Shown here one piece after another: positions 1-64,000 of a stretch of 64,000 nt of DNA. The notes under the pieces are model-generated. The model saw only the letters and a program-made list of their open reading frames with translations, was not told the origin of the DNA and ran no database searches. The stretch's first letter is position 1. Each line of letters starts with the position of its first letter. Both the position numbers and the translations under genes were made by a program. The stretch is from Actinoplanes oblitus (GTDB taxonomy: Bacteria > Actinomycetota > Actinomycetes > Mycobacteriales > Micromonosporaceae). The stretch covers positions 8,627,501-8,691,500 of the forward strand of contig NZ_CP126980.1 in the NCBI RefSeq assembly GCF_030252345.1, written 5' to 3'.

Positions 1-1939
1 CCGGGGTGTCGAGCAGCTCCTGGGCCGCCGCGCGCTTCGCCGCCACCCCCGGGGCGGCCAGGATCGACGGGTCGGTTCCGTAGGCGGCCACGAAGTTCAC
101 CAGCGAGGCCGGGTGCTTCAGGTGCTCGCCGAAATCGACCCAGCTGACGTACGGCCTGAGCCGCCCGTCGTTCGTCGTGTCGTGCAGCGCCCGGCGGAAC
201 ACGTTGAGCGGCGGGACCCCCTCGGACCGGCCCCGGGCGATGTTGATCGCGGCCAGGTCGGTGGGCAGGCCGAGCAGCTTGTTGCGCAGCGTGTCGGTGA
301 CGAACTCGTCGATGTCGTTGCCGACCTGACCGGACATCCCGGCGACCACCTCGCCGGCGGCCTGCTCCGGGCCGAGCGTGCCGTCGTTGGTGAACGCGGC
401 CGGGTCGAGGAAGCCGTCGAGCAGCGGCAGCGAGTCGTCGGTGCCGTCGGCGGCGGTCCGGGCGATCGTCTCGGTCAGCATCGAGTGGCCGAACCGGTAG
501 ACGGCGTGCGCGAACTCCGCGTAGATCGCCGGGTTGATCTCGGTCTGGGTGAACGCGAACGGCTGGAACGGGTTGATCGCCGGCTGGATCTTGCGGGCGA
601 ACTCCTCGAAGACGAGGTGCTGGTACTCCATCTCGTTGATGAACTTGGCGCCCTGGAAGAGGCGCTCGCCGGTCCAGTCGGCGGTGACGCCGGCTTCCTC
701 GGCGACCCGCTGCAGGTCGCCGACCAGGCGGTTGTGCTCGGAGTGGAAGATCTGGTGCACCGCGGTGAGGCCGATGTTCTCGTTGACCCGGCCGTCGCCG
801 GCCACGTAGTGCCGGTCGAGCAGGGCGGCGTCGTAGCCCGGCTTCGACGGGTCGGCGGCGTGCGCGATGTCGGTGAGGAACGGCGTGTCGAAGCGCAGCA
901 CCCCGGCGGGCACCGCGACCGGGGCGGCGGTGTCGCCCTCGACCAGGCCGGTCGCGGTGACGAACTGCGGCAGGCCGCGGGCCGGGCCGGGGACGAAGTC
1001 GCCGTACGCGTCGGCCAGCACCGTCGGCACGCTCAGCGCGTCGGCGTCGGTGAGCCGCAGGCCGAGGGTGGTGGCCGCCTGCCGCTTCACGTCGGCCCAG
1101 GTGGGCAGCCCGCCGTCGGCGCCGGTCAGCAGCCGGCCGGTGTCCTGTGCCCGCGCGTCGTATTCGCGCAGGAAGACCTGGTGCGCGGCGTGCGACGTGT
1201 AGGTCTGCGAGTTGTCGACGTACGGGGTGTCGGTGTTCTTGGCGTTCGCGCCGCCGGCTGCCCGGCTGAGCACCATGAACCGCAGCGACGGCGGCAGGTG
1301 CTCGCTGATCACCAGCGGGTCGTCGGCGGCGAGCGGGATGATCACCGCGGTGTTCCCCTTGACCGTCTGGTCGACGCCGTGGTCGAAGAACTGGCCGAAC
1401 AGGGTGAACCAGGAGTTGTAGGGCGCGGAGAGCCCGGCGTCCGGAGTGACGTTCGGGATGCCGGCGGCCGGGTCACCACCGTGCGCCGCCGCCACCGCGG
1501 CCGGATTCGCCGCGCTCTGGTCGGCGATCAGGTTGCTGATCGTCCGGGGCTGCGCGTCGGTGGCGTTCGCGCCGGTGTAGCCGGTCCGGTACCGCGCCGG
1601 GACCAGGCGCGGGAAGGTCTGGTCGGCCGCGCCGTCACTCTGCTGGCCGGCGGTCAGGTGGTTGCAGCTGCCGTCGACGGTCCGCAGGCCCATCGAGAGC
1701 AGCGGGCTGGCCAGCTGGTGGGGTCCGGTGCCGAGCAGCGCGCCGCACGGGCCGGTCGCGCTGGTCGTGTTCGCTACGTGTGCCTCAGCGATCTTGATCT
1801 GCTTGAGGAGGTAGGCCAGGTCGGCGGCGGTGACGGTGAATCCCTGACCGATCGGGGCGGCGCGCCCGGCGGCGGGCGCGACGAGGACCGCGGTGACCAG
1901 TACGGCCACCATGGCGACGACGGAACGGAGCTTCGGCAA
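1..1939 (-). CDS. secreted animal-type heme peroxidase (C-terminus cut by window edge)
   Basis: The reverse strand reads without a stop from a TTG at 1939 to the window edge (about 646 residues). GGAGGG lies 5 bases upstream of the TTG. An N-terminal signal peptide is visible: basic LPKLR, then a hydrophobic stretch ending near GRAAP. The body matches the animal heme peroxidase (An_peroxidase) superfamily. FGQFFDHGVDQ carries the distal-His segment, EHNRLVGDL follows in the middle, and RFGHSML matches the proximal-His region. The likely role is H2O2-dependent oxidation outside the cell. An ATG nine codons downstream (1912) is less likely because it would cut the basic signal-peptide start. 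The C-terminus, which in such proteins can carry extra repeats, is not visible. Family assignment is firm; the substrate is unknown. Confidence 0.85.
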   Translation of the reverse strand, partial: MPKLRSVVAMVAVLVTAVLVAPAAGRAAPIGQGFTVTAADLAYLLKQIKIAEAHVANTTSATGPCGALLGTGPHQLASPLLSMGLRTVDGSCNHLTAGQQSDGAADQTFPRLVPARYRTGYTGANATDAQPRTISNLIADQSAANPAAVAAAHGGDPAAGIPNVTPDAGLSAPYNSWFTLFGQFFDHGVDQTVKGNTAVIIPLAADDPLVISEHLPPSLRFMVLSRAAGGANAKNTDTPYVDNSQTYTSHAAHQVFLREYDARAQDTGRLLTGADGGLPTWADVKRQAATTLGLRLTDADALSVPTVLADAYGDFVPGPARGLPQFVTATGLVEGDTAAPVAVPAGVLRFDTPFLTDIAHAADPSKPGYDAALLDRHYVAGDGRVNENIGLTAVHQIFHSEHNRLVGDLQRVAEEAGVTADWTGERLFQGAKFINEMEYQHLVFEEFARKIQPAINPFQPFAFTQTEINPAIYAEFAHAVYRFGHSMLTETIARTAADGTDDSLPLLDGFLDPAAFTNDGTLGPEQAAGEVVAGMSGQVGNDIDEFVTDTLRNKLLGLPTDLAAINIARGRSEGVPPLNVFRRALHDTTNDGRLRPYVSWVDFGEHLKHPASLVNFVAAYGTDPSILAAPGVAAKRAAAQELLDTP

Positions 1940-2031
1940 CGGACGCCCTCCCAGGACGACGCGAGATGCCCGTTTAGCACGGGTATTTCGTACATGTTGG
2001 GATGGCTGGCTGAGGTCCGGCTCTAGCCCGA

Positions 2032-2073
2032 CTGAGGCAGGCCACCCCGCAGTCGCGAGATGGCCTGTCTCAG
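2032..2073 (-). terminator. hairpin after the copper-oxidase unit
   Basis: CTGAGGCAGGCCA (2032-2044) pairs with TGGCCTGTCTCAG (2061-2073) as 13 pairs including one G-U, with a 16-base loop. It lies between the stop of the 2141-2908 gene and the heme peroxidase gene, both on the minus strand. It probably ends the copper-oxidase transcript. There is no strong T-tract. Confidence 0.5.
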
Positions 2074-2140
2074 GTGCGCCGGTCGGTCGCCGTCCGCCGC
2101 ACGCACGGTTCGCCCGCTGCTTCCGTACGCGAAAGCGGGG

Positions 2141-2908
2141 TCAATGTCCGTGGTGTTCGCCGGCGGTGTCGAGCTCGGGCACGCCGCCGGCGAGGTCGAC
2201 ACCCGCCCCCGGTGCGGTGGCCGAGACGGTCACCCGGTCGGCGGTGGTCCCGGCCGCGCGGGCCATCGCCTCCCGGACCGCGCCGATCCGCCCGTCGCTG
2301 AGCAGCGCGCCGAAGTAGCGCACGGTCAGCCCGGCCGGCTGCACGGTGGTCACGTAGTGGTTCAGTGAGTCGCTGAGGATGCCCTCGGCGTCCTCGCGCT
2401 GCCTCGCCTGCTCGGCGGTCACCCCGTTGGTGACCACGGCGAACGTGAGGTCGTGCACCAGCACCGTCTGGGTGAGGTAGAAGGCCACGTCGGCCGGCTG
2501 GTGGTCGCGCATCAGCGCCTCGGCCCGCCGCACCGGCACGCCCTCCGGCAGCACCAGCGTGATCTCGGGCACCAGGTAGGCGAGCATCTCCTCGCTGAAC
2601 ACCGCGAACGAGGCGTCGGTCAGCTCGCCGAGCCCGTCCGCCCTGGCCGCCGCCCGCAGCTCGCTCCGCACGTGCGCACGGTCGGCGTTCCGGGCCGGGC
2701 GCACCGCGATCGCCGCCCGCTCGCGCACCATCGGCCCGTCGAAGGTGGTGGTGGCCCAGCCGTCGCCGGCGTCGTCAGTGATCGTGGCGGCCTGGGCCGG
2801 GGTCCCGGCCGGGGGCGTGGCGAACCAGCCACCCGACCAGGCCGCCACCGCGACCGCGACCAGCACCAGGGCCAGGCTCAGCGCGGCGCCCCGCAGTCGT
2901 CCGCCCAT
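2141..2908 (-). CDS. membrane-anchored exported protein of unknown function, coupled to multicopper oxidase
   Basis: This 255-residue protein starts at ATG 2908, which shares its A with the TGA stop of the multicopper oxidase gene upstream (TGATG). Translation is therefore probably coupled. Residues about 5-25 form a single hydrophobic segment (signal anchor) followed by WSGGWFATPP, so most of the protein should be outside the membrane. I do not recognise a domain. The body is soluble, mixed alpha/beta, and ends in a His-rich tail (EHHGH) that could bind metal. Strict coupling to a copper oxidase suggests a partner, copper-delivery or assembly role, but that is inference from position only. 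Confidence 0.7.
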   Translation of the reverse strand: MGGRLRGAALSLALVLVAVAVAAWSGGWFATPPAGTPAQAATITDDAGDGWATTTFDGPMVRERAAIAVRPARNADRAHVRSELRAAARADGLGELTDASFAVFSEEMLAYLVPEITLVLPEGVPVRRAEALMRDHQPADVAFYLTQTVLVHDLTFAVVTNGVTAEQARQREDAEGILSDSLNHYVTTVQPAGLTVRYFGALLSDGRIGAVREAMARAAGTTADRVTVSATAPGAGVDLAGGVPELDTAGEHHGH

Positions 2909-4581
2909 CAGGTGCCCAGCGGGTAGCTCGGCGCGTACCCCACCGGCATCTCCGGCTCGGTCTCGTCCCAGGCCGGGTCGGCGGTCATCGGGTTGTTGGT
3001 CTCCAGGTCGCCGACCGCGAACTGGATCATCATGTCGCTGTCCTCGTGGACCAGGTTGTGGCAGTGCGTCATGTACCTGCCGCCGGCGTTGCCGTCGCCG
3101 GTGGTGAACTGCATCAGCGCTGTCACCGTCTCGTTCTCGCCCAGGTAGAAGACGTCCTTGCCGCCGCCCTCCCACGGGTGCGCCTTGCCGTTGGCGGTGG
3201 TGTTGCGCCCGATGATCTGGGCGTCGATCAGGTGGATGTGGAACGAGTGGAACCAGCCACCGGACTCGTTGACCAGCTCCCAGATCTCCACGTCGTAGGG
3301 CTTGGGATTGCCCAGCACCCGGGTGAAATCGGAGTGCTCGACGTCCGCCCAGGTCTCCCCGTTGACGGTCCACAAGCTGTTCTTGCGCTCCACGCGCAGC
3401 CGGCGCCGGGCGGTGGCCATGTCCGGGGTCAGTTTGTTGACCTCGATCGCGCCCCGGTTGGCGAACGGCTGCGGGCCCAGGTCCAGCGTCGCCGGGATCC
3501 GGTACGTGTCGGCCGGGCCCGAGTCGGCGACCACCTCGAACTGCATGATCTTGCCGGTGTTGGCGAAGTCGACGTTGTTCTTGTTGCTCAGGTTCTTCAG
3601 CTCGATCTTCGTGCCGGGCTGGTACTTCCGGAAGTCGATCAAGATCTCGTAGCGCTCGGCGCCGCCCTGCCGGAACGACGGCACGGCGTTCACCTTCGGC
3701 GTCATGCCCGCGTCGTTGCCGACGATGTAGATCGGGTCGCCGGTGCTCAGCGCGTACCGGAAGGACCGGGAGATGGAGGCGGCCAGCACCCGGAACCGGT
3801 ACACCCGCGGCTTGACCTTCATCTTCGGCCACGGCACGCCGTTCACCAGGATCACGTCGCCCATGTAGCCGGCGTTGCCGTCCGGCTCGAACGAGGCCGA
3901 GCCGTCGGCGTTGAACGAGATGTCGCTGACCACCAGCGGCACGTCGAACTCACCCTGCGGCAGTTGCGCGGTCTCGTAGGGATCTTTCAGGTGGTACTGG
4001 GCGGCCAGGCCGGAGTACACGTTCTGCGCGGTGTCCCCATGGTTGTGGTCGTGGTACCAAAGGGTCCGGCCCTGCTGCCAGTTCGGGTACTTGTAGGTCT
4101 TCACCTGACCGGGTTTCGTCTGATCATTGGCGTAACCGTCGTACTGCGGCAGGGAGGCCGACCCGTGCAGGTGGGTGACCGTGCTGAACGGACGCCCGTT
4201 CAGGGTGTTCGTGCTCGGCAGGGCGTTGCAGATCCGGACCTCGGTCCGGGTGCCCTGCTGGACCCGGATGGTCGGGCCCGGGAAGATGCCGTTGTAACCG
4301 GCGACGGTGGTGGTCAGGCCGGGCAGGATGCTCGCCCTCCCGAGCTTCTGGGTGAGCCGGTACTTCTGGTACGGCCCCTGCTCGTCCACGCCCTCCGCGA
4401 CCGGCAGCAGCACCGGCGGCCGCCGGAACAGGTTCGTGTACGGCGTCGGCATGTTCTTGGCCGCGAGCTTGCTGGACGACGCCACCACCTCGCCGCCGGC
4501 GGTCATCACGATCAGGCCACCGCCACCGACAGCGAGCGCACCCTTCAACAGGTCGCGCCGACTCAGACTCCCGCGTGCCAT
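2908..4581 (-). CDS. Tat-exported multicopper oxidase (laccase / CotA-bilirubin oxidase type)
   Basis: The 557-residue protein oxidises phenolic or metal substrates with reduction of O2 to water at a four-copper centre. The N-terminus has a twin-arginine signal (SRRDLLK, residues 7-13, then a hydrophobic stretch). All four copper motifs are present: HLHG (136-139), WYHDHNH (174-180), HSFHIH (445-450) and HCHNLVHEDSDM (506-517), the last with the T1 Cys507 and axial Met517. Length and three-cupredoxin layout fit CotA/bilirubin-oxidase-like enzymes. The ATG at 4581 is preceded by AGAGG. The downstream 2141-2908 gene overlaps its stop. A SARP-type regulator gene diverges 68 bases upstream and may control it. 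The physiological substrate cannot be read from sequence. Confidence 0.95.
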   Translation of the reverse strand: MARGSLSRRDLLKGALAVGGGGLIVMTAGGEVVASSSKLAAKNMPTPYTNLFRRPPVLLPVAEGVDEQGPYQKYRLTQKLGRASILPGLTTTVAGYNGIFPGPTIRVQQGTRTEVRICNALPSTNTLNGRPFSTVTHLHGSASLPQYDGYANDQTKPGQVKTYKYPNWQQGRTLWYHDHNHGDTAQNVYSGLAAQYHLKDPYETAQLPQGEFDVPLVVSDISFNADGSASFEPDGNAGYMGDVILVNGVPWPKMKVKPRVYRFRVLAASISRSFRYALSTGDPIYIVGNDAGMTPKVNAVPSFRQGGAERYEILIDFRKYQPGTKIELKNLSNKNNVDFANTGKIMQFEVVADSGPADTYRIPATLDLGPQPFANRGAIEVNKLTPDMATARRRLRVERKNSLWTVNGETWADVEHSDFTRVLGNPKPYDVEIWELVNESGGWFHSFHIHLIDAQIIGRNTTANGKAHPWEGGGKDVFYLGENETVTALMQFTTGDGNAGGRYMTHCHNLVHEDSDMMIQFAVGDLETNNPMTADPAWDETEPEMPVGYAPSYPLGT

Positions 4582-4602
4582 CGGACACCTCTTCTTCCCA
4601 GG

Positions 4603-4624
4603 GGTTGCACAGGGAGACGCAACC
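4603..4624. promoter_or_regulatory. inverted repeat between divergent oxidase and SARP genes
   Basis: GGTTGC (4603-4608) and GCAACC (4619-4624) form a perfect 6-bp inverted repeat separated by 10 bases. It sits in the 68-bp gap between the divergent starts at 4581 and 4650. The roughly 16-bp centre-to-centre spacing suits a dimeric regulator, but no binding protein is known. SARPs usually use direct repeats. Confidence 0.35.
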
Positions 4625-4649
4625 TAGAAACACGCACTGAGGGGTTCCA

Positions 4650-6437
4650 GTGGCGATGCTGAGGCCGTCCGCTCAAGTCCGGCGCGAATCGGGCGATCTC
4701 CAGAACGTGGGACTGCGCGTCAGCGTTCTGGGACAACTCACCGTCACCGACGGTGCGGGCGGCGTGCTGCCCGCCGGCGAGCTGCCCCGCCGGGCCCGCC
4801 AGGTGCTGGCCGTGCTGGCCGCCCGGCACGACCGGATCCAGTCCAAGGACGCGCTGGCCGACGCGGTCTGGGGCGAGGACCTGCCCGGCAACCACGCCGG
4901 CGCGCTGGAGCACTACGTCTCGGTGATCCGCCGCCGGCTCCAGCCCCAGGGCTCCCCGGCGAGCTGGTTCATCGTGACCCGCAGCGGCGGCTACCTGTTC
5001 GACACCTCGCGCGCCGGCCTCGACCTGGCCGACCTGCGGAACCTGCTGCGCAAGCTGGACTCGCTGCCACCCGGCGACCCCCGGCTGCCGGTGCACGAGC
5101 AGATCCTCGAGCTGGCCCGGGAGCTGCCGTTCCCGGAGGACCCGTACGCCGACTGGGCCGGCCCGGTCCGCGCCGAGGTCTCCGTGGCCGCGGTGAACGC
5201 CCTGCTCAAGCTGGCCGCCGCGGCCCTCGCCGAGGACGCCGCGCGGTCGTTGCGGCTGGCCCAGGAGGCGATCGAGCTGAACCCGTTCCTGGAGTCCAGC
5301 TACCAGGCCGCGATGGCCGCCGCGGTGGCGATGGGCCGCCCGGACGACGCGCTGCGCATCTTCGAACGCTGCCGGCAGGTGCTGGACAGCGAGCTGGGCG
5401 TGGCGCCCTCGGCCGAGCTGGCCCAGATCAAGCGAGCCGTGCTGGCCAGCCGGTCGGTGGAGATCCCGCTGCCGGCCCCGCAGCCGGTCACCGCACCGGT
5501 GCCGGTGCCGGTGTCGCCGGTGGTACCCACCGAGCGCTTCCTCGGCCGGGTCGCCGAGATCCGCCTGATGCTGGAGCCGGAGACGCCCCCGGTGGTGCAC
5601 ATCGTCGGGCCGAGCGGCTCGGGCAAGTCGGCCTTCCTGGCCGAGCTGGGCCGGCACGCGCCGGGCCGGATCGGGATCGGCGCCGCCGGCCCGGCCGTCG
5701 GGGTGCTCCGCCTGTCCTGGCTGCGCAACGCGCTGACCGGCCTGGAGGCGAAACCGGAGGCGATCGAGGCGGTCGAGCGGGCGCTGCCCGGCCAGCCGCT
5801 GGACCAGGCCGCCCTGGAGCTGATCGCCACCACCTTCGACCGGCCCGAGCAGGTCTACCTGGCGGTGGACGACGCCCGGGACCTGGACGCGGCCAGCGTC
5901 GCCGAGCTGGCCTGGCTGAGCCGGCACTGCCCGGCGCTGCGCCTGGTGCTGGCGTACGACTATCCGTCGCAGATCACCGGGCGGCCGCTCGCCGGCCTGG
6001 GCACCCCGGTGGTGCTGCGGCTCACCCCGCTCACCGCCGAGGAGTTGGAGCCGCTCGGCGACCCCGGCCTGCGTGACCTGACCGGCGGCATCCCGGCCCT
6101 GGTCGCGGTGGCCCGCCGGCCGCACGAGGTGGCCAGCGCGGTGGCCATGCAGATCGCCCGCCGGCGGACCGAGTGGATGCCGCCGCTGGCCTGGGAGGTG
6201 CTACGGGTCACCGCGGTGCTCGGCGACCTGGGCGCCACCGAGCTGGCGGCGCTCACCGGGCAGCCGGTGACCGACGTGCTGGCCGCCGTCGACGCGCTGG
6301 TGCACGCGTGCCTGCTGCGCGAGGGCCCGAACGGGCAGGTCGGGCACGCGAGCACCCTGGTACGCACGGCGGTGGGCGCCCAGGTCTCCGCCGCGACCAG
6401 CCTCTACCTGCGCAAACAACTGACGGCGGCCTCCTGA
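4650..6437 (+). CDS. SARP/AfsR-type regulator with BTAD and P-loop ATPase domains
   Basis: This 595-residue protein has an OmpR-type winged-helix domain (about 23-118), a bacterial transcriptional activator domain (about 125-270, with the GVAPSAELAQI ending) and a Pro-rich linker. A STAND-like NTPase domain follows, with Walker A GPSGSGKS (320-327) and a likely Walker B at VYLAVDD. The C-terminus is helical. It lacks the long TPR tail of full AfsR proteins. The chosen start is GTG 4650 with GAGGGG just upstream; ATG 4656 is an alternative. It diverges from the multicopper oxidase gene, so that unit is the most obvious target, though this is inference. Its stop lies within a hairpin shared with the convergent PKD gene. 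Confidence 0.9.
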   Translation: MAMLRPSAQVRRESGDLQNVGLRVSVLGQLTVTDGAGGVLPAGELPRRARQVLAVLAARHDRIQSKDALADAVWGEDLPGNHAGALEHYVSVIRRRLQPQGSPASWFIVTRSGGYLFDTSRAGLDLADLRNLLRKLDSLPPGDPRLPVHEQILELARELPFPEDPYADWAGPVRAEVSVAAVNALLKLAAAALAEDAARSLRLAQEAIELNPFLESSYQAAMAAAVAMGRPDDALRIFERCRQVLDSELGVAPSAELAQIKRAVLASRSVEIPLPAPQPVTAPVPVPVSPVVPTERFLGRVAEIRLMLEPETPPVVHIVGPSGSGKSAFLAELGRHAPGRIGIGAAGPAVGVLRLSWLRNALTGLEAKPEAIEAVERALPGQPLDQAALELIATTFDRPEQVYLAVDDARDLDAASVAELAWLSRHCPALRLVLAYDYPSQITGRPLAGLGTPVVLRLTPLTAEELEPLGDPGLRDLTGGIPALVAVARRPHEVASAVAMQIARRRTEWMPPLAWEVLRVTAVLGDLGATELAALTGQPVTDVLAAVDALVHACLLREGPNGQVGHASTLVRTAVGAQVSAATSLYLRKQLTAAS

Positions 6438-6452
6438 GTCAGGAGACCGCCG
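6424..6452. terminator. bidirectional hairpin between convergent genes
   Basis: CGGCGG-C-CTCCTGA pairs with TCAGGAG-A-CCGCCG (13 pairs, one C/A mismatch, one-base centre). It overlaps the end of the SARP gene and precedes the end of the PKD gene at 6473 on the other strand. Confidence 0.6.
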
Positions 6453-6472
6453 CCGGTGCGGGTGGTGCGTCG

Positions 6473-8602
6473 TCAGTTGGTGACGGTGACCGCCTGGGCG
6501 AGGGCCACGCCACCGGTCGAGGTGACCAGGCTGACGGTCCGCACGGTGCCCGGCACGGGGCCGGTCACCCGGATGCTGAAGGCGCCCGTCGCGTCCACCG
6601 GTCCGGTGCCGATCACCCGGCCGGTGAGCGTGTCACCGAGCACCGCGGTGATCCGCTGACCGGCGATCAGGCTGCTGGTGCCGCTGATCCGCCATTCGTT
6701 GTTGCCGGTGCGGTAGCGGACGGTGATCCCGCCGGGGAAGCTCTCCGCCACCGGCCGGACGGTGACCCGGTCGGTGGTGACGCCGTTCGGGTTGGTAGCG
6801 GTCAGCTCGAGCACCACCGGGTCGTTGGTGTAGACGAACCCGGCGTTCGGGCCGGGCGAGGCCGGCAGCGCCTGCGCCGGGTAGGTGAAGGTCGGCTTGG
6901 CCGAGGTGGCGCCGGCCAGCGTCACCGCCGGGCCGGAGACCTGCTTCCAGGCGTACGACTCGACACCGGTGGACGCGGACCCGTCCAGGGTGACCGCCTT
7001 GCCGCGGACCACGGTCTGGTCCGTCCCGGCCTCGGCCACCGGCAGGGCGGCGGCGACCACTGTCACCGGCACCTCGACCGGCGCGCTCACGCCGCCCGGA
7101 CCGGTCACCACCAGCTGGAACGCGTAGTCGCCCGGCTGCTCCGGCGTGAACGACGCGGAGGCCGTGGTGCCGCCGGTCAGGGGCACCGCCGGGCCGGCCG
7201 TCTGGGTCCACCGGTACGTGTCGATCTCGCCGGTCGATCCGGTGCCGTCCAGCTTGACCAGCTGCTTGACCACCGAGATCCGGTCCGCGGTGGGGCCGGC
7301 GACCGGGGCGACCGGGCCGAAGACGGCGCCCGAGCCGATCAGCGGGGCGGTGGCCGTACCGCCGCCCGACGAGGTCACGGTGATCGCGGCCGGCGGCGCC
7401 ACCACGCCGGTGAACGGCTGGCCGGTGATCGGGCCGTATCCGGTCACGCTCAGCACGCCCGGGGTGGCGTCCCGGTCGCTGCTGGTGGCGGCCACGGTCA
7501 GGGTCTGCGCGTCGGCGTCGTACTCGGCCTTGGTGACCTGCACGACGTCGACCAGCTTGCGGGTCTTCGTGGCGACCGGGCGGTCCGAGGCGTTGAGCAC
7601 CTGGACGCTCGGGGCGGCCGGCAGCGGGCCGGTCAGCGGGAAGCGGCCGTAGTAGTGCCCGTTGCCCGAGCCGCGCAGCCGGGTGCCGCGGATGCCGAGC
7701 GCCGGGTTCGCGGCGATCTCGATGGCCTGGCCGGGCTCGCTGGTCGCGTACACCTCGACCACGCCGTTGCCGTCCGAGCCGGTGGTGTAGGTGGCCTGGT
7801 CGACGTCGACGCCGGCGTTGGTGGCGTACCGGCCCTGGACGCTGAACGTGTCGGTGAACCCGACCTGGGACAGCACCGCGCCGGACTGCGGGTCGAGCTC
7901 CTCGATCCGGACGAAGTTGGTGCCGTACGGGCTGCCCACCACCCTGTGCTCGACGCCCGGGTCACCGAGGTAGCCGGCCGGGGCGGCCGGCGCGACCGAC
8001 GGGTCCCACTTGAGGAACGGGCCGACCCGGCCGCTCAGCACCTGGCCGAACACGCCGGGCGTGGTGCCGACGTCCTCGGTCATCCGGACGCCCTTGTCGT
8101 CGGCGGTGAGGTCGTCGATGCCGTACGGGTGAGTGATCTTGAAGCGCTTGCCGGCGGCGGCCGGGAACCGGATGCGGACCCGGCCGAAGACCATCTGGTC
8201 GCCCTCGACGACCGCGTCGTTGGCCCAGGCACCCTCGACGTTGAGGCCGATCACGGCCTTGGAACCGTCGGCGAGCGTCAGGGTGGCGTCGGCGAGCTGG
8301 TAGAAGAACTCGCCCGGGAAGTTGGCCGGGTACGAGACCGGCAGGTCGGGGTTGGGCACCTCGTCCGGCAGGGTGGCGCAGAGCGGGTCGTCCAGGGTGG
8401 TGCAGGCCTCCAGGCGGGCCCCGGTGCTGTCCCGGTACCAGGAGGGGAAGCCGTGCTCGGCGATCGGGCCGACCTGGGTGAGCCGGCCGTCACGGGCGGT
8501 CGGCGGAGTGACCACCGTCGCGGCGGCGCTCCCGGCAAGCGGCGCGATCACCGCCAGCGTCACCCCGGCGGTGATCGACCATCGCAGGAGATGGTTTTTC
8601 AT
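6473..8602 (-). CDS. secreted protein with PKD/REJ-like repeats, function unknown
   Basis: The gene encodes 709 residues from ATG 8602, chosen because GAGGAG lies 4 bases upstream and the signal peptide then begins MKNHLLRW; an ATG seven codons further up is weaker. After the signal peptide (end near SAAAT) comes a roughly 330-residue N-terminal region containing HGFPSWYRDSTG and paired cysteines (EACTTLDDPLCATL). I have seen this in exported proteins of unknown function. Two PKD-like beta-sandwich domains follow (about 435-530 and 535-640) with the typical LDGTGSTG and LDGSASTG strand and YRWTQ/YAWKQ motifs, then a short beta domain. It is probably a cell-surface or secreted adhesin or binding protein. 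The divergent LacI regulator suggests sugar-responsive expression. Confidence 0.8.
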   Translation of the reverse strand: MKNHLLRWSITAGVTLAVIAPLAGSAAATVVTPPTARDGRLTQVGPIAEHGFPSWYRDSTGARLEACTTLDDPLCATLPDEVPNPDLPVSYPANFPGEFFYQLADATLTLADGSKAVIGLNVEGAWANDAVVEGDQMVFGRVRIRFPAAAGKRFKITHPYGIDDLTADDKGVRMTEDVGTTPGVFGQVLSGRVGPFLKWDPSVAPAAPAGYLGDPGVEHRVVGSPYGTNFVRIEELDPQSGAVLSQVGFTDTFSVQGRYATNAGVDVDQATYTTGSDGNGVVEVYATSEPGQAIEIAANPALGIRGTRLRGSGNGHYYGRFPLTGPLPAAPSVQVLNASDRPVATKTRKLVDVVQVTKAEYDADAQTLTVAATSSDRDATPGVLSVTGYGPITGQPFTGVVAPPAAITVTSSGGGTATAPLIGSGAVFGPVAPVAGPTADRISVVKQLVKLDGTGSTGEIDTYRWTQTAGPAVPLTGGTTASASFTPEQPGDYAFQLVVTGPGGVSAPVEVPVTVVAAALPVAEAGTDQTVVRGKAVTLDGSASTGVESYAWKQVSGPAVTLAGATSAKPTFTYPAQALPASPGPNAGFVYTNDPVVLELTATNPNGVTTDRVTVRPVAESFPGGITVRYRTGNNEWRISGTSSLIAGQRITAVLGDTLTGRVIGTGPVDATGAFSIRVTGPVPGTVRTVSLVTSTGGVALAQAVTVTN

Positions 8603-8961
8603 CGGACTCCTCGGTTGTGTCAAGGTGCGCCACCCTGACGGCCGGCACCGAGGACCGGCTCACGGAAAACTGAGTGATTCCTGAGTCTCGTCCGGCACAT
8701 CCCGCGAGGCCGGAAATTCGTATCGTTCCGACTGGGCGATGACCGCCCGGCCCCGCTCCTCGATATCGAGTGCGGAGACCGCCGTGGGGAGGAGCCCGAC
8801 GAGTGCGGAGAACGGCGCGTCGCCGACCCACCGTCAGATCCCGCGGGTGCTCTCCGGGCCGCGGGACGGCTCCTGATTGATCTCCCACTGACTTAACCGG
8901 TCAAGTACACTGACTACCGCCACGTCGGCTGGCTAGACTCGGCGGGACCCTAGGAGACTGA
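8603..8961. other. divergent intergenic region (PKD gene / lacI-type gene)
   Basis: This 359-bp gap holds the promoters of both divergent genes. I see the LacI-type palindrome at 8891-8906 and a possible -10 (TACACT, 8906-8911) overlapping it. No ORF here has family similarity. Confidence 0.5.
8891..8906. promoter_or_regulatory. LacI-type operator candidate
   Basis: ACTTAACCGGTCAAGT is a 16-bp near-perfect palindrome (one symmetric pair off) with the central CG typical of LacI-family operators. It lies 55 bases upstream of the LacI gene start and in the divergent promoter region of the PKD gene, so autoregulation and control of the secreted protein are both plausible. Confidence 0.6.
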
Positions 8962-9978
8962 GTGAAACGGCCCACGATCGCCGACATCGCGCGGCGCGCG
9001 GGAGTATCCAAGGGCGCCGTGTCCTATGCGCTGAACGGCCAGCCCGGCGTTTCCGAGGCGACTCGCAAACGGATCCTCGCCATCGCGCAGGAGATCGGCT
9101 TCAACGCCAACAGCGCGGCCCGCGCCCTGTCCGGCGCCCGCGCCCGCGCCGTGGGGCTGACCCTCTGCCGGCCCGCCCGGATCCTCGGCATCGAGCCCTG
9201 GTTCATGGGCCTGATCAGCGGTTTCGAGGCCGAGCTCGGTGCTCAGTCGTACGCGCTCACGCTGCAGGTGGTGGCCTCCCCCGAGCAGGAGGTGGAGGTC
9301 TACCGCCGCTGGTGGGGCGAGCGCCGGATCGACGGCGTGATCGTCACCGACCTCCGGGAGAACGACGTCCGGATGCCGGTGCTCCAGCAGCTGCAGCTGC
9401 CCGCCGTGGTGATCGGCGGCTCCGGCGAGGCCGGCACGGTGACCCAGATCTGGTCCGACGACGGCGGCGCGATCACCGAGGCGGTGCGCTACCTGGTGGC
9501 GCTCGGGCACTCCCGGATCGCCCGGGTCAGCGGCGTGCCCGACCTGCTGCACACCCAGGTGCGGACCAAGGCGTTCAACGAGGTGTGCGCGTCGCTCGGG
9601 CTCGGCGAGGCGCTGACCGTGCCGGCCGACTACACCGGCGAGGAAGGCAGCCGCGCCACCCGCCGGCTGCTGATCGGCGGCGACCGGCCCACCGCGATCA
9701 TCTACGACAACGACGTGATGGCGGTGGCCGGGTTGGCCGTGGCCCAGGAGATGGGGCTGTCGGTGCCGGGCGACCTGTCGATCGTGGCCTGGGACGACTC
9801 GCCGCTGTGCAGCCTGGTGCACCCGTCGCTGACCGCGCTCAGCCGGGACGTCTCGGGTTACGGCGCGCAGGCCGCCCGGGAGCTGCTGAACGCCATCGAC
9901 GGCAAGAAGGTGGGCAACGTCAAGGCGCAGACCGCGCATCTGACGCCGCGCGGCAGCACGGCACCGCCGCGCTCCTGA
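8962..9978 (+). CDS. LacI-family transcriptional regulator
   Basis: The 338-residue protein opens with a canonical LacI helix-turn-helix (TIADIARRAGVSKGAVSYAL, residues 5-24) and hinge helix (NSAARALSGARA). A periplasmic-binding-protein-like effector domain follows to about residue 320, with the LSIVAWDDSPL segment typical of the family. The start is GTG 8962, preceded by TAGGAG. It should bind a sugar or similar small ligand and repress from a CG-centred palindrome such as the one at 8891-8906. No sugar transporter or glycosidase adjoins it; the divergent secreted PKD protein is the only obvious local target. Confidence 0.92.
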   Translation: MKRPTIADIARRAGVSKGAVSYALNGQPGVSEATRKRILAIAQEIGFNANSAARALSGARARAVGLTLCRPARILGIEPWFMGLISGFEAELGAQSYALTLQVVASPEQEVEVYRRWWGERRIDGVIVTDLRENDVRMPVLQQLQLPAVVIGGSGEAGTVTQIWSDDGGAITEAVRYLVALGHSRIARVSGVPDLLHTQVRTKAFNEVCASLGLGEALTVPADYTGEEGSRATRRLLIGGDRPTAIIYDNDVMAVAGLAVAQEMGLSVPGDLSIVAWDDSPLCSLVHPSLTALSRDVSGYGAQAARELLNAIDGKKVGNVKAQTAHLTPRGSTAPPRS

Positions 9979-9994
9979 CCGCCCTCCCGGGCGG
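9979..9994. terminator. short GC hairpin between convergent genes
   Basis: CCGCCC-TCCC-GGGCGG (6-bp stem, 4-base loop), followed on the plus strand by a C/T-rich run, lies in the 59-bp gap between the lacI-type gene and the convergent GGDEF-EAL gene. Confidence 0.4.
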
Positions 9995-10037
9995 CCCGCT
10001 TCTCTCCCCCACCCCACGCCTTCCGGTCACGGTCCGC

Positions 10038-12662
10038 TCACCAGCCGCGGTCCGCTCGGTGGCTTTCGAGGTACGCCTCGACGCGCTCGGCCGGCGCCGG
10101 GCCGGCCAGCGCGAACCCTTGCCCGAGCCGGCAGCCCGCCGCGACCGCCCGCTCGATCTGCTCCGGCGTCTCCAGTCCCTTGGCCACGATCTCCAGTCCG
10201 AGCCGCCGGGCCAGCCCGACCACCACCTGCAGCACCCCGGCCTCGGACGCCTCACCGGCCAGCGCGGCGTTCAGCTTCAGCATGTCCACCGGCAGCCGCC
10301 GCAGGTGGGACAGCGACGTCTGCCCGGACCCGAAGTCGTCCAGCGCGGCACGCACCCCGAGCCGCCGCAGCCCGGTCAGCGCCGCCACCACGGCCGGCAC
10401 GTCCTCGGCGATCCAGGTCTCGGCGACCTCGACGACCAGGCGCTCCGGGGCGATGCCGTGCCTGCGCAGGCTGCCCGTCACAAGCTCCGGGAACCGGGCG
10501 GTGAGCAACTCCCGGGGCCGGACGTTGACCGACAGCCAGAAGTCCTCGTCGCCACCGGCCCAGGCGCTCAGCTGCCGGCAGGCCGCGTCCAGCACCCACT
10601 CGTCCAGCTCGGCGGTGACGCCCAGCGCCGCGGCGATCGGCATCAGCTCACCGGGCAGGATCGTGCCGAGTTCCGGATGCCGCCAGCGCAGCAGCGCCTC
10701 GACCCCGGCCGGGTGGCCGTCGCGCAGCCCGGCCACCGGCTGGAAGACCAGGTCCAGCTCGCCCCGGCCGGCCGCGCCGGGCAGCTGGCGCTCCAGCTCC
10801 ATCCGGCGGTGCAACTGGAGCTCGACGTCCGGGTCGTACCACTCCACCCGGTCGCGGCCGAGCTGACAGGCCCGCTGCCGGGCCAGGTCGGCCTGCCGCA
10901 GCACCTCGTCCGGGTCGGCCGCCCCGGCCAGCTCGGCCAGGCCCACCGCGGTGTGCAGCACCACGCCGGCGCCGGGCAGCGAATACGGCTCACCGAGGGT
11001 GGTCACGATCCGGGTGGCCAGCGCGTAGGCCGGCACCGCCGAATCCGGGGTGAGCACCGCGAACTCGTCGCCGCCGAGCCGGGCCGGCACGTCCTCGCCG
11101 CCGAGCAGCCCGCGCAGCCGGCGGGCCACCTCGGTCAGCACGGCGTCGCCGACCGCACGGCCCCGGGTGTCGTTCACCCGGGCCAGCCCGTGCAGGTCGA
11201 CCACCAGCAGGGTGCCGCGCCGCCCGGACCGCTCGTGGCAGGCGTGCAGCTCCCGCATCAGCGCCCGCCGGTTGGCCAGCCCGGTGAGCTGGTCCAGGTA
11301 GGCCAGTTTGTGCAGGGTGCGCTCCAGGTGCCGGCGCTCGCCGACGTCCCGCACGTGCACCACCAGCGCGGCCACCTCGGGCACCGCGCGCTGGTCGGAG
11401 ATGGTCGACTCGGTGTCCCGCCAGAGCTGGGCGCCGTCCCGCATCCGGGCGCTGACCAGCACCGGCGGCCCACCCTCGTGCTCACCGGCGAGCACCGAGC
11501 CGATCACCGCGAGCGCGTCCCCGGCGTCGTCCGGGTGGATCAGCTCGCCGAACGGCCGGCCCACCACCTCGGCCTCGCGCAGTCCGAACAGCCGGGCCGC
11601 GGCGGGTGACTGCCACCGCACGGTGAGCTGCTCGTCGAGCACCAGGGTCAGGTCGGTGGCGCCGGCCACCAGCGACCGGAAGTGCGCCTCGGCCACCCGC
11701 AGCCGGCCCGCGTACCGCCGGATGTCCCGGACCACCAGCAGCTCCCGCAGGACCAGCACGGTCACCATCACCAGGCCGAAGACGGTCGCCTCGGTGTCGA
11801 AACCGGGCGCTGTCGTCAGGTGCCAGACCGCGGCGATCACGCCGACCGCGGCCGGGATGCCGAGCAGCGGATAACTCGCCAGGTACTGGTCCGGATTGCG
11901 CGGGGTGGCGGGCGGCGGTGGCAGGTCCCGGCGGGAGCCGCCGGCTGCGGCCGCGGCCAGGCCGGCCACCATCGGCAGGCCCAGCAACGGCACGGCCGGA
12001 CCGGTCACGCCCAGCGCCAGCAGCTCGGCCAGCGCGGCGAGCGCCGCCAGCACCACCGCCGCGCCGAGCCCGCACCACACCGCCGGCACCGGCCGGGGCC
12101 GGGCCCGCAGCACCACCACTGTCACGATCGAGACGCCGCCGGCGGCGATCAGCACGGCGGGCAGCGCGGCCGGCCGGGACTGCCCGTCCGGCGGGACCAG
12201 ATAGGCGGCGAAGCCCAGGCTCACGCCGAGCCCCAGCCCGTCGAACCCGCGGCGCAGCCGGACCGGCCAGGTGCGCGCGGCGCCGGGCAGCAGCGCGGCG
12301 CCCACCACGTAGCAGCCGGCGGCCAGGCCCAGCCCGGCGCTCACCCAGGCGACCGTCGAGGGCGGGGACCACCACGGCACCAGCACGGTCAGCGCGGTGG
12401 CCAGCGCGCCCATCCCGACGAAACCGGCACCCCGGCAAGCCGCGAACGCCCGCTCGGTGTGATGGATGGCGAGGGCGGTGTCCACCAGATAGGCCGCGGC
12501 GCAGAGACCGGTGGCGCCGACCGCCACGGCCAGCGCGACCGGGCCGGGCAGCAGGCCGCCGGCCCCGGTGAGCAGCACCAGCACGGCCACCGGCGCGACG
12601 GCGAGCAACACCGCCCGGCCGGTGTCCCGGTGCCGGACCGGCACGAGGGGCGGCACAGTCAC
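10038..12662 (-). CDS. membrane PAS-GGDEF-EAL protein with a degenerate EAL domain
   Basis: This 874-residue protein starts at GTG 12662, with GGAGG 7 bases upstream. The first roughly 320 residues hold many hydrophobic segments (a membrane sensor region). A PAS domain follows (about 325-445), then GGDEF (about 455-610) and EAL (about 635-865). The diguanylate cyclase motif LGGDEF (near 529) is intact, though the usual GHxxGD reads GRAVGD and no RxxD inhibitory site precedes it. In the EAL domain the EALLRW, SVNVRP and ALDDFGSG motifs remain. The Asp after the conserved Lys is Asn (LKLN, near 792), and the usual AEGVET reads AKGLET (near 825), losing the Glu thought to act as general base. 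It is probably a c-di-GMP synthase or sensor rather than a phosphodiesterase. Confidence 0.92.
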   Translation of the reverse strand: MTVPPLVPVRHRDTGRAVLLAVAPVAVLVLLTGAGGLLPGPVALAVAVGATGLCAAAYLVDTALAIHHTERAFAACRGAGFVGMGALATALTVLVPWWSPPSTVAWVSAGLGLAAGCYVVGAALLPGAARTWPVRLRRGFDGLGLGVSLGFAAYLVPPDGQSRPAALPAVLIAAGGVSIVTVVVLRARPRPVPAVWCGLGAAVVLAALAALAELLALGVTGPAVPLLGLPMVAGLAAAAAGGSRRDLPPPPATPRNPDQYLASYPLLGIPAAVGVIAAVWHLTTAPGFDTEATVFGLVMVTVLVLRELLVVRDIRRYAGRLRVAEAHFRSLVAGATDLTLVLDEQLTVRWQSPAAARLFGLREAEVVGRPFGELIHPDDAGDALAVIGSVLAGEHEGGPPVLVSARMRDGAQLWRDTESTISDQRAVPEVAALVVHVRDVGERRHLERTLHKLAYLDQLTGLANRRALMRELHACHERSGRRGTLLVVDLHGLARVNDTRGRAVGDAVLTEVARRLRGLLGGEDVPARLGGDEFAVLTPDSAVPAYALATRIVTTLGEPYSLPGAGVVLHTAVGLAELAGAADPDEVLRQADLARQRACQLGRDRVEWYDPDVELQLHRRMELERQLPGAAGRGELDLVFQPVAGLRDGHPAGVEALLRWRHPELGTILPGELMPIAAALGVTAELDEWVLDAACRQLSAWAGGDEDFWLSVNVRPRELLTARFPELVTGSLRRHGIAPERLVVEVAETWIAEDVPAVVAALTGLRRLGVRAALDDFGSGQTSLSHLRRLPVDMLKLNAALAGEASEAGVLQVVVGLARRLGLEIVAKGLETPEQIERAVAAGCRLGQGFALAGPAPAERVEAYLESHRADRGW

Positions 12663-12872
12663 GACGAGTCCTCCGCGTTCGTGCCCGGGGGAAGGCGGCT
12701 CCCGGCGGGCGGGGGCGGAACAAGAGGTCGGTGCACCCGGTCAACGAGCGTGGCCGGATGGGGTTACGGGCCGGTAGGAATCTGGCCTCTTCCCGGATCG
12801 TCGAGCATGGACGGACCCCGGTCAACTCGGGCCTGTGGAAAACCGGCGCTCCATGGGTGGGAAGATGAGAAG

Positions 12873-13274
12873 GTGAGCCAACGTCCCGTACTCCGCGTCC
12901 GCAAGTCCGGCACCGCCCTGGTGGCCGCCGTGATCGCGTTCGTCAGCGCCGTGCCGCTGGCCGGCGCGTCCTGGGCGCTCACTCCGGTGCTGCTGATCCC
13001 GATCGCGGTGTTCGCCTGGGCCTGGCGGGCCGGCACCGACGTCTACTCCGACCGGCTGCGCGTCCGCGCCCTGTTCGGCGGCAACGTCGTGCCCTGGAGC
13101 CGGGTCGTCGAGCTCGCCCCGGACCAGCGCGGCCGGGTCTCCGCGCTGCTGGACAACGGCAACGTGATCCGGCTGACCGGGATCACCCGGGAGAATCTCC
13201 CCGTGGTGCTGGAGGCCGTGGACAACGCCCCGGTCGCCGAGACCGCCGAGGACGCCGCCGGCGCGGAGTCGTAA
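12873..13274 (+). CDS. small membrane protein with PH-like domain
   Basis: The 133-residue protein has two closely spaced transmembrane segments (about 15-35 and 38-55, separated by a short Ser/Trp turn). A compact bacterial PH-like domain follows, with TDVYSDRLRVRALFGG and VVPWSRVVEL, which is the usual bPH pattern. Start GTG 12873 has only a weak GA-rich ribosome site. Proteins of this type are common in actinobacteria and have no established function. The gene stands between a divergent GGDEF-EAL gene and a co-directional sugar-dehydrogenase-like gene 70 bases downstream. Confidence 0.78.
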   Translation: MSQRPVLRVRKSGTALVAAVIAFVSAVPLAGASWALTPVLLIPIAVFAWAWRAGTDVYSDRLRVRALFGGNVVPWSRVVELAPDQRGRVSALLDNGNVIRLTGITRENLPVVLEAVDNAPVAETAEDAAGAES

Positions 13275-13344
13275 CCGGCTCCCCGGGAGTTGTCAGGGGC
13301 CACGGTTACCCTGGTCGGCAGACAAGGTAGGGGGTGGTTCAGCC

Positions 13345-14505
13345 GTGCGTTCCCGCCGGGGCCGTGCCGCGGTCGCGACACTCGCCGTGCTGGCGCTGAC
13401 CTCGGGGTGCAGCTTCGGCCCGCCCGGCCCCGAGCAGGCCGGCACCGCGCCGAACCTGCCCGGTCCGTCGATCGCCGCGACCGCGAGCGCCGCCCCGGGC
13501 GGCGAGCAGGAGGTCGCCGTCACCGTGCTGGCCAAGGGTCTCGAGGTGCCGTGGGGCATCGCCTTCCTGCCCGACGGGTCCGCCCTGGTCACCGAGCGGG
13601 ACACCGCCCGGATCCTGCGGGTCGGCCCGGAGTCGGACGCCGACGGCCTGGCGGTCAGCGAGGCGGCCCGGCTGGCCGAGGTGCGCGCCTCCGGAGACGG
13701 CGGCCTGCTCGGCATCGCCGTCTCGCCGAAATACGCCACCGACAAGACCGTCTTCGTCTATTACTCCACCGCCACCGACAACCGCATCGGCAAGCTGGTG
13801 CTGGGCAGGCCGGTGCAGCCGATCCTCACCGGCATCCCCCGCTCGGTCCAGCAGAACGGCGGGGCCCTGGCCTTCGGCCCCGACGGTTTCCTCTATGCCG
13901 GCACCGGTGACGGCACCGCCGCCGGCACGCAGGCCCAGGATCCGAAAAGCCTCGGCGGCAAGATCCTGCGGATGACCACGACCGGCAGGCCCGCCCCGGG
14001 CAACCCGGTGAGAAGTTCGCTGGTCTGGTCCTCCGGGCACCGCAACGTGCAGGGCCTGACCTGGGACAAGACCAAGCGGATGTTCGCCACCGACAACACC
14101 CAGCCCAAGTTCAGCGAGCTGAACGTGGTGCGGAAGGGCAAGAACTACGGCTGGCCCGCGGCCGACGGCGCCGCCACCGGCAAGAAATTCGCCAACCCGC
14201 TGGTCAGCTGGCCGACCGGCACGTCCTCGTGCGGCGGGGTGGGCGCGCTGGAGACCCTGGTGGCCACCGCCTGCCTGCTCGGCGAACGCGTCTACCTGAT
14301 CGACGTCACCGGCAACGGCACCGTCCTGGGCAAAGCGCAGGAACTGCTCACCGGCAAGTACGGACGGTTGCGCGCGCTGGTCGCCGCGCCGGACGGCTCG
14401 CTCTGGGTGAGCACCTCCAACCAGGAGGACGCCGGCGAGCCGGATCCGGAGGACGACCGCCTCATCCGGCTCGTCTTCTCGGACGGCGGCGCCGGCCGGA
14501 GCTGA
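13345..14505 (+). CDS. PQQ-type glucose/sorbosone dehydrogenase-like lipoprotein
   Basis: The 386-residue protein begins at GTG 13345 after a GGGGG ribosome site. It has a lipoprotein-like signal peptide (LALTSGCSFG, modified Cys near residue 22), so it is probably anchored on the outer face of the membrane. The mature part is a six-bladed beta-propeller of the GSDH family: VPWGIAFLPDGSALVTER is the first blade motif, then GDGGLLGIAVSP, SGHRNVQGLTW and GKNYGWP. The family oxidises aldose sugars with PQQ, but many actinobacterial members have unproven activity and no PQQ biosynthesis genes are seen here. The assignment to the family is firm, the substrate is not. Confidence 0.88.
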   Translation: MRSRRGRAAVATLAVLALTSGCSFGPPGPEQAGTAPNLPGPSIAATASAAPGGEQEVAVTVLAKGLEVPWGIAFLPDGSALVTERDTARILRVGPESDADGLAVSEAARLAEVRASGDGGLLGIAVSPKYATDKTVFVYYSTATDNRIGKLVLGRPVQPILTGIPRSVQQNGGALAFGPDGFLYAGTGDGTAAGTQAQDPKSLGGKILRMTTTGRPAPGNPVRSSLVWSSGHRNVQGLTWDKTKRMFATDNTQPKFSELNVVRKGKNYGWPAADGAATGKKFANPLVSWPTGTSSCGGVGALETLVATACLLGERVYLIDVTGNGTVLGKAQELLTGKYGRLRALVAAPDGSLWVSTSNQEDAGEPDPEDDRLIRLVFSDGGAGRS

Positions 14506-14555
14506 GACGGTCATGACTGTTTCACCACCGGCCGGGCCGGGCAGGGTGAGCCGCG

Positions 14556-16193
14556 ATGAGTGAGCTCCCGGCCCCGGCCGTCACCTCCTGGCGGCGACGC
14601 CTGCACGCCACGGCCGCGCGAAGTGGGCGGGTGTGGCGGCACCGCTGGTTCCGGCGCGTCCGGGTCGCTGCCGCTGTCGGCCTGGTCGGCATCACCGCCG
14701 CGATGATCGGGGTGATGCTGTTCGCGCACACCGGCATCAACGTGGGCCCGTTCCGCGCCGAGATGTCGATCAGTCCCAGCCTGGCCGGCGGCACCGAGGT
14801 GGACATCCCGCCGCTCGGGTCGCTGCACCTGGACAGTCACCGCGGCACGCTGCACCTCAAGGTGGCGCTCGGCTCGCTCGACCAGAGCCGCACCGAGGAG
14901 CTGATCGACAACCCGACGGCGATCAGCTCGGCCGGCGACCGCGCCGTCGACGAGGTCACCGCCGGGGTGACCCGGCTGGCCCTGCGGACGGTCGCGCTGG
15001 CCGTGCTCAGCGCGATCCTGGCCGCCGCGCTGATCTTCCGCAGCGTCCGGCGCACCGCGGCGGCCGGGCTGACCGCGCTGGTCGCCAGCGCCGGCAGCCT
15101 CGCGCTGGCGGCGGCCACCATCCGGCCCGACGCGATCAGCGAGCCGCGTTACGAGGGCCTGCTGGTCAACGCGCCGGCCGTGGTCGGTGACGCCCGCCGG
15201 ATCGCCGACAACTACGGGCGCTACGCCGACCAGCTGCAGCAGATCGTCAGCAACGTGAGCCGGATCTACACCACCGTGTCGGCGCTGCCGGTCTACGAGC
15301 CGGCCGGCAACACCACCCGCCTGCTGCACGTCTCCGACCTGCACCTGAACCCGGCCTCGTGGGGCCTGATCCGCACCGTGGTGGACACCTTCGACATCGA
15401 CGCGGTGATCGACACCGGCGACATGGTCGACTGGGGCAGCAGCGCCGAGACGGGTTACGTCGCCTCCATCCCGTCGATCAAGGTGCCGTACGTCTACGTC
15501 CGCGGCAACCACGACTCGGTCGGCATCCAGTCGGCGGTGGCCCGCCAGCGCAACGCGATAGTCCTGGACGACAAGATCACCACGGTCGACGGGGTGACCA
15601 TCGCCGGGATCGGTGACCCGCAGTTCACCCCGGACAAGAGCGAGACCAACAAGGCCGGCGACAACTCCGGCTCCGAGCTGCTCACCGCGACCGGGCGGCG
15701 GCTGGCCACCACGATCAGCGACTCCGGCAAGAAGGTGGACATCGCCCTGGTGCACGATCCGGAGATGGCGCCGCCGCTGTCCGGGGTCGTTCCGCTGGTC
15801 CTGGCCGGGCACAAGCACCAGCGCTCGGTGGCCATGCTGCCGGCGCCGCCCGCTCCAGACCCGTCCGGCTCGGCGTCACCGTCCCCCGCCCCGTCCGCCT
15901 CGGCCGCGGTCGAGGGCCCGATGCCGACCCGGCTGATGGTGGAGGGTTCCACCGGCGGCGCCGGCCTGCGCGGCCTGGAGCACGAGGAGCCGACCCCGCT
16001 GTCCCTCTCGGTCCTCTACTTCGACGAGAACCACACACTGAAGGCCTACGACGACATCCAGCTGGGCGGCACCGGCCAGTCCAACGTCGAGATGCAGCGC
16101 AACGTCGTCGGCCTCGGTGACGACGAGCCGGCCATCGCACCGACGCCGTCCGGCCCGGCCGCGTCCACCCCGGCCGGCCAGCCGAGCCGCTGA
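14556..16193 (+). CDS. membrane metallophosphoesterase
   Basis: The 545-residue protein has an N-terminal transmembrane segment (about 36-58), a roughly 90-residue extracytoplasmic region, and two further hydrophobic segments (about 145-190). A calcineurin-like phosphoesterase domain follows with all metal-binding blocks in order: HVSDLHL (near 258), DTGDMVD, RGNHDS (near 316), LVHDP and AGHKH (near 417). A low-complexity Ala/Ser/Pro stretch interrupts the domain after GHKH and another forms the C-terminus. The active site probably faces outside. The natural substrate is unknown; nucleotides, phosphodiesters or envelope phosphates are possible. Confidence 0.88.
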   Translation: MSELPAPAVTSWRRRLHATAARSGRVWRHRWFRRVRVAAAVGLVGITAAMIGVMLFAHTGINVGPFRAEMSISPSLAGGTEVDIPPLGSLHLDSHRGTLHLKVALGSLDQSRTEELIDNPTAISSAGDRAVDEVTAGVTRLALRTVALAVLSAILAAALIFRSVRRTAAAGLTALVASAGSLALAAATIRPDAISEPRYEGLLVNAPAVVGDARRIADNYGRYADQLQQIVSNVSRIYTTVSALPVYEPAGNTTRLLHVSDLHLNPASWGLIRTVVDTFDIDAVIDTGDMVDWGSSAETGYVASIPSIKVPYVYVRGNHDSVGIQSAVARQRNAIVLDDKITTVDGVTIAGIGDPQFTPDKSETNKAGDNSGSELLTATGRRLATTISDSGKKVDIALVHDPEMAPPLSGVVPLVLAGHKHQRSVAMLPAPPAPDPSGSASPSPAPSASAAVEGPMPTRLMVEGSTGGAGLRGLEHEEPTPLSLSVLYFDENHTLKAYDDIQLGGTGQSNVEMQRNVVGLGDDEPAIAPTPSGPAASTPAGQPSR

Positions 16194-16360
16194 CCCGGCG
16201 CACTTCGCCAGCCGCGTCCACCCGCCCTCCGACGGCCGCTCCGCCGGACCGGGACCGCCCGCCCGGCCGCGGCTCACCCCGGTCAGCGACGGGCCGCTGT
16301 CTCCTCCCGATCAGCGGCGAGCGGCGTGGCCGGCGGTAGGCGGTATGGCCGGCAGCAGAC

Positions 16361-16410
16361 GGCGTGGGTGGCGACGGACGGCGTGGGTGGCGACGGACGG
16401 CGTGGGTGAC
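16361..16410. repeat. 19-bp tandem repeat, 2.6 copies
   Basis: A 19-bp unit starting GGCGTGGGTGGCGACGGAC is repeated at 16361-16379 and 16380-16398 and begins again at 16399-16410. It lies in the 276-bp gap between the convergent metallophosphoesterase and TPR genes. Related GGCGACGGAC words continue to about 16440. The gap holds no recognisable gene. Confidence 0.8.
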
Positions 16411-16469
16411 GGCAGGCGGCGGCGGACGGCGACGGACGGCTTGGTGCCGGCGGGCGGCACGGGTAGCGC

Positions 16470-17519
16470 TTAGCGGTGGATCAGCAGGCGGCGCTGGACA
16501 CCGACGGCGCAGGCGGTCGCGAAGAAGACGGTCAGGAGCAGGACGCAGACGGCTCCGCGCCAGCCGGTGCCGGTGACCAGCAGCGGGGCGGCCACGAAGG
16601 CCGTCGCGGCCAACGGCAGGGTGAGGAAGGCGCGGTTCGGCAGCGGCCGGGTCACCGCGCCACGGCTGCCGACCGCCCACCGCAGGATCGCGGCGAACAG
16701 CGGCAGGCAGGCCGCCACCGCGAACCCACCGAAGACCGGGGCCGCCGGCGAACCCGCCAGGATCAGCGCGAGGACGCCCAGCACCACGGCGACCGGGAAC
16801 GCCACGGCGGCGACCGGCGCCATCCAGCGGGCGGCCGGCGAGGCGGTCCCGGCGATCACGCGCAGGGCGCCCGGATGGCCCGGTGCGATGGCCAGGGCCG
16901 CGCGGGCGGCGGCCAGAGCGGCTTCGGTACGCCCCTGCCGCCGCAACGCCTCGGCGAGCAGAGCGTGCCCGTCCGCGTTGCCCGGAGCCAGCTCGATCGA
17001 CCGGATCGCGGCCTGCTCGGTCTCGACCGGCCGGTCGAGGAAGTTCAGGGCGAGCCCGCGCATCTGGTGCGCCGGCGCGCACGCCGGGTCCAGTTCGACG
17101 GAGCGCTCCGCGTCCGCCAGCGCCGCCGCGTGGTCGCCGAGCCCGATCCGCGCGCCGGCCAGCCGATGCCACGCCCGCACGTCCGCCGGATGCTCCCGCA
17201 GGAACTCCTCGATCAGCCGGACCGCGTCGGCGAACCGTTGCTGATGCACGGCGACGTGCGCCGCGGCGATCAGCGGCGGCTCCCCCGCCGCCTGCCAGTG
17301 GGCCTGGTCCGCCACCGGCACGGGCTCCGGCGGCCCGTAGGGCACCGGCAGGACCGGCACCTGCTCGACGGCGGGCGGCACCGCGGGCATGCCGGAGGGC
17401 GCCGGCCAGGCGAGCACCTCCGGCCCCTCCCCGGCGGGCGGCACCCCGGTCATGCCGGAGGGCGCGGCCGGGACCGGCGCTCCGGGAGCGGCTCCGGCGG
17501 GCGGCGTGGCGTCAGTCAT
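16470..17519 (-). CDS. TPR-repeat membrane protein
   Basis: The 349 residues divide into a Pro/Ala-rich N-terminus (1-75), three to four tetratricopeptide-type helical repeats (about 80-215; DVRAWHRLAGARIGLGDHAA is one) and about four transmembrane segments (about 225-345). The N-terminal region itself contains an approximate internal repeat (PSGMTGVPPAGE / PSGMPAVPPAVE). TPRs usually bind partner proteins; the orientation suggests a cytoplasmic scaffold held by a C-terminal membrane domain. The gene is separated from gatB upstream by a strong hairpin. Function unknown. Confidence 0.75.
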   Translation of the reverse strand: MTDATPPAGAAPGAPVPAAPSGMTGVPPAGEGPEVLAWPAPSGMPAVPPAVEQVPVLPVPYGPPEPVPVADQAHWQAAGEPPLIAAAHVAVHQQRFADAVRLIEEFLREHPADVRAWHRLAGARIGLGDHAAALADAERSVELDPACAPAHQMRGLALNFLDRPVETEQAAIRSIELAPGNADGHALLAEALRRQGRTEAALAAARAALAIAPGHPGALRVIAGTASPAARWMAPVAAVAFPVAVVLGVLALILAGSPAAPVFGGFAVAACLPLFAAILRWAVGSRGAVTRPLPNRAFLTLPLAATAFVAAPLLVTGTGWRGAVCVLLLTVFFATACAVGVQRRLLIHR

Positions 17520-17596
17520 CTCGGATTCCCCGTGATCGATGCGATCCAGCGAGCGGCGACTGACTCTAATCGACGGTCACGACTGGCTCCAACGGG

Positions 17597-17634
17597 CACC
17601 GCCCGGTCCCGTGGAGCCACGGGACCGGGCGGTG
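17597..17634 (-). terminator. strong gatB terminator hairpin
   Basis: CACCGCCCGGTCCCGTGG (17597-17614) is perfectly complementary to 17617-17634, an 18-bp stem with a two-base centre. It lies between the gatB stop (17654) and the start of the downstream TPR gene (17519), both minus-strand. Confidence 0.75.
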
Positions 17635-17653
17635 AGCGTACGCCAAAAGGGTT

Positions 17654-19153
17654 TCAGGAAACGCCGAGCCGGGACAGGATCAAGTCGCGGACGGTCTTGG
17701 CGTCGGCCTGGCCTCGCGTGGTCTTCATGACCGCGCCCACCAGCGCGCCGGCGGCGGCGACCTTGCCGTCACGGATCTTGGCGGCGATGTCCGGGTTCGC
17801 GGCGATGGCCTCGTCGACGGCGGTCTGCAGCGCGCCGGTGTCCGAGACGACCTCGAGGCCGCGGGCGGCCATCACCTCGGCCGGGGAACCCTCGCCGGCC
17901 ACCACGCCCTCCAGCACCTGGCGGGCCAGCTTGTCGTTGAGCTTGCCGTCATCGACGAGTTTCTGCAGCTCGGCGACCTGCGCCGGGGTCGCGCCCACCG
18001 ACGACAGCTCGATGCCCAGTTCGTTGGAACGGCGGGCCAGCTCGCCCAGCCACCACTTGCGGGCGCCGGCCGGGGAGGCGCCGGCCGCGATCGTCTCCTC
18101 GATCAGCTCGATGGCACCGGCGTTGACCGCCGACTGCATGTCGATCTCGGTCATCCCCCACTCCTCGCGGAGCCGGGCACGCTTCACGCTCGGCTTCTCC
18201 GGCAGCTCCGCCTTGAGCTGCTGGACCCAGGCCGGGTCGGGCGCGATCGGGACCAGGTCGGGCTCGGGGAAGTAGCGGTAGTCGGTAGCGGTCTCCTTGG
18301 AGCGGCCCGGGCGGGTGTCGCCGGTGGTCTCCTGGAAGTGCCGGGTCTCCTGGAAGATCCGGACGCCCTCGTCGAGCAGGCCGGCCTGGCGGATCACCTC
18401 GGAGCGGACCGCGCGCTCGACCGAGCGCAGCGAGTTCACGTTCTTGGTCTCGGTACGGGTGCCCCACTCCTCGCCCGGCTTGTTCAGCGAGGTGTTGACG
18501 TCGCAGCGCAGGGAGCCCTGCTCCATCCGGACGTCGGAGACGCCCAGCGCGCGGATGATGTCGCGCAGCTCGGCGACGTAGGCCTTGGCGACCTCGGGGG
18601 CGAGCGCGCCCAGGCCGGGGACCGGCTTGGTGACGATCTCGACCAGCGGGATGCCGGCCCGGTTGTAGTCGACCAGCGACTCGGTGGCGCCGTGGATGCG
18701 ACCGGTGGCGCCGCCGACGTGCAGCGTCTTGCCGGTGTCCTCCTCGATGTGGACGCGCTCGATGCCGATCCGGTACTCCTTGCCGTCGACGGTCACGTCG
18801 ACGTAGCCGTCCACACAGAGCGGCTCGTCGTACTGCGAGGTCTGGAAGTTCTTCGGCATGTCCGGGTAGAAGTAGTTCTTCCGGGCCATCCGGCACCACG
18901 GGGCGATCGCACAGTTCAGCGCGAGGCCGATCCGGATGGTGGCCTCGATGGCGGCCCGGTTCATCACCGGGAGGGCGCCGGGCAGGGCCAGGCAGACCGG
19001 GCAGACCTGGGTGTTGGGCTCGGCGCCGAACTCGGTCTTGCAGCCGCAGAACATCTTGGTCTGGGTGCCCAGCTCGACGTGCGTCTCCAGGCCGATGACC
19101 GGCTCGTAACGGCTGATGGCGTCGTCGTAGGACGGCAGCGCGATGGTCGTCAT
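17654..19153 (-). CDS. gatB: aspartyl/glutamyl-tRNA amidotransferase subunit B
   Basis: The 499-residue protein is the tRNA-binding and kinase subunit of GatCAB, which amidates misacylated Glu-tRNA(Gln) and Asp-tRNA(Asn). The N-terminus [17 protein letters not shown] is diagnostic. The zinc-type cysteines follow (FCGCKTEF and [11 protein letters not shown]), then [15 protein letters not shown] and the C-terminal YqeY-like tail domain. Length is normal. Unusually for many bacteria, gatB here is separated from gatA and gatC by about 6 kb containing an M1 peptidase and the 20.8-25.3 kb cassette. Confidence 0.97.
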
Positions 19154-19281
19154 GTGGTTCGGCTCCGGCTCACTGCGGCATCGGGTAATCGAAGTCCTAG
19201 CCTAGTCGCCCGGTATGACGCTCCGTCGGCGGGTTTAGGCACGCCGCCCACGTCGCACGATCTTCGCGATAGCGTCGGCGC

Positions 19282-20715
19282 ATGCATCGATCTCTCGCCG
19301 TCGTGGCGCTGGCCGCGACGGTCGCGTGCCCGGCTTGCACGGATGACCAGGCGAAACCCGCGGCCTCGGCCGCGCCGTCGGTCGCCCCCGCCGCCGATTA
19401 CTCGGCATGGCGGGCCGGCCGGTCCACCCCGGTCGCCGACACGCTCTACCCGGAGCACGGCAATTCCAGGATCGACATTCTGGCGTACGCCCTGAAGCTC
19501 GACTGGCGGCCCGCGGAGAAGCTGCTCACCGGTACCGCGACGATCCGCCTGCGCCCGGTCGCCGCGGCCACCGAGATCAGCCTGGACTTCGCGCACCTGA
19601 CCGTCGACAAGGCGACCGTGGACGGGGCACCGGCCACCTTCGCCGTCGCCGGGCAGAAGCTCACCGTCCCCGCCACGCTCGTCGCCGACCGGCCGGTCAC
19701 CCTGGTGGTCGACTACCACGGCACCCCCGAGCAGGTCAGCTACCCATCGCATCGCGACGACGCCAAGGAGGGCGTGGGCCTGCGCCCCGCCACGACCGGC
19801 GGCGCGTGGACCATGCAGGAGCCGTGGGGCGCGATGACCTGGTACCCGGCCAACGAACTGGTCTCCGACAAGGCGCTCTACGACATCGCGGTGACCGTCC
19901 CGGCGGGCTGGGCCGCGGCGGCGAGCGGCACGCCCGGGCCGGTCGAGGGCAACACGTACCACTACACCTCGACGGTTCCGGTCGCCGCCTACCTGACCAC
20001 GCTGGCCGTGGACAGGTACCGGAAGGTGACCCAGACCGGCCCGCACGGGCTGCCGCTCACCTACTGGGTGCTGCCGAAGACCGACGACAAGCTGCTGCCG
20101 TCGCTGAAGAAGTCGCCGGAGATCCTCACCTGGCTGGAGCACAAGCTCGGCAGGTACCCGTTCGAGACGGCCGGCGTCCTGATGAACGGCTCGGCCTCGG
20201 CCATGGAGACCCAGCAGATGCTGAGCATGGGCCGGTCGCTGAAGTGGGAACCGCCCTTCTTCGAGGAGACCCTGGTCCACGAGTACGCCCACCAGTGGTT
20301 CGGCGACGCGGTCACCCCGAGCACCTGGACCGACCTCTGGCTCAACGAGGGCTTCGCGCAGTACATCGAGTTCCGGTGGGAACAGGAGCTGCGGAAGTTC
20401 AGCGACGCCGACCTGGAGCGCTTCCTGCGCCGGCGGGACGCCGAGCTGCGCGAGAAGGTCGGCCCGCCCGGCAAGCCGAAGGCCGCCAACTTCGCCGAGA
20501 GCAACGTCTACGTCTGCGGCGCGGCGATGCTGAAGGAGCTGAACGACGCCCTGGGCGACGCGAGGTTCTTCGCGCTGATGCGGGCGTGGGTGGCCGAGCA
20601 CCGGGGGACCAGCCAGGACCGGGCGGCGTTCGTCGCCTTCGTCGGGACGAACACCGGCAAGGACTTCAGCAAGCTGATCGACGCCTGGCTGGATTCCCCG
20701 AAGACCCCGGAGTAG
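19282..20715 (+). CDS. M1-family metallopeptidase, exported
   Basis: The 477-residue protein has an N-terminal signal peptide with a lipobox-like Cys (TVACPACTDD), so it is probably secreted or lipid-anchored. The zinc site is complete: HEYAH at 333-337 and the third ligand Glu356 in WLNEGFAQ. The aminopeptidase substrate motif region reads SAMETQ rather than GAMEN, a variation I recall in actinobacterial M1 proteins. The beta-sandwich N-terminal domain is present, and the C-terminal domain is short compared with PepN (about 850 residues). It should remove N-terminal residues from peptides outside the cell. It diverges from gatB and is followed by the Crp/Fnr gene. Confidence 0.9.
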   Translation: MHRSLAVVALAATVACPACTDDQAKPAASAAPSVAPAADYSAWRAGRSTPVADTLYPEHGNSRIDILAYALKLDWRPAEKLLTGTATIRLRPVAAATEISLDFAHLTVDKATVDGAPATFAVAGQKLTVPATLVADRPVTLVVDYHGTPEQVSYPSHRDDAKEGVGLRPATTGGAWTMQEPWGAMTWYPANELVSDKALYDIAVTVPAGWAAAASGTPGPVEGNTYHYTSTVPVAAYLTTLAVDRYRKVTQTGPHGLPLTYWVLPKTDDKLLPSLKKSPEILTWLEHKLGRYPFETAGVLMNGSASAMETQQMLSMGRSLKWEPPFFEETLVHEYAHQWFGDAVTPSTWTDLWLNEGFAQYIEFRWEQELRKFSDADLERFLRRRDAELREKVGPPGKPKAANFAESNVYVCGAAMLKELNDALGDARFFALMRAWVAEHRGTSQDRAAFVAFVGTNTGKDFSKLIDAWLDSPKTPE

Positions 20716-20769
20716 GTACGGAGATCCGGGCTTGTCGGCACCCCCGATCATCCACGATCATGACTCGAT

Positions 20770-21447
20770 GTGAGTGATGAGGCACGGAGAGTCGCCCCCT
20801 CGATGGCGTCCTGGTCCACCGCCGACTGGACGGCTCTCGTCGAGTGCGGCGTCCGCCGTTCCTTCCGGCCCGGCCAGCACCTGCTCCGCCAGGGCGAGGA
20901 GGGCAGCTGGGTCGCCGCGCTCCTGCACGGCAGGGTCCGGGTCACCTACGCCGCGGCACCCGGTCAGGAGATCCTGCTCGCCGTTCGCGGCCCGGGAGAC
21001 CTGCTCGGCGAGTTCGGGTACGGCGACCGCGAGCCTCGCTCCGCCTCCGCGCTGGCGCTCGAACCCTGTGTCGCCAGCCTGGTCACCGACCAGCGCTTCA
21101 CCGCCTGGCTCACCACCCGGCGCATCCGTGCCCACCTGGACCGCTACGTCCTCGCCAAGACGCGCGAGGCGGCCGACCTCGCGTGGCGGCTGACCAGGTG
21201 CCGGCCCGCCCAGCGGCTGGCCGCGCTGGTGCTGACCATCGTCGCCGCGGACGGTGCCCGGTCCGGTCCCGCGACCGTACCGATGTCGCAGGCCGAACTC
21301 GCTGAGGCGATCGGGGTGGCGCGCAGCTCGGTCACCCCGATCCTCGCGGACTGGAAGGCTCGCGGGCTGGTCGCGATCGAGCGGTCGCACATGACGGTCC
21401 TGAGCCTCGACGCGCTGCGCCGGGAGCGAACGGCACCGGACATGTGA
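20770..21447 (+). CDS. Crp/Fnr-family transcriptional regulator
   Basis: The 225-residue protein has a cyclic-nucleotide-binding-type beta-barrel (about 20-115, with FRPGQHLLRQGEEG and GPGDLLGEFGYG), a dimerisation helix, and a Crp-type winged helix (MSQAELAEAIGVARSSVTPI, about 172-191, as recognition segment). The phosphate-binding cassette reads GEFGYGDREPRSAS, close to the GE-x6-RSA pattern of cNMP binders, so nucleotide binding is plausible. Start GTG 20770 has no clear ribosome site. It lies 103 bases upstream of the cyclase-like gene on the same strand and is the natural regulator or receptor of that cassette, which is inference from position. Confidence 0.88.
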   Translation: MSDEARRVAPSMASWSTADWTALVECGVRRSFRPGQHLLRQGEEGSWVAALLHGRVRVTYAAAPGQEILLAVRGPGDLLGEFGYGDREPRSASALALEPCVASLVTDQRFTAWLTTRRIRAHLDRYVLAKTREAADLAWRLTRCRPAQRLAALVLTIVAADGARSGPATVPMSQAELAEAIGVARSSVTPILADWKARGLVAIERSHMTVLSLDALRRERTAPDM

Positions 21448-21471
21448 CCGGCGACCCACTCCCCGCGATGT

Positions 21472-21485
21472 GTCCAGATCTGGAC
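21472..21485. promoter_or_regulatory. 14-bp perfect palindrome upstream of the cyclase-like operon
   Basis: GTCCAGATCTGGAC is fully self-complementary. It lies in the 103-bp gap between the Crp/Fnr gene and the cyclase-like gene, 65 bases before the ATG at 21551. It is a good candidate operator for a dimeric regulator, possibly the Crp/Fnr protein encoded just upstream, although it does not match the E. coli CRP consensus. Confidence 0.5.
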
Positions 21486-21550
21486 CTTCCGTACCCGGCC
21501 GCGTGCCGACCATCGAGGTGAACCGATCAGCACTACGACTGGAGGAACCG

Positions 21551-22453
21551 ATGCTGGAGCAGGAGCACGCGGAAGCCGGCGGCCTTCCCGACCTCACCGC
21601 GATCATGGTGGTCGACACCGTGAAGTTCAGCCGCCACAACGATCCCCAGCAGGACGAGCTGGCGGTGCTGATCCCGGAGGTGCTGGAGGAGGCGTGCGAC
21701 CGCGCCGGGCTCGAGGACCTGTGGGCAGCCAGACAGTTCCCGGACAGCACCGGTGACGGCTACCTGATCGGCTTCGCGCCCGGTTTCCTGATCCGGGTCG
21801 TCGACCGGTACTTCGACGCGTTGCAGGAGGCGCTGAGGGCACGGGTGCCCCGGCTGCGGGCCCGGAACATGCGGCTGCGGCTGCGGCTGAGCCTCGACGT
21901 CGGACCGGCCCGCCGGCTCGGCGACCCGCGGGTCGGCTCGCCGGTCGGCGCCGCGATGATCGGCACTCATCGGCTCGTCGACGCCCGGCCGCTGCGGGCG
22001 CTGCTGGAGCACTCCGACCCGGACGTCACCCTGCTCGCCGTGGCGCTGTCCGACCGGGTGATGACCGACGTGGTGGCCGCCGGGCACACCCGCCGGCACG
22101 TCGCCTCCGAGTTCGCACCCTGCCGGCTGGACATCGCCGAGAAGGACTTCAGCGCCACCGCGCACCTCTACGTGCCGGCCCTCTCCGGCGACATCCTGCG
22201 GCACGGCCTGCTCGGCGTCCTCGACCGGCCCACCACCGATCCGGAACCGGCCCCGGCGCCCCGGCCGCCCCGCCAGCCGCGGGCCCGCGGCGGCGTCGGT
22301 CAGGTCGCCGGGCGCGGCAACGTGGTGGCCGGCCGGGACGTCGACAATGTGGTGGCCGGCCGGGACGTCGACCGGTCCCGGCACGACACGACGGTGCACG
22401 GCGACCAGTACACGGCGCACCGTGACATGTCGATCCGCCGGGACGCGCGATGA
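21551..22453 (+). CDS. class III nucleotidyl cyclase-like protein with C-terminal Gly/Asp-rich assembly motif
   Basis: The gene encodes 300 residues from ATG 21551, chosen for the GGAGGA site 4 bases upstream. Residues about 12-215 resemble a class III nucleotidyl cyclase domain: MVVDTVKFS carries the first metal-binding Asp (D22), DSTGDGYLIGF the second (D69), and a LSLDVGPA strand follows. The transition-state Arg is kept (R141), but the partner Asn position is Ile137, so activity is uncertain. After a Pro-rich linker, residues 250-295 hold a nine-residue tandem repeat (NVVAGRDVD twice) and then VHGDQYTA. That pattern recurs at the start of the next protein. The stop overlaps the next start (ATGA), so synthesis is coupled. 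A second-messenger signalling role is inference. Confidence 0.8.
   Translation: MLEQEHAEAGGLPDLTAIMVVDTVKFSRHNDPQQDELAVLIPEVLEEACDRAGLEDLWAARQFPDSTGDGYLIGFAPGFLIRVVDRYFDALQEALRARVPRLRARNMRLRLRLSLDVGPARRLGDPRVGSPVGAAMIGTHRLVDARPLRALLEHSDPDVTLLAVALSDRVMTDVVAAGHTRRHVASEFAPCRLDIAEKDFSATAHLYVPALSGDILRHGLLGVLDRPTTDPEPAPAPRPPRQPRARGGVGQVAGRGNVVAGRDVDNVVAGRDVDRSRHDTTVHGDQYTAHRDMSIRRDAR
22319..22372 (+). repeat. 27-bp tandem duplication inside the cyclase-like gene
   Basis: Two adjacent 27-bp units (22319-22345 and 22346-22372) differ at one base. Each encodes the nine residues NVVAGRDVD, so the assembly motif has expanded in frame. A related DNA word (GCCGGCCGGGACGTCGA) occurs again near the start of the next gene. 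Confidence 0.85.
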
Positions 22454-24501
22454 CCGCGCCGGACGACTGGCCCACCGAGCCACCGGACCCGGACGCCGGC
22501 CCGGAACCCGCGGATCCCGGCCCGGAGCCCTCCGTCCACGCCGGCCGGGACGTCGATCAGAGCGTCAACCGGACCTGGGTGCACGGCGACCAGTACACCG
22601 CCGAGTCCATGACGATCAACCACAGTGTGGTCACCCAGCAGGTCACCAGCATCATGCGGAGGCGGCACACCAGCGCGCCGACCCTCGCCGAGCAGGTACG
22701 CCACTACGTTCCCCCACCCGGCCTGGACGAGTGCGTGAGCCGGCTGGCCACCGGACGGTCCCTGGTCCTGCTCTGCCCCGGCGGCGTACCGCGGAGCGGG
22801 CAGCGCGCCGCCGCCGCGTACCTCATCCACCGCCTGGACCGGTTCCGGGCGGCGGCCGAACACCTGAGTTTCCAGGAACCCCTGCTCGACCGGGACGACG
22901 AGGCGGCGGACGCGCTGCGCGACGCCAAGGACGTCGGGCTCTACCTCAACGTCGCCGACCTGGACGACGGCCCCGACGCGGTCGACCGGCTGCGCCAGTT
23001 CGGGGTGCTGGAGGACGGTCTCCCGGAGACGGGTGCGTACGCCGTCCTCGCGGTCTCCGACCGGCTCGCCGAGGAGGCGGAGAAGTACTTCCCCGGCCGG
23101 CTGCACCGGTTGCGCCGGCCCAGCGCCGAAGCGGTCTTCCGCTCCTGGGCCGCCGAACTGCCCGCACCACTGCTCGACGCTCTCACCAGCCACCCGTGGA
23201 TCCGCGAGAACCTGCGGGGGAAATGGCCGCCGGACGCCGCTGACCTGGCGAAATTCGCCGTCCGGGCGTACCGGGCCGGCGTGCGGGAGCCGGCCGGGCT
23301 GGTGCGACAGGTCGAGGGCGCCTCGACGAACTGGCGGGACCAGGCGCGCAACGACCTGCAGCGCTACGGCAGCGCTCCGCAACGTGCCCTGCTGCTCGCC
23401 GCGGCGATGGTGGAGGGCGCGGAGCCGGCCACCGTGGTGGCCGCCCGGGACCTGCTGCTCGACGTCGCCGGGCGCACCGCCGAACTGCCCAACGCGCTGG
23501 AGCGCACCGACGTGGTGACCGAGCTGCAGGCCCTGCGGGAGACCACCTTCGACACCGGCACGAGGGAATTCGCCCGTTCCGGCTACGGCACCTCGGTGCT
23601 CCACCTGGCCTGGCGGGACTATCCCGGCCTGCGGGACGTCCTGCTGCGCTGGCTCGGCCGGCTGCCCTCGGTCCTCGGCGCGGACCCGGCCGGCATCGGC
23701 GAGCTGACCAGCCGGATCGTCGCGCTCTCCGCCGAGGAACGGTCCGACCAGATCGCCTGGCGGGTGACGCGCGAGTGGGCCACCGACCGCCGGCTCGGCA
23801 CCACCGGTTCGGTGGCCGCGATCCTGCTGCTGCGCGACGCCTGCCTGCACCCCCGGATCGGTGCGGACAGCAGGCGCCGGGTGTACCAGCACGCGTACTG
23901 GACGCGGTCGCCGGCCGCCTTCCGGGTGGTCCTCGCCGAGGCGGTCGGCGCTTTCGACAGGTCGCACCAGACCACCGCGATGACCCGCCTCAAGCATCTC
24001 GCCCGGAGCCCGGAGGACGAGGTGCGAGCGGCGGTGACCCGGGCGGCGACGCGCCTCGCCCGGGACACCGGCATGAGCCTCGACCAGCTCCTGAGCTATC
24101 TGACCGGCTGGCTCTCCGCGGCGGAGGCCCGCCGCTGCGAGGTCGCCGCCGCGGTGGCGACGCAGGTGCTGGCGGGACCGGACGGCGACACGCGGATCAG
24201 GCCGGCCGCCGGCTCCCTGCGGTTCTGGCGGGCGGCGCTCGGCACCCTGTCACCCGCGACCTCGGCCGCCCTGATCCGCGGCTGGCTCCGCTCGGCCGGT
24301 CCGCGCGGACCGGACCGGGTCATCGCGATCGGGATGCTGCTCGACGCCGCCGGGAACGACGTCCGCCGGCTCGGTCAGCTGCTGTACGCCGCCCGGTCGG
24401 GGCCCGGTGCCGACGAGGAGATGGACGACCTCTACCGGCACGTACGACTACAGCTCGGCAAGACCTTGGCACCACCGTCCCGGACCGGCTCGGAGGCTTG
24501 A
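22450..24501 (+). CDS. large protein with shared assembly motif, degenerate P-loop and helical repeats
   Basis: The 683-residue protein begins within the previous stop (ATGA). Residues 1-30 are acidic and Pro-rich. Residues 31-58 hold AGRDVDQS...VHGDQYTA...MTI, nearly the same motif as the C-terminus of the cyclase-like protein. Residues about 103-235 look like a STAND-type NTPase core: hydrophobic strand SLVLLCP, then GGVPRSGQR where a P-loop would be, then LYLNVADLDD as Walker B-like strand and AVLAVSDR as sensor-1-like strand. The P-loop Lys is Gln and the Ser/Thr is Arg, so nucleotide hydrolysis is unlikely. The remaining roughly 440 residues are alpha-helical, HEAT/ARM-like. I recognise no effector enzyme domain. 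It may be the scaffold or receptor arm of a signalling assembly. Confidence 0.7.
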   Translation: MTAPDDWPTEPPDPDAGPEPADPGPEPSVHAGRDVDQSVNRTWVHGDQYTAESMTINHSVVTQQVTSIMRRRHTSAPTLAEQVRHYVPPPGLDECVSRLATGRSLVLLCPGGVPRSGQRAAAAYLIHRLDRFRAAAEHLSFQEPLLDRDDEAADALRDAKDVGLYLNVADLDDGPDAVDRLRQFGVLEDGLPETGAYAVLAVSDRLAEEAEKYFPGRLHRLRRPSAEAVFRSWAAELPAPLLDALTSHPWIRENLRGKWPPDAADLAKFAVRAYRAGVREPAGLVRQVEGASTNWRDQARNDLQRYGSAPQRALLLAAAMVEGAEPATVVAARDLLLDVAGRTAELPNALERTDVVTELQALRETTFDTGTREFARSGYGTSVLHLAWRDYPGLRDVLLRWLGRLPSVLGADPAGIGELTSRIVALSAEERSDQIAWRVTREWATDRRLGTTGSVAAILLLRDACLHPRIGADSRRRVYQHAYWTRSPAAFRVVLAEAVGAFDRSHQTTAMTRLKHLARSPEDEVRAAVTRAATRLARDTGMSLDQLLSYLTGWLSAAEARRCEVAAAVATQVLAGPDGDTRIRPAAGSLRFWRAALGTLSPATSAALIRGWLRSAGPRGPDRVIAIGMLLDAAGNDVRRLGQLLYAARSGPGADEEMDDLYRHVRLQLGKTLAPPSRTGSEA

Positions 24502-24502
24502 C

Positions 24503-25279
24503 ATGTTGCGTTATTTCCAGCAGATGGCGGACGGTCTGCGGGAGGCCGAGGAGCCCGCCCGCTTGCCGCCGCCACCACCCTCGCAGCCGAACCTCACCGT
24601 CCAGGTGGAGAGCCGCGACGCGTGCTTCCCCTTCGAGGTGCGGCTCCTCGTCCGCTACGCGGTGCTCGATCACGCGGTCACCGAGAATCCGTTCGCCGTG
24701 GCGACGGCCGGGGTGCTCCGCCGGGCCCGGACGGTCGCCCGTGACCACAAGATCACCGAGACTGTCCTGCTCAGCGGCGAACTCGAGATCGCGTTGAGCA
24801 AGCGGCTCGAGGTGGACGCGACGGGCGTCGTCGCCTGGGCCTCCTGCCTGCAGGTCTCCGCCAACGAGCAGTTGCGCGAGGCCGTCTGGCGTTACGAGGC
24901 GCTGCGCCGGCAGGAGACGATGCGGGTCTGGAGCCGCGAGGCGGAGGAGGCCGAGATCGCCTACCTCGGCCGGCTGCTCGACGACCCGTCCCGCGCCACG
25001 GCCTGGTGGTTCCGCCGGAATCCGGAGGCGATCCAGCAACTGCCGGAGATCGCCCGGACCTTCAAGGCGCTGCGCGCGGAACTGGCCGGGAGCGACGACC
25101 TCGGGACCGGCGACGGTGGCGACGGCTGGGACGGGATCTTCGCGGATTTCCAGCGCCGGGCCGATCCGGCGGCGCGGCTGCTCCTGGCCCATCAGCTGCA
25201 CCAGGTCTTCGTCGAGCATCAACTGGCGGACCTCGCGGATCGGGCCCGCCTGCTCGACGGGAATCCGCCCGTCCGGTGA
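24503..25279 (+). CDS. small SPFH-like protein, third gene of the cyclase cassette
   Basis: The gene encodes 258 residues from ATG 24503, one base after the previous stop, with GGAGG 6 bases upstream, so it belongs to the same operon. There is no signal peptide or membrane segment. After a polyproline stretch, residues about 29-160 alternate beta strands and helices (FEVRLLVRYAVLDH, then LSKRLEVDATGVVAWASCLQ). A charged helix follows (REAVWRYEALRRQETMRVW), an order that resembles the SPFH/band-7 fold. The C-terminus is an acidic Gly-rich linker and one more helical segment. The SPFH resemblance is my judgement and needs a structure search. Function unknown. Confidence 0.65.
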   Translation: MLRYFQQMADGLREAEEPARLPPPPPSQPNLTVQVESRDACFPFEVRLLVRYAVLDHAVTENPFAVATAGVLRRARTVARDHKITETVLLSGELEIALSKRLEVDATGVVAWASCLQVSANEQLREAVWRYEALRRQETMRVWSREAEEAEIAYLGRLLDDPSRATAWWFRRNPEAIQQLPEIARTFKALRAELAGSDDLGTGDGGDGWDGIFADFQRRADPAARLLLAHQLHQVFVEHQLADLADRARLLDGNPPVR

Positions 25280-25285
25280 CGGATG

Positions 25286-25318
25286 GTGCCGGCGCGACCT
25301 TCGGGGTCACGCCGGCAC
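25286..25318. terminator. bidirectional hairpin between the cassette and gatA
   Basis: GTGCCGGCG-C-GACC pairs with GGTC-A-CGCCGGCAC around a TTCGG loop (13 pairs, one mismatch). It separates the end of the cassette (25279) from the convergent end of gatA (25326). Confidence 0.7.
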
Positions 25319-25325
25319 TCCGGTC

Positions 25326-26789
25326 TTACAGCGCGGGCGGGGTCAGCGTGCCGACCGCCGACTCCAGCGCGCCGGCGACCCGGTACATCCGGTCGTCGGC
25401 CATGGTCGGGGCCATGATCTGGAAGCCGACCGGCAGCCCCTCCGACAATCCGCACGGGACCGAGATGGCCGGGCCGCCGTACAGGTTGGTCGGGATGGTG
25501 AACAGGTCGGCCAGGTACATCTGGTACGGGTCGCCGGTCCGCGAGCCGAACGGGAAGGCGACGAACGGCGTGGTCGGCGAGACCAGCACGTCCACCTTCT
25601 CGAAGGCGGCTTGGAAGTCGCGGGTGATCAGGGTGCGGACCTTCTGCGCCTGACCGTAGTACGCGTCGTAGTAACCGCTGGACAGCGCGTACGTGCCGAT
25701 GATGATCCGGCGCTTGACCTCGGGACCGAAACCGGCCTCGCGGGTCAGCGACATGACCTCCTCGAGCGAGCGGCTGCCGTCGTCGCCGGAACGCAGGCCG
25801 TACCGCACGCCGTCGAAGCGGGCCAGGTTGGAGGAGGCCTCGCTCGGGGCGATCAGGTAGTAGGCCGGCAACGCGTACTGGAAGTGCGGGCAGGACACCT
25901 CGACGATCTCGGCGCCCAGTTTGACCAGGGCCTCCAGCGACTCCTGGAACGCGGCGAGGACGCCGGGCTCGGAGCCGTCGCCGGCGAACTCCTTGACGAT
26001 GCCGAGCTTGACGCCGGTCAGGTCGCCCCGCAGGCCCTGACGGGCGGCGGCGACCACGTCCGGCACCGGCTGGGCGATCGAGGTGGAGTCACGCGGGTCG
26101 TGACCGGCGATCACCGCGTGCAGCAGGGCGGTGTCCTCGACGGTACGGCCGCACGGGCCCGGGGTGTCCAGCGACGAGGAGAAGGCGATCAGCCCGTACC
26201 GCGAGGTGCCGCCGTAGGTGGGCTTGGCGCCGACGGTGCCGGTGACCGCACCCGGCTGGCGGATCGAGCCGCCGGTGTCGGTGCCGATCGCGAGCGGCGC
26301 CTCGTAGGCGGCCAGGGCCGCGGCCGAGCCACCGCCCGAGCCGCCCGGGATGCGACCGAGGTCCCAAGGGTTGTTCGTCGGGCCGTACGCGCTGTACTCG
26401 GTCGACGAGCCCATCGCGAACTCGTCCATGTTGGTCTTGCCGAGGATCGGCATCCCGGCGGCCTTGAGGCGCTCGACGATCGTCGCGTCGTACGGCGGCT
26501 TCCAGCCCTCGAGGATCTTCGACGCGGCGGTGGTCGGGATGCCCTTGGTGGTCACCACGTCCTTCACCGCGATCGGCACCCCGGCCAGCGGCCCGGTGAT
26601 CTCGCCGCTGTCCACGCGCGCCGCGGCGGCCAGCGCACCCTCGCGGTCCACGTGCAGGAACGCGTTGACGCGGGACTCGACGGCCTCGATGCGGTCCAGG
26701 TGAGCGGTCGCCACCTCGACGGCGGAGACCTCCTTCGCGTCGAGCAGGCTCCGCAGCTCGACCGCGGTCTTCCTGGTCAGGTCGCTCAC
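25326..26789 (-). CDS. gatA: aspartyl/glutamyl-tRNA amidotransferase subunit A
   Basis: The 487-residue protein is the glutamine-hydrolysing amidase subunit of GatCAB. The amidase-signature catalytic triad region is intact: Lys in [12 protein letters not shown], cis-Ser and Ser nucleophile in [10 protein letters not shown]...[12 protein letters not shown]. The start is GTG 26789, two bases after the gatC stop, with GAGGA inside the end of gatC. Normal length. It works with the gatC product immediately upstream and the gatB product made about 6 kb away. Confidence 0.97.
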
Positions 26790-26791
26790 GA

Positions 26792-27091
26792 TCAGTCCTC
26801 CTCGTCCAGGATGCGCGGCACCCGGAACCGGCTCTCGTACGCGTCGGGCGCCCCGGAGAGGGCGGCGTCCTGCGTGAGGCTCGGCTGGGGAACGTCGTCG
26901 CGGTACACGTTGGTCAGCGGGACCGAGTGCGAGGTCGGCGGAATGTCGTCCGCTGCCACCTCACCGACCCGGGCGACCGATTGCAGGATCACGTCGAGCT
27001 GTCCCGCGAATCGATCGAGCTCCTCTTCGGTCACGGCGAGCCGCGACAGGCGCGCCAGGTGCGCTACCTCTTCGCGGGAGATGGCGGCCAT
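26792..27091 (-). CDS. gatC: aspartyl/glutamyl-tRNA amidotransferase subunit C
   Basis: The 99-residue protein starts at ATG 27091 ([20 protein letters not shown]), chosen because family members begin here and GAGGGGG precedes it; an in-frame upstream ATG at 27127 would add a non-family leader. The segment [21 protein letters not shown] and the C-terminal RDDVPQPS are characteristic of GatC. It is the small belt subunit that holds GatA and GatB together, and is transcribed with gatA. Confidence 0.95.
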
Positions 27092-27136
27092 CCTGCCCCC
27101 TCGTAATGTTTGTGCGTCCGCTTGCAAAGCCCGAGT

Positions 27137-29161
27137 CTATTTCGCCGGGATCCACGGGCCGCGAAGAACCCCTGGCCGCACCGGCCGATAGCGGGAAAGC
27201 CAGTCCGCCAGCTCGGCCGCGGGCATCGGCCGGGCGTGGAACCAGCCCTGCGCGGTGTGGCAGCCGGCGGCCGCGAGCAGCCGCCAGGTCAGTTCGTCCT
27301 CCACCCCCTCGGCCACCGCTCGCAGGCCCAGCGACTCGGCCAGGCCGATCACCGACCGGACGATCGCCGCGTCCCCGCGATCGTCGGCCATGCCCAGCAC
27401 GAACGAGCGGTCGATCTTCACCTCGGTCAGCGGGAGCCGGCGCAGGTGCTGCAACGACGAGTACCCGGTGCCGAAGTCGTCCAGCGAGATCGCCACGCCC
27501 ATCCGGTCCAGCCGGGTGATCGTGTCCAGCACCCGGTGCGGGTCGGCCATCAGCGCACTCTCGGTGATCTCCAGCTGGAGCAGGTCGGCCGGCACCTCAT
27601 ACTCGCGCAGCAACCGGCCGACCCGGTCGGCGACATCGCCGGCGTGCAGATCGCGGGCCGACACGTTGACCGCTGCCCGCAACGGCCTTCTTTCGGTACG
27701 CCACACCGCCAGTTGCGCCACCACCTGGTCCAGCACCCGCGCCGTGAGCAGCCGCATCACCGGGGTCGGCTCGGCCACCCGGAGCAACTCCTCCGGCCCG
27801 ACCAGTCCCCGCCGTGGATGCCGCCAGCGCAGCAGCGCCTCCACCCCGACCACCTCGCCGGTCGCGATGGCGATCTGCGGCTGGTAGTAGAGCACTATCC
27901 CGTCGTCGGGCGGGTCGTGCCGCAGCGCGTCGCGCAGGTCGGCGAGCAGCGCGAGCCGATCCGGGGCGGTGTGCGGGGCGTCCGGGCCGTGCACCGCGAC
28001 CTGGTCGCCGCGCTGTTTCGCCTCGTACATCGCGGACTCCGCCTCGCGCAGCAGGGTGGCGCCGTCCCGGCGGCCGGACTGCAGCGCGATGCCGATCGAG
28101 GCGGTCAGCTCGACCGGGGTGCCGTCCAGCCCGAACGGGCGGCTCAGCGCCTCGCTCAGGTGCTCGGCGATCCGGCGGGCCGAGGCGGCGCCCTCGACCC
28201 GGGTGGCGAGCACCGCGAACTCGTCACCGCCGAGCCGGACCACCAGGTCGTGCCGGGGCACCGCGGCGGTCAGCCGGTCGGCGACCCGGGCCAGCAGCCG
28301 GTCGCCGGCGCCGTGGCCGAGCGCGTCGTTGACCGTGCGGAACCGGTCCAGGTCGAGCAGCAGCAGGGCGCGTTGCCGGTCCGCGCCGCGTTCGGACATC
28401 GTGGACTGCAGGGCGCGGCGGTTCGGCAGGCCGGTGAGCGGGTCCATCCGGGCGGCCTGCTCGGACTCGCCGGCCCAGCGGACCATCCGGTGCACGGCGT
28501 GCAGCGCCAGCAGCGCCATCGGCAGCAGGGCCGGGCTGACCCGGGCGGCGACCAGCAGGACCGGGGCGAGCAGCAACAGCGCCGCGGTCGCCATCAGGTC
28601 GGCGCGGGCGCGGCGCCGATGACGGGTACGCCGCTCCGACGCCCATCGCCCGACGACGGCCGCCACCGTGTACCGGGCGGCGATCCAGGCGGCCGCCGCG
28701 GCACAGGTCAGCGCCGCGTCCCGGAGGTCCGGGCGGGGGTCGATCCGCCAGCCGGCCAGGCCGGCCACCAGCGCCGCCGCGCCCAGCCCGGCGGCGTGCT
28801 GCACGGCCAGGTGGATCGTCCGCGGCACCGGATGCCGCATCCGCACCCCGGCGACCGTCACGGCCACCAGCTGCACCGCCAGCGCCGGCGCGAATCCCCA
28901 GGCCAGCGCGATGGCGAAGGTGAAGCAGATGGACGGCAGGATGACCCGGCTGGCCCGTCGCCCGGGCAGCGGGTGCGGCCGGGCGTCGGCGATCACGGCC
29001 AGCACCGCCATGATCCAGTACGCCGGCGGCAGCCCGCGGAACGTCCCCGGGGCGACCGCCCAGAGCACCAGGTCGGCGCTCACGGTCAGGCACCCGGTGA
29101 CGATCAGCGCGCGCCGCCGCCGGGGCCCGGAGACAGCCGTACGCGGGCGAACGGCATCCAT
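27137..29161 (-). CDS. membrane GGDEF-EAL c-di-GMP protein with intact motifs
   Basis: The 674-residue protein has about six or seven transmembrane segments in residues 15-230, then GGDEF (about 240-400) and EAL (about 410-665) domains. The cyclase motif RLGGDEFAVL is intact but no RxxD inhibitory site precedes it. The phosphodiesterase residues look complete: EALLRW, VNVSARDL, LEITES, LDDFGTGYSSL, EVKIDRSF, VAEGVE and TAQGW. It can therefore be a true c-di-GMP phosphodiesterase or bifunctional enzyme, unlike the protein at 10038-12662. It is co-directional with ligA upstream and gatC downstream. The 133-bp leader upstream of it contains a TTGACT on the minus strand (29262-29267) as a possible -35, with no convincing -10. 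Confidence 0.94.
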   Translation of the reverse strand: MDAVRPRTAVSGPRRRRALIVTGCLTVSADLVLWAVAPGTFRGLPPAYWIMAVLAVIADARPHPLPGRRASRVILPSICFTFAIALAWGFAPALAVQLVAVTVAGVRMRHPVPRTIHLAVQHAAGLGAAALVAGLAGWRIDPRPDLRDAALTCAAAAAWIAARYTVAAVVGRWASERRTRHRRRARADLMATAALLLLAPVLLVAARVSPALLPMALLALHAVHRMVRWAGESEQAARMDPLTGLPNRRALQSTMSERGADRQRALLLLDLDRFRTVNDALGHGAGDRLLARVADRLTAAVPRHDLVVRLGGDEFAVLATRVEGAASARRIAEHLSEALSRPFGLDGTPVELTASIGIALQSGRRDGATLLREAESAMYEAKQRGDQVAVHGPDAPHTAPDRLALLADLRDALRHDPPDDGIVLYYQPQIAIATGEVVGVEALLRWRHPRRGLVGPEELLRVAEPTPVMRLLTARVLDQVVAQLAVWRTERRPLRAAVNVSARDLHAGDVADRVGRLLREYEVPADLLQLEITESALMADPHRVLDTITRLDRMGVAISLDDFGTGYSSLQHLRRLPLTEVKIDRSFVLGMADDRGDAAIVRSVIGLAESLGLRAVAEGVEDELTWRLLAAAGCHTAQGWFHARPMPAAELADWLSRYRPVRPGVLRGPWIPAK

Positions 29162-29294
29162 GCGACCTCCAGGCTGGCCTCGATCACCGATCGCCTACAC
29201 CATAGATCCACATGGTCCGAATGCCGTGAAACCGCTTACTCGTTATTGAAACGGCATAAGGAGTCAAACCCCCATTTCACCCATTCGAGTGAGG

Positions 29295-32629
<3,335 letters not shown>

Positions 32630-32637
<8 letters not shown>

Positions 32638-33718
32638 GGGCCGACGCCCGGGTGCCGGCGGTGATGGTGGCCGAGCCGAGCACGACGTCGCCGTCCGGGT
32701 CGGGCCGGTAGGCGACGATGGCCTGGCCCGGGGCGACGCCGCGGGCCGGCGCCGCCAAGGTCGCGGTCAGCGCGGAGGCGGAGACGGTCACCGTCGCCGG
32801 CACCACCTCACCGTGCGCCCGGAGCTGCACCTCGCAACGGACGTCCCCGGACGTCTCGTGCCAGATCGGCCGGGTCGCCGTCACGGTGTCCACCTCGAGG
32901 TCCTCGCGCGGCCCCACGGTCACCGTGTTGGTCACCGGAGTGATGGACAACACGTAGCGCGGGCGACCGTCGGCCGCCGGGACCCGCAGGTCGAGACCCT
33001 TCCGCTGCCCGATGGTGAACCCGTAGGCCCCGTTGTGCGTGCCCAGCTTGGCCCCGGTGCGCCCGTCCACGATGTCGCCGGGCGCCGACCCGAGCCGGCC
33101 CTCCAGGAACCCCCGGGTGTCACCGTCGGCGATGAAGCAGATGTCGTGCGAGTCCGGCTTGTCGGCGACGGCCAGCCCGCGGGCGGCCGCCTCGACCCGC
33201 ACCCGCTCCTTGGTCCAGTCGCCGAGCGGGAACATCGCCCGGTCCAGCTGCTCGCGGGTCAGCACGGCCAGCACGTAGGACTGGTCCTTGGCCAGGTCGA
33301 CGCTGCGCCGCAGCAGGCCGTCGGCGCCGAGGCGGGCGTGGTGCCCGGTGACCACCGCGTCGAAGCCCAGGGCCACCGCGCGGTCCAGCACCGCCGCGAA
33401 CTTGATCTTCTCGTTGCAGCGCAGGCACGGGTTCGGCGTGCGGCCGGCGGCGTACTCGTCGACGAAGTCGTCGACCACGCTGGCGTGGAACTCGTCGGCC
33501 ATGTCCCACACGTAGAACGGGATGCCGATCACGTCGGCCGCCCGCCGGGCATCCCGCGAGTCCTCCAGGGTGCAGCAGCCGCGCGCGCCGGTCCGGTACG
33601 TCTGTGGATTACGCGCCAGCGCCAGGTGCACACCGGTGACGTCGTGCCCGGCCTCCTTGGCGCGGGCAGCGGCGACCGCGGAGTCGACACCGCCGGACAT
33701 GGCCGCAAGAACTCGCAT
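32630..33718 (-). CDS. mnmA: tRNA-specific 2-thiouridylase
   Basis: The 362-residue enzyme thiolates U34 in Lys, Glu and Gln tRNAs, taking sulfur from a cysteine desulfurase. The PP-loop SGGVDS (8-13) binds ATP. The catalytic cysteines are in NPCLRCN (C98, C101) and in HDICFI (near 193). The C-terminal beta-barrel is present. The cysteine desulfurase gene ends 9 bases upstream, giving sulfur donor and acceptor in one operon. The next gene overlaps its stop. Confidence 0.96.
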
Positions 33719-33727
33719 GCCTCCAGC

Positions 33728-34903
33728 CTATCTGGGGCTCTTCCAGGCTCCGGCCCGGCGGGCGCGCTCCACCGCGCCGGGCAGGGCGCCGAGCAACGCG
33801 TCCAGGTCCGCCTCGGTGCTGTCGTGACCGAGCGAGAACCGCAGCGAGGACCGGGCCCGGGCGTCGTCCGCGCCCATCGCCAGCAGCACGTGGCTGGGCT
33901 GGGCCACCCCGGCCGAGCAGGCCGAACCGGTCGAGCAGTAGATCCCCTGCGCGTCCAGGAGCAGCAACAGCGCATCGCCCTCGCAACCGGGGAAGGAGAA
34001 GTGCGCGTTGCCGGGCAGCCGGTGCTCCGGATCACCGTTGTAGATCGCGTCCGGGACCGCCGCGAGCACCCGCCGGACCAGCTCGTCACGCAGCGCGGCG
34101 ACCCGGCCGGCATAGTCCAGCCGCGCCTGCACGGTCGTCTCGACGGCCACCGCGAACGCCACCACACCCGGCGTGTCCAGGGTCCCGGACCGCACGTCGC
34201 GCTCCTGGCCGCCGCCGTGCAGCAGCGGGGTGCAGCGCACGTCGCGGCCCAGCACCAGCGCGCCGACGCCGACCGGGCCACCCAGCTTGTGCCCGGTCAG
34301 GGTGAGCGCGGCCACCCCGCTGCCGGCGAAGTCCACCGGCACCTGCCCGACCGCCTGCACCGCGTCGGTGTGGAACGGGACGCCGGCGCCGGCCGCGACC
34401 GCCGCCAGCTCCGGGACCGGCTGCACCGTGCCCACCTCGTTGTTCGCCCACTGCACGCTGACCACCGCGATCTCCTGGCCGTGGGCCCGCACCAGCTCGG
34501 CGAACCCGGCCGGATCGACCCGGCCGGCGCCGTCCACCGGGAGATAGGTCACCTCGGCGCCCTCGTGCCGGCCCAGCCAGTCGACGGCGTCCAGCACCGC
34601 GTGGTGCTCCACGGCCGAGGCGACCACCCGGCGCAGGCGGGGCTCGGCGTCGCGCCGCGCCCAGAACACACCCTTGGTGGCCAGGTTGTCCGCCTCGGTC
34701 CCGCCACCTGTGAAGATCACTTCGGAGGGGCGGGCGCCGATCACCGCGGCGATCCGCTCCCGCGACTCCTCGACCATCCGGCGGGCACCCCGCCCGGCCG
34801 CGTGCAGGGAGGACGGGTTGCCGATCTCCCGGGCCGCTGTCGCGTAGGCGTCCAGCGCGGCGGGCAGCATCGGCGTGGTCGCCGCGTGATCGAGGTAGGC
34901 CAT
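33728..34903 (-). CDS. cysteine desulfurase (IscS/NifS class)
   Basis: The 391-residue PLP enzyme starts at ATG 34903 ([12 protein letters not shown]), the usual family start; an in-frame ORF further upstream has no family similarity. The PLP-lysine is in [11 protein letters not shown] (near 206) and the persulfide Cys in STGSACSAG (near 328). The short loop around the Cys is the IscS/NifS (class I) arrangement. It strips sulfur from cysteine to give alanine and an enzyme persulfide. The gene pair with mnmA indicates tRNA thiolation as a main use; iron-sulfur work is also possible. Confidence 0.95.
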
Positions 34904-35634
34904 TTTACCCACTCTAGAACCTGTTTCCCGAAGCAAGCACCAACGGCCACCAGCGATCAACGCCAGCAAGATCATCGGAATCCGCGCGGCCCGAAGGATC
35001 ACCGTCGAAAATCCGATATACGCGCGTTCGCTGTGGTGCGGATCGCATGCTCCCGCGCGGGCCGAGGCCGGCGATCTGGCCGCTGCGCGTCCAGAGCGAT
35101 CGCCGCCCTCTTCATTGTCCGTGGCCGGTCACCGAAACCCACAACCCACCACGGGTGCCGCGTTCCGGACGAGTCGCCGCCCCGGCCGCTCGGCTGGCGC
35201 TCACGGTGGTGTCCGCGGCCCGGAGACCACCACCACGACCAGCCCACACCACGGCTGGCACCCACGGTGGCATCAGCCGCCCGGAAACCACCACCACGAC
35301 CAGCCCGCACCGCGAGCTGGCACTCACGGTGGTAACAGCGACCCGGAAACCACCACCACGACCAGCCCACCCCACGAGCTGGCACCCACGGTGGCATCAG
35401 CCGCCCGGAAACCACCACCACGACCAGCCCGCACCGCGGGCGGGTGCCGATGGGTTGCTCGCGGGCGCCGGCGCGCGGACCGCGACCCCCCGCGATGGGC
35501 GGACCACCGTGCGGGGCCGCTCCGCCCGGATGCGGCCCCGCGGCCGCGACGGGCCGCCCACCGGGCGCTCAGCCACGGGACGGGCCGGTGCGCTGGGTGC
35601 GGTGGCGGGCGTACCGGAAAGGTGGTGAAAAGAG
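34904..35634. other. gene-free stretch upstream of the cysteine desulfurase gene
   Basis: About 730 bases lie between the start of the cysteine desulfurase gene and the etfA terminator. The first roughly 130 bases next to the gene are less GC-rich and should hold its promoter. The 62-bp tandem repeat occupies about 35185-35440. The rest, to 35634, is extremely GC-rich. Open frames here have no family similarity and read through the repeat on both strands, so I call no gene. Confidence 0.6.
35185..35440. repeat. 61-62-bp tandem repeat, about four copies
   Basis: Full units are 35219-35279 (61 bp), 35280-35341 (62 bp) and 35342-35403 (62 bp), flanked by partial copies at about 35185-35218 and 35404-35440. 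Each unit begins CCCGGAAACCACCACCACGA and includes CTGGCACCCACGGTGG. Units differ at a few bases. There are no unique spacers, so it is not a CRISPR array. The copies lie between convergent-free housekeeping genes and do not overlap a supported CDS. Confidence 0.9.
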
Positions 35635-35664
35635 CACGGCCCGGCGGAGAACCGCCGGGCCGTG
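35635..35664 (-). terminator. etfBA terminator hairpin
   Basis: CACGGCCCGGCGG-AGAA-CCGCCGGGCCGTG is a perfect 13-bp stem with a 4-base loop, 14 bases beyond the etfA stop. Confidence 0.75.
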
Positions 35665-35677
35665 ACCAGGGACTGCC

Positions 35678-36610
35678 TTACTTGCGCTTGCGGATCTCGT
35701 CGGCGGCCTGCGGGACGACCTTGAACAGGTCGCCGACCACGCCGAAGTCGGCCAGCTCGAAGATCGGGGCCTCGGGGTCCTTGTTGACCGCGACGATCGT
35801 CTTCGAGGTCTGCATGCCGGCCCGGTGCTGGATCGCGCCGGAGATGCCCAGCGCGACGTAGAGCTGCGGGGAGACGGTCTTGCCGGTCTGGCCGACCTGG
35901 AACTGGTGCGGGTAGTAGCCCGAGTCGACAGCCGCGCGGGACGCGCCGACCGCGGCGCCGAGCAGGTCGGCGAGCTCCTCGACCAGCTTGAAGTTGTCGG
36001 CGTTGCCGACGCCGCGGCCACCGGAGACGACGATGCCGGCCTCGGTGAGCTCGGGGCGCGAGCCCTTCTGCTCGGCGACCCGCTCGACGACCGTGGTCAG
36101 CTTGTCCGAGTCGCTGACGGTGACCGAGAGCGCCTCGACCGCGGGGGTGGCCGGAGCGGCGACCGGGGTGGTCGAGTTCGGCCGGATGGTGACGATCGGC
36201 AGGCCCTTGGTGACCTTGGACTTGACGATCGTGGAGCCGGCGAAGACCACCTGGGTGGCGGTGCCGTCGGCGGCCAGGTCGACCGCGTCGGTCAGCAGGC
36301 CGTTCTCCAGCTTGACCGCCAGGCGACCGGCGATCTCCTTGCCCTCCTGGGTGGAGCCGAGCAGCACGGCGGCCGGCTGCACGCTCTTGACCAGCTCGGC
36401 GATCGCGGTGGCCTTGGGGGCGGCCCCGTGGTCCTCCACGTCCGCGCCGGTCGCGGTGTAGATCTTCTCGGCGCCGAACTCGGCGAGCTTGTCGGTGTCG
36501 GCGTTGCCGAACACCACAGCGGAGACCGACCCGAGCCCGCGGGCGATGGTGAGCATCTCCAGCGTGACCTTCTTGACGCCGGCCTCGACGACGACCAGTA
36601 CCTCAGCCAT
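35678..36610 (-). CDS. etfA: electron transfer flavoprotein alpha subunit
   Basis: The 310-residue protein is the FAD-carrying subunit of ETF, which accepts electrons from acyl-CoA dehydrogenases and similar enzymes. The C-terminal FAD domain motifs are clear: [39 protein letters not shown], then [10 protein letters not shown] and [12 protein letters not shown]. The N-terminal alpha/beta domain carries [22 protein letters not shown] sequence. It follows etfB by 20 bases and ends before a strong hairpin. Confidence 0.97.
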
Positions 36611-36630
36611 GTCTAATCAACCTCTCCGGC

Positions 36631-37410
36631 TCAGACGAACTTCTCGGTGGTGAGGTACGCGACGAGCTGCTCGCCGCCGTTGCCCTCGTCGGTGACCTTC
36701 GCCCCGCCGGAGCGGGCCGGACGCTTCGACCACTCCAGCACCTGGCTGGTGGCTCCGGCGAAGCCGACCTCGTCGCTCGCGACGCCCAGGTCGCCCAGGG
36801 TCAGGCTCTCCAGCGGCTTCTTCTTGGCGGCCATGATGCCCTTGAAGGACGGGTACCGCGGCTCGTTGATGGTGTCCCAGACGCTGACGATCGCCGGGGT
36901 TGCGGCGGTGACCACCTCGTAGCCCTCGTCGGTCTGCCGCTCGATGGTCAGCTGCGAGCCGTCCACGGTGAGCTTGCGCGCACCGGTCAGCGCGGCCACG
37001 CCGAGGCGCTCGGCCAGCATGTGCGGGATGACCTGGACGCGGCCGTCGGTGGACTCGGCGCCACAGAGGATCAGGTCGGCGTTCAGCCGGCCCAGAGCGG
37101 CGGCGAGCACCTTGGAGGTGGCCACCGCGCAGGAGCCGTGCAGGGCGTCGTCCTGCACGTGGACGGCCTTGTCCGGGCCCATGGACAGCGCCTTGCGGAT
37201 CGACTCGGTGGCGCCGGACGGGCCGACCGTCAGCACGGTCACCTCGCCGCCGTGCGCCTCCTTGATCTTCAACGCCTCCTCGATGGCGTACTCGTCCATC
37301 TCGTTGATGACGTTGCTCGCCGAGCCACGCTCGACGGTGTTGTCGCTCGCGCTCAGGGTGCGCTCGGCACCGGAGTCGGGCACCTGCTTCACCAGTACGA
37401 CGATATTCAT
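36631..37410 (-). CDS. etfB: electron transfer flavoprotein beta subunit
   Basis: The 259-residue AMP-binding subunit begins MNIVVLVKQVPDSGAERTL and contains EMDEYAIEEALKIKE and the conserved GAESTDGRVQVIP motif near the middle. It forms a heterodimer with EtfA to ferry electrons from fatty-acid and amino-acid oxidation to the quinone pool. An AGGAGGG lies 11 bases upstream of the ATG, slightly far. A palindrome resembling a Crp site lies about 130 bases upstream. Confidence 0.97.
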   Translation of the reverse strand: MNIVVLVKQVPDSGAERTLSASDNTVERGSASNVINEMDEYAIEEALKIKEAHGGEVTVLTVGPSGATESIRKALSMGPDKAVHVQDDALHGSCAVATSKVLAAALGRLNADLILCGAESTDGRVQVIPHMLAERLGVAALTGARKLTVDGSQLTIERQTDEGYEVVTAATPAIVSVWDTINEPRYPSFKGIMAAKKKPLESLTLGDLGVASDEVGFAGATSQVLEWSKRPARSGGAKVTDEGNGGEQLVAYLTTEKFV

Positions 37411-37537
37411 CGCGCTATTGACCCTCCTGTATTGAACGCACCGTTGCGATCGAGCCGATCCGTCGGCCGGCCCCGCCTGGCCGCGGACATGCCGGCAAGG
37501 TTACCCGCCAGTAGCTTTGCTGTTGCCGGCCACCCAG

Positions 37538-37553
37538 AGTGACACACCTCACT
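37538..37553. promoter_or_regulatory. Crp-type palindrome upstream of etfB
   Basis: AGTGACACACCTCACT has the GTGA-N6-TCAC core of Crp-family operators and matches 8 of the 10 defined bases of the E. coli consensus. It lies in the divergent region between etfB and the small ORF at 37581, suited to control either. Confidence 0.5.
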
Positions 37554-37580
37554 AGCATCCCCAGGAGGAGGTGTCATGAC

Positions 37581-37766
37581 ATGTCCGGCGCGGTGAACCT
37601 GACCGGTCCCCATCCTCTCGCAAACCGCGGAGAAGCGGAGCCGCACTCCCACGGCCGATCCGGCCCCGACTCCCCCTGGTGCCGCTGCGGCCACCTCCGG
37701 GAGGCCTGCGTGAGTGACGAAGTACGCAATCTCTGGCACCACCTTCTTGACCCGTCCAGTCAATAA
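37581..37766 (+). CDS. small Cys/His-rich hypothetical protein
   Basis: This 61-residue ORF starts at ATG 37581 after a strong AGGAGGAGG, 9 bases upstream. It contains WCRCGHLREAC and paired His (NLWHHLL), which could form a small zinc site, but no family is recognised. It is read in the same direction as the two DUF202 genes and ends 7 bases before the first. The good ribosome site and position support it; the short length keeps confidence low. Confidence 0.45.
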   Translation: MSGAVNLTGPHPLANRGEAEPHSHGRSGPDSPWCRCGHLREACVSDEVRNLWHHLLDPSSQ

Positions 37767-37773
37767 TCGGCGG

Positions 37774-38160
37774 GTGTTCGGAGGCCTGCGACAGTGGTTC
37801 GACCCGGAGAGCGCCCACACCGAGGGCACCACTCCGGACTACCGGTTCTCGCTGGCCAACGAACGGACCTTTCTGGCCTGGATCCGCACCGGGCTCGCGC
37901 TGATCGCCGGTGGACTGGCCTGTGCCCAGTTCCTGCCGCCGCTGCCGATCGCCCGGTTACGGGAAATCATCGCGATCGCGCTGCTGGTGCTCGGCGGCAT
38001 GGTCGCGTTGCGTGCGGTGGATCACTGGGCGCGGGCCGAGCGGGCCATGCGGCTCGGCATCGACCTGCCCCGCTCCCGCTTCCCGGCGGTCCTGGCGATC
38101 GTCGTGGCGATCGGCGCGGTGGTGCTGGTCGGCACGGTCCTGCACGGGATCGTCACGTGA
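37774..38160 (+). CDS. DUF202 (YidH-like) membrane protein
   Basis: The 128-residue protein has the DUF202 signature FSLANERTFLAWIRTGLALI followed by three transmembrane segments (about 32-52, 60-80 and 105-127). Start GTG 37774 is chosen as the first codon before VFGGLRQWF; the ribosome site is weak. The family is widespread, located in the inner membrane, and of unknown function. The next gene starts inside its stop (GTGA). Confidence 0.85.
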   Translation: MFGGLRQWFDPESAHTEGTTPDYRFSLANERTFLAWIRTGLALIAGGLACAQFLPPLPIARLREIIAIALLVLGGMVALRAVDHWARAERAMRLGIDLPRSRFPAVLAIVVAIGAVVLVGTVLHGIVT

Positions 38161-38459
38161 CCCGGGACCCGGGCGCCTCGCCGGAGCGCACCCGGCTCGC
38201 CTGGCGGCGCACCGGACTGTCGGCGGCCGCCGTCGCCCTGCTCGCCACCCGCCCCGCCGTCCGTCCCGGCGCGGGCCCGGCCGAGTGGCTGATCGCCGCC
38301 GCCACGATGGCCGGCTGGGCGGCCCTGGTGGCCCTGGCCCTGCACCGCGCGCCCGGCCTGCGGGCCCGCCCGCCCCGGCCCGCACCCCGCTCGATCCGGG
38401 CCTACGCGCTGATCACCGCCGCTCTCGCGGTCCTCGGCGGGTTGGTTGTCATGCTCTGA
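38157..38459 (+). CDS. second, divergent DUF202-type membrane protein
   Basis: The 100-residue protein begins at GTG 38157 overlapping the previous stop by four bases. The SPERTRLAWRRTGLS segment is a compact version of the DUF202 motif and two to three hydrophobic segments follow. Paired, overlapping DUF202 genes suggest a hetero-oligomeric membrane complex. Function unknown. Confidence 0.78.
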   Translation: MTRDPGASPERTRLAWRRTGLSAAAVALLATRPAVRPGAGPAEWLIAAATMAGWAALVALALHRAPGLRARPPRPAPRSIRAYALITAALAVLGGLVVML

Positions 38460-38497
38460 TCGTCGCCGGAGGCCGCCGGGCGGGGCATCATTGCCCC

Positions 38498-38830
38498 ATG
38501 GTCCGGTTGTTCATCTTCTTGGCCGCGGTCGCGCTGGTCATGCTGATCCTGGCGCTCATCGCCTGCCTGTCGGCGGAGCGCGTGCGCGCCATGCCGCGAC
38601 TGCTGTGGGTCCTGGTCGTGCTGTTCATCCCGCTGGCCGGGTCGATCGCCTATTTCCTCTGGGGCCGTCCGGCGAGCCCGGCGGTCCGGCGCCCGGCGGC
38701 GCGCCCGTCCTCGCCGGACGACGATCCGGACTTCCTGCGCTCGATGGACACCGAGCAGTCGCGGCGGGATCGGGAGATGCTCGCCCGGTGGGAGCGGGAG
38801 CTGCGTCAGGACGACGAGCAACAGCCGTGA
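38498..38830 (+). CDS. PLDc_N-domain small membrane protein
   Basis: The 110-residue protein has two transmembrane segments (about 5-25 and 34-53) in the PLDc_N arrangement, ending with the typical IPLAGSIAYFLWGRP. A charged, soluble C-terminus follows (about 60-110). The domain is the membrane part of cardiolipin synthases, but stand-alone copies like this lack phospholipase catalytic motifs and their role is unknown. It is convergent with the ThDP-enzyme gene. Confidence 0.85.
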   Translation: MVRLFIFLAAVALVMLILALIACLSAERVRAMPRLLWVLVVLFIPLAGSIAYFLWGRPASPAVRRPAARPSSPDDDPDFLRSMDTEQSRRDREMLARWERELRQDDEQQP

Positions 38831-38849
38831 CTTTTGGCAGATCGCGCCA

Positions 38850-40457
38850 TCAGGCGAGGACCGAGCTCCGCGGATAGGCGTCGGCCGGGTCGGTCAGCAC
38901 GTTGACCAGATAGGGCACCCCGGCGTCGAAGGCGCGGCGCAGCGCCGGCCCGACCTCGGCCGCCCTCGTCACCGTCTCCCCCGCCCCGCCGAGCGCCCGG
39001 ACCACCTCGTCGTACCGGATCCCCGGCTGCAGGTCGGCGGCGACGTCGAAGCCGTACAACGCGCGCATCGGGTGTTTCTCCAGCCCCCACATGCCGTTGT
39101 TGCCGACCACGAGCACCACCGGCAACCCCTGCCGGACCAGTGACTCCGCGTCCATCAGCGAGAACCCGGCGGCGCCGTCGCCGAGCAGCACGCAGACCTG
39201 CCGGTCCGGATAGGTGACCCGGGCACCCATCGCGTAGCCCAGGCCGGTGCCGAGACAGCCGTACGGCCCGGGGTCGAGCCAGGTCCCCGGCTGGGCCGGC
39301 TCCAGGAAGCGGCCGGCGTACGACACGAAGTCCCCGCCGTCCCCGATCGTCACCGCGTCCGCCGCCAGGATCCCGCGCAGCTCGCCGTAGACCCGGGCCG
39401 GCTTGATCGGATCGCCGTCGGCGGCCATCAGCGCGGCGTCGCGGGACCGGGCGGCGTCCTCGGCCGCCCGCAGCGCGGCGGTCCACTCCTCGTGGCCGCC
39501 GCCCGACGCGGCCAGCCCGGCCAGGATCAACCGCAGGTCCCCGGCCGGGGAGACCTCCGGGGTGACGTGCGTCGCACGCTGCTCGGCCGCGTCGACGACG
39601 TGCACCACCCGGGCCGCCCCGAAGTCACCGAAACCGAGCCGGAAGTCCAGCGGGGTGCCCACCACGGCGACCACGTCGGCCTGGGCGAGGGCGACCCGGC
39701 GGGCCCGGGAGAAGGCGAGCGGGTGCCCCGGCGGCAGCGCGCCGCGGCCCATCCCGTTGGTGAAGACCGGGACCTGCAGCGCCTCGGCGGCGGCCCGCAG
39801 CTCGGCGACGGCGTCACCGGTCCAGACGTCCGAGCCGGCCACGATCACCGGGCGGGCCGCGTCGCGCAGCAGCGCCGCCGCCCGGGCCACCTCGTCCGGA
39901 TCGGGCTCGACCACCGGGATGGCCGGGCCGGCCGGCGCGGCCGCCGCCGAGCTGGCGAAGACCACGTCGAGCGGCAGGTCGAGGAAGGCCGGGCCGCGGT
40001 GCGGGGTGAGCGCGGCGGTCAGCGCCCGGTGGATCTGGTGCGGGATCTCGGCGGTGTCGGTGACCGTGGCGGCGTACTTGGTGACCGGGGCGACCAGCGG
40101 GACGTGATCCAGCTCCTGGAGGCTGCCCGCGCCCCAGCGGAAGGCCGGCGCCCGGCCGCCCAGCACCAGCACCGGGGAGCCGTTGAAGTGCGCGCTGGTC
40201 AGGCCGGAGATGCCGTTGGTGACGCCGGGACCGGCGGTGAGCACGGCCAGGCCGGGGCGGCGCCGCAGCTTGGCCACCGCCTCGGCGGCGAAGACCGCCG
40301 ACTGCTCGTGCCGGACGTCGTAGAGCCCGAAACCGGACTCGTGCGCGGCCGCGTAGAGCGGGAAGACGTGACCGCCGGAGAGGGTGAACATCTCGGTCAC
40401 CCCGAACGCCCGGAGCGCGGCCAGCGCCAGCTCCCCGCCGTGCCCCTCGATCGGCAT
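38850..40457 (-). CDS. ThDP-dependent acetolactate synthase-like enzyme
   Basis: The 535-residue protein has the three-domain layout of the pyruvate oxidase/acetolactate synthase superfamily. The ThDP-activating Glu is E51 in VRHEQSAVF. The ThDP/Mg motif starts at LLGDGAAGFSL (near 424) and ends in VVGNNGMWG. Order and length resemble acetolactate synthase, oxalyl-CoA decarboxylase and related lyases. No regulatory subunit gene follows, which argues against being the main IlvB. It is the last gene of a likely unit with the Hsp70-like and enoyl-CoA hydratase genes, 15 bases after the former. The substrate is not assignable from sequence. Confidence 0.88.
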   Translation of the reverse strand: MPIEGHGGELALAALRAFGVTEMFTLSGGHVFPLYAAAHESGFGLYDVRHEQSAVFAAEAVAKLRRRPGLAVLTAGPGVTNGISGLTSAHFNGSPVLVLGGRAPAFRWGAGSLQELDHVPLVAPVTKYAATVTDTAEIPHQIHRALTAALTPHRGPAFLDLPLDVVFASSAAAAPAGPAIPVVEPDPDEVARAAALLRDAARPVIVAGSDVWTGDAVAELRAAAEALQVPVFTNGMGRGALPPGHPLAFSRARRVALAQADVVAVVGTPLDFRLGFGDFGAARVVHVVDAAEQRATHVTPEVSPAGDLRLILAGLAASGGGHEEWTAALRAAEDAARSRDAALMAADGDPIKPARVYGELRGILAADAVTIGDGGDFVSYAGRFLEPAQPGTWLDPGPYGCLGTGLGYAMGARVTYPDRQVCVLLGDGAAGFSLMDAESLVRQGLPVVLVVGNNGMWGLEKHPMRALYGFDVAADLQPGIRYDEVVRALGGAGETVTRAAEVGPALRRAFDAGVPYLVNVLTDPADAYPRSSVLA

Positions 40458-40472
40458 GACCCACCCCTGTGG

Positions 40473-42629
40473 CTAGCTGTGCACCAGGCTCGCGATGTCC
40501 CTGAACACGTTGACGGCGTCCTGCTGCCAGGTCCCCGGCTTGCCGTATCCGTACGCCGCGACCAGCGCGGCCATCGGCACACAGATCATCGTCAGCAGCG
40601 CCAGCAGCAGCTGGAAGAAGCGGAGCAACCGGCTCTTGCGCCGTTTCGGCCGTCTCGTGGACTGCTGCTCCGGGGCCGGCTTCGGCGCCGGCCGGGGCTG
40701 CTGCGGCACGCTCGGCGGACGCGGCGCGGCGACCACGGCCCGCCCGGAGACCGGGCGCGCCTGCCCGGTGACCGGGGAGACCGGACGGGCATGCGCCACC
40801 ACCGGATTCGCCGGCCGGTTCGGCGCCGTCTCGGGCCGGGACTGCTTTTCCCGTACGCCCGGAGTGCGCACCTCGTGCCGCGGCGGACTGGTCGGCATCG
40901 TGGCGTCCGGATCGTGCCGCCAGTGCGGCGGCTCGGCATCCGGCCACGGGTCGACCGGGGGCCGCATGTGCGGTGGCACGACGAGCTCCGGGCGGATCTC
41001 GGTCTCCCGATTGTCCACATGGGGCTCGGCGGTGGTGGCCGGTTCACCGGCGCCGGCGGGGCGGGGTGTGCCGTGGTCGAGGGAGCGGTCGGCCGGCTCG
41101 GCCTCGCGCTCCGGCAGCGACCCGGCGGCGGCACCCGGAGTCCGGGCGGCCAGCGGTCCGGCGGCCGCGCCCGGCACCCGGGCCGGCAGCGGTCCCCCGG
41201 CCGGGCCCGGCCCGTGCTCCGGCGGCGTTTCCCCGGTCGCGCCCGGCCCGCGGGCCGGCAGCGTTTCGGCGGCACCCGGCACCGGCCGTGGCTCGGCGGC
41301 GGCACCCGGCACCGGCCGTGGCTCGGCGGCGCCCGGCACCGGCGGTGTCTCGGCGGTGCCGCCCGGCGCGTGGGCGGGCAGGGCGGAGCCGGCGGCCTCC
41401 GGGATGGACTGCGCCGCGACCGGCTGGGTCATCACCGGCAGATCGGACCTGTCGGAGTGGTGCGAACGGGGTACCGGCGTCGGCTCACCGAACTCCGGCA
41501 ACGACCGCGACGGCAGCCGCAACTCGGCGGTCGGCCCGGGCGCGGCCGGCTCGGACGCCAGCAGCGCCGCCCCGGCCAGGATGCTGCCCTCGGCCACCAC
41601 CAGCTCGGGCTGCTCGATCACCACGGGCGGCTCGCCCAGCTCCCGGTGCAGCAGCGTGGCCACCAGCGGGATCCGGCTCGCCCCGCCCACCAGGAACACC
41701 CCGGCCAGCCGCCCGGCCGGCAGATCGGCGAAGGCCAGCAGGTTCCGCGTGATCCGGACGGTCTGCTCCAGCACCGGGCGGGCGACCTGCTCCAGCTCGT
41801 CCCGGGTCAGATGCACCTCGGTGTCCAGCAGCGGCACCACGAAGTCGGCGGACTGCGCCCGGGACAGCCGCTCCTTGGCGATCCGCACGTCGTCCCAGAG
41901 CTGCCGCCGGGCCCGGCGCTCCTCGACCGTCGACGGCTCCAGCAGCCGCTGCCAGTCGTCCGTCCGCAAGTGCTCGACCAGGGCCGCGTCCACGTCCAGC
42001 CCGCCCAGATCGTCACGCCCGTCGACGGCGAGCACCTCGAACCCGGTCGCGGTGCGGGCGACCAGGCTGGCGTCGAACGTGCCCGCCCCGAAGTCGTGCA
42101 CCATCAGCACCGAGCCGATCGGCACCTCGCGGCCGAGCACCTCGGCGAAGTAGGTGGCCGCCGCGACCGGCTCGGCGACCAGCCGGACGCCGGACAGCCC
42201 GGCTCGCGCGGCCGCCTCGGCCAGCAGCGTGCGCCGGGCCGCGCCCCAGGTCGCCGGGCAGGTCAGCGTGGTCTCCGGCCGGTACGGCCCGACCGCCCGG
42301 TGCCACTCCTCAACCACCCGGGCCAGCACCGCGGTGATCAGGTCGACGACGTCGAATTCCTGCTCGCCGAGCAGGACCAGGCCGTCGTCGACCCGGCGTT
42401 TCGGGTTCGGCTCGAAGCGGGCGGGCTCCAGCCGGGCGCTGTGCACCGCGTCCCGGCCGACCAGCAGGGTCCCCTCCGGCTCGGCGAAGACGGCGGACGG
42501 CAGCAACGGCGAGCCGTCGACCAGGATCGGGCGGGCGCGCCCGTCCGGCCACCGTGCGACGGCGACGGTGTTCGACGTGCCGAAGTCGATGCCGAGGGCG
42601 TACTTCGGACCACCCTGGTCGATGGACAT
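40473..42629 (-). CDS. Hsp70-family ATPase with Pro/Ala-rich linker and C-terminal membrane anchor
   Basis: The 718-residue protein has an Hsp70/actin-fold nucleotide-binding domain (1-360): GIDFGTSNTVAVARW (phosphate 1), HDFGAGTFDASL (phosphate 2) and VGGASRIPLV (adenosine). The usual substrate-binding domain is missing. Instead comes a long disordered Pro/Ala/Gly region with repeats (PGAAEPRPVP, PGAAAEPRPVP and variants, about 425-500). A basic stretch and one transmembrane helix follow (about 672-692), with a short extracytoplasmic tail. It is therefore not a DnaK chaperone, but a membrane-tethered ATPase with the nucleotide domain in the cytoplasm. Neighbours are an enoyl-CoA hydratase and a ThDP enzyme. 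Function unknown. Confidence 0.88.
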   Translation of the reverse strand: MSIDQGGPKYALGIDFGTSNTVAVARWPDGRARPILVDGSPLLPSAVFAEPEGTLLVGRDAVHSARLEPARFEPNPKRRVDDGLVLLGEQEFDVVDLITAVLARVVEEWHRAVGPYRPETTLTCPATWGAARRTLLAEAAARAGLSGVRLVAEPVAAATYFAEVLGREVPIGSVLMVHDFGAGTFDASLVARTATGFEVLAVDGRDDLGGLDVDAALVEHLRTDDWQRLLEPSTVEERRARRQLWDDVRIAKERLSRAQSADFVVPLLDTEVHLTRDELEQVARPVLEQTVRITRNLLAFADLPAGRLAGVFLVGGASRIPLVATLLHRELGEPPVVIEQPELVVAEGSILAGAALLASEPAAPGPTAELRLPSRSLPEFGEPTPVPRSHHSDRSDLPVMTQPVAAQSIPEAAGSALPAHAPGGTAETPPVPGAAEPRPVPGAAAEPRPVPGAAETLPARGPGATGETPPEHGPGPAGGPLPARVPGAAAGPLAARTPGAAAGSLPEREAEPADRSLDHGTPRPAGAGEPATTAEPHVDNRETEIRPELVVPPHMRPPVDPWPDAEPPHWRHDPDATMPTSPPRHEVRTPGVREKQSRPETAPNRPANPVVAHARPVSPVTGQARPVSGRAVVAAPRPPSVPQQPRPAPKPAPEQQSTRRPKRRKSRLLRFFQLLLALLTMICVPMAALVAAYGYGKPGTWQQDAVNVFRDIASLVHS

Positions 42630-42670
42630 GCCGGCAGTCTAGGCGGTCCCGGTGACAGGTAGGGCCGCCG

Positions 42671-43444
42671 TCACTGTCCGGTGAACTTGGGCTTCCGCTT
42701 CTCGACGAAAGCGGTGGTGCCCTCCACCCGATCGTCGGTGGCGAACAACCCGGCGAACAGGTGCGACTCCAGCGCCAGGCCGGCCGCCAGGTCCATGCTG
42801 AGCCCGGCGTCGATGGCCTGCTTGGCGGCGCGCAGCGCGAGGGCCGGACCGGTGACGAACGGCTGGACCAGCTCAACGGCGGTCTCGTACACCCGGTCGG
42901 CCGGGACGACCCGGTCGGCGAGCCCGATCCGCTCCGCCTCGGCGGCGCCCACCATCCGGCCGGAGAAGATCAGCTCCTTGGCCCGGGCCGGGCCGATCAG
43001 CCGGGCCAGCCGCTGGGTGCCGCCGGCCCCCGGGATCAGGCCCAGCTTGATCTCTGGCTGGCCGAGCTTGGCGTCCTCGGCGACCACCCGCCAGTCGCAC
43101 GCCAGAGCCAGCTCGCAGCCCCCGCCCAGGGCGAACTTGGTGATCGCCGCCACCACCGGCTTGGGGATCCGGGCGACCGCGTCGAACGCCCCGGAGAGCG
43201 CCGCGGCCCGGGCCACCATCTGCTGGTAGCCGATGGTGGTGAACTCGTGGATGTCGGCACCGGCGGCGAACACCTCCGGCCCGCCCCAGACGATCACCGC
43301 GCGGACCTCGGGATCGGCGGCGGCGTCGGTGGCGGCCGTCCGCAGTTCCTCCTGCACCTGGGTGTTCAGCGCATTCATCGGGGGCCGTTCCAGCCGGATC
43401 GTGCCGATCCCGTCCGCGATCTCCAGCCGTACGAACTCGCCCAC
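42671..43444 (-). CDS. enoyl-CoA hydratase/isomerase family protein
   Basis: The 257-residue crotonase-fold enzyme keeps the oxyanion-hole segments (FAAGADIHEF and ALGGGCELAL) and both catalytic Glu positions: GGGCE and LGQPEIKLGLIPGAGGTQRL. It should hydrate trans-2-enoyl-CoA in beta-oxidation, though crotonase specificity cannot be fixed by sequence alone. It is the first gene of a minus-strand run with the Hsp70-like gene 41 bases downstream. The ETF genes about 5 kb away could serve the same oxidation pathway. Confidence 0.93.
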   Translation of the reverse strand: MGEFVRLEIADGIGTIRLERPPMNALNTQVQEELRTAATDAAADPEVRAVIVWGGPEVFAAGADIHEFTTIGYQQMVARAAALSGAFDAVARIPKPVVAAITKFALGGGCELALACDWRVVAEDAKLGQPEIKLGLIPGAGGTQRLARLIGPARAKELIFSGRMVGAAEAERIGLADRVVPADRVYETAVELVQPFVTGPALALRAAKQAIDAGLSMDLAAGLALESHLFAGLFATDDRVEGTTAFVEKRKPKFTGQ

Positions 43445-43521
43445 GCCGACCTCCGTTGGTTGCCGTTTCGACGCCAGCCTACGACGGGTACCAACTAGAT
43501 TGGGACCCTTGGGGAGGAGAG

Positions 43522-43983
43522 ATGACCACGTACTACCGGGATCCGGACGTACTGATCACTTCGTCCGGGGTCCATATGAACGGCCGCGATTTCCGCCTGC
43601 CCGAGCTGGTCCAGGTGTGGCACACCAGGGGCGCCCGGTCCTGGTCGGTGATCGCCAAGCGGGGCGCGCTCGGCCTGGCGATCCTGATGCCGCTCGTGCT
43701 CGGCGCGCTGGCCATCGGGCTGGCCCTGCTCATCGACGCCAGCACCGCGAACACCGTCGCGCTGGTGATCGGCGGGCTGCTGATCGGGCTGGCCGTGGTG
43801 CCGGCCGCCGACCTGCTGCTGGAGCGCGTCGACAGGTCGTACGACCTGGGCAGCCGGACCATCGAGATCTGGGGCCGGGTGCGCGGCGGCGAGGTGCTGC
43901 TGCTGCGGACCACCAACGCGCAACGGTTCGGCCGGATCTACCGGGCGCTCCAGCGGGCCATGGAGCCGGCCGTCCGCCGCTGA
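43522..43983 (+). CDS. DUF6232-type membrane protein
   Basis: The 153-residue protein starts at ATG 43522 after a strong GGGGAGGAG; an upstream in-frame GTG would put the start inside the divergent promoter. It begins with a soluble [19 protein letters not shown] segment typical of this actinobacterial family. Two transmembrane helices follow (about 51-73 and 78-97), then a PH-like cytoplasmic end ([19 protein letters not shown]). No function is known. Confidence 0.78.
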
Positions 43984-44000
43984 GTGGTTAGAGTGCCCGG

Positions 44001-44381
44001 ATGAAGAAGGACGCCGCCGCCCTGGCCGGGCTGCTCGCCACGACGGGCACGCTGCATTTCGTGGCGCCGCGACCGTTCGACGCCATCGTGCCGGGCGGGT
44101 TGCCCGGGCCGGCGCGGCGATGGACGTACCTCAGCGGGGTCGCCGAACTGGCGGTGGCCGCGGCCGTCGCGCATCCCCGCACCCGGCGGATCGGCGGCTT
44201 GGCCGCCGCGGCGCTGTTCGCTGCGGTCTTCCCGGCCAACGTGAAGATGGCCTGGGACTGGCGGCACGCCTCGCCCGCCAGGCGCGCGATCGCCCTCGGC
44301 CGCCTCCCGTTGCAGGCCCCGTTGATCGCCTGGGCGCTGTCGGTGGGCCGTGGCGCCGGCTCGGCGGCACCGCGCACCTAG
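44001..44381 (+). CDS. DoxX-like small membrane protein
   Basis: The 126-residue protein has four hydrophobic segments and the [13 protein letters not shown] and [10 protein letters not shown] motifs seen in DoxX/DoxD-like proteins, with NVKMAWDW near the third helix. DoxX family members are often linked to thiol or oxidative-stress complexes, but nothing local shows that here. The gene follows the DUF6232 gene by 17 bases. Confidence 0.75.
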
Positions 44382-44401
44382 AACGCGGGTTTCTCGCTGA
44401 T

Positions 44402-44423
44402 TCAGCCGAAAAACGTCGGCTGA
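44402..44423 (+). terminator. hairpin before the PAS/chemoreceptor pair
   Basis: TCAGCCGA-AAAACG-TCGGCTGA is a perfect 8-bp stem with a 6-base loop. It sits after the DoxX-like stop and 21 bases before the PAS gene start, so it is either the terminator of the former or a regulator of the latter. Confidence 0.5.
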
Positions 44424-44444
44424 CTTCGGCACGATCAAGACACC

Positions 44445-44987
44445 ATGAGAGCGACCCGGGTACGCCCCACCGGCATCGAGCGCAGCTTCGGCGACCACGA
44501 GATGATCGTCACGAAGACCGACCCGCGCGGTGTGATCACCTACGCGAACGACGTCTTCCTGCGCGTCTCCGCGCTGACCGAGGCCGAGGCGGTCGGGCAG
44601 CCGCACAACCTGATCCGGCATCCGGACATGCCGCGCGCGGTGTTCAAGCTGCTCTGGGACGTGCTCGCCGAGCGGCGCGAGATCTTCGCCTACGTGCTCA
44701 ACCTGGCCGCCGACGGCGCGCACTACTGGGTCCTGGCGCACGTCACGCCGAGTTACGACGGCGGCGGCCGGGTGGTCGGTTACCACTCGAACCGGCGCCG
44801 CCCGGCGCCGGCCGCGATCGCCGCGGTCAGCGACCTGTACGCGATCCTGCGCGCCGCCGAGGCCCGGCACCACCACACCCCGGACGCGGTGGCGGCCGGT
44901 CACCAGGCCCTCCAGGACGTGCTCGCCGAGCGCGGCATGGCGTACGACGAGCTGGTCTGGTCACTGACCAACGGCAGCGGCCGATGA
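44445..44987 (+). CDS. Aer-type PAS domain sensor protein
   Basis: The 180-residue protein has one PAS domain (about 12-130) with the Aer-like block [16 protein letters not shown] and [14 protein letters not shown], the pattern of FAD-binding PAS sensors. It has no membrane segment or output domain. A C-terminal helix (about 140-178) may contact its partner. The chemoreceptor-type gene overlaps its stop by four bases (ATGA), so the two proteins probably form one redox- or oxygen-sensing receptor split in two. Confidence 0.88.
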
Positions 44988-45877
44988 GGGCCGCTGACGA
45001 TCCCCTCGTCGTGATCGCCGAGACCTGCCGGCGGATGACGGCCGGTGACTTCGAGGCGCGGCTTCCCCCGATCGGCGGCGACGAGGCCGCGCTGGCCGCC
45101 CGGACCGCGCTGAACGGCCTGCTCGACCGGCTGGACGCGTTCGCCCGGGAGGCCGGCGCCGCCTCCGCCGCGGCCGCCGACGGTCGCTTCTACCGGCGCT
45201 TCCTGACCACCGGGCTGCAGGGCACGTTCCGGCTGGCCGCCGAGCAGATCAACGAGTCGGTGACCGCGATGCGCCGCAACGCCGACCAGATCGCCGAGGC
45301 GACCCGGGCCCGGCACGCGCTCGCCGACGAGCTGGAATCGGCGGTGCTGACCGTTTCCGAACAGGTGGCGACGGCGGCCACCGAGATGGGCGCGTCGGCG
45401 AACGGGCTGGCCACCTTCGCCCGTGGCGCGGTCACCGACGCCGAGCGCGGGCTGGGCACCGTCACCTCGCTGCGTACCGCGTCCGAGGAGATCCGGCAGG
45501 CCGTCGACCTGATCAACCAGGTGGCCTCGCAGACCCGGCTGCTGGCGCTGAACGCCACCATCGAGGCGGCCCGGGCCGGCGAGGCGGGTCGCGGCTTCAG
45601 CGTGGTGGCGAACGAGGTGAAGACCCTCGCCAACGAGACCAGCGCGTCCAGCGAGGAGATCATGGGGCAGGTCAACACGGTGCAGCAGGCCGCCGCCGAC
45701 GCGGTGGGCGTGCTCGAGGCGGTGAGCCGCAGCTTCCGCGAGATCAACAACCTGATCGACGGCATCGCCGTCGCCGTGGACGGTGGCGGCGCCTCCGGAA
45801 CCACCGGGTTGTCCCAGCTCGCCGAGGTGCTGCGGGCCGAGGTCACGAGATTCCTCACCACCGCCCGGCAGTCCTGA
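44984..45877 (+). CDS. soluble methyl-accepting-chemotaxis-type signalling protein
   Basis: The 297-residue protein has no transmembrane segment. The N-terminal part (about 8-95) resembles a HAMP-like helical pair ([17 protein letters not shown]). A chemoreceptor signalling coiled coil follows with the conserved hairpin tip ([20 protein letters not shown] then [15 protein letters not shown], about 180-215). The usual Asn after QT is Arg. No che or flagellar genes are in the window. It starts inside the stop of the PAS gene. Confidence 0.88.
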
Positions 45878-45884
45878 CCGGCGA

Positions 45885-46778
45885 TCAGCCGCGGAAGATC
45901 TCGTCGATCTCGTCGCGGGACGGGAGCGCGTTGCTGGCGCCGACCTTGCGGACACAGGCCGCCCCGGCGGCGTTGGCCCAGCGCACCGCCTCGACGAGGT
46001 CGCGACCCTCGGCCCAGGCCACGGCGAGCGCGCCGCAGAACGCGTCGCCGGCCGCGGTGGTGTCGGCGACCGCCACCCGGAACGGCGGCACCCGCACGTC
46101 CCGCCCGTCCCGGTCGGCGTAGCGGGAGCCGTCGCCGCTGAGCGTCAGCACCACCCGGGGCACCAGGGCGAGCAGCGCCGGCATGTCCGAGGCCGATCCG
46201 CCGGTGATGGCCCGCGCCTCGGTCTCGTTGACCACCAGCAGATCGACCTGGTCGAGCAGGCCGGGCGGCAGCTCCATCGCGGGCGCGGCGTTCAATATCG
46301 TCCGGGTGCCGGCGGCTCGGGCGGCGGTCAGCGCCGCCGCCACCGTGGCCAGCGGGATCTCCTGCTGGCAGAGCAGCACGTCGGCGTCGGCCACGCAGGC
46401 CCGCTCCGCCTCGGTGAGATCCAGGAACGTCCGGTTGGCGCCCGGGCTGACCAGGATCGAGTTCTCGCCGGCCCGGTCGACCATGATCACCGCGACGCCG
46501 GACGCGCCGTAACTGGTCCGCAGGTGTCCGGTGTCCACTCCGGTCGCGGCGAGCCGGGAGCCGAGGGTGACCCCGAACGAGTCGGACCCGATGGCGCCCA
46601 GGAACGTGGTCGCCGCACCGGCCCGGGCAGCGGCGATCGCCTGGTTGGCACCCTTGCCGCCCGGCGTCATCACGAAGTCGTCACCGAGCACGGTCTCGCC
46701 CGGCCGGGGCAGTTTCTCGGCCAGCCCGACCAGGTCCATGTTGGCGCTGCCGACGACGGCGACGCTCGGCACCGTCAC
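45885..46778 (-). CDS. rbsK: ribokinase (PfkB family)
   Basis: The 297-residue carbohydrate kinase has the N-terminal VGSANMDLVGLAEKLPRPGE and the PfkB signature GGKGANQAIAAAR. The catalytic Asp is D245 in DTTAAGDAFCGAL. These features together fit ribokinase, which phosphorylates D-ribose at O5. The start is GTG 46778, overlapping the ABC ATPase stop by four bases (GTGA). No ribose transporter is present, so the substrate could be another pentose or a nucleoside-derived sugar. Confidence 0.9.
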   Translation of the reverse strand: MTVPSVAVVGSANMDLVGLAEKLPRPGETVLGDDFVMTPGGKGANQAIAAARAGAATTFLGAIGSDSFGVTLGSRLAATGVDTGHLRTSYGASGVAVIMVDRAGENSILVSPGANRTFLDLTEAERACVADADVLLCQQEIPLATVAAALTAARAAGTRTILNAAPAMELPPGLLDQVDLLVVNETEARAITGGSASDMPALLALVPRVVLTLSGDGSRYADRDGRDVRVPPFRVAVADTTAAGDAFCGALAVAWAEGRDLVEAVRWANAAGAACVRKVGASNALPSRDEIDEIFRG

Positions 46779-47620
46779 GCGGCCCGTGCCGTGTACCGGT
46801 CGCCGAACCGGTCCACGACCAGCGGCAACCCGAACGTCTTCGTCAGGTTCTCCGCGGTCATCACCTCACCGAGCAGGCCGGCCGCGACAACGCTGCCCTC
46901 ACGCAGCAGCAGCCCGTGGGTGAAGCCCGGCGGGATCTCCTCGACGTGGTGGGTGACCAGCACCATGGCCGGCGCGTCCGGGTCCAGGGCCAGCTCGGTC
47001 AGGTGCCCGATCAGCACCTCCCGGCCGCCCAGGTCGAGCCCGGCGGTCGGCTCGTCGAGCAGCATCAGCTCGGGGTCGGTCATCAGCGCGCGGGCGATCT
47101 GGGTCCGCTTGCGCTCGCCCTCGGAGAGGGTGCCGAACTCACGGTCCACAAAGTTGCTCATACCCAGCTGGGCGAGCAGCTCCCGGGCGCGCGCCACGTC
47201 CTGCGGGTCGTACTCCTCGCGCCAGCGGCCGACCACCGACCAGGCGGCGGTGACCACGACGTCGAGCACCTTCTCCTCCGGCGGGATCCGGTCGGCGAGC
47301 CGCCCGGTGGTGATCCCGACCCGGGTACGCAACTCGTTGACGTCGACCCGGCCCAGCCGCTCGCCCAGCACCCACGCCTGACCGCGGGTCGGGTGCAGCC
47401 GGCCGGACGCGATGTTGAGCAGGGTGGTCTTGCCGGCCCCGTTCGGGCCCAGCACCACCCATCGCTCGTCCAGCTCGACCTGCCAGGACAGGCTGTTGAT
47501 CAGGTGATTCCCGCCGCGGACGACGCTGACGCGGTCGAACGCGATCACGGTGTCCTCGTCGGGCGGAACGGTTACGGCAGCCTCAACCACGCCGTCCATC
47601 CAACCATGTGCCCGCGCCAC
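46775..47620 (-). CDS. stand-alone ABC transporter ATP-binding protein
   Basis: The 281-residue ABC ATPase has Walker A GPNGAGKTT (58-66), signature LSEGERKRTQIARAL, Walker B LMLLDEPTAGLD and switch His in LVTHHVEE. GTG 47620 is preceded by GAGGGAG; ATG 47599 is an alternative start. No membrane subunit is encoded nearby, and the sequence resembles the orphan ABC ATPases found in many actinobacteria. It lies between the ROK regulator and ribokinase genes, overlapping the latter, so the three may be co-transcribed. Transport role and substrate are unknown. Confidence 0.9.
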   Translation of the reverse strand: MARAHGWMDGVVEAAVTVPPDEDTVIAFDRVSVVRGGNHLINSLSWQVELDERWVVLGPNGAGKTTLLNIASGRLHPTRGQAWVLGERLGRVDVNELRTRVGITTGRLADRIPPEEKVLDVVVTAAWSVVGRWREEYDPQDVARARELLAQLGMSNFVDREFGTLSEGERKRTQIARALMTDPELMLLDEPTAGLDLGGREVLIGHLTELALDPDAPAMVLVTHHVEEIPPGFTHGLLLREGSVVAAGLLGEVMTAENLTKTFGLPLVVDRFGDRYTARAA

Positions 47621-47650
47621 CGCTCCCTCGGCGTGCCGCCGATCACCCGG

Positions 47651-48829
47651 TCAGTCGGTGGTGGATCCGAACACCTCGTCGCGCACCGCGTCCAGGGCGG
47701 TGTGCAGGGCGCCGAACAGCACCGGGTCGGTGTTCACGCCGGTCACCACGACCTTGGGCGAGACCAGGGTGATCTCGGCGACCTCCCGCTCCACCCGCTC
47801 GGCCAGCGCCGGACCGCCGGCCCGGCCCACCTCGCCGGCCAGCACCACCAGCGGCGGATCGAGCACCAGGCAGGTGGCGGCGACGCCGAGGGCGAGCCGG
47901 CGGGCCAGCTCGTCCAGCACCGGCTCACCGGCCGGACCGGCGGCGACCGCGGCACGCACCACGTCGGCGGCCTCGGCGCCCCGGAACCCGTACTGCTTGC
48001 CGATCGCCTTGACCGCCTCGGCCGCGGCCAGCGTCTGGAAGGCGCCCTTCACCCCGCGCTTCGAGGCGTTGTGCGGCACGTCGGCGCCGCCCACCGGCAG
48101 GTAGCCGATCTCACCCGCGGCGCCGGTGGCGCCCTGGTGCAGCCGGCCGTTGATCACGCTGGCCAGACCCACGCCGCGACCGATCCAGACCAGCGCGAAG
48201 TCGGACACTCCGGTAGCCGCGCCGGTGCTCTGCTCGGCCACCGCCGCCAGGTTCACGTCGTTGCCGAAGACGACCGGGGTGCTCAGGTCCCGGCGCAGGT
48301 CGGCGAGCAGCCCCCGATGCCAGCGCGGCAGGTCCCAGGCGAACGAGATCTCACCGGACTGCGGGTCGACGAGGCCCGGGGTGCCGAGCACGACCCGGCG
48401 TACCGAAGTGATGTCGGTCCCGGCGTCGCTCGCCGCCTGGACCACCGCCTGGTGCACCACGCCGACCGGGTCGTCGGTGTCCTTGGTGCTCAGCTCCGCC
48501 CGGCCGATCACCGCGCCGGTGATGTCCGCGCACGCGGCGACCACGGTGTCCGGGCCGACCTCGACACCGATCACGTGCGCGCTGCTCGGGGTGACCGCGT
48601 AGAGCTGTGCGTTCGGGCCACGGCCACCGGCCTGCTCACCGACCCGCCGGACCAGGCCCCGCTCCTCCAGCCGCTCCACCAGCTGCGAGGCGGTGACCTT
48701 GCTGAGGCCGGTCAGCTCGCCGAGCTGGGCCCGGGTCAGGGGACCTCGGGTGAGCAGCAGGTCCAGCGCCGCGCGGTCGTTGAGGGCGCGCAGCAACCGG
48801 GGGGTGCCCGGAAGGCGAGTGGCGGCCAT
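47651..48829 (-). CDS. ROK-family transcriptional regulator (NagC/XylR type)
   Basis: The 392-residue protein starts at ATG 48829 after AGGGGA. It has a winged-helix DNA-binding domain (about 18-65, with LTRAQLGELTGLSKVTASQL) and a ROK sugar-kinase fold. The ATP/sugar motif region has IGVEVGPDTVVAACADI and VFGNDVNLAAVAE. The zinc motif CxCGxxGCxE of ROK kinases is replaced (GRGVGLASVINGRLHQGATG), so it is a regulator, not a kinase. The divergent N-acetylglucosaminidase gene and downstream ribokinase gene suggest it senses an amino sugar or sugar phosphate. Confidence 0.92.
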   Translation of the reverse strand: MAATRLPGTPRLLRALNDRAALDLLLTRGPLTRAQLGELTGLSKVTASQLVERLEERGLVRRVGEQAGGRGPNAQLYAVTPSSAHVIGVEVGPDTVVAACADITGAVIGRAELSTKDTDDPVGVVHQAVVQAASDAGTDITSVRRVVLGTPGLVDPQSGEISFAWDLPRWHRGLLADLRRDLSTPVVFGNDVNLAAVAEQSTGAATGVSDFALVWIGRGVGLASVINGRLHQGATGAAGEIGYLPVGGADVPHNASKRGVKGAFQTLAAAEAVKAIGKQYGFRGAEAADVVRAAVAAGPAGEPVLDELARRLALGVAATCLVLDPPLVVLAGEVGRAGGPALAERVEREVAEITLVSPKVVVTGVNTDPVLFGALHTALDAVRDEVFGSTTD

Positions 48830-48848
48830 GACTCGTTCCCCTAATACT

Positions 48849-48859
48849 AAAGATTCTTT
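48849..48859. promoter_or_regulatory. AT-rich palindrome in the ROK / NagZ divergent region
   Basis: AAAGA-T-TCTTT lies in an unusually AT-rich stretch (about 48838-48870) between the divergent genes and 20 bases upstream of the ROK regulator start. It is a plausible operator for the ROK protein. Confidence 0.45.
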
Positions 48860-49001
48860 CCTGTTACAGTGTCGGCGCTCGAAACGCAGCCGCAGCGTAA
48901 CGGTCGGCAATGTTGCTCGCCCGTACGGTGGCTATCGACTCCGAGCGATCATGGCAGCTCGCCGCCACAGGTGGCCAGAGCCGCGTCATCGAGAGGACAC
49001 C

Positions 49002-50648
49002 ATGGCCATCGACCCCGGGCTACGCCGACTCGCCCTGCGCACCCTCCTCGCCGCCTTCCCCGGCACATCCGCGCCGGGCTGGGCGCTCGACCTGCTCGCC
49101 GACGGGCTGGCCGGGCACACCCTCTTCGGCACGAATGTAGAGGACCCCTTTCAGTTGGCGCAGCTCACCGCGCGTTTACGGTCCGCCCGCCCGGACGTGC
49201 TGATCGCGATCGACGAGGAGGGCGGCGACGTCACCCGGCTGGGTCATCGCACCGGCAGCCCGTACCCCGGAAATTCCGCTCTGGGCGCGATAGACGACCC
49301 GGATCTCACCCGTCGGGTGTACGCCGCCATGGGCGTCGACCTGGCCACCGCCGGCGTCAACCTGGACCTGGCACCGACCGTCGACGTCAACACCGCCGCC
49401 GAGAACCCGATCATCGGCACCCGCTCGTTCGGCGCGGACCCGGCGCTGGTCGCCCGGCACACCGGCGCCGCCGTCGAGGGCCTCCAGTCGGCCGGGGTGG
49501 CGGCCTGCGCCAAGCACTTCCCCGGCCACGGCGCCACGGTCACCGACTCGCACCTGGAACTGCCCACCGTCGACGCGCCAGTGGACCTGCTGCGCTCCCG
49601 CGACCTGCCGCCCTTCGCCGCCGCGGTGGCCGCCGGCGCGAAGGCCGTGATGAGCGCGCACATCCGGGTACCGGAGCTGACCGGCGACGGGCCGGCGACG
49701 TTCAGCCGGGTCGCGCTCGAAGGCCTGCTGCGCTCCGAATACGGCTTCACCGGCGTGATCGTCACCGACGCGCTGGAGATGCGCGGCGCCGCGGGGGCGG
49801 CCGGGGGCATCCCCCAGGCGGCGGTCCGGGCGCTGTCCGCCGGGGCCGACCTGCTGTGCATCGGCGCTCTGGTGGACCGGGAGCTGGTCCTCGCGGTGGC
49901 CGACGAGATCGCCTCGGCGGTCCGGGACGGGCGCCTTCCGCTGGCGCGGCTGGAGCAGGCCGCCACCCGCAACGTCGAGCTGGCGTCGTGGGCCGCCCTC
50001 AGCCGCATCACCGGGGCCCCCACCCCACCCCTCCCCCCACCCGCCTCGCTTGCCGCGGCGACCGCGGTCCGCACCCCGCCCACCGCGACACCTGCCGCCG
50101 CGACCGACGCCTCGACCGCAGCCCGCACCCAGCCCACCGCCACACCTGCCGCCGCGACCGAGGCCCGCACCTCGCCTTCCGTCGCCGACCTCACCTCCGC
50201 CGAGCTCGGGCTCCACGCGGCCCGGCTCGCCCTGCTGGTCGAGGGTGACCCGGCCGCTGTCGCCGGCCCGCTGATCGTGCAGCTCTCCAGCGGTTACTCG
50301 ATAGCCGAGGGCAAGGTGCCGTGGGGACTGCGGCCGTTCGCCGGCGAGGCCGAGCAGATCGACGTGCCCGCCGCCGGGACCACCGCCGACGAGCTGATCG
50401 AGCGAGCCGCGGGCCGGCCCATCGTGCTGGTCGGCCGGCGGGTCCATCAGTCGCCGGCGAGCCGTGAGCTCGCCGAGAAGCTGGCCGCGACGTGGCCGAC
50501 GGCGATCGTCGAGATGGGCTGGCCGTCGACCTGGCGCCCGCAGGAGGCCCGCGCCTTCCTGGTCACCCACGGGGCGAGCCTGGCCAGCAGCCGGGCCGCC
50601 GCCGAAGCCATGGGGCTGATTACTGAACGTAACGCAGATGCACGGTAA
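49002..50648 (+). CDS. GH3 beta-N-acetylhexosaminidase (NagZ type) with Ala/Thr/Pro repeat insertion
   Basis: The gene encodes 548 residues from ATG 49002, preceded by GAGAGG. The catalytic barrel has AIDEEGGDVTRL, the NagZ acid/base loop KHFPGHGATVTDSH (171-184) and the nucleophile Asp256 in VTDALEMRG. It should release GlcNAc from cell-wall fragments or chitooligosaccharides. No signal peptide is present, so it acts in the cytoplasm. Between the barrel and the C-terminal domain lies a low-complexity insertion (about 345-400) with a duplicated block reading TATPAAATDAS / TATPAAATEAR. It is divergent from the ROK regulator that probably controls it. Confidence 0.93.
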   Translation: MAIDPGLRRLALRTLLAAFPGTSAPGWALDLLADGLAGHTLFGTNVEDPFQLAQLTARLRSARPDVLIAIDEEGGDVTRLGHRTGSPYPGNSALGAIDDPDLTRRVYAAMGVDLATAGVNLDLAPTVDVNTAAENPIIGTRSFGADPALVARHTGAAVEGLQSAGVAACAKHFPGHGATVTDSHLELPTVDAPVDLLRSRDLPPFAAAVAAGAKAVMSAHIRVPELTGDGPATFSRVALEGLLRSEYGFTGVIVTDALEMRGAAGAAGGIPQAAVRALSAGADLLCIGALVDRELVLAVADEIASAVRDGRLPLARLEQAATRNVELASWAALSRITGAPTPPLPPPASLAAATAVRTPPTATPAAATDASTAARTQPTATPAAATEARTSPSVADLTSAELGLHAARLALLVEGDPAAVAGPLIVQLSSGYSIAEGKVPWGLRPFAGEAEQIDVPAAGTTADELIERAAGRPIVLVGRRVHQSPASRELAEKLAATWPTAIVEMGWPSTWRPQEARAFLVTHGASLASSRAAAEAMGLITERNADAR

Positions 50649-51194
50649 CTCCCTGTAGCTATTGCCCGAAAAACCCGATACCTGACGGATCGATCGGCTC
50701 ATACGAACGGTCAGAGCACACGCTCGGCACTTCTCAGCCCGAGCGCGAGTCACGTAGCGTCATGTCCGCAGGTGGATCTGGGGAAGTCGCGGGATTCGCC
50801 TCGGGAAAAGTGCGACCCGCGACGTGGAGGGTGAGCCGGGCACGGCGGACTTCGGGAGCAGTCCGCCGCCGCCCGGCCCACCATGCCTCCGCCCGCACGC
50901 CATCCCCACCTCTCCCGGCCGAGCTGCCGGCCACCTCGCCTCAGCGACGATGCGCCACGACCCCGCCCACCGTCGGCGCCGCGACGACCGGACCCCGGGA
51001 ATCGCCCGGCAAGACGCCGGCAGGTCCGCACGCTCCTCTGTGACGACCACCTGTCGCACCTCACCCCTCCCGCGCCGACTTCTCGCCTGCCCCCAAGTCT
51101 CCGCCCGCGAATTTCCACTGACGGGTTATCCACACTGCGCGTCTGTCCACAGGCTCCGAAGCATCCGGCGAGCCGCGGCGGCAGCGTGCCGGGC
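50649..51194. other. gene-poor stretch after the NagZ gene
   Basis: About 546 bases contain overlapping open frames on both strands, none with recognisable similarity. The only pattern I note is the pair of DnaA-box-like 9-mers at 51126-51151. The strand-neutral sequence is C-rich between 50870 and 51100. Confidence 0.5.
51126..51151 (+). promoter_or_regulatory. two DnaA-box-like 9-mers
   Basis: TTATCCACA (51126-51134) is the exact E. coli DnaA box. CTGTCCACA (51143-51151) is one base from the actinobacterial TTGTCCACA box. They lie in the same orientation, 8 bases apart, 43 bases before the AbiEi-like gene. There is no AT-rich unwinding region or dnaA/dnaN gene here, so this is not an origin. 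Confidence 0.4.
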
Positions 51195-51827
51195 ATGGCA
51201 CATCTCGACGACATCAGCGGCCGCCAGTGCGGGGTGGTGAGCCGCGAGCAGGCTCTCCAGGCCGGCATCGGCGCCGAGACCGTGCGCCGCCACCTGCGGT
51301 CCGGTCGCTGGCAGCGGATGATCCCGGGGATCTACGCGACCTTCGCGGACCGCCCGCCACCCGGCGCCCGGCGGTGGGCCGCGGTCCTGCACGCCGGTTC
51401 CGGAGCGATGCTGTGCTGCCGCTCCGCGGCCGAGGAGGCCGGCCTTGCCGCACCCGGCCGCGAGGCCATCCACGTGCTGATCCCGGACACCCGGCGGATC
51501 AGTCCGGTCCGGGGCCTCGTCGCGCACCGTTCCCGGCACGCCGCCGACCGCCGCGATCCGCTCCGGCTCCCGCCGCAGACCCGCGTCGAGGAGACCGTCC
51601 TGGATCTGGCCTCGACGGCCGGCGACCCGGCGGAGGCCCTGCACTGGATCAGCACGGCCTGCACCCGGCGGCTGACCACCCCGAGCCGGCTGACGACGGC
51701 GCTGTCCGCCCGTCCGCGCCTGCACCGCCGCGGGGCAATGCACACCCTGCTCGGCGCCGTCGCCCGCGGATACCCCGCGCCGCTGCCGGACTGGCCACCA
51801 CTCCCGCACCGGTGGGCCCTCCGCTGA
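51195..51827 (+). CDS. AbiEi-like N-terminal domain protein, shortened C-terminus
   Basis: The 210-residue protein begins with a winged-helix segment (CGVVSREQALQAGIGAETVR then GRWQRMIPGIYATF), the pattern of AbiEi-type antitoxin/regulator N-termini. LCCRSAAEEAGL and VAHRSRHAADR follow. Family members I know are about 290-310 residues and usually end in a DUF559/Vsr-type nuclease-like domain. Here the frame stops at HRWALR before that domain, and no continuation is seen just downstream. ATG 51195 has no good ribosome site. It may be a decayed gene. No AbiEii toxin neighbour is present. Confidence 0.6.
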   Translation: MAHLDDISGRQCGVVSREQALQAGIGAETVRRHLRSGRWQRMIPGIYATFADRPPPGARRWAAVLHAGSGAMLCCRSAAEEAGLAAPGREAIHVLIPDTRRISPVRGLVAHRSRHAADRRDPLRLPPQTRVEETVLDLASTAGDPAEALHWISTACTRRLTTPSRLTTALSARPRLHRRGAMHTLLGAVARGYPAPLPDWPPLPHRWALR

Positions 51828-52167
51828 CCACCACGGCGGGCCATCACCGCAGGTGACCGCCACCCACAAGCCGCCGCGCTGCCGAACGCCCCCAGGGCAT
51901 CGCGGCCGTTCCGAAAGTCTCGGGAAAGGAGCGAGAAAGGCTGCCGGCGGCAACCGGCAGGCCCGGTGTTCCGTGCGCCGGGCCGCCCAGGATCGGGACT
52001 GGTCCCGGGCGGAGTCGGCCGGGGCGATGCCGCCCCGGCCGACTCGTCACAGGCCGCGGCCACCCGGCCGCGCACGGGCTCGGGCCGCGGATCCACCCGA
52101 GGCCGCGGACGGCCTCAGGCCGCGGATCCACCCGAGGCCGCGGACGGCCTCGGGTAGCGGATCCACC
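51828..52167. other. intergenic stretch between AbiEi-like and gdh genes
   Basis: These 340 bases separate the end of the AbiEi-like gene from the convergent end of the glutamate dehydrogenase gene. They hold the 35-bp tandem repeat and its hairpin; I see no gene. Confidence 0.6.
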
Positions 52168-52180
52168 TCAGGCCGCGGAC
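52076..52180. repeat. 35-bp tandem repeat, three copies
   Basis: Units are 52076-52110, 52111-52145 and 52146-52180, each ending GGCCGCGGAC and each containing CGGATCCACC. The third unit runs 13 bases into the 3' end of the glutamate dehydrogenase gene (stop at 52168). Neighbouring units create a perfect hairpin at 52130-52155. Confidence 0.85.
52130..52155 (-). terminator. repeat-derived hairpin after gdh
   Basis: ACCCGAGGCC-GCGGAC-GGCCTCGGGT is a 10-bp perfect stem with a 6-base loop, 12 bases past the glutamate dehydrogenase stop codon. It is formed by the junction of two 35-bp repeat units. Confidence 0.55.
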
Positions 52181-55100
52181 GAGGTCTTCACCAGCGTGCG
52201 GATCTGGCGGAGCAGGACCGACAGAGCCGCCAGGTCGGCCGGCGACTCGTCCACGTCGCCCATCGCGTTGGACGCGCGGGCGATCGACGCGGCGTTGACC
52301 TGCTCCCACTGGGACACCCGGTCCTCCGGGGCCGCCGACTCCGGCGTCGACTGCAGCACCTCCGCGGTGAGCGCGGCCAGCGCCGCGTACAGGTCGTAGC
52401 GGAGGGCCATCCGGGCCAGGGTCTGCCACCGGTCGCCGCGCGGGAGGCGGGAGATGTGCGACAGCAGCGCGTCCACGCCGAACCGCTCGGAGAGCACGAA
52501 GTAGACCTGCGCCACCTCCGTCACGTCCCGGTCGATGGCGGCCGCCGTCTCCAGGATGTCCAGCAGGCCGAAGCCGTAGAACACCCGGCTCACCGCGTCG
52601 GCCAGATCGTCCGGTACGCCCTTGCCCGCCAGCATGGCGACACGTTCCTCGAACGACCGGCGTTCCGCGCCGACCAGCACCTGCGGCAGCTGTGGCAGCA
52701 GGGTGGCCACCCCGGGACGCAGCTTGGCGATCTCACCGACCACGTCGATCGGCGAGCGCCGCGTACTGACCAGCCAGCGGACCGCCCGGTCGAGCAGCCG
52801 CCGGGTCTCCAGCAGGGCCAGCGTCTGCGCCGACGTCGGCACCTTGTTGTCCAGCGCCTCGGCGGCCTTCCAGATCTCGGCCAGCCCGTAGACGTCCCGG
52901 ACCACCACGAAGGCCCGGATCACGTCGGCGGCGGACGCCCCACTCTCCTCCATGGCCCGGAAGACGAACGACGTGCCACCCCGGTTGACCACCTCGTTGA
53001 CCAGCGCCGTCGAGATGATCTCCCGGCGCAGGCGGTGCCCGGCCATCCGCGCGGCGTAGCGCTCCCGCAGCGGCGTCGGGAAGTACCGGTGCAGCACCTG
53101 GTTGGTCCACGCCTCGTCGACCAGCTCGTCGGCGAGCACCTCCCGCTCGAGGCTGATCTTCACGTACGCGAGCAGCACCGCGAACTCCGGCGCGCTGAGC
53201 CCCTCCCCGTTCTCGTACCGAAGAGCCAGCTCCTTGTCGGTGGGCAGCGCCTCCAGCTCGCGGTTCAGCTCGCCGCGCTGCTCCAGCGTGGTGAGCATCC
53301 GCCGGTGCACCGGCAGCAGCGAGTGGGCCTGCGCCCGCGCGTTGCCCAGCGCCATCGCCTGCTCGTAGTTGTCCCGCAGCACCAGCGCGCCGACCTCGTC
53401 GGTCATCGCCGCCAGCAGCTCGTCCCGCTCGGGCAGCCCGAGCTCGCCGTCGGTGACCGCCCCGCCGAGCAGGATCTTGATGTTGACCTCGTGGTCGGAG
53501 CAGTCCACGCCGGCCGAGTTGTCGATGAAGTCGGTGAACACCCGGCCGCCGGCCCTGGCGAACTCGATCCGGCCACGCTGGGTCAGGCCCAGGTTGCCAC
53601 CCTCGCCGACCACCTTGACCCGCAGGTCCGTCCCGTTCACCCGGATCGCGTCGTTGCCCTTGTCGCCGACGTCGGCGTGCGACTCGGAGGCGGCTTTCAC
53701 GTAGGTGCCGATGCCGCCGTTGAAGAGCAGATCCACCGGCGCCTTGAGGATGGCCCGCATCAGCTCGCCGGGGCTGACCGCGGTGACCGACGCGGGCAGG
53801 TCCAGCACGGTACGCACCTGCGGGCTGATCGGGATCGACTTGGCGCCGCGCGGGTACACCCCGCCGCCCTCGCTGATCAGCTTGGTGTCGTAGTCGGCCC
53901 AGGACGAGCGCGGCAGGTCGAACAGGCGCCGGCGTTCGGCGTACGAAACGGTGGGGTCCGGGTCGGGATCGAGGAAGATGTGCCGGTGGTCGAAGGCGGC
54001 CACCAGTTTGATGTGCTCGGACAACAGCATGCCGTTGCCGAAGACGTCGCCGGACATGTCACCCACGCCGACCACCGTGAAGTCCTCGGTCTGGGTGTCC
54101 TTGCCCAGGTCGCGGAAGTGCTTCTTGACCGACTCCCAGGCGCCGCGGGCGGTGATCCCCATCTTCTTGTGGTCGTAACCGGCGGAGCCGCCGCTGGCGA
54201 ACGCGTCGCCGAGCCAGAACTCCTTGCCGACCGAGATCTCGTTAGCGATGTCGCTGAACGTCGCGGTGCCCTTGTCCGCGGCCACCACCAGGTACGGGTC
54301 GTCGCCGTCGTGGCGCACCACGTCCTTCGGCGGCACGATCTTGCCGCTCAGGATGTTGTCGGTGACGTCCATCAGCGCGGTGACGAAACGCTTGTAGCAC
54401 TCCACCGCCTCGTCCCGGTCGCCCGGCTTCTGCTTGAGCACGAAGCCGCCCTTGGCACCCACCGGCACGATCACCGAGTTCTTCACCATCTGGGCTTTCA
54501 CCAGGCCGAGCACCTCGGTGCGGAAGTCCTCGCGCCGGTCCGACCAGCGCAGGCCGCCCCGGGCGACGGCGCCGAAGCGCAGGTGCACGCCCTCGAAGCG
54601 CGGCGAGTAGACGTAGATCTCGTACTTCGGGCGGGGCTGCGGCAGGTCCGGGATGGCCTCCGGGTTCAGCTTGAACGCCACGTAGGACTTCGGCCGCCCG
54701 TCGGCGCCGCGCTGGTAGAAGCTGGTCCGCAGGGTCGCCTCGATCAGCGTCAGGTAGGACCGCAGGATCCGGTCCTGGTCCAGGCTGTCCACCTGGTCGA
54801 GCAGCTCGGTGATCCGGCCGGCCACCTCGCCCGCCCGCCGGGCCCGTTCCGTCTCGCCGATCTGCAGCGCCGGCGAGAAGCGGGCCTCGAAGAGCTCCAG
54901 CAACAGCCGCGCGATCTCCGGGTAGGCGATGAAGGTCGACTCCACGTACCGCTGGGAGAAGACGTTCCCGGCCTGGCGCAGATATTTCGCGTACGCCCGC
55001 AGCACCACCACCTGCCGCCAGGTCAGCCCCGCCCGCAGCACGAGCTCGTTGAACCCGTCCACCTCGGCCTCGCCCCGCCAGGTGGACGCGAACGCGTTCT

Positions 55101-57111
55101 CCACCTGCGGGCGCACCTCGGCCAGCTCGCGGTGCACCTTCGGCGGGCGCAGGCCGAAGTCGTACAGATAGATCAGTCCGTCGTCGCGCCGGATCTCGTA
55201 CGGCCGCTCGTCGCTGACCTGCACGCCGAGCGAGTGCAGCACCGGCAGCACGGCGGAGAGCATCATCGGCTCGCCGAACCGGTACACCTTGAAGCGGATG
55301 TCGTGCTCGTCCGGCTGTGGCGCGCCGTCCGGGCCGAGCTTGCGCCGCCGGTACAGGTGCATCTCCAGCTGGCCGGGCTCCTCGAGCAGCTCCAGCTTGG
55401 CCAGGTCCTGCATGCCCTCGTACGGCGTGTGCCCGTTCTTGTAGCTCTCCGGGTACGCGTGGGCGTACCGCCCGAACAGCTCCTTGGCCGGCTCGTCGCC
55501 CAGCTTGCGCTCCAGGACCAGGGAGAAGTCGTCGTCCCACATCCGGGTGGCGTCGGCCAGCTGCTCGGCCAGCGTGTTCGGGTCCAGCTGACCGGGCGGG
55601 TCGGCCGGGTCGGTACGCACGATGAAGTGCACCCGGGCCAGCATCCGCTCGGTCACCCGGGTGGTGTAGTCCACCCCGACGCCGTTCAGCTCGCGCAGCA
55701 GGATCTCCTGCATGCGCAGCCGGTTGCCGGTGGTGAACCGGTCCCGGGGCAGGTAGATCAGGCACGAGATGAACCGGCCGTACCCGTCGCGGCGCAGGAA
55801 CAGGCGCAGCTGCCGGCGGCCGGCCATCCGCAGCACGCCGATGACCGCCTCGTACAGGTCATCGGTCTTGATCTGGAAGAGCTCGTCGCGGGGGTAGGTC
55901 TCCAGGATCTGCAGCAGGTCCTTGCCGGAGTGGCCGCGCGGCGACAGGCCGGAGCGGTCCATCACCTCGGTCACCTTGCGCTTGACCACCGGAAGTTCCC
56001 GGACGCTGGTGCGGTAGGCCGAGCTGGAGAACAGGCCCAGGAAGCGCCGCTCGCCGACCACGTCGCCGTTGCTGTCGAAGACCTTGACGCTGATGTAGTC
56101 GAGGTAGGCGGAGCGGTGCACGGTGGCCCGCGAGTTCGCCTTGGTGATCACCAGGAGGCGCTTCTCCATGGCCCGCTCGTACGCCTCGGGCGCCATGGTG
56201 TCCAGCCGGCGCGGCCGGCTGTCGCCGCGCAGGATGCCCAGGCCGGTGCCGTGCACCGCGCTCAGGACCCCGTCGTCCAGCCGGTACTCGCGGTAGCCCA
56301 GGAAGGTGAAGTGGTCGTGCGCGAGCCACTTGAGCAGCTCGATCGAGTCGGTGACGTCCTTCTCCGGGACCGGCAACCGCCGGTCCGACCCGCGGGCGGC
56401 GGCCAGCTCGTCCGCGATGACCAGGGCCCGCTGCCGCATCCGCGGCCAGTCCTCGACCGCCTCGCGCACGTCGGTGAGCACCCGGCGCACCTCGTTCAGC
56501 AGCTGGTCGCGGGCGTCGGCGCGGCGGACCGGGTCGATCTCGATCCGGATCCAGCTCTCCACCAGGTCGCCCTCGATGGCGTCGTCCGGCTCGACGTCCG
56601 CCTCCAGCTCGCTGAGCGCGCCCAGCGGCTCCCGGCGCACCACGATCAGCGGGTGCACCATCAGGTAGACCTGGAGGTTGTGGGCGGTGAGCAGGGCGAT
56701 CACCGAGTCGACAAGGAACGGCATGTCGTCGGTGACGATCCGCAGCACGGTGTGCGCCTGCGGGCCACGCGGCTCGGTGAGGGCCAGCTTCAGCTCGCCG
56801 GGCAACCTGTTCCGGGCCAGCTCGCGGTGCTCGACCGCGGCCGTGAACATCTCCTCCGGGGTGTACCCGACCAGCTCCTCGTCGGGGGCGAACCGCCAGA
56901 AGCGGTCGACCAGCGACGCGGTGGTGTGGTCCTCGCCGGCTCGCTCCACCGCCTGAGCGACCAGGCGCTCGGCGTTCGGAAGCGGCTCGTCGAGCTCGCC
57001 GGATTCGGTGGACGCACCGAGCCGCCCGGTGAGGGCCAGCCCGGGTCCGGAACCCGGTGAGTCGGGCACGGTCTGATCAGAATCGGTCGCTGCCTCGTCG
57101 GCGACAGGCAT
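52168..57111 (-). CDS. gdh: large NAD-specific glutamate dehydrogenase (180-kDa class)
   Basis: The 1,647-residue protein matches the 180-kDa class of NAD-GDH in length and order: long N-terminal ACT-like and helical regulatory region, catalytic core in the second half, and long C-terminal tail. The core holds GAKGGFVLKQKPGDRDEAVE (near 880, catalytic Lys region), VVGVGDMSGDVFGNGMLLS (NAD-binding/substrate loop) and RVNGTDLRVKVVGEGGNLGL. It converts glutamate to 2-oxoglutarate and ammonium for nitrogen and carbon use. The gene is single and faces the PBP gene across a 211-bp divergent region. Confidence 0.96.
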   Translation of the reverse strand: MPVADEAATDSDQTVPDSPGSGPGLALTGRLGASTESGELDEPLPNAERLVAQAVERAGEDHTTASLVDRFWRFAPDEELVGYTPEEMFTAAVEHRELARNRLPGELKLALTEPRGPQAHTVLRIVTDDMPFLVDSVIALLTAHNLQVYLMVHPLIVVRREPLGALSELEADVEPDDAIEGDLVESWIRIEIDPVRRADARDQLLNEVRRVLTDVREAVEDWPRMRQRALVIADELAAARGSDRRLPVPEKDVTDSIELLKWLAHDHFTFLGYREYRLDDGVLSAVHGTGLGILRGDSRPRRLDTMAPEAYERAMEKRLLVITKANSRATVHRSAYLDYISVKVFDSNGDVVGERRFLGLFSSSAYRTSVRELPVVKRKVTEVMDRSGLSPRGHSGKDLLQILETYPRDELFQIKTDDLYEAVIGVLRMAGRRQLRLFLRRDGYGRFISCLIYLPRDRFTTGNRLRMQEILLRELNGVGVDYTTRVTERMLARVHFIVRTDPADPPGQLDPNTLAEQLADATRMWDDDFSLVLERKLGDEPAKELFGRYAHAYPESYKNGHTPYEGMQDLAKLELLEEPGQLEMHLYRRRKLGPDGAPQPDEHDIRFKVYRFGEPMMLSAVLPVLHSLGVQVSDERPYEIRRDDGLIYLYDFGLRPPKVHRELAEVRPQVENAFASTWRGEAEVDGFNELVLRAGLTWRQVVVLRAYAKYLRQAGNVFSQRYVESTFIAYPEIARLLLELFEARFSPALQIGETERARRAGEVAGRITELLDQVDSLDQDRILRSYLTLIEATLRTSFYQRGADGRPKSYVAFKLNPEAIPDLPQPRPKYEIYVYSPRFEGVHLRFGAVARGGLRWSDRREDFRTEVLGLVKAQMVKNSVIVPVGAKGGFVLKQKPGDRDEAVECYKRFVTALMDVTDNILSGKIVPPKDVVRHDGDDPYLVVAADKGTATFSDIANEISVGKEFWLGDAFASGGSAGYDHKKMGITARGAWESVKKHFRDLGKDTQTEDFTVVGVGDMSGDVFGNGMLLSEHIKLVAAFDHRHIFLDPDPDPTVSYAERRRLFDLPRSSWADYDTKLISEGGGVYPRGAKSIPISPQVRTVLDLPASVTAVSPGELMRAILKAPVDLLFNGGIGTYVKAASESHADVGDKGNDAIRVNGTDLRVKVVGEGGNLGLTQRGRIEFARAGGRVFTDFIDNSAGVDCSDHEVNIKILLGGAVTDGELGLPERDELLAAMTDEVGALVLRDNYEQAMALGNARAQAHSLLPVHRRMLTTLEQRGELNRELEALPTDKELALRYENGEGLSAPEFAVLLAYVKISLEREVLADELVDEAWTNQVLHRYFPTPLRERYAARMAGHRLRREIISTALVNEVVNRGGTSFVFRAMEESGASAADVIRAFVVVRDVYGLAEIWKAAEALDNKVPTSAQTLALLETRRLLDRAVRWLVSTRRSPIDVVGEIAKLRPGVATLLPQLPQVLVGAERRSFEERVAMLAGKGVPDDLADAVSRVFYGFGLLDILETAAAIDRDVTEVAQVYFVLSERFGVDALLSHISRLPRGDRWQTLARMALRYDLYAALAALTAEVLQSTPESAAPEDRVSQWEQVNAASIARASNAMGDVDESPADLAALSVLLRQIRTLVKTSSAA

Positions 57112-57191
57112 GGTCCGGCGCTCCCCTCACCCACGACACTGTGGGTTCGAACGTGTCGGGCACAGCCTAGAACGCCCGGGCGCGGCAGCTT

Positions 57192-57206
57192 CACACCCAG
57201 GGTGTG
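57192..57206. promoter_or_regulatory. 15-bp palindrome between gdh and PBP genes
   Basis: CACACCC-A-GGGTGTG is a perfect inverted repeat around one base, 81 bases upstream of gdh and 117 bases upstream of the PBP gene. It is a good candidate operator for a dimeric regulator of either gene. Confidence 0.45.
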
Positions 57207-57322
57207 CCAGCCCGACTGGTGGGCTGATATGCGAGCTTTCGACCGGTGCGGGGCGGCGGAACTGGCTCCCGGCGACTACCGTGCGATCAGCCCAGCAAGA
57301 CGTACCCACAGGGGGAAACCTC

Positions 57323-59227
57323 ATGCGCCGCGCCACCGTCGGATTGACCACGCTGCTCCTGCTGTCCACAGCGGGGCTGGCCGGGTGCTCCGAGGACGAG
57401 CCGCAGGACACCGTCGTCGACTTCCTCAACGGGTGGAAGAGCGGCGATCTCAGCAAGGTGGGCTTCGTCACGGCCGCCGGCGGCAAGATCGCCGCGGCCG
57501 ACGTGCTGACCGGCATCCAGGGCTTCTACGGCGACCTCAAGGACCAGCCGCTCACCGTCTCGGTGGCCGGCGACCCCAAGGTGGCCGGCGACATCGCCAC
57601 CACCCCGATCGACGTGCGCTGGACCCTGCCCGGCAACGTGGTGTGGGACTACAAGTCCAGCGTCCGGATGACCAAGCAGAGCGGCGACGGCTGGCAGGTG
57701 ATCTGGGAGCCGGCCGTGCTGAGCCCCGAGCTGGAGGAGGGCGAGAAGTTCCGGCTGCGCCGGGTGCCCGCCCAGCGCGGCACGATCCTGGACGCGAGCG
57801 GCAAGGCGCTGGTCGGCCCGCAGAAGGTGGTGATCATCGGGGTCAGCCCGGAGAAGATCAAGGATCTGCCGTCGCTGTCCAAGTCGCTGATCGCCGCGTT
57901 CAAGCGGGTCGGCGTCGACGTCGACCTCAAGGACCTCAAGGACCGGGTCACCAAGGCCGATCCGGGCGCCTTCCTCGATCTGGTCATCCTGCGCCGGGCC
58001 GACTACGACAAGATCAGATCTACGGTACGCCCGTTGCCCGGCACCGTGTTCCGCGAGGAGACGCGTCAGCTCGGCCCGACGCGCGCGTTCGCCCGGGCGC
58101 TGCTCGGCACCGCCGACGCGGCCACCAAGGAGGACCTCGAGAAGCGCCCCGAGGAGCTGGTCGCCGGCGACGTCGTCGGGCACGGCGGGCTCCAGGAGAA
58201 GTACGACCAGCGGCTGCGTGGCGCTCCCGGACTGTCGGTGGTGGTCTCCGCCGAGGCCGCCGACGAGTCGACCGAGGAGAAGCCGATCTTCACGTCCAAG
58301 CCGGTGGACGGCAAGGACCTCAAGATCACCATCGACACCGCCACCCAGAACGCCGCCGACCGGGCGCTCGCCAAGGAGAAACGGCCCAGCTCGATGGTGG
58401 CGCTGCGGATCAGCGACGGCGCGGTGCTCGCGGTGGCGAACGGGCCGGAGGCGGGCGGGGTGAACACCGCGCTGACCGGCCAGGTGCCGCCCGGCTCGAC
58501 ATACAAGATGGTGTCGGCGTACGGGTTGCTGTCGTCCGGGAAGGTCGCCGCGGACACCGTGGTGGAGTGCCCGAAGACCCGGGCGGTCGAGGGGCGTACC
58601 TTCAAGAACTCGCACGACGAGGCACTCGGCAAGGTCCCGTTCCACGTCGACTTCGCCAAATCCTGCAACACCGCCTTCGTCGGCCTGGCGCCGCAGCTGG
58701 GCGCGGACGGCCTCGGGCAGGCGTCCCGCACGCTGGGCATCGGCGGCGACTGGAACATCGGGGTCGACGCGTTCACCGGGAAGGTCTCCGACGGCGCGAG
58801 CCCGGCCGAGCTGGCCGCCGCCACCTTCGGCCAGGGCAGCACCGCGGTCAGCCCGATCTCGATGGCGGTCGCCACCGCCGCCGTGGCCAAGGGCGGCCTC
58901 CAGCCGCCCAAGCTGGTGCTCGACCCGGCCCCGGCCACCGCCGGCAGCACCGGCACGCTGGACGCGAAGGCGGTGGCGGCGCTGCGGTCGATGATGCGCG
59001 AGGTGGTCACCGGCGGCACCGGCACCGCGCTGAAGGGCGTCCCGGGCGGCGCGGTTTACGGCAAGACCGGCACCGCCGAGTTCGCCGACGACTCGGACGA
59101 GACGCACTCCTGGTTCATCGGGTACCAGGGCGACGTGGCCTTCGCGGTGATGGTGCAGAAGGGCGGGGCCGGCTCCGAGGCGGCCGTCCCGATCGTCAAG
59201 AACTTCCTCACCACCCTGGCGGGGTAG
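57323..59227 (+). CDS. penicillin-binding transpeptidase lipoprotein (PBP2a/MecA_N type)
   Basis: The gene encodes 634 residues from ATG 57323 with GGGGGA 7 bases upstream. The signal peptide ends in the lipobox LAGC (Cys22), so this class B PBP is a lipoprotein rather than the usual single-pass membrane protein. The order is NTF2-like MecA_N domain (about 28-135), PBP dimerisation domain, and transpeptidase domain with STYK (Ser392, Lys395), SCN (447-449) and KTG (581-583). It crosslinks peptidoglycan outside the membrane. MecA_N is found in low-affinity PBPs, but resistance cannot be claimed from sequence. Confidence 0.94.
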   Translation: MRRATVGLTTLLLLSTAGLAGCSEDEPQDTVVDFLNGWKSGDLSKVGFVTAAGGKIAAADVLTGIQGFYGDLKDQPLTVSVAGDPKVAGDIATTPIDVRWTLPGNVVWDYKSSVRMTKQSGDGWQVIWEPAVLSPELEEGEKFRLRRVPAQRGTILDASGKALVGPQKVVIIGVSPEKIKDLPSLSKSLIAAFKRVGVDVDLKDLKDRVTKADPGAFLDLVILRRADYDKIRSTVRPLPGTVFREETRQLGPTRAFARALLGTADAATKEDLEKRPEELVAGDVVGHGGLQEKYDQRLRGAPGLSVVVSAEAADESTEEKPIFTSKPVDGKDLKITIDTATQNAADRALAKEKRPSSMVALRISDGAVLAVANGPEAGGVNTALTGQVPPGSTYKMVSAYGLLSSGKVAADTVVECPKTRAVEGRTFKNSHDEALGKVPFHVDFAKSCNTAFVGLAPQLGADGLGQASRTLGIGGDWNIGVDAFTGKVSDGASPAELAAATFGQGSTAVSPISMAVATAAVAKGGLQPPKLVLDPAPATAGSTGTLDAKAVAALRSMMREVVTGGTGTALKGVPGGAVYGKTGTAEFADDSDETHSWFIGYQGDVAFAVMVQKGGAGSEAAVPIVKNFLTTLAG

Positions 59228-59228
59228 G

Positions 59229-60683
59229 TCAGGCGACGCCCATCGGGCCCGCCGGCCCGAGACCCGGGGGGTACGACGTGAGCGCCCCGGCGGCCGGCGG
59301 ATCGGCCGGCGGCCGGGGACGCAGCATCCCGGGCCGGGTGGCCGGCAACGGCTCCGAGTCGAGCAGCGGCGCGGAGCCCAGCGGGCGGGTGAAGAGCCGC
59401 ACTCCGGGGTCCGCCTCCTCCGGCTCGTGCTCCGGTTCGGCCTGCTCCGGCTCGGCTTCCTCCAGCTCAGCGTCCTTCAGCTCGGCTTCCTCCAGCCCCG
59501 CGCGCTCCAGCCCGGCTTCCTCCACCCCGGCGTGCTCCGGCTCGGCATGCTCCAGCCCGGCGTGTTCCGGCTCGGCGTGCTCCAGCCCGGCGTGTTCCGG
59601 GACCGATTCGGGGACGAGCTCTTCGAGGACGGGTTCCTCGACGTCAGGGGCGAGGGCCGGCTCCTCGGCGACCGGCTCGGGCGCCGTGACATCGGGCGAA
59701 ATCGGCACGGAACCGGCATCCGGCTGGTTGGCCAGATCCCGGCGAGCCGCGATCAGATCCGGTCGCGGCGTCACCGTCCGCACCGGCGCCAGCCCGCTCA
59801 CCAGCGCCGACGTTATCTCCCCGGCGTAGCGACCGTCCGGATCGTAGTCCGGGTCGAAGACGGTGATCTCCACCCCGAGGCAGTGCGGCGACTCCACCAG
59901 CCCGGTGAGCAGCAGCTCCAGCTCCGGGAAGGCGATGCCACCGGGATCCGGCGCGTCCACCGCCGGCATCACCGCGGGATCGAGCACGTCGACGTCCACA
60001 TGCACCCAGTAGCCGGCGCAGTCCACCAGTTGATCGCGGGCCCACTGCGCGCTGCGCGCCGCCCCCTCGACCCGCAGCATCGGCACCGGGCGGGTCACGA
60101 TCCCGGCGGCCTGCAGGTCCAGCCGGTACTCGTCCTGGGCCCGGATGCCGAGCACCACCACGTCGACGTCCCGGAAGTAGGGCCGGCGGCTCTCGATCGC
60201 CGCCAGGTCGGCCTGCCCGCGACCGGTGACCAGGGCCAGGTCCTCCCCCGCGGCGGCGCCCACATAGGACGCGTTGCCGGGGTGCCGGAAGTCCGAGTGA
60301 CCGTCCACGAAGACCAGGCCGATGCGCCCGCCGACCGCCTCGCCGAGCCGGTGCATGGCCAGCCCGGAGCCGATCAGGATCGAGCAGTCCCCGCCGAGGA
60401 TCACCGGGAACTCGCCGCCGTCGATGATCGCGCCGATCCGGTCGGCGAGTGCCCGCGAGTACGCCGCGATCTCCGGGGCGTGCGCGACCCCGTCGCCGGG
60501 GCGCCAGTCGCCGGGGTCGTAGCGCGGCGGGGTCAGGCAGCCGGCGTCCCGGGCGCCGAGCCGGGGCAGCAGGCCGTGGTCGCGGAGGGCGCCGGGCGCC
60601 TTGGCACAGCCCGGCACCGACGTCGCGGTCGGCGGGCGCAGGCCGAGATTGGACGGCGCGTCCAGAACGGCGATGCGTCGCAC
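59229..60683 (-). CDS. arginase/ureohydrolase-fold protein with Cys ligand and pentapeptide-repeat tail
   Basis: The 484-residue protein starts at GTG 60683 with GGAGGG upstream. Residues 1-315 form the arginase/deacetylase fold. Metal ligands are in VDGHSDF (D127, H129, D131), HVDVDVLDP (D230, D232) and E272. The GGDHS motif reads GGDCS: Cys100 replaces the His that binds Mn-A in arginase. I recall GGDCS in some actinobacterial members. A roughly 170-residue acidic tail follows, holding eleven tandem pentapeptides (EHAGL, EHAEP and variants), then a Pro-rich end. Hydrolysis of arginine, agmatine or a related guanidino compound is likely but unproven. It follows the CnoX-like gene by 33 bases. 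Confidence 0.85.
   Translation of the reverse strand: MRRIAVLDAPSNLGLRPPTATSVPGCAKAPGALRDHGLLPRLGARDAGCLTPPRYDPGDWRPGDGVAHAPEIAAYSRALADRIGAIIDGGEFPVILGGDCSILIGSGLAMHRLGEAVGGRIGLVFVDGHSDFRHPGNASYVGAAAGEDLALVTGRGQADLAAIESRRPYFRDVDVVVLGIRAQDEYRLDLQAAGIVTRPVPMLRVEGAARSAQWARDQLVDCAGYWVHVDVDVLDPAVMPAVDAPDPGGIAFPELELLLTGLVESPHCLGVEITVFDPDYDPDGRYAGEITSALVSGLAPVRTVTPRPDLIAARRDLANQPDAGSVPISPDVTAPEPVAEEPALAPDVEEPVLEELVPESVPEHAGLEHAEPEHAGLEHAEPEHAGVEEAGLERAGLEEAELKDAELEEAEPEQAEPEHEPEEADPGVRLFTRPLGSAPLLDSEPLPATRPGMLRPRPPADPPAAGALTSYPPGLGPAGPMGVA
59436..59600 (-). repeat. 15-bp in-frame tandem repeat, eleven copies
   Basis: Eleven consecutive 15-bp units (for example CTCGGCGTGCTCCAG on the plus strand) encode the pentapeptide tail of the arginase-fold protein. 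The array keeps the reading frame throughout. Units vary mainly between EHAGL- and EHAEP-type codons. Confidence 0.9.
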
Positions 60684-60716
60684 GACGCCCTCCCGCTTCC
60701 TCGAGAACTGTGGGGT

Positions 60717-61655
60717 CTAGAAGAGTGCGCTGGCCAGGGCGCGGCGCGCGCCCGCCACCGCCGGGTCGTCCGGCCCGGCCACGGCGAACAGCGACAGCAG
60801 GTGCTTGCGCACCACGTCCCGCTCGTCGCCGGTGGTCCGCTTGATCAGGGCGACCAGTCGCGCGTACGCCTCCTCGGCCTGCCCGCTGAGCACCTCGACG
60901 TCGGCGGCCAGCCGCTGCGCCTCCAGATCGTCCGGGTCGGCCGCGGCCCGGGCCAGGATGGACGCCGGGTCCTGCCCGTTGATCCGCCGGTACAGCTCGA
61001 CCTGCGCCAGCCCCGCCTCGGCGGCCGCGTCGGCCGGCGACTCGGCCAGGATCTTCTTGTACGCCGCCTCGGCCGCGTCCAGGTCGCCGACCATCAGCGC
61101 GTCGTCGGCCGCGTCCAGTCGCGGGTCCTCCGCCGCGGCCGCACCGGAGTCGACGCCGGCGGCCTTGAGCACCGCGTCGATGTACTGCTTGATCTGGGAC
61201 TCGGGCAGCACGCCGGTGAAGCCCTCGACCGGCTGCCCGCCGATCACCGCGAGCACCATCGGGATGCCCTGCACCCGGAACGCCTGGGCGAGCCGCGGGT
61301 TGGCGTCCACATCGACCTTGCCGAGCACCCAGGCGCCCTGGCCCTCGGCGGCGAGTTTCTCCAGCACCGGGGAGAGCTGCTTGCACGGCCCGCACCAGTC
61401 GGCCCAGAAGTCGAGGATCACCGGGGTGGTGAGCGACCGCTCCAGCACGGCGCTCTGGAAATTGCTCTCGGTGACGTCGATGATCGTCTCCGGCGCCAGG
61501 CCCGGCAGGGTGCCGGGCGCCGCGCCGGACGGGGCGCTGTCGGAGGCGGTGGGACGGCTCGGCGCGGCCGGCTTGGCCGGCGCCGGGGAACGCAGCGCGC
61601 TGAGATCGACCGCGCCGCGGGTGAAGATCGACGGAGTGGTCCGTGGGTCGCTCAT
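60717..61655 (-). CDS. CnoX/YbbN-like thioredoxin with TPR-type C-terminus
   Basis: The 312-residue protein has an Ala/Pro-rich N-terminal extension (1-50), a thioredoxin fold with the active site WCGPC (87-91) and cis-Pro segment [10 protein letters not shown]-terminal helical domain follows (about 165-310) with TPR-like repeats ([20 protein letters not shown]). This matches the CnoX/YbbN chaperedoxin family, although E. coli CnoX lacks an active CGPC. It probably protects client proteins during oxidative or heat stress and reduces disulfides in the cytoplasm. There is no signal peptide. Confidence 0.92.
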
Positions 61656-61751
61656 GGTTACCTAGTCTCGCACGCTGTCCGGCCTGTTCGCGCCGCCGCC
61701 GGGCGGCCGATATCGGACGTCACAGGGCGACCCCCGGACCCTCCACGACGG

Positions 61752-63425
61752 TCAGAACCGGGCCGGCTCCCGATACACGCCCCACTCGCCCCGCAGGGCG
61801 TCACAGATCTCGCCCAGCGTCGCCTCGGCGCGTGCCGCCTCCAGCATCGCGGGGATCATGTTGTCCGAGGTCCGGGCCACCGCGACGAGATCCTCCAGGG
61901 CGCTCTTCACCCGGCCCGCGTCGCGCTGCTCCCGGCGCGCGGCCAGCACCCGCCGCTGCTCCACCTCGACCTCGTGCGAGACGCGGAGGATCTCCAGCTC
62001 CTTGGCGACCGTGCCGGTGTGCGCGTTGACACCGACGATCCGCTTCTCGTTCTTCTCCAGGGCCTGCTGGTACGCGAACGCGGCCTCGGCGATGTGCGCG
62101 GTGAACCAGCCGTCCTCGATGCCGCGCAGGATGCCCGCCGTGATGCTGCCGTCGTGGCCCAGCCCGCGGATCCGCTCGAAGATCTCCTCGGCCTCCGCCT
62201 CGATCCGGTCGGTGAGCGCCTCCAGGTACCACGAGCCGCCGAGCGGGTCGGCCACGTTGACCACCCCGGTCTCCTCCATCAGCACCTGCTGGGTGCGCAG
62301 GGCGATCTCGGCGGACTCGTCGGTGGGCAGCGCGAGCGTCTCGTCCAGGGCGTTGGTGTGCAGCGAGTTGGTGCCGCCGAGGACCGCGGCGAGCGCCTCG
62401 ACAGCGGTGCGCACCACGTTGTTCACCGGCTGCTGGGCGGTCAGCGAGACACCGGCGGTCTGCGTGTGGAACTTGAGCCACAACGCCTTCTCGCTGGTCG
62501 CCCCGTAGTCGTCACGCAGGTGCCGGGCCCAGATCCGCCGGGCGGCACGGAACTTGGCGATCTCCTCGAAGAAGTCGATGTGCGAGTCGAAGAAGAAGCT
62601 CAGCCCGGGCGCGAACTGGTTGACGTCGAGCCCCCGGGAGAGACCCAGCTCCACGTAGCCGAAGCCGTCGGCGAGCGTGTACGCCAGCTCCTGCGCGGCG
62701 GTCGCCCCGGCCTCGCGGATGTGGTAGCCGCTGACCGAGAGCGGCTTGTACTTCGGGATCTCCCGCGCGCAGTACTCCATCAGGTCGCCGATCAGGCGCA
62801 GGTGCGGCTCCGGGGCGAACAGCCACTCCTTCTGCGCGATGTACTCCTTGAAGATGTCGGTCTGCAGCGTCCCGTCGAGTTTGCTCAGATCGGCGCCCTG
62901 CCGCTCGGCGGCCACCAGGTACATCACGAAGATCGGGACGGCCGGACCGGAGATGGTCATGCTGGTCGTCACGTCCTGCAGCGGGATGCCGTCGAACAGC
63001 ACGTCCATGTCGGCCGCCGAGTCGATCGCCACCCCGCAGTGGCCGACCTCGCCGAGCGCCTGCGCGTCGTCCGAGTCGCGGCCCATCAGGGTCGGCATGT
63101 CGAAGGCCACGCTGAGCCCGCCGCCGCCGGCGGCCAGGATCATCTTGTACCGCTCGTTGGTCTGCCGGGCGTTGCCGAAGCCGGCGAACTGCCGGATCGT
63201 CCAGGTCCGCCCCCGGTATCCGGTCGGGTAGAGCCCGCGCGTGTACGGAAACTCGCCGGGCCAGCCGATCCGCTCGAAACCGGGATGGGTGGCGCCGGCC
63301 GGCGGGCCGTAGACCGGCTCGACCTGGTTACCGGAGAGCGTGGTGAAGTCGGCGTCCCGCTTGCGGGCGGCGTCGTAGCGGCGCTGCCAGCGCTCGCGTC
63401 CGGCCTCGATGTCGGCTGCGTCCAT
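61752..63425 (-). CDS. icmA: isobutyryl-CoA mutase-type large subunit (methylmalonyl-CoA mutase family)
   Basis: The 557-residue protein is the substrate-binding barrel of a B12-dependent acyl-CoA mutase. It lacks the C-terminal B12 domain, which is a separate small subunit in this group. ATG 63425 was chosen over ATG 63434 because the GGGG site then precedes it and the numbering matches known IcmA. Phe80 (TIRQFAGFG) and Gln198 (EYIAQKEW) replace the Tyr and Arg of methylmalonyl-CoA mutase, as known for isobutyryl-CoA mutase. It should interconvert isobutyryl-CoA and n-butyryl-CoA. No small-subunit or chaperone (MeaB) gene is in the window. Confidence 0.9.
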   Translation of the reverse strand: MDAADIEAGRERWQRRYDAARKRDADFTTLSGNQVEPVYGPPAGATHPGFERIGWPGEFPYTRGLYPTGYRGRTWTIRQFAGFGNARQTNERYKMILAAGGGGLSVAFDMPTLMGRDSDDAQALGEVGHCGVAIDSAADMDVLFDGIPLQDVTTSMTISGPAVPIFVMYLVAAERQGADLSKLDGTLQTDIFKEYIAQKEWLFAPEPHLRLIGDLMEYCAREIPKYKPLSVSGYHIREAGATAAQELAYTLADGFGYVELGLSRGLDVNQFAPGLSFFFDSHIDFFEEIAKFRAARRIWARHLRDDYGATSEKALWLKFHTQTAGVSLTAQQPVNNVVRTAVEALAAVLGGTNSLHTNALDETLALPTDESAEIALRTQQVLMEETGVVNVADPLGGSWYLEALTDRIEAEAEEIFERIRGLGHDGSITAGILRGIEDGWFTAHIAEAAFAYQQALEKNEKRIVGVNAHTGTVAKELEILRVSHEVEVEQRRVLAARREQRDAGRVKSALEDLVAVARTSDNMIPAMLEAARAEATLGEICDALRGEWGVYREPARF

Positions 63426-63557
63426 GCGCCCCATACTAGAGGCAGAACTGAACGATTACTAAGGTCGCGATGGACAACAGGACAAGGGTTTTCCCTACTA
63501 CCGCCAGGTAACCGCAGCGGGAAGAGTCGGCAGCGGAACCCTTTCCATCCCCACCAG

Positions 63558-63586
63558 CCCCGGCAGCGCCCGCCACGCTGCCGGGG
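63558..63586 (-). terminator. hairpin after the FAD monooxygenase gene
   Basis: CCCCGGCAGCG-CCCGCCA-CGCTGCCGGGG is a perfect 11-bp stem with a 7-base loop, 10 bases beyond the monooxygenase stop codon. Confidence 0.7.
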
Positions 63587-63595
63587 TTGCCCGGT

Positions 63596-64000
63596 TCAGG
63601 CCCCGGCCGCCAGCCGCGGCAGCCGGTGCTCGAAGATCCAGGCCTGCGGGTCGCCCCGGCGCTGGAGCAGCCGGAAGACCAACGGCAGCATCGCATCCCG
63701 GATCGCCGCGCCGACCGGACCCTGCACCTTGCCGCTGTTGCCCCGCCGGCCGTGCGCGGCGACCTTCTCCACCCGGGAGCGACGAGCCTTCTCGTACGCC
63801 GCCAGCCCCGCCCCGATCGACGCGTTGTCGCGCAGGCTGTGCCCGAGCACCACGGCGTCCTCCACGGCCTGCGAGGCACCCTGCCCGGAGGTCGGCGCCA
63901 GGGCGTGCGCGGCGTCGCCGACCAGCACCATCCGCTCGTCGCGCCAGACCCGGACCGGCCCCATGTCCTCGGTGCTCCACGGACCCACCACCTCGTCGCT
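63596..64000 (-). CDS. FAD-dependent monooxygenase, C-terminal part only
   Basis: The minus-strand frame enters from the window edge and ends at TGA (63596-63598); 134 residues are visible. The segment LVGDAAHALAPTSGQGASQA, followed by VEDAVVLGHSL, is the second FAD-binding motif of aromatic hydroxylase-type (PheA/TetX/UbiH) monooxygenases. The C-terminal helices with the basic EKARRSRVEKVAAHGR follow. The N-terminal nucleotide-binding GxGxxG lies outside the window, so substrate class cannot be judged. Confidence 0.85.
   Translation of the reverse strand, partial: SDEVVGPWSTEDMGPVRVWRDERMVLVGDAAHALAPTSGQGASQAVEDAVVLGHSLRDNASIGAGLAAYEKARRSRVEKVAAHGRRGNSGKVQGPVGAAIRDAMLPLVFRLLQRRGDPQAWIFEHRLPRLAAGA

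Follow-up and report, generated by a model that had tools for sequence, protein, structure and literature searches.

Four genes of Actinoplanes oblitus lie between a gatB/M1-peptidase pair and gatA, and they raise the question of whether they form one functional unit and what such a unit would signal. We analysed them computationally within a window of 64,000 nucleotides (NZ_CP126980.1, positions 8,627,501 to 8,691,500 of the forward strand); coordinates are those of the window unless marked as genomic.

A compact cassette between gatB and gatA

The arrangement proposed in an earlier sequence-only reading is present as claimed, including the closing hairpin. CRP, CYC, MID and SPFH occupy 20770..25279, all on the + strand; CYC and MID overlap by ATGA, and MID is separated from SPFH by 1 bp. 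Pfam names the flanking genes as that reading had placed them (GatB, peptidase M1 and Amidase, the latter being gatA).

20770 (GTG) or 20803 (ATG) to 21447, + strand: CRP, Crp/Fnr-type regulator (Pfam domains)
21472..21485 (genome 8648972-8648985), no strand: perfect palindrome GTCCAGATCTGGAC in the CRP-CYC interval, candidate Crp-type operator/promoter site
21551-22453, + strand: CYC, class III cyclase-like domain with a C-terminal motif tail (profile match to Ma1120, conserved D22/D69/R141)
22289..22450, + strand: C-terminal tail of CYC, in which the motif NVVAGRDVD and VHGDQYTA is repeated (sequence; of 37 MID heads, the one from its own locus ranks first)
22450-24501, + strand: MID, STAND/NLR-like P-loop protein with a helical C-terminal solenoid and a degenerate Walker A (homologue model, Foldseek)
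22531..22632, + strand: N-terminal head of MID with the motif VHAGRDVDQSV...VHGDQYTA, which matches the CYC tail (sequence, pairing test)
24503-25279, + strand: SPFH, SPFH/Band-7-fold protein (homologue model, Foldseek)
25286..25318, no strand: hairpin in the SPFH-gatA interval, bidirectional terminator-like (-33.8 kcal/mol, z -4.8)

For CYC, MID and SPFH, no Pfam or NCBIfam model scored above its curated cut-off, and PADLOC returned nothing of note.

The genes recur as a unit

The order CYC-MID-SPFH was kept in all 20 Micromonosporaceae loci fetched, with a Crp gene upstream in 19. Neighbourhood comparison also found the cassette in the same order and strand across many genera and at different genomic positions, so that the recurrence in non-syntenic places anticipated by the earlier reading is real. 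That reading had named two outcomes as counting against it; the genes occur together and not only singly, and domain searches did not assign them to unrelated housekeeping families. At the gatB-gatA site of 20 Actinoplanes relatives, the cassette was present in three, and the nearest relative has an empty site, which agrees with the proposed insertion of an accessory block. Its absence from this site in the other 17 would also suit a chance collection of genes or an inert insertion, an explanation we regard as highly improbable: it is refuted by the recurrence in many genera and positions, and CYC and MID carry a paired motif. The co-occurrence of these genes is more than chance. A plasmid collection yielded five distant CYC-like matches and no MID match, and hence no good evidence for plasmid carriage.

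CYC keeps most of a class III cyclase site

A profile built from 19 CYC sequences matched the class III cyclase Ma1120 among PDB entries, weakly (E 0.004) and over a partial domain (profile positions 66-157). Both metal-binding aspartates (D22 and D69) and the arginine R141 are invariant in 80/80 cassette cyclases, a set that contains near-duplicates (L155 and L163 are repeats of L083 and L085). The position of the transition-state Asn is Ile137 in the window CYC; across the set, Asn is retained in 57 of the 80 and is Ile or Val in 23. The residues first reported for this protein, two metal Asp and the catalytic Arg kept and the Asn lost, are thus correct for the window, but the loss is not family-wide: judged by sequence, it is a mark of the lineage of the window copy and of some others. 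Without that Asn, catalysis by the window CYC is uncertain. PADLOC, whose library may or may not include a PycC model, gave no match for P0001, for L074 or for nine more cyclases.

A motif pairs the CYC tail with the MID head

The suggestion that the second and third proteins have an assembly motif in common gained statistical support. Tails matched heads more strongly within a locus than between loci, also inside clades (0/20,000 permutations each). There were 46 loci with both a tail and a head, 43 after known repeats were taken out, and 37 were used. Some of the pairing alignments take in Pro/Glu-rich linkers; the last 60 tail residues alone gave the same outcome. The head of a MID homologue was modelled at very low confidence, as if disordered.

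By analogy, the paired motif has the layout of NLR-amyloid signalosomes. In the accessible text of a review (PMC7889193) and of PMC8086366, the bacterial systems (BASS) have adjacent or overlapping genes and a C-terminal effector motif matching an N-terminal motif of an NLR-like protein, and they include TIR effectors. The cassette resembles them in placing a matching motif at the effector C-terminus and the NLR N-terminus of adjacent genes. It differs from BASS as described there in that the effector is a cyclase and not a BELL domain and in that SPFH and Crp are added; the likeness to BASS lies in the motif layout, with membership of a described motif family, and amyloid formation, putative.

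Predicted folds: a STAND/NLR-like MID and a Band-7-like SPFH

Foldseek searches with the predicted model of a MID homologue (L163; pLDDT 82, pTM 0.80) returned NOD2 as the top matches (best E 4e-5). Pfam nSTAND3 falls slightly under its cut-off in MID homologues, with no match in the window MID itself. The Walker A lysine position is occupied by Lys in 1/61 CYC-type MIDs and by Arg in 39/61, and the degenerate P-loop noticed in the window is therefore a family trait. Calling MID a pseudo-NTPase holds for the Walker A motif; STAND/NLR-like is the fuller identity, given the homologue fold and the near-cut-off nSTAND3. From the model, MID is predicted to combine a P-loop module and an NLR-type solenoid, with a Walker A that is not intact. 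A P-loop module followed by a helical solenoid is also the order in STAND/NLR ATPases (NOD2, Avs5, Pfam nSTAND3), from which MID differs in its replaced Walker A Lys and in an effector apparently supplied in trans via the motif.

For the fourth protein, the model of the L163 homologue (pLDDT 84) matched HflK/C and stomatin (E 3e-4 to 1e-3), and the SPFH fold proposed for it is supported on this homologue model. Profiles of MID and of SPFH gave nothing usable against PDB sequences.

Relatives carry TIR or PycTM proteins

In 9 of 29 class-level loci, a TIR protein stands in place of CYC; in these other actinobacteria it goes with the same MID-SPFH pair. Its tail matched the head of its own locus with a mean of 52 vs 39 for mismatched pairs (n=9, means only, no permutation). 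One TIR tail had a NACHT_sigma match under threshold (9.7 bits, E 1.2). We considered repeated replacement of CYC by TIR and dropped it, as a quick MID tree needs one change.

A gene for PycTM, the Pycsar effector, adjoins the unit downstream or upstream in 21/80 loci (20/78 distinct), and PycTM was above the Pfam cut-off in nine checked singly. The window cassette has no adjacent PycTM or PycTIR. The remark that no effector is visible is accurate for the window, but relatives have PycTM or TIR. PADLOC, run on 118 neighbour proteins of 18 loci (120 minus two very long ones), named PycTM and also mad3, AriA, Cas3 and others (25 of 58 families listed); matches other than PycTM were taken as generic from their names and were not used.

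A rival view, doubtful in our estimate, is that CYC in the lineage of the window copy has lost catalysis and serves as an adaptor that binds nucleotide. MID would attach to it via the motif, the complex would act together with SPFH as a membrane sensor or scaffold, and output would come from Crp-controlled expression or an unlinked effector. The change of Asn137 to Ile and the window's lack of a neighbouring PycTM fit this, as do the inactive cyclase domains reported in conflict systems in the accessible text of Kaur et al. (2020; PMC7159879). The invariant Asp and Arg residues argue against it, and the Asn-less cyclases L072 and L159-L162 still adjoin PycTM. Asn loss is therefore not strictly tied to effector loss, and a rule that Asn is kept where PycTM is present was dropped.

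A proposed receptor-gated signalling operon

We see an even chance that a receptor gates nucleotide signalling in this operon, which would be Pycsar-like and act as a conflict module (probably anti-phage and abortive-infection-like). The helical solenoid of MID would sense a trigger and its P-loop domain, with the degenerate Walker A, would oligomerise. The N-terminal motif of MID could then template the matching CYC motif, in the manner of NLR-amyloid signalosomes from fungi and bacteria. The class III domains of CYC clustered in this way may pair head-to-tail and yield a cyclic nucleotide, which a neighbouring PycTM membrane effector would read in relatives; SPFH may hold the complex together as a ring or as a scaffold at the membrane. 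We infer the templating and cyclase activity, as well as the cNMP concerned, the trigger and the defence role. More tentatively, the cassette could be an NLR-gated Pycsar, in which a STAND receptor activates the cyclase by prion-like templating, the resulting cyclic nucleotide both opens PycTM and signals to a dedicated Crp protein, an SPFH ring organises the assembly, and TIR and cyclase are interchangeable outputs.

Pycsar, in the accessible text of PMC11224242, combines the PycC cyclase with PycTM or PycTIR. The cassette is similar in that its cyclase is of class III type and has the two metal Asp, that many relatives have a PycTM-family effector and that one protein of the operon has a cNMP-binding domain. 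Beyond the parts of Pycsar it has a receptor of STAND type, the paired motif, SPFH and a transcription factor (Crp); adjacent PycTM is lacking in the window copy, and TIR and cyclase appear as alternatives and not partners. The accessible text of Kaur et al. (PMC7159879) also describes conflict systems with effector-associated domains in which cNMP cyclase and Band-7 domains occur. Their coupling logic is similar, with a module common to neighbouring genes. That module is a small folded domain there and a short, apparently disordered motif here; the cassette also has cyclase and SPFH on separate genes and no MoxR or vWA partner among the four nearest window neighbours by Pfam (TPR, gatB, peptidase M1 and gatA). 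Literature searches, with most subscription papers outside their reach, found no earlier description of the CRP/CYC/MID/SPFH combination; "undescribed" applies to that combination only, because the component kinds are known.

If the operon works as proposed, themes of bacterial immunity so far described separately (NLR-like receptors, amyloid-type motifs, cyclic-nucleotide effectors, SPFH scaffolds) would meet in one small unit, and it would offer an explanation, open to testing, of how Pycsar-like cyclases become active. The TIR/cyclase interchange before the same receptor-SPFH pair suggests a coupling rule testable by motif swaps, and the cassette provides a way into the many cyclase-like genes of actinobacteria to which no role has been assigned.

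The Crp-type regulator and its candidate site

CRP has the Pfam domains cNMP_binding (2.1e-16) and HTH_Crp_2 (5e-14), and its phosphate-binding cassette retains E70 and R79 (residue numbers count from the ATG). With these pocket residues kept, CRP may read the cyclic nucleotide too, and it likely binds the palindrome 5' of CYC and tunes the cassette. The pattern TGNNCA-N4-TGNNCA (<=1 mismatch), picked after sites had been seen, occurs 50-110 bases 5' of CYC in 22/53 loci vs 0.8 on average after shuffling; this count excludes loci whose CRP and CYC are <85 bp apart, and near-identity reduced 59 loci to 53. The idea that the regulator acts on its own cassette is backed by this site.

The site and the conserved cNMP pocket would also suit an ordinary actinobacterial regulatory module, in which Crp and cyclase control development or stress, MID and SPFH are membrane partners and there is no conflict role. 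PADLOC's lack of a known defence system for CYC, MID and SPFH points the same way, as do neighbour families that are, among those listed, mainly ordinary. We nevertheless consider such a module unlikely, since patchy presence, empty sites, fast divergence, TIR interchange and PycTM linkage are typical of conflict systems.

Genome-wide, GTCCA-N4-TGGAC occurs at nine sites in total, compared with two for a reversed-pattern control. The copies elsewhere are mostly within genes or away from gene starts, and we therefore claim no wider regulon. One copy (L220) lies between two divergent genes and is thus a possible additional target.

CRP, CYC, MID and SPFH form a mobile unit

The genes of a Crp/Fnr-type regulator (CRP), a class III cyclase-like protein (CYC), a STAND/NLR-like P-loop protein (MID) and an SPFH/Band-7-fold protein (SPFH) form a unit. 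In the window (8,627,501-8,691,500 of a one-contig, 9.8-Mb genome) it reads:

20770-25279, + strand: CRP, CYC, MID and SPFH, four genes in a row

CYC and MID overlap at an ATGA, one base separates MID from SPFH, and a strong hairpin closes the cassette after SPFH. It is flanked by gatB and a peptidase M1 gene (M1) on one side and gatA on the other.

Separate MID, CYC and SPFH queries matched 16, 45 and 20 of 121 Micromonosporaceae genomes, respectively. Twenty strong-match loci were taken for gene-order reading (a second, also strong, CYC copy in genome G093 lies outside these). CYC-MID-SPFH order and strand were kept in all 20, with a Crp gene upstream in 19 (L084 is the exception), and three shorter loci (L037, L039, L040) show CRP-CYC-MID as far as their sequence ends. 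In a one-genome-per-species scan, in-house profiles scored all four genes in 15 of 49 named loci, CRP-CYC-MID in 14 and a partial or empty set in 3; the remaining 17 scored CRP only through a filter artefact. Among five of these 17 that we inspected, L125, L133, L147 and L150 have CYC, a MID-like gene and a third gene consecutively; L156 has no such row. By profile comparison, the third protein of Streptomyces-type loci is distantly related to SPFH. Class-wide, 58/296 genomes gave a MID-profile match with E ≤ 0.001, many of them weak.

The cassette moves and diverges. gatA is present in 60/60 Actinoplanes genomes; among the 20 in which the gatB-gatA interval was read, three carry the cassette there (L202, L204, L207) and the other 17 lack it. 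In the closest genome, whose gatB and gatA are 99% and 97% identical, the order is gatB-M1-gatA with no cassette. L204 has the cassette in the window's position; L202 and L207 have it on the opposite side of M1. At the same loci, cassette proteins are 48-78% identical versus 91-94% for gatA/gatB. Across window 19303-27091 and L196-L215, the Actinoplanes interval is empty, holds M1 alone, or holds M1 and the cassette in two orders; it may be an insertion hotspot.

The CYC tail and MID head carry a paired motif

Within a locus, the CYC C-terminal region (tail) and the MID N-terminal region (head) carry the same short motif, which varies between loci: VHGDQYTA in both window proteins, N-x-G-Q-V-x-G-x-V-x-G-G-M in Micromonospora-type loci, and, for example, GNVFSGDVTTGEGGTVNAFGGDQHNN and GNVFHGEVSTGEGGTVNAFGGDQHNN in L071. 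We compared local alignment scores over 37 non-redundant loci. The mean was 68.9 for own pairs, 38.3 for other pairs and 29.3 for shuffled pairs, and none of 20,000 permutations reached the observed mean (highest, 50.6). The own head ranked first for its tail in 12/37 loci and in the top three in 21/37; five own pairs scored below 40 (L070, L073, L083, L128, L162). Because clades share motif types, we repeated the permutation only within four clades from the MID tree: again 0/20,000 reached the observed value (permutation mean 56.4, maximum 64.4), and each clade alone gave p ≤ 0.043. The pairing result also held when only the final 60 residues of the tail were used.

This layout is the same as that described for bacterial amyloid signalosomes, whose motifs have been reported alongside BELL, CHAT and TIR domains (PMC7889193, PMC8086366); the word "cyclase" is absent from PMC7889193 and PMC12261475.

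TIR proteins occupy the CYC position in some loci

TIR and CYC are predicted to be interchangeable effectors. A TIR-domain gene stands in place of CYC in 9/29 class-level MID loci, each overlapping MID by 4 bp, and an SPFH-profile match adjoins MID in 9/9 (aligned third genes from six of these loci versus the SPFH profile, pairwise E 6e-23). Among five of the nine TIR proteins run against Pfam, four exceeded the TIR_2 cut-off (L098, L099, L101, L102) and L097 fell just below. Tail-head scores exceeded the mismatched mean of 39 in 7/9 loci, L100 and L109 not being above it. On a quick MID tree the nine form one group adjoined by two CYC loci, so a single replacement suffices.

In L102, the tail of the TIR protein (3417-4211, - strand) matches the fungal amyloid motif NACHT_sigma below threshold (9.7 bits, E 1.2). 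MID-like genes in L092 (3756-4079), L095 (749-1282) and L103 (3477-3902) have an upstream neighbour that is neither CYC nor TIR; that of L103 has a motif-like C-terminal tail. In three Streptomyces loci (L137 11238-13422, L147 11152-13447, L150 11230-13414), a short ORF (55-58 residues) and another MID-like gene follow the row CRP-CYC-MID-third gene. Both contain an NTGTVHGGQ-type motif, and they are putatively a bare motif protein and a receptor.

Candidate signal and outputs

Against the PDB, a profile of 19 CYCs matched Ma1120, a class III cyclase (E 0.004, covering part of the domain). Every one of 80 CYCs, a set that includes near-duplicates, has the two metal Asp and the Arg. The Asn four residues N-terminal of the Arg is kept in 57/80 and is Ile or Val in 23/80, the window CYC included; that the window CYC is non-catalytic is a serious rival reading. 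Lys occurs in 0/80 at the alignment column that we take to be the purine-selecting position.

The CRP-CYC intergenic sequence contains GTCCAGATCTGGAC. The pattern TGNNCA-N4-TGNNCA, picked after inspecting sites and allowing up to one mismatch, occurs in 22/53 loci at a distance of 50-110 bases upstream of CYC (200 shuffles: mean 0.8, maximum 3) and is missing from most Streptomyces loci. Crp pocket residues are Arg in 69/77 and Glu or Asp in 72/77. Elsewhere in the genome, a further exact GTCCA-N4-TGGAC site (L220, C1:3764456-3764469) lies between a gene for an ABC transporter ATPase-like protein and a second, divergent gene, and is possibly another target of the regulator.

PycTM, the membrane effector family of Pycsar, matched four of 118 neighbour proteins around 18 loci. 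With a profile made from five of the confirmed neighbours, it was located beside 21/80 cassettes (20/78 distinct loci), and 11 of the 59 cassettes without it have <1 kb of downstream sequence left; Pfam confirmed nine neighbours individually. PycTM either immediately follows SPFH (Salinispora, Micromonospora, Plantactinospora, Pilimelia and others) or lies directly before CRP (Saccharopolyspora and three Streptomyces). In two Streptomyces loci, L144 and L158, it comes directly after the third gene, and in L140 and L143 it is a putative next gene, 2.9 kb after CYC. Across 121 family genomes with 60 PycTM genes, 7/25 strong and 8/30 weaker CYC loci lie within 8 kb of one; the chance of the seven strong pairs is ~7e-16 under uniform placement, ignoring kinship. 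PycTM also commonly neighbours other Crp or cyclase-like genes (14/30 loci). It adjoins a Crp-type gene in 12/30 Micromonosporaceae loci (L225-L254), which suggests a wider family of Crp-cyclase-PycTM systems.

The most economical account of the cassette from these comparisons is a receptor-gated, Pycsar-like system. MID would sense and oligomerise, its head motif would recruit or template CYC, and a cyclic nucleotide from CYC would act on Crp and, where present, on PycTM, with SPFH as a scaffold. No PycTM lies beside the window cassette. The sole PycTM found in the same genome (C1:9,599,391, at 9.6 Mb; L246, 1468-3132) is divergent from another cyclase-like gene, whose product ends in VVNNFYGETAAEVIGVQVRHHG, RHIM-like by eye; the two may constitute a second signalling system.
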